Both the position numbers and the translations under genes were made by a program. A stretch of 64,000 nucleotides of DNA from Ceratotherium simum simum. Its lineage: Eukaryota; Chordata; Mammalia; Perissodactyla; Rhinocerotidae. The notes beneath the pieces were generated by a model that was not told where the DNA came from, made no database searches, and saw only the letters and a list, made by a program, of their open reading frames with translations. The stretch's first letter is position 1. Each line of letters begins with the position of its first letter. Of the stretch, positions 1 through 64,000 are shown piece by piece. Location: contig NW_004454216.1 in NCBI RefSeq assembly GCF_000283155.1, positions 321,231 through 385,230 on the forward strand, in the 5' to 3' direction.

Positions 1-2620
1 TGCCCTGCAATGCAACTTTTAGAGACAGAGGTAGGGCAGCCCCAATTTCCCCCAGATTGAAACTAATGCAATTAGACAGGTTTTGATAATCATAGGGACT
101 TTTAGGGTGATAATGTTATGTGCTGATTGTTACCTCTAAAGTTCGAATGTAAATTCTTAAAATCTTCCAGGAGACGCTTTCATTTGAGTGAAAATCCTTC
201 ATAACTATATAATTCATTTTTATTTTCAAAAGAAAGATAGAGAAATAGTTTCACATTGCCAATGGACTCTAAAGAATCTTTCCCAAAACTCCTAACTTAT
301 TTTACATCAGAGAAAAACAAACCCTAGTTTGTTGAAGCTACTGTTTTTCAGGTTTCTGCTACTAACAGATAATAGATTGAGAGAACATGGTTGTTAATTA
401 TCTAAAACCAAAACCCAGGAAGACTCAGAACACAAGGTTTATACTTTCTCAAACAGATCTGGAGGAATAGCACATTGGTCAGAACTTTTTTCTAGGAGGA
501 GAGAGAGTGAGCGGGTTGGAGGGCAGAGAGCTAGAGTGAGAGCAGGTGTGGATCTCTGGGGAAGGCCCTGGTCTGTTGCCCTGAGCTGGCAAAGCTCAGG
601 GAAGGAGATGACAATAAAAATGCTGTGTTAGTTTTCTGTTGCTGCTGTAACAAATTACCACAAATTTAGTGGCTTAAAACAATGTTAAATTTATTATCTT
701 ACAGTTCTGGGGGTCAGAAGTCCAAAAAAGGTGTCTCAGGCTAAAATCAAGGTGTTGACAGGGCTGGTTCCTTCTGGCAGCTCTGGAGAGAATTGGTTTT
801 CTTGCCTTTTCCAGCTTCTAGAAGCCATCTGCATTCCTTGGCTTGTGGCCCCCTTCCCTATTCAAAGGCAGCAGTGGTTGGTGAAGTCTTTCTGACATCA
901 CGTCACTCTGATGGTGATTTTTCTGCTTCCTTCTTCCACTTTTAAGGAGTCTTGTAATTACATTGGGCCCACCTGGATAATTCAGAATAATCTCCCTATC
1001 TCAAGGTCAGCTGATTAGCAATCTTAATTCCATCTGCAGTGTTAATTCACCCTTGCCATGTAATTTATCATCATCATAGGTTCTGGAGATTAGGGCATCT
1101 TTCCACAAATGCCTATACTGGTTTGGAGATATGCACCCTATTTCTCCTCTGGCGTCTTGGAAGCTTGTTAGCCTCCGTGAATTCTCCATACCAGCATGGG
1201 GAGGCAGCAGTCAAGTAGACATGGCAGTGCGGGGGCCGGGAGGGAAGGACCTGAGAGCTGCAGTAGTTCCCAGGCCCCAGTGCCCTCTCTCATGAGACAG
1301 CTGGCAGGCCTGGGAGGGGGGCTGGCAGTTGGGACAGAGTGACGCAGCGTGAAAATCACTGTGGATCCCATGACTGGGGACCCTATGGGAATATGATGCC
1401 TTGGAGGATGGCAGCCTGGAGGCCTAATAATGACTGAGGGCCAGATAAGAATGTTCTCAGAGACATCAGCAGGAGCTGCCGATGTTTGAGGGACCCCCCA
1501 CTCCCTTTACACTACAAAGACCTTCCCAGAAGGTGGAAGGAAGAAACTTCTGAACTGACCCCCAGAGATCTAAATCGATTCAGAAAACTCCAAAGTTACT
1601 GAGAAAACCCCTATTTGACTAGATGAAGTTTCCATCACTAGGCTGAATGGGACTTTGAGACAGAAACTAGGTTGTTACAGAAAAACAGTGACAGTTCATA
1701 TTTTATACCCCAGATTTTGTGCTGAGAGTTGTGCCTGTTACGTATAAATAAGGACAATGATGTCTGGTCTCCCTTTCTGCCCAGAATATTGGGAGAGACT
1801 ACTTTATTTGCAAGCACTTGGTGAACTGAAGCTCAGCGTAAATGGTGCGTGTGTTCCTTGGTGAGCCTCCTCCTCCAGACCAGCAACGTGGGTGAGCTGA
1901 ACATTGAAGTCAAACTCAGGAAGGATGAGTGTGTGACATTTTGCACAGCAAAACTGCTGTTTCCACATAGCTATTTTGACACATAAAAGCCAAGCCATCA
2001 AATTTTCAGCTTTTTTTAAAAGACCAAGTAAAATGTTAAATAGAAATCTTCACTCAGCTCTGTGCCTTGCTCAGAGGTGTGACCAGGAGCGGCAGGTGGG
2101 GTCTTCCTGTGTGTGACCTTCTCTGTTTCTCACAGTGGTGCTCCCACAAGGTGCCTTCTAATGCCTTTTCATCCAAATTAACAACTGTCATATCAAGAAG
2201 TTACTTTAAAAGTCATGGAAAGGCAGCCCTTTGGAAGAATGTGGTCAGAGGAAGAAGTCATGAGGAGCTGTGACGTTTGAGGCCTTTATTGCTATATTTG
2301 GCCTCGGCTTAAGAGCAGCGTTTAGAGTGGTCTGAGAAACTACTGCCAGACTGGGACAGTCTCCTCTTGGTGCTGCTAGAGATCCGGGTGTTGGTGCCAC
2401 AGAGGCGGAGCACGGGGCCCTGTGGGGGACTGGCTGACCTTCCGGTTTCTTCACCATGAGCCAGTGTTCCTAGGGCTGACCCCTTGACCTGGGCCCCAGA
2501 GTTCTTGGGCTTATTATGGAGAATGTTATTGTGATCAGTGGGCTTGTCATTAAAATCTGTTATTAAAATCAATAAATAAGCTTTGTTTTTGTGAAAACGT
2601 GAAAAAGATAATTACAATAT
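1..2620. other. Intergenic DNA downstream of CASR
   Basis: No exon-like open frame or RNA gene is recognised. It contains one repeat of about 500 bp at 624-1130. The remainder looks like unique or highly decayed sequence. Confidence 0.7.
624..1130 (+). repeat. Ancient interspersed repeat, probably LTR-derived (family not assigned)
   Basis: The block starting TGTGTTAGTTTTCTGTTGCT and running through CTGGGGGTCAGAAGTCC and ATTACATTGGGCCCACC is a widespread mammalian repeat that I recognise but cannot name with certainty. No coding capacity remains. Confidence 0.55.
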
Positions 2621-2629
2621 CAGTAATAA

Positions 2630-2885
2630 TGTTAACTAATATTTATTGAGTGCTTACTATGTGCTAGGCACCATACTAAAGTACTTTACATACATTATCT
2701 CATTTAATCCACATAAGAGCTCTGAGGGGAAAGAACGATTATTACTCCCTCTTGGAGACAAGAAGCTGGAGCTTAGCGAGGTTAATGTTCCTTGCCTGTG
2801 GTCGCCCAACCTGTAAGTGGCCAACCCAGGGCTTGAACCCAGGTGTCTATGGCTCCTGAGCCTGAGTACTCTACAGTATGCCATT
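2630..2885 (-). repeat. MIR SINE contributing the 3' end of the CASR 3'UTR
   Basis: Hallmarks are TATTTATTGAGTGCTTACTA, TCATTTAATCC, the GAGGTTAA block and GGGCTTGAACCCAGG near 2830. Edges are approximate. It lies in the transcribed CASR 3'UTR. Confidence 0.75.
2642..2647 (-). promoter_or_regulatory. CASR: Likely CASR poly(A) signal AATAAA
   Basis: The hexamer TTTATT on the plus strand gives AATAAA in the CASR sense, about 1.41 kb after the stop. It sits in the terminal part of a MIR SINE (context CACTCAATAAATATTAG), so the signal was supplied by the repeat. Confidence 0.7.
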
Positions 2886-4057
2886 CAACATTCAACCCCT
2901 TTAACTACCCGTGGACAGACTCCCACTTGGAGGGACATAGGTATGGCATTTAGGGGGTGGAGTGCCAGGCTAATGCCTGTGAGAGCTCTCTTGGAATCAC
3001 ACTTTCTTATCCCAACAACTGGTAGGGGGCCAATGATGCGTGCTTATTCTCCATAGGGGCAGACATGGATCTGAATTCAGGACGCCTTTGGAGCAGAGAT
3101 GGGGGTAGCTTCTGGACCCCTGAAAGGGCTCACTCACGGGGGCGTGGGTGGTGGGTGGGCAAAGAAAATGGAGCTCAATAATACTGCGTTGTATAAACCA
3201 GACTGTGACTTTTTTTCAGTTTCTATCGTCCATGGACTATTACAACAGAAGCATTTTCTTAAGGATAAAGCTGCATATAGCAGTACTCATTACAGATACA
3301 GCTCATGGATTCATGCAGTCCCTTCCCAATAATTTGAGGTGATTCTTGTGATCCTGGACCCTAAGCATGGCATCACTATCACATTCCAGACAGAACCAGA
3401 TGTACTGGTACAGGAGGTACAGGATGCTGACTTTCTGGATGTCACATGATAGCAGCAGCAAGTAGGAGACCAAATAGCTTATGGTTTTCATAAATAGGAA
3501 GGGATACGTTGACATTACGGTTTTGAACATTTAAAATTCTTCCTATTGTCAAGGCGTTGGGCAGCACCGGTGACATTCTGTCTTTCGACTCTTAACTCTA
3601 GGGGTGGCCAATCTGATGTCCTGTCACTGCACACTTTTGTCTCTGGGCGAGGCTGTCTGCAATGTTCAGGGCAGGCATTTCAATATTAGAAAAATAAAAC
3701 AACAGAGAGAGTAGGTGGGTAGCTTAAAGCCTTGGTTTCATCTCTGGGCTTTTGGATGGGATAGAACAGAGGAAGAGGACAGAGGAAGAGACACAAACAG
3801 CAAATCTGACTATGGTAACCTCAACGCTCTGACAAATCCAACCACGGAAGCACATGGCTCTTCTGTTTTTAATTTTAAAGGGAATGTTAGTCAATTCACT
3901 GTCATTTAAAACAGTGCAAATAAGTTCAAGGCGTTTGCTGTGTCTTATTCCTCCTTCCTTGGAGGAGAGAGTCTGGGGCGATTCCTCATCCCTATCTGAG
4001 AATGTGAGTCCGGGAAACCTCTCTGGATTCTCCCTGGACTGGTCTTCTCCTTCCATT

Positions 4058-33712
<29,655 letters not shown>

Positions 33713-35094
33713 AGTTCTGCTTTGTCTCCAGGGGGGAAGACAAGAGTGCTGGTGTTTTGGGGGCCCCGAGGACTTTCCCCCTTGGTACAGTTCACTCCCT
33801 GTGGTGGGGGCACATGTCTACAGAGCAACTAGTAATAAGATGGAAGCCATGGTGTTTGAAATTCCATTTCTGCCTTCTCCGCTGCAGACTAGTGAGGTGG
33901 GTGGTCCTTGAGTCTTTAGAAGCCACATCATGTAGAGACTGTCTGTGATGCTTCCTAAAAGAAAAGAGAGACAAAATGAATTCAGCTAAGCCTAAATCCC
34001 ATCTAGTTATGATGAGTGCAACAGAGGTGGCTCAGAATTTCCATTGAGAGAGGCTGAGGGATAGCAGGTGGGGAAGGCATGGCTTGGAGTCTTCTTTTTA
34101 TAGCATTTCATGAAAGGTACAAAAATTTCAATTGCCTGTATTGGAGAAGGACTGTGTTCAGCTGTAAGGGGCCACATTTTAAAGAGGCCATTGATAAGCT
34201 AAGGCCTCCACTGATGCTGCCACTAGATTTTAATCCATTCATTTTTATGCATGAATAATGCACAGAGTTGGCCTGGTAGTAGCAAGATAATATTAATGAT
34301 ATTTTATTCAGCACATATGTTCTTACAGAAAATACAGAATGAGTCATATTTAGGTTTAAATCTGACTTTAAATCAAACCAAAATGTCAGAAAAGGCCACT
34401 TATTCTTTATTTATTAGCCCCCCTTTTCTGTGCTTCCTCATCATAGATCTCTGGTTCCAGCTTGTAATATGACACTCCATAAACCTTTGAAGAACAGTTC
34501 TTGTAAAGGACGCAGATAAATCAAGGGTCAGATTATACTCTACAAAGCTCAACAGCTGGATCTGGGGAAAAGTCCTTCCGCTTTAGCACCATTATCCTAG
34601 TAGGAACTCTCTGCTCTTTTCACTCTATCTCACCCACCCTGTGGGTCAATTACCAACTATATGTCAGTGTATCTAACTACAGACCCTCTGCTGAGGTTGA
34701 GGCGCAAGCATTGAACTGTCAACTGGACATCTCTACCTGGATGTCCCAGAGGTGCTTCCAACTTGACAGGCTCTAAACTCACCTTCCTCCCAAACTTGTT
34801 TCTCCTTCACTGTTTTCTATCTCAGCAGATGACGAGCCATCCACAAAGACACAAAATAAGGTGTCATCCTTGCCTCCTCCTTCTTCTCATCATTGCCCTT
34901 CATATTCAAACCACCACCAAGTTCTGTAGATTCTACCTCCTAAATCTCTCTGGAATCCATCCACTCCTTCCCATTTACAAGGCCTTCTTAAGTCCACCAG
35001 CATTTCTTACCTGGATTTCTCCAACTATTTCCTAACTGCCTTCCTGCCTTCAGTTTTATCCCTTTGCAGTCCACCTTTGCAAATCTTTGGATGC

Positions 35095-35285
35095 CATGGA
35101 ACAAGTGGTTTGGAGCACAGGCTCTAGAGTTAAACCTGGCTTTGAAGCATAGTTTCACTATTTCCTAACATATGACTTTGGGAAAGCCACTTAACCTCTG
35201 TGATCTCAATAAAATAATGCATGCAAAGCCATTAGCACAGTGTAACTAGTAAACTCACAGAAAATGCTAACTGTAATGAATACGT
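35095..35285 (+). repeat. MIR SINE
   Basis: Contains GAGCACAGGCTCTAGAGTTA, TATGACTTTGGGAAAGCC and ACTTAACCTCTGTGATCTC. Edges approximate. Confidence 0.8.
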
Positions 35286-36019
35286 GTCCAGCCTCACTCT
35301 TGCCAGTCTTCCCTTTGAACTCCACAGCCCAGCCACACCGAACTCCCTTCAGTGCTTCAAGTACACCAGAACTTTTTTAGATCTCACACATGCTGTTTCC
35401 CCTCCTTGGTCCCTCTAGCCTAAACTTTGCCTGGAAAACATCTACTTATCGTTCAGCTTTCAGATGTCCTTAACTGCGGGGGCATGGCTTGGTGAACTGT
35501 GGAGCCTTTGTGTGAATGGACAAAAGAACTCCTGTGGGGCAGACACAGCCTTGGGCCAAGGTGTCCAGCTTGGGGAGTGGAGCACAGGCCATATTTCCAC
35601 CCTTGCTAACCCCTTAGTTGTGCAGTGAGCAATTTATAGGATTCTTCAAGGAGGCCTTCCCTGGATTCTCAGACTAGGTAGGTTCGCCTGTTATAGTCTT
35701 TTACATCTTGGATCTTGGAGGTCCCCTCTTGGAAGATTCATCATACTTTACTATAATTACATGTGTAAATGTCTGATTCCAGAGCCCAAGCTCTTAACCA
35801 TTGTCATATGCAGCCACTTGCCCTTTAGGAACCACACCTTACCCCTCAGGAACCCCAACCCCTCCTCCAATAGCCATTCTAGCACTGGGCCCCATTTGGA
35901 AGGAGCATCCCAATAGACACTCAACATTCATGGAATTGTCTCCAATAATGTCTGAACATCCATGACCATCCTAGTTCTCTGATTCTAGTCCTGCTTTTAG
36001 ATTTTTGGGTTGGACCTTG

Positions 36020-36440
36020 GTCATATATTCATTCATTTAATAAGTACATGTGCTAAGGCCTGGGAATATAAAGGTAACAAACACACGCATGTACCCTGTC
36101 CTCAGGAACTTCCAGTGCAGTGGACAGGCACACTGGTGTAGAGGATCAGAATTTACCTCAACATTGAGCAGTGAAAAAAAAATATTGTAACTTTGTTTTC
36201 TATGACTACATTCAACTTTACGCCTCAACATTTAGCACGGTGTCTAAAATAGTAACTCCCAAATAAATGTTTGTCGAATGAATGAATAAAAAGAGAAGGT
36301 ACTTTGGAAAGAGATAGAAACTAGCATTTATTGAACCAGGCATTGCTTTAAACATCCAGTCTATTTTAAACTTCACAACTGTAAAGAGGGCAATACCAAC
36401 TCCACTTTCTAGATTAGGGAATAGATTCTCCATATTTTCA
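36020..36440 (-). repeat. MIR/L2-like remnants
   Basis: Two decayed pieces: TAAGTACATGTGCTAAGGCC..ACAAACACACGCAT-like text, and AGCATTTATTGAACCAGGCA with CTAGATTAGGGAATAG-like text. Families are tentative. Confidence 0.5.
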
Positions 36441-37129
36441 GCTTACTCAAGTGAGAAATTCTGGCACTTGAAATAAGAATGCCTCAAGAACTCGGAATTT
36501 TATGGAGTCCCGTGTAGTGTACTGATTTAGGAGAGGGAACATTACAGCTGGCTAGGGTGAGTCACTAAGACCTGCGAAATCTTTCTTGTGAAAGATTAAC
36601 CACTTGGAGAAGTTTATTAACTTCATTAGCCCATTCGACAGGAAATTCATGGCCAGAAGTAATAGACGAAGGAGAGATTTCAGGTCAATTTGCAGCAGTT
36701 AACTCCATCAGTCTCACATAATCTCCAAACCACCCTTTTTAGTCCAATTACCAGGATCTAATTTGCTTTCAAAGCTGAGATTCATTCTAGATCCTCCCCC
36801 TCCCTTTCCTCCAATATCCAATCACTCTGTCCTGTTGATTCTACCTTCTCTCTTCACTCCTCCTCCTCTCCATTCCTGTTGCCACTGCCTTGGTCCCCTC
36901 CCATCATCTCCTCAATTTCCCTGTTGCAAATGCTTTCTTTTCTTTCTACCTCCTCCTCCTATCTCCTAGGTATCGACAACTAGAGTGGTCCAAGTATGAT
37001 CGCAGCATGGTGGATGAACAATTGGAGTTCATCATTGTGACTTCAGCTTGCAATAGTTAGAGTACAAAAGTTCTTGAATAATCACTAAGAACACTTCAGT
37101 TTTAGTATCTGCGAGAGAGACTTCTAATC

Positions 37130-37540
37130 GTATCCCTTGTATCTGTACTCCTTTTATGCCACCGTAAAATAGTTTTTAGTTGGACAAGTGTCCAAAATAA
37201 AGACTACTTTCTCCAACTTCCTTTGAAATTATATGTGGTCATATGACTAAGTTTTGGCCAATGGGATGTAAACTGAAGGGCTCTGTGGCAGCTTCCAGGA
37301 AACTTGGTGTTTGCCCTTTGTCCCTTCCTCCCCCTCTTTCCCCATTCTGCTGCGTGGAGGTGGATGTGACAACTGGAGCCCATCTTGAACCAAGAGCCAT
37401 ATCCTAGGGAATGATTGTGCCACGAGCTGAGGATTTCATGGAGCAGAACCTTGATTTCAGACTATTCCTGGACTTTTACATGACAGAGAAAAAAAGCTTC
37501 TAGCTTTTTTAAGCCACTGTATTTGTATTTTTTCTTACTG
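37130..37540 (+). repeat. Unassigned old interspersed repeat
   Basis: GTCATATGACTAAGTTTTGG, CCAATGGGATGTAAACTGAA, CAGCTTCCAGGAAACTTGG and TTTTTTAAGCCACTGTATTT form a text seen widely in mammals. I cannot name the family. No coding capacity. Confidence 0.55.
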
Positions 37541-37889
37541 TAGCTATATTAACAGTATTTATCCAAGAGTCACAAATTAGCTCATTTGTTCTCCTTACTA
37601 TGAGTTTATTTCATTTAAACCATATATAATCATGTTTGTTTTCCTGCAAAAAAAAGTACTGCAAACACAAGCTGAAGCTAGTATTTGTTCTTTCTCTCAA
37701 TGGCAGATCCATTCTGGAAGAGGAAATGACCCATGGACCAGCTGGTATTATGTTTAGAAGGTCCTTGAAATCATGAGGAGTGTTTGAGTACTGACAGATG
37801 ATTGATCATTGAGTTCCCCACCCAAGAGATGTAGGATGGGAGATCAGGGCAGACTGGTCTATGGTTCCACAGGTTTGTGCATTTGTAAA

Positions 37890-38270
37890 TTCATGCAATT
37901 ATTTACTCATTCAAAAAACATTTATTGAGTTCCTCTATGTGCTAGACACTAGGGAGTGCAAGGTGCTCAGAAAGAAAGTTGAGATTGTTGCCTTCAAGGT
38001 GCTCACGGTTTAAAAGGAGACAGAAAGATGTATTATAATTACAGTGATGCAAATGCTAGGAAGAGGCATAAACTAAGTGTTGAGGGAGCAGAGAGCAAGG
38101 ACTTCTTTCTGGTGACGGCAGGAGAGAGAATTAAATCAAGGCAGGGACTGGGAGCTTCATGAGGGTAGGGCCTGTCTCTTTTCCCCCTCATTGTAGCCTC
38201 ACACCAAGCACAGGGCCTGAAACTTAGTAGATGCTCCACAAATGTTTGCTGAATAAATGAGTGAAGCATG
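37890..38270 (-). repeat. MIR/L2 remnants
   Basis: AAAACATTTATTGAGTTCCT with GTGCTAGACACTAGG is followed by an L2-like 3' end (CAGGGACTGGGAGCTTCATG, then TAGATGCTCCACAAATGTT and GCTGAATAAATGAGTG). Edges approximate. Confidence 0.7.
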
Positions 38271-38907
38271 AACAGTAAAAACCGGGGCTTTGGGCAATTT
38301 TAGGACAGAAGAGGGAAGGGGTCACCCCACAAGACGGAAGGTTCCTGAGGGCAGAGGCTTTTCATCGTGATCACAGTTGTATCCTGGCATCGAACAAGGA
38401 GCCTGCTACTGAACGGATGCTCAAAAAATATCTGCTGAACATGCATTTGTCTAAAAAGTTGGATGGCTCATCCAAGTCAAGAACAGATTAACAGAGGATA
38501 GCAAGACAAGGTTAGGAATCAACACTGCAACATTTCAATTGCCATCCAAGTAAAAATCACTTTGGCTCTTGCCCTTTGGCTTTAACATTTCTGGAAATTG
38601 TGTCACTCTAGAGCACGATGACTTTGCCCACATTTCCAGCTAGACCAAACCGAGGCATAGATCTTCTGACCATAAAACCACTCAGTAAATTAGAGGCATG
38701 GCAAGCTCAAAAGCTACACTTTCTCAATTCCTAGGCTGCAGAAATAAAAATTCTAGGTTGCCTAGAAAAAAGGTAGTTATGAAACCAAAATTGATTTCCC
38801 ACAGAGATCATTTATCTTCATATGGTGAGTACACTGATTTGTCTCTGGTTTATTGTACTGAAATCTTTGCTTTCTTTTGTCACACTGACCATAAAGAATA
38901 CCAACAG

Positions 38908-39107
38908 GGCCCGGCCCGGTGGTGTAATGGTTAAGTTTGCACACTTTCCTCCACGGCCCAGGGTTCGCAGGTTCAGATCCCAGGTGCGGACCTAGGCATT
39001 GCCTATCAAGCCATGCTGTGGCAGGCATCCTACGTATAAAGTGAAGGAAGATGGGCACGGATGTTAGCTCAGGGCTAATCTTCCTCACCAAAAAAAAAAA
39101 AAAAAAC
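38908..39107 (+). mobile_element. ERE-type SINE
   Basis: Head GGCCCGGCCCGGTGG, B-box-like GGTTCAGATCCCAGG, body GAAGATGGGCACGGATGTTA and GCTCAGGGCTAATCTTCC, then poly(A). The target-site duplication AAAGAATA(C)CAACAG / AAAGAATACTAACAG lies at 38893-38907 and 39108-39122. Confidence 0.96.
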
Positions 39108-39197
39108 AAAGAATACTAACAGTAAGATGTGAAGCCACCATTGCAGAAAGGTGAAATGCATTATGTTTTATGAGGATGATTAAGGAGAACCCTGAGA

Positions 39198-39450
39198 GGG
39201 GGCCGGCGCCATGGCGCAAGCTGTTAAGTGCGCGCACTCTGCTGTGGCGGCCCGGGGCTCACCAGTTCGGATCCTGGGCGCGCACCAACGCACCACTTGT
39301 CAAGCCATGCTGCCGCGGCATCCCATATAAAGTGGAGGAAGATGGGCACGGATGTTAGCCCAGGGCCAGTCTTCTTCAGCGAAAAAAAAAAAAAAGGAGG
39401 AGGATTGGCAGATATTAGCTCAGGGCTGATCTTCCTCAAAAAAAAAAAAA
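39198..39450 (+). mobile_element. ERE-type SINE with duplicated 3' module
   Basis: Head GGGCCGGCGCCATGG, B-box-like GTTCGGATCCTGG, two consecutive GTTAGC/ATTAGC-type tail modules each ending in poly(A). Probable target-site duplication AGGAGAACCCTGAGA / AGGAGAATCCTGAAA at 39183 and 39450. It sits 90 bp downstream of the previous ERE in the same orientation. Confidence 0.95.
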
Positions 39451-39701
39451 GGAGAATCCTGAAAATGTTCAACTAGTAATCCAAAACGTGTGCCTGGCCC
39501 TGTTTACAGCTTTCTTTACCTCTTGCTGAGGACACATGCACAGTGTGGGTTTCTATACGCACTTGGTGCACATTTGCCAAAGAATTAAGGACATCTTATC
39601 TGTCATCACCAATGTGACCATCCTCAGTTCTGTGTCAGACTTCATTCCTTCTGTGTTACAGCAAGGGACATCTTGTTTTACAATGAGGGCCCTCTTTCAG
39701 C

Positions 39702-39767
39702 GCTGGAGGAACCCACTCTGCTGGGTCACACTCGGCTGGAGGAACCCACTCTGCTGGGTCACACTCG
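39702..39767 (+). repeat. Perfect 33-bp tandem duplication
   Basis: The unit starting GCTGGAGGAACCCACTCTGC occurs at 39702-39734 and again at 39735-39767 with no differences. Confidence 0.97.
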
Positions 39768-40104
39768 GCTGCCTCCCTCCAGCCCTGCTTGCCTCCGCCC
39801 GCCCAGCTGCCAGGTTCTTACCCTCCATCTCCCTGACAACAGGTGTGACTTTTGGAGAGTCCATGCCTCATTTAGCCCTGGTAATGGCTTAATTGAGTCG
39901 GAAAAATGCAAGGACAGGAGCGTGATAAAAACCAGCGGAGCTGGGTTCCTGTTAGTCATTGGAAAAAGCTATCAGGGAAGGGAGGATAACGGATGAACGA
40001 GAGTGGGGAGGAGCAGCACGGGGCACCGAGCAAAGTGAGGAGAGGGAGCCTAGACAAAGCAAATAAAGGAGATAAACAGGAGAGGAAATGAACATTCATT
40101 AATG

Positions 40105-40200
40105 TTGTACTGTACTATGAGCTCCTTGACGACAGGGCTGGGTCTGTCCCCTTCACGGCCTGGAACGCGGAGGGGCTCAGTAAATGATTGAGTGAGTGAA
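40105..40200 (+). repeat. L2 LINE 3' end
   Basis: ATGAGCTCCTTGACGACAGG, CTGGAACGCGGAGGGGCTCA and GTAAATGATTGAGTGAGTGA are typical of the L2 3' terminus. Confidence 0.75.
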
Positions 40201-41050
40201 TCAACACGATAAACTCTGTCTTAGGGGTTTATGAAGCTATTGCAAGAAGAAAGAAAATGATGGGAGAAGGAAAAAGAAATTGAATGAGAGTTGGGGCTGA
40301 GGTGAAAATTCGAGGTTAACAAATGATGAGAAATGCTCATTCTCCACTCCAGAATCTTGTGAGTTGAAAAGGTGTGTGGCTTTGGGCTTTGACATTGCCA
40401 ATGCCTGGTGTTCCTCGACAGGACTGACTGAGTTCTTGGGGACACAGGCCCCGAGTTAAGAAATTTCTTGTTCTGAAATATTTCCCTTCATGCCTTTAGT
40501 AAGCTCTGCTGTTGATGTGTGGACACCCACAGACTTAATGAAACAGTTCAGGTGAAAAGCAAAGATGTGCAAGTCATGTTTTTACAAAGAAAAATGCCAG
40601 ACCTTCAAATCCTACATCAAAGAAATATTTCTGTGGAATAACCTCCTGGTATTGCCATTCAAAATCGCAAGGAAGCCTGACTGCCCAGGGTGGCATTTTT
40701 CAGTCTGGTGTCCCAAGATGTGCTACCGTAAAGTGTTCTGGGGTAAAATAAGTTTGGGAATTGATAGGCACACTGTGTCACAAGGGCATATTTTGCCTCC
40801 CAAAGCCTCTGAGAAGTCCTGCAGTAAAGATAACTGCTTAACTTTAACCCATTAATTTCCAAATTTATTTCTGCATGGGACAGTCCCTCCCCTCCCCCAG
40901 GACTCTTGTTGCAATGCTGCGAAATACGGGCTTGGGGAGTGCTGGCCTAGTACAAAGCAAAGAATCCGTCCCCTGAGCCTCTCCCAGTCTCTCTGGATGC
41001 ATTTTTGACTGGGGAGAGATATCTCCCCCTCACTGGGTATGGCATTTTTT

Positions 41051-41287
41051 TTTTCAGTGAGGAAAATTTGCCTTGAGCTAACACCTGTTGCCAATATTCC
41101 TCTTTTTGCTTGAGGAAGATTGTCCCTGAGCTAACATCTGTGCCAATCCTCCATTGTGTATGTGAGATGCCGCTGCAGCATGGCTTGATGAGTGGTGTGT
41201 AGGTCTGTGCTCAGGTCCAACCCCAGGAACCCCAGGCCACTGAAGCGGAGCATGCAAACTTAACCACTACGTCACCGGGCGGGCCCC
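41051..41287 (-). mobile_element. ERE-type SINE
   Basis: Reverse-orientation ERE with paired GAGCTAACA(C/T)CTGT modules, GGCTTGATGAGTGGTGTG and head complement CACCGGGCGGGCCCC. Flanks share a TGGGTATGGCATTTTTT / TGGTATAGCATTTTTT duplication. Confidence 0.92.
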
Positions 41288-42792
41288 TGGTATAGCATTT
41301 TTTGTAACCCCAGGTATGAAATTCCAAAGGGTAGTATTGGAAAGAAGGAAGGACTGAGGGGGGATAGGTGAATGCTGACGCATACTCCAGTCATTCTCTG
41401 GTCTCGGGCATATATTCCTGCTCTCTTCTGCAGGATGTTTCTGCCGCATGCAACAAGCTTGCACACCGAGCCTTTCTCCCTCCCACCTGCAACTCCCTTG
41501 GCCTTGCATAGCGTCCTCCTACAGGGACCACTGGAACATGCAGTAGTGTGCTGGTAAACCAGCTGTCCAAAGGCAAAAAAAAAAAAGAAAAAAACACCCT
41601 GATTTGTAGTGTTTGCTGATTACTCCCACCATGGCAGATTTCAAGTTACCAGTGGTTTAACAACCAACTTGTAAAAATTCTTGATATTGAACCGTTGGCT
41701 CTTACGAGCCGATAGAAGCTTGCTCCAGCATACCACTGGACATACATCTAAGCAAATGGAAATACTGGTTTTCTTTGGAAAAACTGACCCAAATTATTTT
41801 ATAGGCATTATGAATCTTCTGCCTCCTCCTGGTTCCCTCTCTGCCCCAACTGTTAGGAAGCTGCAAGCCAAATTTGTGGCCCCGTTCTAGCTAAGATAGA
41901 AACTAAAAGCGTGCATTTTTGTGTTCTACTATTACTCAGAGTGTTACTTTTTATTCTTGTTCCTATTTCACCCCAATTTCCTCACCATATTAAATCTTTC
42001 ATTTTTTTTATAACCAGTGATAAGGACATAAACACAAAAACAAATAAATACGTAAGTCTAGAGTTTTGCTGCGGGCAATAGGAAGCGTGCCCAGGTGAAA
42101 GTCTCTGTGTAATTAGGAGGAAGGGGTCTGGGAAAGTCATTCTCGCCTCATCAACTGAGTGGGTAGATGTAAGCAAACTGTTTTGGGGCATCAGGTCATT
42201 AACCTAAAATACAGAATTTTAGAGGTAGAGGGACCTGGAAGCTTATGTGGTTCACACTGAAACCTTCTGACACAAAACAATGTTTGAAGCATTGTGGCCA
42301 ATTTTATCATATATAGGAGTTGGAATTCACAACTCGTGGAAAAAATTGTGTGAAGTTGATGAAGAAAAGGAAGGGAAATGATTTTCCTTTTATTCCTGAC
42401 TTGTCAGTGCACTCTAGTGCATCTTAACAATATCATTTTAGGTCTTCAGAAGACTAAACTTACTTCCAATTACAGCATAAAATCTATTATGAGAATTTTC
42501 ATAGTTTTAATTGGACTGCAGGTGCACAAAACTGGATTAATCATAATTCCTGGTTGGTGACACATCCTCATCATTTCCATACCTGGCCCACTTTTATTTC
42601 TTTATCAAGTTACTTTTATTTTTTTCTGTTCAAATATCTTTCCCGTTTTTCTATCAGAGTTTTGGTCCCTTTCCCCTGAAATTTTAAGCATTCTTTATAT
42701 ATTATGGATATTAGCTCTTTATCTGTGATATATGCTGCAAATGTTTTCTTCTAATTTGGCAATTCTTCTTTGACTTTATTTTACCATGCAAT

Positions 42793-42810
42793 TATATATA
42801 TATATATATA
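42793..42810 (+). repeat. (TA)9 microsatellite at an ERE tail
   Basis: TA dinucleotides run directly into the poly(T) of the neighbouring reverse-orientation ERE. Confidence 0.9.
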
Positions 42811-43084
42811 TTTTTTTTTTTTTGAGGAAGATTGGCCCTGCAATAACATCTGTTGCCAATCTTCCTCTTTCTTTTCTTTTTTCTCCCCAAAGCCCCAGTA
42901 CATAGTTGTGTATCATAGTTGTAAAGTTATAGCTCTTATATGTGGCACACTGCCTCAACATGGCTCAATGAACAGTGAGTAGGTCGGTGCCCAGGATTCC
43001 AACTGGCGAACTCCGGGCCCCTGAACCCCGGGCCACTGAAGCGGAACGCACCAACTTAACCACTAGGCCACCGGGCCAGGCCCT
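42811..43084 (-). mobile_element. ERE-type SINE (long form)
   Basis: Poly(T), AGGAAGATTGGCCCTGCAAT, CCCCAAAGCCCCAGTACATA, GGCTCAATGAACAGTGAGTA and head complement CCACCGGGCCAGGCCC. Probable target-site duplication ACCATGCAATT / ACTATGCAATT. The AAAGCCCCAGTA block marks the longer ERE subtype also seen at 57.2 kb. Confidence 0.93.
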
Positions 43085-43989
43085 ACTATGCAATTTTTAA
43101 AAACATTTTTATGAAGTCAAATTTATGAATTATTTCTTTTATTGCCCCTGGATTTTAAGTCAGTGTTGGGAAGCTTTTCTCAACACTGAGTTTATATAGG
43201 AACTCATATTTTTTCTAGTTTAATTTTTTAAATTATTTTCTGTCTAATTTTTGTTTTTACATTTAGTTTCCTGATCAGTGTGAAGTTTATTTTTGTGTAT
43301 GGTATAAGATATGGATCTAGTTTTATGTTTTTTTCCAAGTGGCTGCCTAGTGGTGCAGCAACATTTATTAAAAAGCCCATCTTTGCTTCTGTGATTTAAA
43401 GTGCTACCTTTATTATTTCCATATTTATTCAGACCTAGCTCAGGACTTCTCTGTTCTCCTGGTCTATGTGTCTATTGTTGTGGCAGTAACACTCTGTTTT
43501 AATTATGGAGACTTATAGTATGGTTTCCTACCTGGTATGACCAGTCCACCTTTGTAGTTTTTATTTCTTAGTGTGTTCCTGGTTATTCCTGAATGTTTGT
43601 TTTTCCCTGTGAACTTTAGCACCAACTTGTCTAGCTCCATAAAAACAGCTGTGGATATTTTTATGGGAATTGTGTTACACTGACATCTTTATGATGTTGA
43701 GTTGTCCTATCCAAGAACCAGGATGCCTGTCCTTTTGTTCGAGTTTAATTTTGTGTCTTTCAAGAATGTTTCCTCTTACAGGTTTTGTATATTCTTGTGA
43801 AGTTTATTCCTAAGTATTTAATCATCTTTGTCACTATTATAAATGGGGCTTTTTTTTTTAATACCATTATGTCCTCTAGCTGGTTACTGTTGGTGTCTAC
43901 GAAAGCTACTGATTTTTGTATGTTAATTATATATCCTGATTCCTTACTGAGTTCTTTTGTTATTTAAATTAGTTTTATTGTTCATTGAT

Positions 43990-44350
43990 TTTCTAGTATT
44001 TTCTAGACATATTTTTACTTTTTTTGATTGAGATGTAATTGACATATAACATTATATTAGTTTCAGGTGCACAACATAATGATTCATTATTTGTATATAT
44101 TGTGAAATGATCACCACAATAAGTCTAGTTAACATCCATCACCACACAGTTACAAAATTTATTTTTCTTATGATGAAAACTTTTAAGATCTACTTTCTTA
44201 GCAACTTTCAAATATATAATACAATATTATTCACTATGGTCACCATGCTGTACATTGTATCCCCAGGACTTATTTATTTTTTAACTGGAAATTTGTACCT
44301 TTTCACTACCTTCACTCACTTTTATTTCTTAAGTTATTTTAATAACAAAT
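43990..44350. repeat. L1 3'UTR-like fragment
   Basis: ATTGAGATGTAATTGACATA, TTTCAGGTGCACAACATAAT, GATCACCACAATAAGTCTAG and CACCATGCTGTACATTGTAT are widespread L1M-associated text. Orientation not assigned. Confidence 0.65.
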
Positions 44351-44929
44351 AAGCACCTGTGAATCTACCATCCAAAACAAAGAACATTAGTAGTACCCTA
44401 CCTGTAGGTTCCCTTCTTGTATCCTATTTTCCTCTCTCTCCCCACAAAGAAATCACCATCCTGAACCACATGTTCATCATTTCTTTGCTTTCCTCTCCAG
44501 CCCCCCAACCCCTGATTTTAAAAAAATTTTTAAACCATAATAAAGACTGGGAGGATACACATCAAATGTTAAGAGTGTTTAGATCTCAATGATGGAATTA
44601 TGGATTTCTTCCTTACTTTGTTTTGAAATTAAAAAAAAAAAAGTATTATTTTTTAAATCAAAAAAGATGTTATTGTGAAGTGTTATTAAAAAGGATGGTT
44701 ATGTAAATAGACATAAACATTAGACACGAAGGAAAAACATTGCAAAAAATATTTTCCTAAGATTTTACTGTCTAGTCATACTATATATACTTTGAAATAT
44801 ATTTTGAAAAATATTCTTATGAATACTTCTTACTTCATCTTCCATCTATTTTGTTTTTTTCCTCTTATTTTCACCTCCCTTTTTCTATGTCTCTTCTATT
44901 GCTCTCTTAAAATACACTGTTCATTGAAG

Positions 44930-45470
44930 TATAAGACATCAGACGTGCAGGAATCATAAGTGAATTTTCACAATGTAAACACATCCATGTAACCAGCATC
45001 CGGATCAAGAAATAGAACCAGAACCCCAGAGGCCCCGCTCATGCTTCCTCCTACACAAGGTAACCAGTAGCTTGACCTCTCCCACCACAAATTAGTTTTC
45101 CATGTTTTTGAACTTTATGTAAATGGAAATTATGTAATATATACTCTCTTGTGTCTGGCTTCTTTTGTCCAACATTATGTTTTCAAGATTCATCTATATT
45201 GTGTGTAACCATAGTTTGTTTTTTCTCACTGTTGTATAGTATTTTTATATGATTACATCACACATTACCTATCCATTCCCCTGTTAATGAACAGTTTGGG
45301 GTTTAATGAATAGTGTCGCTATGAACATTCTTGAACATGTCTTTTGGTGAAATATGTTGGGTATATACCTAGAAGTGGAATTGCTGGGTCATAGAGTTTG
45401 TATATATTCAGCTTCAGTAGATACTACCAAAATTTTTTCAAATGCTTGTAACCAAATTATCTTCCCATCA
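44930..45470. repeat. L1-associated fragment
   Basis: TGTAACCAGCATCCGGATCA, AAGAAATAGAACCAGAACCC, GTGTCTGGCTTCTTTTGTCC and GGAATTGCTGGGTCATAG are common L1M 3'UTR text. Open frames here and to about 46.5 kb look incidental. Confidence 0.65.
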
Positions 45471-46698
45471 GCCTTATATGAGAATTTCTATTGATCCATT
45501 TCCTTGCCCACCTTTGGTATTGTCAGTCTTTTTCATTGTAGTCATCGCTTGCTTTCCTTTTATATGGTTATATTGTATCTACCTGTATTCCTAAAATGTA
45601 TTAAAATGTTTTTTAGTTGTTTTAAGCTTTATAAAAGGGTATTTACTGTATGTAATCTTCTGAGACTTTTTTCACTTAATACTATATTTAAAGATTCATC
45701 TATATTATTGTGTGTTACTATAGTTCATCATTTTGACTGCTGTATAATAGTCTACTATGTGAATAGACTAGAATTATTCATGCACTTTCCCATCGATGGG
45801 TATTTGGGCTGTTTCAATAATATGACAATTCTTTCCTTCAAGTTTGCTTCAGCACTGTGCAGGAATCATGGAGGAGCTCTATGTAATTCTAAAGGCACTT
45901 AACGTGGATAACTGCTATTAGTTGCTTGCAGATTTCCAAGGCCAAAAATGGCCTACCCTCAGTGTTTTATCATCCTGTTTTAAAGAATATTTTTCCTCAA
46001 AGTTAACTAAAATCACATATATCTTAAAAATTAAGGCCATTTCCTCTCGCTTATTTTACCGCTGCAGTGAAAGATCAGAGGCAGAAAACTCTCATTCACT
46101 TAAAGGTAGAATAGAGTCGCCTTCATTTTTTCCAGGCCTAACAATACAAATTTTCTTCACATCCTTCTGCTTAGGGCAATTTCATATTTTTCTAGAGATA
46201 TATGTTAACATCCCATGGACTTTTTCTAACTTCTTCATGTCATTTTTTAGAGTATGCTCTACAAAAATTGGTACCATGTTTGAGACTGCCCTGAGGTTGA
46301 GAGGCATTGTGTCTCAGCCCTTATGTGACAGATCTCAGGGTGTATTTGTTACCTTTTGTCCATAACACCATATTTTCACGGACTCGCATCCACATTCTGG
46401 TCATGGACCTTCTCCTTGTTTTTCTAATATACGTTTGCTTGAGCAGTCCTTTCAGATCCTCTATTTGTATTTTTTTAATCCCCAAATATATCACATTGCA
46501 ACTGTTCAAGCTGAATTTTATTTTATTTCTGAAGAACTATAGCCCCCTGTTAAATTCATTTTGAATTGTGTTCCCATTTTTGAAGGATCATGTCACCCTG
46601 TCAGGAAATGTCAGGAAATATTTATTGACTCATTAACTGGCCTCTCCAGCTTTGCATGTGTTGGTGAATCATGAACCATCATTTAAAAAAATAAATGG

Positions 46699-46980
46699 AG
46701 GGGCCAGCCCTGTGGTTAAGTTCAGCACACTCCACTTCGGCAGCCTGGGTTCGCGGGTTCGGATCCCAGGCATGGCCCTACACCATTTGTCAGCCACGCT
46801 GTGGCAGTGACCTGCATACAAAATAGAGGAGGACTGGCACAGATGTTAGCTCAGGGCTAATCTTTCTCAAGCAAAAAAGAAAGAAGATTGGCCACAGATG
46901 TTAGCTCAGGGTGAATCTTCCTCAGGAAAATAAATAAATAAGTAAATAAATAAGTAAATAAGTAGATAAATAAATAAATA
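46699..46980 (+). mobile_element. ERE-type SINE with AAAT-rich tail
   Basis: Head GGGGCCAGCCCTGTGG, B-box-like GGTTCGGATCCCAGG, two modules of GATGTTAGCTCAGGG, then a tail of AAAT/AAGT tetranucleotides to 46980. Confidence 0.94.
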
Positions 46981-47254
46981 GAACCTGCTACATTTAGTTG
47001 CCCCTGTGAGAAGACTCTCCATGGTTAATGACACCTGCAGCTGTTCTGGAGGAAGACTGTCTCAAACTAGTAACCCTTCCCCAGGTAAAGCCCATGTATG
47101 TTTCTATAAGCCTGACTTTGAAGCTAGATTATCCAACATACCCTCACACATGGTGGAAACCCATCCACTTGATTTCCTGTAATGTAGTAACCCTCAGGCA
47201 GAAATGTTATTGTGTAGAGCCACATAAGTGTCAGGCACCGGGCTGGGTGCAGGG

Positions 47255-47445
47255 CAGTGGCTCTCAAAGTGAGGTCCCTAGACCAGCAGCAGCAGCAGCA
47301 GCAGCAGCACCTGGGAGCTTGTTGGAAATGCAAATTCCTGGGTCCCACCCCTGAATTAGAAAAACTCTGGGGGTGGGGCCCAGCAACCTGGGTTTTAACA
47401 AGCCCTGTGGGTGAATCTGATGTATACTCAAGTTGAAAACCACTG
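47255..47445. mobile_element. MER5A-type hAT MITE containing a (CAG)8 run
   Basis: Inverted ends CAGTGGCTCTCAAAGTG and AGTTGAAAACCACTG, with GGAAATGCAAATTCCTGGG and AAACTCTGGGGGTGGGGCCC between, identify a MER5A-like non-autonomous hAT element. Eight CAG units occupy 47284-47307. Confidence 0.9.
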
Positions 47446-48359
47446 CTAGACTATTTTAGCAACTCTTATCTGCATTGGCTTAGGTTAGTAATCTGTTGGC
47501 TTAAGGTTAGTAGGGCCTACTAACCTCTTAGGTCAGTAATCTTGGCTCTGAAAAATCTGTTTCCTCAGAATGATTTCAAAGTGAACCCTTTTCTTCCAAC
47601 AGTATAACCTTTTTCCCAAGCATAACCCAGCAAAGCAAAAATGCATTGGAACAGATACACAACGGTTTCCTGTCAATATCAGTTCATTTTTCAGTTTCCC
47701 TGAAATTTTCCTCATGCAGTAACTGCAAACATTTTATGACACTAGTATTCCAGGAAACACAGTTCAGAAACCATTGCTGTAAAGCTAGGGTAACTTTCTG
47801 AATCTATAATCAGTACCCATGATCTGTGAACTAGAGAAAATGGCCATGAACCACAGCTCAGCCACTTCTCGCCTTCTCTCCCAGCCAAATGGAGGGGATT
47901 TACCTAAGTGGTTATCATTCTCCTCTGTCTTTCCCTGGCAGAATCTTGGGAGTTCTACTTTAAACCTAAACCTTTCATTATTAATTTCCTCTTTCAAATT
48001 TGCAAAATGGATACATATTCCTCACAACCAGTGCATTAGCCCCAGATGGGAGGGTCCAGGACCTTGTTTACATGTGGCCATTAAAAGTCACCTTCACAAA
48101 CCCCTCTGCCCAGCACCCCCTGTTCTCTTCTGCTCTCTCTGGGAGCCCTTCTAGGGGCTCAGAAAGGCCTCTTCTTCAGGAGCTGGAATGATTCTGAACA
48201 TTCTGCCATCTGTGGCTATCCAGTGTGCTCTCGGGGTCTCTCTGCTGCCCCTGAGCCAGTGAGCGGCTGCTGAAGAGCCGGTCAGGGTAAGAAGAGGCCA
48301 CCTTACAAAGAGCTCCTTCCACCTTGATTCCCTCATTCCTCTTTTGAAATAAAATCCTA

Positions 48360-48418
48360 TTCTCTTATTTTTGCTTTCTTCTCTCTTCTCTCCCTCTTCT
48401 TCTTTCTTTTGTCTTCCA
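48360..48418 (+). repeat. Polypyrimidine tract
   Basis: An almost uninterrupted C/T stretch with TTCTCTCTTCTCTCCC-type composition. Low complexity only. Confidence 0.7.
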
Positions 48419-48548
48419 GAAGTTTCCAAACTGATTTTTAAGTCTTCTCCCAATCTCTCTGATGAGAAATAAGCTCTTTTCAAAGTTATGGCAAGGGTAA
48501 TTATTCCCATTCTTATTCAGCTATGTCCATATGCTGACTACATTAGAC

Positions 48549-48767
48549 CAGGGGTTGCAAACTGCAGCCCGTGGGCCAAATCTGGGCTGCCTGTTATTGT
48601 AAATAACCTTTTATTGAAATACAGGCATGCCTATTTACTTGCATATTATCTATGGTTACTTTTGTGCTACAGGGCAGATCTGAGTAGTTGCAACAGAGAT
48701 TGTCTGGCCCACAAAGCCTAAAATATTTACTATTTGGTCCTTTACAGTGAAAGTCTGTTGACCCCTG
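48549..48767. mobile_element. hAT-type MITE with intact ends and 8-bp target duplication
   Basis: The ends are CAGGGGTTGCAAACTGC and GTTGACCCCTG, which are inverted repeats of each other. Flanking 8-mers CATTAGAC (48541-48548) and CGTTAAAC (48768-48775) match at 6 of 8, as expected for an aged hAT target duplication. The interior reads GGGCCAAATCTGGGCTGCC and GTCTGGCCCACAAAGCC. Confidence 0.9.
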
Positions 48768-50164
48768 CGTTAAACTGAACACAGAGAAAACTCTACTTTT
48801 GCCATGACTATACGCTGACAGCTTTGGAAATAGTTATGTGCCTGGTGTGAGCAATGGTTTCTATAAGTTAAAAGGAGTTGAATCTACTAGCTTTCTCAAT
48901 CAGAGAAATGAGTCCAACAATTTTGTGGCCAAACAGGTCACTTCTTCCCCTTGGTTGCCATCTGACTCAGGAGGCACCGGGGGTCTTGTTTGTTTACCAC
49001 TTGCTCACATGGACAGAATGGAGTGGGTTGTGTGGTGGGGACTGCCCCCAGTGAAAAAATTTTAGCTAAGGATGGGAAGTCCAAACAGAGAAGCTGAATC
49101 ACCAGCAGCAATAATTTTTGCCCCCCTTTGATATTGCCAAATGAGTCAGTTCCCTGGGAGCTGGTTACTTTCCTGTGAAGATGACTTTAAGGGAGGGTAT
49201 GATTGGTGTGGTTTGATTGGGAAACAGAAATACCACTACCTCCCAAGTAGCCCATGCATGGTCTGGGCAGGGTGCAGGCCTGAAAGGAGGAAGCCCAGAG
49301 CTTCGAGTGAGGGAAGAAATGTTTGCTCTGGAGATAGTTTTAATTCTGCTCCCTCATCATTGGATGGGAGCAAATTTCCTTGTGAAGTCATCCTCTTGCA
49401 TTTCCCTCCTCATTTTCTTCTCCTCCTCCACTTCAGGGCTCCACTCCCCAACACCCCGACTCCATGAGTAGGGTGCTCGTGGTGAGATTAGAGAGCATCA
49501 GGAGAGGCAGGGGCAGATGTCAACGCCCTCCAGCCAAGGACTACCAGGACAGGGCTCAAACTAGGGGGAAGAAGGACAGGCACCAGGGTGCAAATGTCAG
49601 AGGCACTGCTTGTTATGGCCGGCCCGAGTCCCGGCCCTGCTCAGACAAGCCCTGTGGTTGGACAAGTTGGGTTTGTTGCTCATTGCAGAGAAGTAGAACC
49701 GTGGGTCATCTCAGAGAAGACGCTAGAAAGGACCTACAGGGTCGGGGCTTGTGTGAAGTGATTTTGGGGAAGGTTTAAGGAAGCAGGGCTTTGTGCTGTC
49801 AGGAAGCAGGTGTCATTCTGTGATTGAGTATCTTAGTAAATCTCGTCTAGCAGGAAGGAAGACCAGAGCGAGGCTGAGGCTGTAACCAGTAAAGCAGCAG
49901 TAGTCATCTGAGCCAGGATAGGGGAGTGTTTGGTTGTTTTTGTGGTTTGGACAATGTTATTGTTTTTGTCTGTGTTCAGACATGATTGTGGAGTGGTCTT
50001 ATTTTTGTCTTTATCCATCAGGGTCACAGAGTGGTCTTGTTGGATGGTGATGTTCTATGAAATTGCTTATGTTCCTCAGGAGAACATCAGGGCCTCACTG
50101 GTAGTACCACAGATATCAGGGGTCATTTTTCTCTTTCTCACTGACCATTTCACTTTCTTTGAAG

Positions 50165-50345
50165 TCACCAAATCACAAGACAGTGGAGCTGGAAAGGACT
50201 TTAGAAACCATCTAGTTCAAACCTGTCATGTTTAAGTTAGGGAAATGGAAGATCAGAGATGTTACCTGCCTTGCCAACGTCACACAGCCAGTTAGTACTA
50301 TGTCATCCACACAATGTCACATAGCTGATACTGGGACCCATGTTT
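50165..50345. repeat. MIR-like SINE
   Basis: GGAGCTGGAAAGGACTTTAG, AACCATCTAGTTCAAACCTG and CGTCACACAGCCAGTTAG match the MIR3-like group. Edges approximate. Confidence 0.65.
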
Positions 50346-50454
50346 CTTGACTCTGGGAGCCCTGCAAACACTGGCCCTGTCCCCTTCAGCAGGCTCATCT
50401 GTAGGTATAGGGAAAGCCTAGACCACTCCCCCTCTTTCTGCCCTCCAGTCTGCC

Positions 50455-50775
50455 TGTCCCTTCAGTTCCTCCAATGGGCCGGGTTCTTTATTGTCTTGGA
50501 CCCTTCCCACGAGCTGTTTCCTCTGCTTGGAATGCTCTTCTACCCCTCTGACCCGTACCTCTTGCTTAATTCATTCCTACTCATCCTTCAGGGATTGGGT
50601 CAAATCCCACCACCTCTCAAAAAAGGCCCTCCTGACCCTCCAGACCTCACTCTCCTAGTGCTGTGTGCATCATCCTAGCACTTTCCTGCCGGAGTGCCCC
50701 TGAATCTCCATACAGTCAAGGATCTGCTCTATTGTGTTCACTGCTGTATGCTTAGGACACAGCAGATGCTCAAGA
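50455..50775 (+). repeat. L2 LINE 3' region
   Basis: GCTTGGAATGCTCTTCTACC, TCAAATCCCACCACCTCTC and TATGCTTAGGACACAGCAGA are typical L2 3' text. Edges approximate. Confidence 0.8.
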
Positions 50776-51404
50776 GTGAACGGACGCTTTACCCCAAGCC
50801 TGGTGGAGGCTCCACCACTAAAAAGTACAATAAAAAAAGGATTCTGAAATCTTTTCTTGGGGCCTCTATATAAACATAGAGTCTGGCTGCAAGCAAAGAA
50901 TACAACGTCTAGAGCAAAAATGCTGAGGTGTTGCAAGTAGGTGGAGGATGAATTTGATGATCCCATCCCAACATCGTCCTTCCTGTGATCGCTATCTGGA
51001 CATGCGGGTGTGCTTGAAAGGCCAGTGTGCGGCCAGGAGCCCTTCACACTCCTGGGCTGGAGAGGGGTCCCAGAGCCTGAATTGTATCATTATTTAAAAT
51101 GTTAGAAAAGAATATAGAGTGGACTGCTTGGCATAAAAAGGCTGTAAAGATGAGACAGTCCAGAGAGTTTATATATAAATATATATATTTTTGGTGGGGG
51201 CACATATGCATCTCTCCGAGAAGCTGATGAAAACTATGGCTTCTCTTCCCAGAAAAATGCACAGCCGCACATAGTTCTATTTGTTTTAGGTATTTCATGT
51301 ACCTGAAAAGCAAGGTAGAGCAAGAATGGAAGCCAAGTGTCCTTATTGCCCATCTAGCACCCTTTCCCTTACACCGAAATCTTTATTCCATCATGAGAGG
51401 CATA

Positions 51405-51650
51405 GGGCATAACAGTTGAAAGCACAGGCTCTGGGTGAACCCACGGTTCAAATCTCTGCTTCGACAATTACTAGTTGGTGACTTGGGGCAAGTTGTTTAA
51501 TTTCTGTGCCTCTGTTTCCTCATCTGTAACACAGAATAACAATGGCAGGGTTGTTGTAAGGATTATATTAGAATAATTCTTGTAAGAACTTAGCACAGAG
51601 CTTAGCACTTAGTAAATTCTCAATAAACATTAGTTCTTAATATGATGATT
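51405..51650 (+). repeat. MIR SINE
   Basis: AAAGCACAGGCTCTGGGTGA, GCCTCTGTTTCCTCATCTGT and GCACAGAGCTTAGCACTTAG with a terminal CAATAAACATTAG. Edges approximate. Confidence 0.85.
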
Positions 51651-52194
51651 GTAGTGAAGCTCCCCACTCCCTTACTGGAATTGAGTAGAACAGCACTTTG
51701 CTATCTCCCTCTGGTTCCAGAATACACTTGTTTAGCTCACCCACAGCATGGCTACTTTCAAACAGCAAGTGTATGATGACGAGACGGGACTGGGGCAGAA
51801 AGCCAGGCAAGCCACCCCACAGCTAGATTAGAGAAATGGTACCCTCTGAGATGCAGTTAACATCCAGTCCACAGGGTGGATGAGACTGGCTGTGTGACAC
51901 ACTCCTACAATAGGATCCTGATCAGGATGTTTTCTGACATCTCTAAGGTGACCACAGGCCGGATGATGATGACACTCAGAAAGCTGCAAAAAGTCTGAAC
52001 CTATGGCACGCAGAGCAAGCAAGGAAGGTCCACCACAGATTCCACAGGGAGAGACGGGTTTCAGGTTTCAAACGTGCAAATCTCCGATCCTTTATGTATC
52101 AATCTGATGGGTCAATGCAACAACTTGGGAGCATGTTTATGAAGAAACCAAGAGAAAGCCCTTTGGCCGAAGAAACCAGGTGGAGGAGACAGAG

Positions 52195-52310
52195 GACTAG
52201 AAGGGGGTCAGACAACCGTGGTTCTAGTCTCGGCTCTGCCACCCCCCCTGGGGACCGGCTGCTGCCCTTCTTGGGCTTTGGTGTCCGCATCTGTAAGATG
52301 TCCGAGTTGG
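52195..52310 (+). repeat. MIR SINE at the edge of the CpG island
   Basis: GTTCTAGTCTCGGCTCTGCC and GTCCGCATCTGTAAGATGTC are a MIR core with retained CpGs. Edges approximate. Confidence 0.65.
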
Positions 52311-52379
52311 GCGGCACGGGTTGGTGGGTCCTGCGAAGTCCCTTTTACGCAGGCAGAGCCTCAGTAGAGGGCTGGGCTT

Positions 52380-52830
52380 AGAAGTGGCCACTCTCTGTCC
52401 CCTCCCCTCCTTCAAGTGAGAGGGTCTCCCTCCTCCCTCCCACCGTCCACTCCCTGGAGGCTCGGCGACCGTCCGTGGCCAGGGGGCGGCGCGGGGAGGG
52501 GACCCCTCGGGAAGCGGGCTCCTTTCCCCGCCGTCAGCAGCCCGCCGGCCGCTCCCGCGCCGCCCTCCGCCTTCCGCCCGCGCGTCCGCGCGCCCGCATC
52601 CGCCGCCCGCCCGCTGTGCTGGAGCGGAAAGATCGCAGATCGATTTCCAGCCCCAGCCCGGCGTGGCGTCAGCAGGGGGGGGGAGGTTGTTTTGACTTGT
52701 AGTGCGTGGAGCTAAAGAAGAGACCCTCTCCGGCCTTGACGCTGCCTTTGCGCTTTCCTGGTCCCCGCGGGCGACTCGTTCCAACGCTGCCCCTGCGCGC
52801 CGCGGCTGGGCTTGGAGGATCCCCTCCCAG
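52380..52830. promoter_or_regulatory. CpG-rich island inside CASR intron 1
   Basis: Very G+C-rich sequence with densely packed CpG, most intense at 52460-52640 (for example CGCCCGCGCGTCCGCGCGCC), in otherwise A/T-rich CpG-poor surroundings. Such islands usually mark promoters or enhancers. I find no TATA box or convincing first exon in either strand. The gene served is unknown: an alternative CASR start, a non-coding transcript, or an orphan island are all possible. It does not resemble the human CASR first exon as I recall it. Confidence 0.75.
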
Positions 52831-52964
52831 GGTCCTAGGCTCCTCGAGGGGTTATTCATAACTTAGGACCAGAGACACACTCTAAGCAGAATGAATTCAC
52901 AGTAATTAGAATCCAATAACGCCCGGGCCAGAAGGCATCTCAGAATATGTTTAGTCTAAATCTC

Positions 52965-53060
52965 CCATTTACAAGTGGGTAAACTGAGGCTCAGAGAGGG
53001 GAAGCGGCTTGCCAAGGTCACATGGCCAGACTTGAGCAGTGCTAGGAGTAGGATGTGAAT
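52965..53060 (-). repeat. MIR SINE
   Basis: AACTGAGGCTCAGAGAGGGG and CTTGCCAAGGTCACATGGCC are the MIR core. Confidence 0.85.
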
Positions 53061-54254
53061 GTTCATTCTCTCACTGTAGAGAGCTTGCTTACGTAAGGAA
53101 TGGAAGGCTTCTTATTTTTAATTTTTAGTGTGCAAACTTTTTATGAAAGAAAGGAAACCACAAAGGAAAGATCCATCCCACTGGAACATTAAACTGTTAT
53201 GTCCAGACGATACAGAATTTTAAATTTAGAAAGGATATTCGAGGTCTTCTGGCTCACTCTCTCATTTCGGTTATCAGCTGCTTAGTGGCAGAGAAGAGCA
53301 TAGACTCCCTCGGCCCGGCCCACTGCCACCAATGTTATTAAATAAACAGAAACTCACCTGAACAGAAATGCAAATAGGTACACTACAGTAGGAGAGAAGG
53401 AAATTTTGCTGGTAGTATGTGTCTTGATTGAGGGTGGGGTTGAGGTGGGAGGGAAAAGTATAGAGGCTGGCAAAAATGTTTAGCACACTTAAAAAATGTC
53501 TATGATTTAAATTTAAGATTATTTACAATAAAATATACACTTAGCATGGACCGGAGTAGGTGGAGGCCCAGGAGGGGGTGGCACAGGGTGGTTCTGGTCC
53601 CCTCTTAGTTTCCCCTCTCAACCTGATAGCCGTGAGCATGGATTCAGTTGAGCCCTTGCTAGGACAAGTAAGCAATGGCCAAACAGCAAATAAGGCAACT
53701 CCGTGTCCAACAAGTAAGAATTGGCAGGCAAAGATGGTACAGTCTCATAATAGAAGACTGTGCAGTCCTTAACAACGTGTAATAAAACTACCTAAAGACA
53801 TGGGATGATACTCATGATATGCTGTTCAAGAAATTAAAAAACAAACGTGCAGCAAGCATGTACCGTGAAACCAATTTGTTTTTAAAATATGAATAGACAT
53901 AGGAAGAAAAGATAGAGCATTATTAACATCCTTGTGAGCTAGACAGGGAAGAGATGACTAGTGCTGGTCCCAGGATGCTGAAACAAACAAACAACGGCAA
54001 CAACAAACTTACCTGAGCTTCAGGGGGATTAAGTGGCTTGTCCAATATTACGTAAGTGATAAGTGGCAAAGTCTCAGCTGGAAACAGATTTCAGATTCTC
54101 AATTCAATGTTTTCCGCTGGACCATTCTAATCCACTCCTTCCTCAGACTGCTGGTTGTCCCTCACAGGGATATACATTTCGGGAAGGACATGTTACTTTG
54201 AAGTAGCCATACTGACATGGCCACAGAGTCATTTAGATGCTCTTAGAAAAACAG

Positions 54255-54276
54255 TTTTTTTTTTTTTTTTTTTTTT
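54255..54276 (+). repeat. (T)22 homopolymer
   Basis: Twenty-two consecutive T; reads as poly(A) in the CASR sense. No SINE body is attached on the adjoining sides. Confidence 0.95.
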
Positions 54277-56049
54277 GCTTTAAAGAACTGATGCGGTAAT
54301 CTACTCACCAGACATCCTCCCTGCTTCCTGAATCTCTCCTGGACAAGTGGTGTGGGCAACCTGCCAGGTGCTTTATGCACACACTCTGTGTACCTAGGCT
54401 ATCAGAGCTGGCGGGGACTTTGGGAATTACTTAGCAAATGAGAAAACCAAGGGTCAAGACAAAGTGAGTTGTCTTTACCCCAAGTTGGGAATGGACCCTC
54501 CCCAGGCTCCTTCCAGTCCCCATTATCTCACTTTGTAGACTCTACTCTGAAATACTGCGATTGTCTTTTAGAGGCTATCCCAGAATAAGACCAAACCTCC
54601 CCCCCTACAATCCTGGAAGAAAGTGGCCAGCCAGCTCTCTGGGAGAATTCTCATTTACTGGCCTGGGGCAAGAAGGAGGGGTTTGAATAGATGTGGATTC
54701 AAGTGTTTGTGTGGAGAATGTGCTAGCTTAATGGATCTAAAAGGAAGTGGGAGAAGATGGGAGTTAAATGGACAAATAAGAGAGAGGTGAGTGAAAGGTA
54801 AAAGGTATTTTATATTTGCCGTAGTTGTGGGTTAAATCCTTGTACAATCTGCAGAGATGTCATCCTTACTTACAGGATGAACTCTGTGAGACTCAGAGAG
54901 GGGAAGCGACTTGAGCAGGTCACACTGTAATAAATGATGGAGAAAGAATTTAAACCTTGGTTGGACTGTTCCCAGAAGACTTCACTGGTGTACTGGAGAT
55001 TTTTGTTGTTGTTTTGATTGTTACTGTCGTTCTAGCTGCAATAGATCAGTAAAGATTCTGCATCTTTAATACGAGGTTCATTGAGTTCAGAGTTCAGTTC
55101 TCAAGGTGGCTTAATAAAAACTGCAGAAATAGAGCCTCTTCCATACCATCAGGTTCAGTCTTCACATTTGCTGAATGAAAGATTAGTGAATTCAGAGCTT
55201 CCTCCAAACCCCTGTAGATCCCTCCTCTGCCCCATTGTGGACCATCTAGTTGAAGATGTGCCATGGGTAGGGATGTTCTGAAGCTGTGGTAGGGAGAGGC
55301 TGGGGCTGGGGCTAAAACAAGAGAGACTTTAGCATCAAGATGGCAGCTGAAACAGTGAGGGTTGATGATTCTCCAAGGAAGGGAGTGAGGGGAAAAGAAA
55401 ATGAATGATAGCCTTAAAGTAGAATTTCCCAAAGTGTTCTTGGTCACATATATATGGAAACGCTGTGTTAAATAAAAATAACCGTGTCTCTTTACTGCAG
55501 GACTTATCCGAGCCTTTAATAGTCTAATGCGCATTGCAGACTCTCCAAGAAAAGGGCAATAAATAAAGTTGAAAGTTAAGAAGACAAAAATAATGTCATT
55601 CTGTTAATTTTCTTGTTCTTTTTTCTATTCTACTGGATCTCAAGTTCTAAGTGCTATAAGTCCTTCATATCCTGTGATTTATTTAATTCATTTGTGGTTA
55701 ACTGTGATCATCAAGGATGCTGATGATGACTAACAGGGATGCTGCTCTGTATTCCTCTAGAAATTCTCAGTCTGTGTCACACTGGATATCCAATGGTTGG
55801 AAATAATCAGTACTATCTGACACTTCACTGGCTCCTGGCTTCTTGTCATAAGTTGCCAGCCTTTCTGCATGTTGCTGGGCAGCATCTAGCATTGGCTGGG
55901 GATTGAGACTGGAAGAAGAGCAGGAAGGAGCGGTCAGATGCAAGCAAGCTCCAGGAGGAGGCTCGTTGCTGCTTCTTGTGATTGACAGCAGAATGGACCC
56001 TCCTTCTTTGTCCTGTCTGCATTGGGATCAGGTGTCTCTTCTATTTCTC

Positions 56050-56290
56050 TGTCTCTTTTATAAAAACATTTTTTTAAGGTATAACTTACATATAATAAAG
56101 TTCACAAATCGTAAAAGTACAACTTGATGAATTTTTACAAATGTACAACATCCACGTAACCACCATCCAGATCAAGACATAGAACAGTGCCAGCACCCCA
56201 GAAAACTCCCTCATGCCCCTCCCAGTCAGTTACACCCCCAACTACGATTCTGATTTCTGTCACTTTAGATTAGTTTTGCTTGTTCCTTAA
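56050..56290. repeat. L1-associated fragment
   Basis: AAGGTATAACTTACATATAA, CATCCACGTAACCACCATCC and AGATCAAGACATAGAACAGT match the same L1M-type text seen near 21.3 and 45 kb. Confidence 0.7.
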
Positions 56291-57234
56291 CTTCACACGT
56301 AACTCACAGCCTGGAGAGGCTTGCCTTGCACAGTAATGCCCCTCGATGTGGCCATTACTCACACTCCAGCTGCCACACGTGCTCCTCATGGTTGACACAA
56401 TGTGTGTATACGCACATGTGCACGCAGCTATACCAGCATGGCAGCAGTGAGCTGAAACTTGTCACAGAATTCTGAATATTTTACCTTATGTGCAAAATGC
56501 TATTGAGATGGCAGGGATTAAGAGGATGGGATCAGGAAGGCAAGTATGTTCCCAGAGAGGCTACCAAAAGGCCTCACACTCTAGATCAAACCAAGTCTGC
56601 AAGGCAGGGACTCCTCTCGTCTAAGTCACAAAGAGCTAAAGAACATTGGGATCACACTATTCGCTATTCTACAATGGATCTCAAATGTCTGAATCATCCA
56701 TCAAATGTCTCATCAAACTGGTGTCATAGATGGCACATCTCCATCCCTCTAACCTTTAACTGGTGGCTTTGCCACTCTCACTTCCACGGCTGGCTCAGCC
56801 CTATACCAGGTGTTGAACTAGTTCCCACTTCTGGCTCCAGGAAGGCAGTGCTTGTAGAGAGCTAGCCCAACTTTGGGCTGCTGTGACTTTGGTGACCCTA
56901 GTCTTGGTGAACTCTGATCCCAGTTACCCTGGTGCCAGGTTTGGGTCTCTGACCCCTGATCTGGGTTGGGTCTCCCTGATGCCAACAACATGCTCTTCTG
57001 GACCTTAGACAATTGCAGCCCCATCCTTGCCTGAACTCAGGAGATTCTGTTTCTACAGGCAGGTTACACCTGGTGGTCAACCTCTGCAACTGAATCAAGC
57101 CACCACTGCTTTAGGGTCATTTGGATCTTAAATGAGGCCAGTTGAATTTATCTACAAAAAGCATCTGTCTACCTCATATCTGTCTACTCCTTCCTGATTC
57201 TCTGACACACCCCTAGTCCAAGCCATCATCTTCT

Positions 57235-57534
57235 TCTTTTTTTTTTTTTTTTTGTGAGGAAGATCAGCCCTGAGCTAACATCCATGCTAATCCTCCTCTT
57301 TTTGCTGAGGAAGACCGGCTCTGAGCTAACATCTATTGCCAATCCTCCTCCTTTTTTCCCCCAAAGCCCCAGTAGATAGTTGTATGTCATAGTTGCACAT
57401 CCTTCTAGTTGCTGTATGTGGGACACGGCCTCAGCATGGCCGGAGAAGTGGTGCGTTGGTGCGCGCCCGGGATCCGAACCTGGGCCGCCAGTAGCGGAGC
57501 GCGCGCACTTAACCGCTAAGCCTCGGGGCCGGCT
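57235..57534 (-). mobile_element. ERE-type SINE (long form, well preserved)
   Basis: Poly(T), two GAGCTAACATC modules, CCCCAAAGCCCCAGTAGATA, then CGCCCGGGATCCGAACCTGG and head GGGGCCGGC. A perfect 17-bp target duplication CCAAGCCATCATCTTCT lies at 57218-57234 and 57535-57551, marking a young insertion. Confidence 0.97.
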
Positions 57535-57659
57535 CCAAGCCATCATCTTCTATCGCCTCAATAACAGACTCCTAACTGGTCCCCCTGCTTTCACTCTTGC
57601 TCTAAAATAATCCATTGTTTCCTCATTTTTCACACAGCAGTTAGAGTAATCTTTTAAAC

Positions 57660-58140
57660 ACTGACCAATAATCTGCCTCTCCAGCCCTATTCTGTATGGC
57701 TCCCCCTTTGCTCGTATTTTCAGCCACCCTAGTCTCCTACCTGCTCCTGGAACACGCCCAGCTCTGGCCTTGCTGTTACCTCGGCCTGGAATGCTCTTCT
57801 CCCGGCTGCCTCCTTCTCAACCTTCAGGTCTGACCTTAAATGTCACCTCCGTAGGTAGGTCTTTCCTCACTACCCTATCAAAAGCTGCCCTCACCCCAGT
57901 TTTCTGACATCCCTGTGTATTGTTTCTTCATAGCACTTATCTGTAATCACACACTCTGTAAGACGTAACTGTAATTTGCAAATGCAAACGTGATTATCTG
58001 TTTACTTATTTATTATCAACTCTCTAGCTCCAAACCTAGATTATAACCCCTGTCTGTGTTGTTCAGTTTAATCCTCAGTATTTAGCACAGTGTCTGGAAT
58101 TTAGTAGGGGCTTAATAAATAGTTGCTGAATGAACGAACA
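57660..58140 (+). repeat. L2 LINE fragment
   Basis: GGAATGCTCTTCTCCCGGCT, CCTTCAGGTCTGACC and TTTAGTAGGGGCTTAATAAA with GTTGCTGAATGAACGAA are L2 3' text. Edges approximate. Confidence 0.75.
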
Positions 58141-58209
58141 GATTATTCACCCCTCCTCTTTCCTACCTCCTATATCCTACATCACAAGATCCTGTAGATT
58201 TTGCCTCCT

Positions 58210-58940
58210 AAATAACTCTTGATTCTTTCCACTTCTTTCCAGCTCCACCACTGCCACCTGGGGTCAAGCTACCACCAACCCTCACATGGCCTCCTACATT
58301 GTCTCCCCGCATTCACTTGGGCTCCCTGCCAATTCATTCTGCTTGCGGTGAATACAGAAATCTGGTCATTTCATGTCACTTCAATGGCTTTCTTTGCTGT
58401 GAGGGTCAAGACCACAATTCTTATTATGGTCTGCAAGGCCCTACCTGGTGTAGTCCCCTCGAGCCCCAACCTCATTTTCTGCTCTACAACCCATCACTCT
58501 CACTACTTCAGGTGTGACTATGTCCTGTTCCTTCAAGCCTCAAGGCCTTTGCATCTGTTGTTCCTTCCACTGGGAATCTGCTTCTTCTCACTCTTTGCTA
58601 CATTAGTCCTGCTCATTATTTGGCTCTCAGCTCACATGTCAGTTACTTAAGGAAGCTTTCCCTGAATCCTCCCTGCCCACTCCCCATTCATCCCACACAA
58701 GATTGGGTCTGCTCAGCTACATGACCTCACAGAATTATACTTGCCCATCATTGCACTTAAAACAAGTTCTAACAAAATACTCGTTTCTGTAATTGTTTGT
58801 TTACTGCTTGTCTCCTTCATTAGACAGCAAGCTCCATGGAGATGAGGGCTATGTCTGTTTGGTTCACTGTCATATCTCCAGTGGAAGGCAGAATGCCTTA
58901 TATACAGTAAACACTCCATATATGTTGAATGAATGAATAC
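58210..58940 (+). repeat. L2 LINE fragment(s)
   Basis: CTGCAAGGCCCTACCTGG, GCCTTTGCATCTGTTGTTCC and CATGGAGATGAGGGCTATGT with CACTCCATATATGTTGAATG are L2-like. An open frame across this stretch is incidental. Confidence 0.7.
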
Positions 58941-59104
58941 AAATAAAAAAGCAAAAATTCCAAAGGGTGAAATTATATCTATCAATTATGTGTGAGTAAC
59001 AGTAGCTCACTATTGATGAGGCACTCTTTCATGTGTCAAAAGTCAATGATAGCATATACACTGCCATCTTCCTAGCTCATAGAGTCTGTAAATTCCAATC
59101 TTTG

Positions 59105-59260
59105 TATTAATAATAATAATACCAAAAATAATAGCTAACATTTATTGAGCACTTTTTATGTCCCAGACTGTACTAGTGCCTGAAATTTCATCCTCCCAAC
59201 TACCTATTAGGATAGTACAGTTATTACTCTCATTTTTATAGATGAGATAACTATAGTTTT
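59105..59260 (-). repeat. MIR SINE
   Basis: AACATTTATTGAGCACTTTT, ATTTTTATAGATGAGATAAC. Edges approximate. Confidence 0.7.
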
Positions 59261-59445
59261 TAATCTTTCTCCCCCTTTTTAATGCATCATGGGAACTCCT
59301 AAGAAACCTTCTAGATCTCAGATTCCCTTGTTCTGTGAAAGATGAGTTGATGAGTTTTGAATGTCAAAAGAACTTTCAGGTAAACAGTAAATTGACCAGA
59401 TCCTTTTAAAATTCCAAAATAGACACCTCAGGCTGAGATCATTCA

Positions 59446-59463
59446 CCCCCCCCCCCCCCCCCC
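59446..59463 (+). repeat. (C)18 homopolymer
   Basis: Eighteen consecutive C; reads as an uninterrupted G run in the CASR sense strand. Confidence 0.95.
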
Positions 59464-59754
59464 AGGATGCTGAAAGCTAGAAATGCCAATGATAGTGATT
59501 CAAACTGTGCCTCACCAGCCTTCTCTGATTTCCCCTGCCCATGCTCGGGTTCCAGTATTGGAAAAATGATCATGAGGTCAAGGGCAAGGCAGCCTTGAAG
59601 GGATAAACCTGCAGCCTGAGGAGAGCAGAAGGGGAAAGAACAGTCCCATCCACTTATGCTTTGATGATGTGGTTGTCCAAGGAGTGACTGCATCCGTAGG
59701 AGGTGTGGCCATCAAGAAACAAGATTAATTTGACAAATATACTTAGATAATAGT

Positions 59755-59960
59755 GCCTTATATTTGTATAGGGCTTGACAGTTTGCAAAAGAGCTTTCAT
59801 GTCCATGACCTAATTTGATTTTCATAACAGCTTGTGAAAAGCAGACATTATGAACATCCCATTAAAGATGAGCAAACAGAGGCTCCGCGAGGGTAAGGAC
59901 CTGATCGAGGCCCATAGCCCTCAAGGGGCAAGCCCTGGCTCAGTTCCAGAGGTTATGGTT
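59755..59960 (-). repeat. MIR SINE
   Basis: TGTATAGGGCTTGACAGTTT, GATGAGCAAACAGAGGCTC and CGAGGGTAAGGACCTGATC are MIR-like. Edges approximate. Confidence 0.6.
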
Positions 59961-60500
59961 CCCAAGGCTTCTGCCACCCCATGCACATGTCCTTCAGAGA
60001 CAGCCCCTTGGAGGGCAGCTCTTGTTGGTGCTCAGAACACTTCTGACACGCGTGCCCCTCTTGGAGCCAATTTCTGAGCTGTCCAAGAAAACCAATTACA
60101 CCTGACTTGGCACCAAAATCTTGTTACTTGGCTTAATCATTACCTTACTCACCAGACTTAGCTGGCTCCTGGCAACTCCGACCTATTTCCAAAAATCAAA
60201 TCCTCCCTCAAAGGTGGAAACTTTGCCAAAACTGCTGATATTCAAAAGAATGGTATATATAGAGAAGTGTCTAGAATAGTGTTCACCAAATATTAATGAT
60301 GGACTTGTTGGTGTTTTAAAAAAAAATCTTTTAATGATGTTTGTTCTTTTTCACATTATTTGAAATCTGTATAATAAGCCATGTTTCACTTTAATGGGAA
60401 ACAATAGAAAGAGATTTCTTAAATAAAGAAAAATATCAGAAGCAAATATGCCAAAATATTAATAGTAGCTAATTTTGAGTTGTAGATATAGATGGTTGTC

Positions 60501-60524
60501 GTGTGTGTGTGTGTGTGTGTGTGT
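60501..60524 (+). repeat. (GT)12 microsatellite
   Basis: Twelve uninterrupted GT units. Confidence 0.97.
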
Positions 60525-61976
60525 TTTCCTTCACTCAATTCCCTGACAATCTTTTGAGCAACAGAAGTATCATGGAATGAGTGGAAAGCCTTTCAAGTGG
60601 CTTTACTTAAGGGGAGACCATACTCATTTGGCTGTGCATACACCAGTTTGTTGGTTTAAAATAAATCAGTAAGTTATTTTATGCCTCATTCATAGCCCAA
60701 CTGTCCAGTTGTGCCCTTAGTTGACTCCTGGAGGCAGAGGGCTGTAATCATAGTGTGGCCCAGCTTCCTCACATGTGTAGGTAAAGACTCTGTATCCATC
60801 TGTTATTCAAGATGGTTTGGCAGCGGTGTCTGGGACAGCAGCAAAGGCAAGGATAAACCTACTTCCTCCTCTCTTCCACCCTCCCCATTAGCGGGCCAGA
60901 AAACTCTGGTTTATGGCCTTTCGGTGGCACAGATTAGTTTCTTGGTGATGCATTCCACACTCCCGAGGTTAATAAATGACTCTGAAGAAAAGCAAGTCAT
61001 TTATCATGGGCTTTTGTGTGACCCTTAGTCCAGTCAAAGAAAAGATATTGTGCTTTAGGCACTTTCAAACAAGGAATTGGCCTTACTGATCCATTGGCAC
61101 ATGTCCAGTTAGGGGACATGGTCTTTTCTTGGTCACTTTCATTCCAAGAACTCCTTAGCATCTAAGAAAGATTTTATTCAGCTAAATTCTAGCCATTAGT
61201 CTAGACTGTAAAGAGTTCCTATACAGTCCAAGTACCAAGTGAACAACAACCGAGTTTACCTGAATAGTAGTTCACCCTTCCCTGTTGGGCGACAGTGGGG
61301 ACTCTGATGTGTTCGGCATGTGGCATTAGATGATCTTGATGTTCCCAGCCAGCCCTAATAGCTCTCTGAGGTTTATGAACATTTTGAACTAAGAGAGAAC
61401 AGTAAGGTTGTGTCTCCATCCACTTGTCTGAGCCATATAAGTGAGAGATTGGAGAACTAGGCTCTTTTCCAGCTCTGAACCTGCCTATCCACACCCCCCT
61501 TTAAGATATCAGAAAGCTACTGTGGCATATTTTTAGAGAAGTTCTAAAGAAAGCTTTTTTTTTTTTTTTTTAGAAGACAGCACAAATCAAAGGTTTAATG
61601 AGTAAAATGGATATTCTCTATTAAAGAATCTTCAAATGGATACTGCAGGTAGAAACAAGGAAAGCAGAGTCATAAAGTAGAATCAACAAACCTAAAAGAG
61701 CAAATGTCAGAATTTGGCACAGAGATCAGAGGGACAAAGGGATAAGGAAATAGTATACAACCACCACAAAAATGTAGGCACTTCCAAAAGCCACCTTGGA
61801 GTTTTCAAGAAGAGGGGATGACACAAGGTCAAGTGTCGAGGAGCTAAATGTGGGTGGAGAATGCACTGATATAGGTCCAGGACAACTGGCAGTATCTGGT
61901 CAAGAGGAACAACCACATGGAAGGAATGAGAAAGATATCTTCAAGTGGAGGGCTTGCACCTCTTAGAAACCACATA

Positions 61977-62343
61977 ACAACATCCAGAGCTGGCAGGAAC
62001 TGTAGAAGTGATCCTCACTGGTCTCCTATGGGCCACAGATAGACCCATATAGCAGAAGTGACTTACCAAAGGTCAACCAGAGTAACTGCATTCATTTACT
62101 TTATTTTGCATATTTGTCATTAGGACTGCCTTGATTCAGTTTATTGACATATTAAACCATAAATCACTATCCCCGTATTGACTCTATACAATCTGAAAAG
62201 CTTGCCTTGGATTTATATAGTATCTTGCCTCTGGGTAAACTCAAGTAGCTTCATATATATACATTTATAGAAACCACTGAGAATTATATCCTAGGAAGGG
62301 TTTTGATCCCAAATTAGCTATAAACAATGTTTATGCAAGTTGC
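61977..62343 (+). repeat. Left arm of a near-perfect long inverted repeat
   Basis: This 367-bp arm is the reverse complement of 63498-63864. Base-by-base comparison gives a single difference: A at 62049 opposite C at 63792 (T expected). The arm contains degraded repeat-like text and no open frame. The outer boundary is sharp at ACAACATCC and the inner one at CAAGTTGC; sequence diverges immediately outside both. Confidence 0.97.
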
Positions 62344-62495
62344 ATAACAGTTAGGAGCCAGGTTGAGCAAGTCATCCTACATTATCTTTGACCTTTCTTT
62401 GCTATGGTCATCAAAATGGCAGATAAAAAATGAGTGTTGATTTCAGTAATTCAGATAGGTGTTTTTTACACCGGCTTAGCTACTGTACCCAAATA

Positions 62496-62712
62496 CAGTC
62501 TCGTGCCGCATACCGACGTTTTGGTTAACCACAGACCGCATATCGCATATACAACAGTAGTCCCATAAGATTAGTACCATATAGCCTGGGTCTGTAGTAG
62601 GCTATACCATCTAGGTTTGTCTAAGTACACCCTATGATGTTCACACAACGATGAAATTGCTTAACGACGCATTTCTCAGAACATATCCCCATTGTTAAGC
62701 AACACATGACTA
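62496..62712. mobile_element. Small palindromic DNA-transposon fossil (Tigger/mariner-like MITE)
   Basis: The ends CAGTCTCGTGCCGCATACCG and GTTAAGCAACACATGACTA are imperfect inverted repeats (the second reads TAGTCATGTGTTGCTTAAC on the other strand). TA dinucleotides flank both sides (62494-62495, 62713-62714), as for TA-targeting Tc1/mariner/pogo elements. The interior keeps AACGACGCATTTCTCAGAAC. The exact family is not assigned. Confidence 0.85.
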
Positions 62713-62729
62713 TAGTTAAAAAAATTATA

Positions 62730-62751
62730 TATATTGCCTATAGGCAATATA
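62730..62751. repeat. Perfect 22-bp palindrome
   Basis: The sequence is self-complementary around 62740/62741 (core ATTGCCTATAGGCAAT). It sits 16 bp beyond the TA flank of the MITE. Confidence 0.97.
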
Positions 62752-63497
62752 CGAATCACACAGTCAGCAGTGGGTTGTTAACAAGGACTAGGAGGACCAA
62801 GAACCCTCTTGCATTCAGTATTGGCCTAGACTTCATACGTAGTATGGTGTCCAAGTATGTATATTTCAATCTTAGAGAAGGGGACCCAGACAAACTAGTC
62901 TATGCCCAGAGAAGTCAAACAATGAAAGCTTGGAAATGAAGCCATGAGGAGGAAACAAACTGTGAGAACTAACCCTGAGAGTTTGCCTGGAGAAAAGAAC
63001 TCTTAGTTGGACATGATTGGGGTCTTCAGAACGCTAAAAGAGGTCTTAGATTTTTTCTAGGTGGTTATGAAGAGTAGAACTGGACAGACAGGCAGAAATT
63101 CCACGGAGATAGATTTTGGTGGGATGTAAGGAAGAATTTTCTATCAGAACTGTACAACAATGCACTAGGTTTCCAACATAGCATAAGAAAAATGTCCTAT
63201 TATATCAATTATGACTATGCAACAATGGAAATACATGCCTCCCAAAGTGAGGGCGTAAAAGTGTTCAGAAAGAGGCTGGGTGATCAGGTTTGAGGGAAGC
63301 AGAGAAGGTATCTGGCCCTTGGTGAGTGTGGACATGAGATCTGCATGCCCCACTAGAAGAATCTGCAATTCTAAGAACTTAGAATTAAGTTATTAGAACT
63401 TAATAAATCTTGAATTTATATTGCTCCTTTCTTTCTTGGAACTTAAAGTGCTTTTACCTCTAGTCTCACAAGAGTCAGTGAATCACAGAAAAATGAA

Positions 63498-63864
63498 GCA
63501 ACTTGCATAAACATTGTTTATAGCTAATTTGGGATCAAAACCCTTCCTAGGATATAATTCTCAGTGGTTTCTATAAATGTATATATATGAAGCTACTTGA
63601 GTTTACCCAGAGGCAAGATACTATATAAATCCAAGGCAAGCTTTTCAGATTGTATAGAGTCAATACGGGGATAGTGATTTATGGTTTAATATGTCAATAA
63701 ACTGAATCAAGGCAGTCCTAATGACAAATATGCAAAATAAAGTAAATGAATGCAGTTACTCTGGTTGACCTTTGGTAAGTCACTTCTGCTACATGGGTCT
63801 ATCTGTGGCCCATAGGAGACCAGTGAGGATCACTTCTACAGTTCCTGCCAGCTCTGGATGTTGT
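63498..63864 (-). repeat. Right arm of a near-perfect long inverted repeat
   Basis: Reverse complement of 61977-62343, with one difference in 367 bp (63792). The arms and the spacer could fold into a long stem in a nascent CASR transcript, if this is intron 1 as inferred. Confidence 0.97.
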
Positions 63865-64000
63865 ACATTATCAAAGCCAGAGGCAGCTTTAAGACATGAT
63901 GTCCCAGAGAGCCAGCTAGCCCTTGACAGGGAGGTGGCTGGCAGCAGATATGGAAGGGGATGGAGAACTTACGCCCTTCCTATTTTTATCAGTTGCTTAT

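What the first reader, a model, noticed from the sequence alone, without database searches (positions are those of the whole stretch)
61977..63864. Recent or homogenised inverted duplication: 367-bp arms, 366/367 identical, 1154-bp spacer
Seen directly: both arms were compared base by base with one mismatch (62049 versus 63792), and identity stops abruptly at all four edges. Surrounding repeats in this intron are visibly old and diverged, so near-identity stands out. The spacer carries no transposase and the arms are not tRNA-like or LTR-like in full, so this is not a standard mobile element. Likely explanations are a recent template-switch duplication in inverted orientation, or an older one kept identical by gene conversion. 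Such a pair can also flip the spacer by recombination and would form a long double-stranded stem in CASR pre-mRNA, a possible ADAR or circular-RNA substrate. An assembly error must be excluded first.
Basis: partly seen in the sequence, partly recalled or inferred. Interest (0 to 1): 0.8.

Follow-up and report, generated by a model that had tools for sequence, protein, structure and literature searches.

The report
Recent inverted duplication near CASR exons
A 367-base piece of non-coding DNA near the calcium-sensing receptor gene of what is probably a hoofed mammal seems to have been copied backwards about a thousand bases away fairly recently, an ordinary kind of copying accident that still needs checking for assembly error.

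Summary
Arms 61977-62343 and 63498-63864 are inverted copies, 366/367 identical, 1154 bp apart, with no detectable homology beyond the edges. No other pair found by self-BLAST comes near it. Best reading: a recent, single, locally templated inverted duplication (replication template switch / MMBIR, or templated break repair), about 1.5 Myr old (0.04-8.4) at an equid rate if there was no gene conversion. Homogenisation of an older, longer repeat is less likely, since no decayed homology flanks the arms. Which arm is new is unsettled: a 7-bp direct repeat brackets the left arm (106 of 6000 random intervals do as well), but the left inner edge also lies in a perfect 17-bp quasi-palindrome, and a recalled SINE consensus runs weakly past the left outer edge. 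Assembly error and orthologues could not be tested: 13 requests to the window's own genome did not complete. As RNA the arms pair at 367 of 367 positions, but transcription and editing are untested, and the circular-RNA idea has no exon to support it. New member of a known kind; modest interest.

The parts
61977..62343 (+). left arm, 367 bp
63498..63864 (-). right arm, inverted copy, 366/367 identical
62344..63497 (.). 1154-bp spacer; its two halves show no detectable inverted homology to each other
62049..62049 (+). only difference between the arms (A; its partner 63792 is C on the plus strand); a U-G wobble in minus-strand RNA
61973..61979 (+). first copy of direct repeat CATAACA, across the left arm's outer edge
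62343..62349 (+). second copy of CATAACA, across the left arm's inner edge
   Evidence: 106 of 6000 random 367-bp intervals have a bracketing repeat of 7 bp or more
62331..62347 (+). perfect quasi-palindrome TTATGCAAGTTGCATAA (8-bp stems, 1-nt centre) spanning the left inner edge
   Evidence: hairpins with stem 8 or more cover 0.39% (loop up to 3) or 0.92% (loop up to 10) of the window
62496..62712 (+). old Tigger/pogo-like DNA transposon fragment in the spacer with TA on both sides
   Evidence: for position and TA; family name recalled, from no call

Best explanation
A recent, single, locally templated inverted duplication. During replication or break repair a nascent strand switched to the complementary strand about 1.2 kb away, copied 367 nt in reverse, and returned, leaving an exact inverted copy with sharp ends. 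Shown: near-identity, sharp edges, no flanking homology. Inferred: the mechanism (template switching / MMBIR, or templated end joining) and the recency. Not resolved: which arm is the copy. It most likely has no selected function.
For: 366/367 identity with four abrupt edges and flanks at chance. [quoted passage not shown] computed); arms 20 Myr old would show about 13 differences, P(<=1) = 3e-5. If the left arm is the copy, reading the junctions gives 3 bp (ACA) and 1 bp (C) of microhomology and a 7-bp target duplication; that corresponds to switch point 4 preceding point 1, which PMC7954356 says it saw in many great-ape events (passages), whose majority patterns make single inverted repeats. 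PMC2621351 (passages) describes inverted duplications with 2-5 bp junction microhomology among the events that MMBIR is meant to explain.
Against: The copied length (367 nt) exceeds the maximum of 128 nt (median 12) of the great-ape set in PMC7954356. A 1-bp junction is below the 2-12 bp seen at 80% of the tumour junctions in PMC8421209, though 138 of 155 and 135 of 148 fibroblast junctions there are only said to have at least 1 bp. If the right arm is the copy, microhomology cannot be measured, and the quasi-palindrome sits at an end of the template rather than at the initiating switch point where PMC7954356 measured structure. The polarity clues point opposite ways and were found post hoc. 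No orthologue, read or second assembly was seen.
Confidence: 0.7

Rival explanations
1. An older inverted repeat kept identical by gene conversion or repeated template switching between the arms.
For: Template switching can homogenise inverted-repeat arms (start of the abstract of PMC8604942 in the listing). Identity alone cannot tell recency from homogenisation.
Against: No decayed homology beyond the edges, so conversion would have to cover the whole 367 bp to both ends.
Confidence: 0.12
2. Assembly or library artefact: one arm was placed wrongly in inverse orientation.
For: No read evidence could be examined; the window's own genome was never reached.
Against: No N in the window; the arms differ at one base; their flanks are unrelated; a missed-adapter palindrome has no spacer (general knowledge).
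Confidence: 0.15
3. LINE-1-mediated insertion of a reverse-transcribed fragment (class 1 templated sequence insertion) made the left arm.
For: 7-bp direct repeat around the left arm; class 1 TSIPs have a duplication of recipient sequence of at least 5 bp (PMC5110952, passages).
Against: No poly(A) tract at either end of the left arm and no TTTT/A at the site, read by eye; the template is the neighbouring 1.2 kb, not a distant locus. A cryptic poly(A) signal was not tested.
Confidence: 0.03

Closest known systems
Short-range template switch mutations, four-point model (PMC7954356, passages seen)
   Same: Inverted copy of a nearby template; single inverted repeats are the majority pattern; point 4 may precede point 1.
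   Different: 367 nt copied from about 1.2 kb away, against median 12 and maximum 128 nt in that set; direction of the event unknown here.
MMBIR and MMBIR templated insertions (PMC2621351 and PMC8421209, passages seen)
   Same: Templated, inverted, short junction microhomology (1-3 bp here, if the left arm is the copy).
   Different: MMBSearch looks for templates within 100 bp of the insertion; here it is more than 1 kb away.
Templated sequence insertion polymorphisms (PMC5110952, abstract and passages seen)
   Same: A copied piece of genome at a new place; a target duplication of 5 bp or more as in class 1.
   Different: Template is local, not distant; no poly(A), no TTTT/A site.
Recombinogenic long inverted repeats (criteria of Wang and Leung as quoted in PMC4319165, passages seen)
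   Same: Stem >30 bp, identity >85%, spacer <2 kb: all met.
   Different: Identity higher than in the four examples of its figure legend (75-88%); no deletion or inversion known at this site.

Membership tests
Recombinogenic long inverted repeat (criteria quoted in PMC4319165) | stem >30 bp, identity >85%, spacer <2 kb | tested here: met
   367 bp, 99.7%, 1154 bp
Local template-switch / MMBIR inverted duplication | inverted copy of a nearby template with sharp edges | tested here: met
Local template-switch / MMBIR inverted duplication | microhomology at both junctions | tested here: inconclusive
   3 bp and 1 bp, only if the left arm is the copy (read); not measurable otherwise without the empty site
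Local template-switch / MMBIR inverted duplication | empty ancestral site in relatives | not tested
   no vertebrate collection at hand; own genome unanswered in 13 tries
Class 1 TSIP (L1-mediated) | target duplication of 5 bp or more | tested here: met
   left arm 7 bp; right arm 2 bp at best
Class 1 TSIP (L1-mediated) | poly(A) tract and TTTT/A site | tested here: not met
   left-arm edges read by eye
Class 1 TSIP (L1-mediated) | cryptic poly(A) signal 10-30 nt upstream of the tail | not tested
   no tail to measure from
Transposable element with long terminal inverted repeats | target-site duplication around the 1888-bp unit; other copies | tested here: inconclusive
   left flank ends ACATA, right flank begins ACATT, 4 of 5 bases, by eye; no second copy of 61500-64000 in window 1-61499 (best hit 35 bp, E 0.57; nhmmer 0 hits); genome not searched

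The most novel reading that the evidence does not exclude
A very young, perhaps still polymorphic inverted pair whose spacer flips by recombination in the population and whose fully paired 367-bp RNA stem is edited in CASR-expressing tissue: a dated natural experiment on how inverted repeats arise and age in a mammalian intron.
Probability: 0.07. Interest if true: 0.5.

Novelty: new member of a known kind. Interest (0 to 1): 0.27.

Why it matters
A long, recent inverted duplication of sequence that has no second copy elsewhere in the window is a clean, datable record of template switching at a size (hundreds of bases) above that of the short-range great-ape survey I saw. If real and polymorphic it could also be a source of local instability near an important gene. 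There is no evidence of function.

Tried and rejected
Mobile element: no tRNA gene, no Rfam family, no second copy of the region in the rest of the window. A 26-base arm word has 0 exact matches in viral contigs and in genome contigs; both tools warn that records of the window's own genome may be left out, and neither collection is one of vertebrates.

Other junction words: TACATTATC (63864 and 62378) and TAGAAACCAC (61964 and 62268) looked suggestive. 43% of 150 random points have some 9-mer match within 1.3 kb, so the 9-mer was dropped; the 10-mer had no control of its own length and I gave it no weight.

Polarity from old repeats: a recalled MIR consensus did not align convincingly (21 of 200 shuffles as good for 62150-62700; 6 of 200 for the joined empty left site, which scored higher, 214 against 194, in a target of different length). 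A second recalled SINE-like consensus aligns well with either side (0 of 200 shuffles each; score 209 left, 189 right) and gains more from the left flank than from the right (14 against 3, and 16 against 3, for two versions typed); random window flanks reach the left gain in 266 and 167 of 3000 trials and the right gain in 1995 and 2071 of 3000. Weak, and resting on memory.

Literature: 9 paper searches. None was aimed at this locus, so I make no claim that it is unreported. PMC7615360 (passages; template switching and sub-2-kb variants at human meiotic breaks) was seen and offers a possible germline setting, untested here.

Full report
Observation. The two arms, 61977-62343 and 63498-63864, are inverted copies over 367 bp but for one base (62049 A; 63792 C on the plus strand), separated by 1154 bp. 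In a self-BLAST of the window (52 distinct pairs, 40 printed) it stands alone: the next identity is 90.2% over 61 bp; the other printed pairs look to me like fragments of one SINE family (the name equine repetitive element is recalled). Sequence beyond the arms is unrelated on the outer side (136 bp, all that the window holds; 96 of 300 mononucleotide shuffles as good) and on the inner side (200 bp, 212 of 300; 577 bp, 69 of 100). The pair is far beyond chance.

Setting. The window carries CASR on the minus strand (receptor ligand-binding region by Pfam in two further ORFs). The first coding exon lies within the ORF 33524-33817 (start recognised from memory), so the arms are about 28 kb upstream of it. 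I recall that human CASR has a first intron of about 70 kb, which would put the site in intron 1. PMC5020072 (abstract and passages) confirms two alternative first exons and a GC-rich promoter P2, but the passages seen give no distance. A CpG island at about 52.1-53.1 kb leaves open that a promoter lies there and that the arms are upstream of it.

Age. [quoted passage not shown] computation), or 0.62 Myr (0.02-3.45) with a recalled mammalian average. Copies 20 or 55 Myr old would differ at about 13 or 34 sites; an age of 4 Myr is not excluded (P(<=1) = 0.26). This holds only without gene conversion and for a species with an equid-like rate.

Mechanism. Sharp edges, no flanking homology and a local inverted template fit a two-step template switch. 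Polarity is unresolved. For the left arm as the copy: CATAACA brackets it, which 106 of 6000 random 367-bp intervals match or exceed (two arms were tested, the right one reaches 2 bp), and reading the junctions gives microhomologies of 3 and 1 bp. For the right arm as the copy: the left inner edge falls in the perfect quasi-palindrome 62331-62347, of a class covering 0.39-0.92% of the window, and a recalled SINE consensus continues slightly over the left outer edge. The quasi-palindrome clue is qualified: with the right arm as the copy, this edge is an end of the template, not the initiating switch point at which PMC7954356 measured structure; with the left arm as the copy, the quasi-palindrome would have been made by the junction itself. 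Both clues are post hoc and share bases (CATAA).

Literature comparison. [quoted passage not shown] MMBIR (PMC2621351, passages; PMC8421209, passages) covers templated events with a few bases of microhomology; the 1-bp junction here is at the low end. TSIP class 1 (PMC5110952) shares the target duplication but has a poly(A) and an L1 site, which are missing here. The arms meet the recombinogenic inverted-repeat criteria quoted in PMC4319165 (passages). PMC8755829 (abstract) deals with 17-33-nt microinversions flanked by inverted repeats and is only loosely related.

RNA. In the CASR sense direction the single difference is a U-G wobble, so 367 of 367 positions pair (duplex energy -689.1); in the antisense direction 366 pair. 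The predicted minimum-energy fold of the whole 1888-nt sense stretch keeps all 367 pairs. Editing by ADAR is plausible if the region is transcribed (general knowledge); nothing here tests it, and the paper listing was not followed up.

Limits. No vertebrate sequence besides the window could be consulted, and the window's own genome did not answer in 13 tries. Assembly error, copy number in the genome, polarity and polymorphism therefore remain open.

Noticed in passing
52101-53100: CpG island (500-bp bins with GC up to 0.70 and CpG observed/expected up to 0.92), about 18 kb upstream of the first coding exon of CASR; possible promoter.
   Followed up: partly
62496-62712: Old Tigger/pogo-like DNA transposon fragment with TA on both sides, inside the spacer (family recalled).
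   Followed up: partly
62320-62334: A second quasi-palindrome (ATAAACAATGTTTAT) inside the left arm, beside the one at the left inner edge.
   Followed up: no
47284-47309 and 8764-8818: Perfect CAG (8.7 copies) and AAGGT (11 copies) microsatellites.
   Followed up: no
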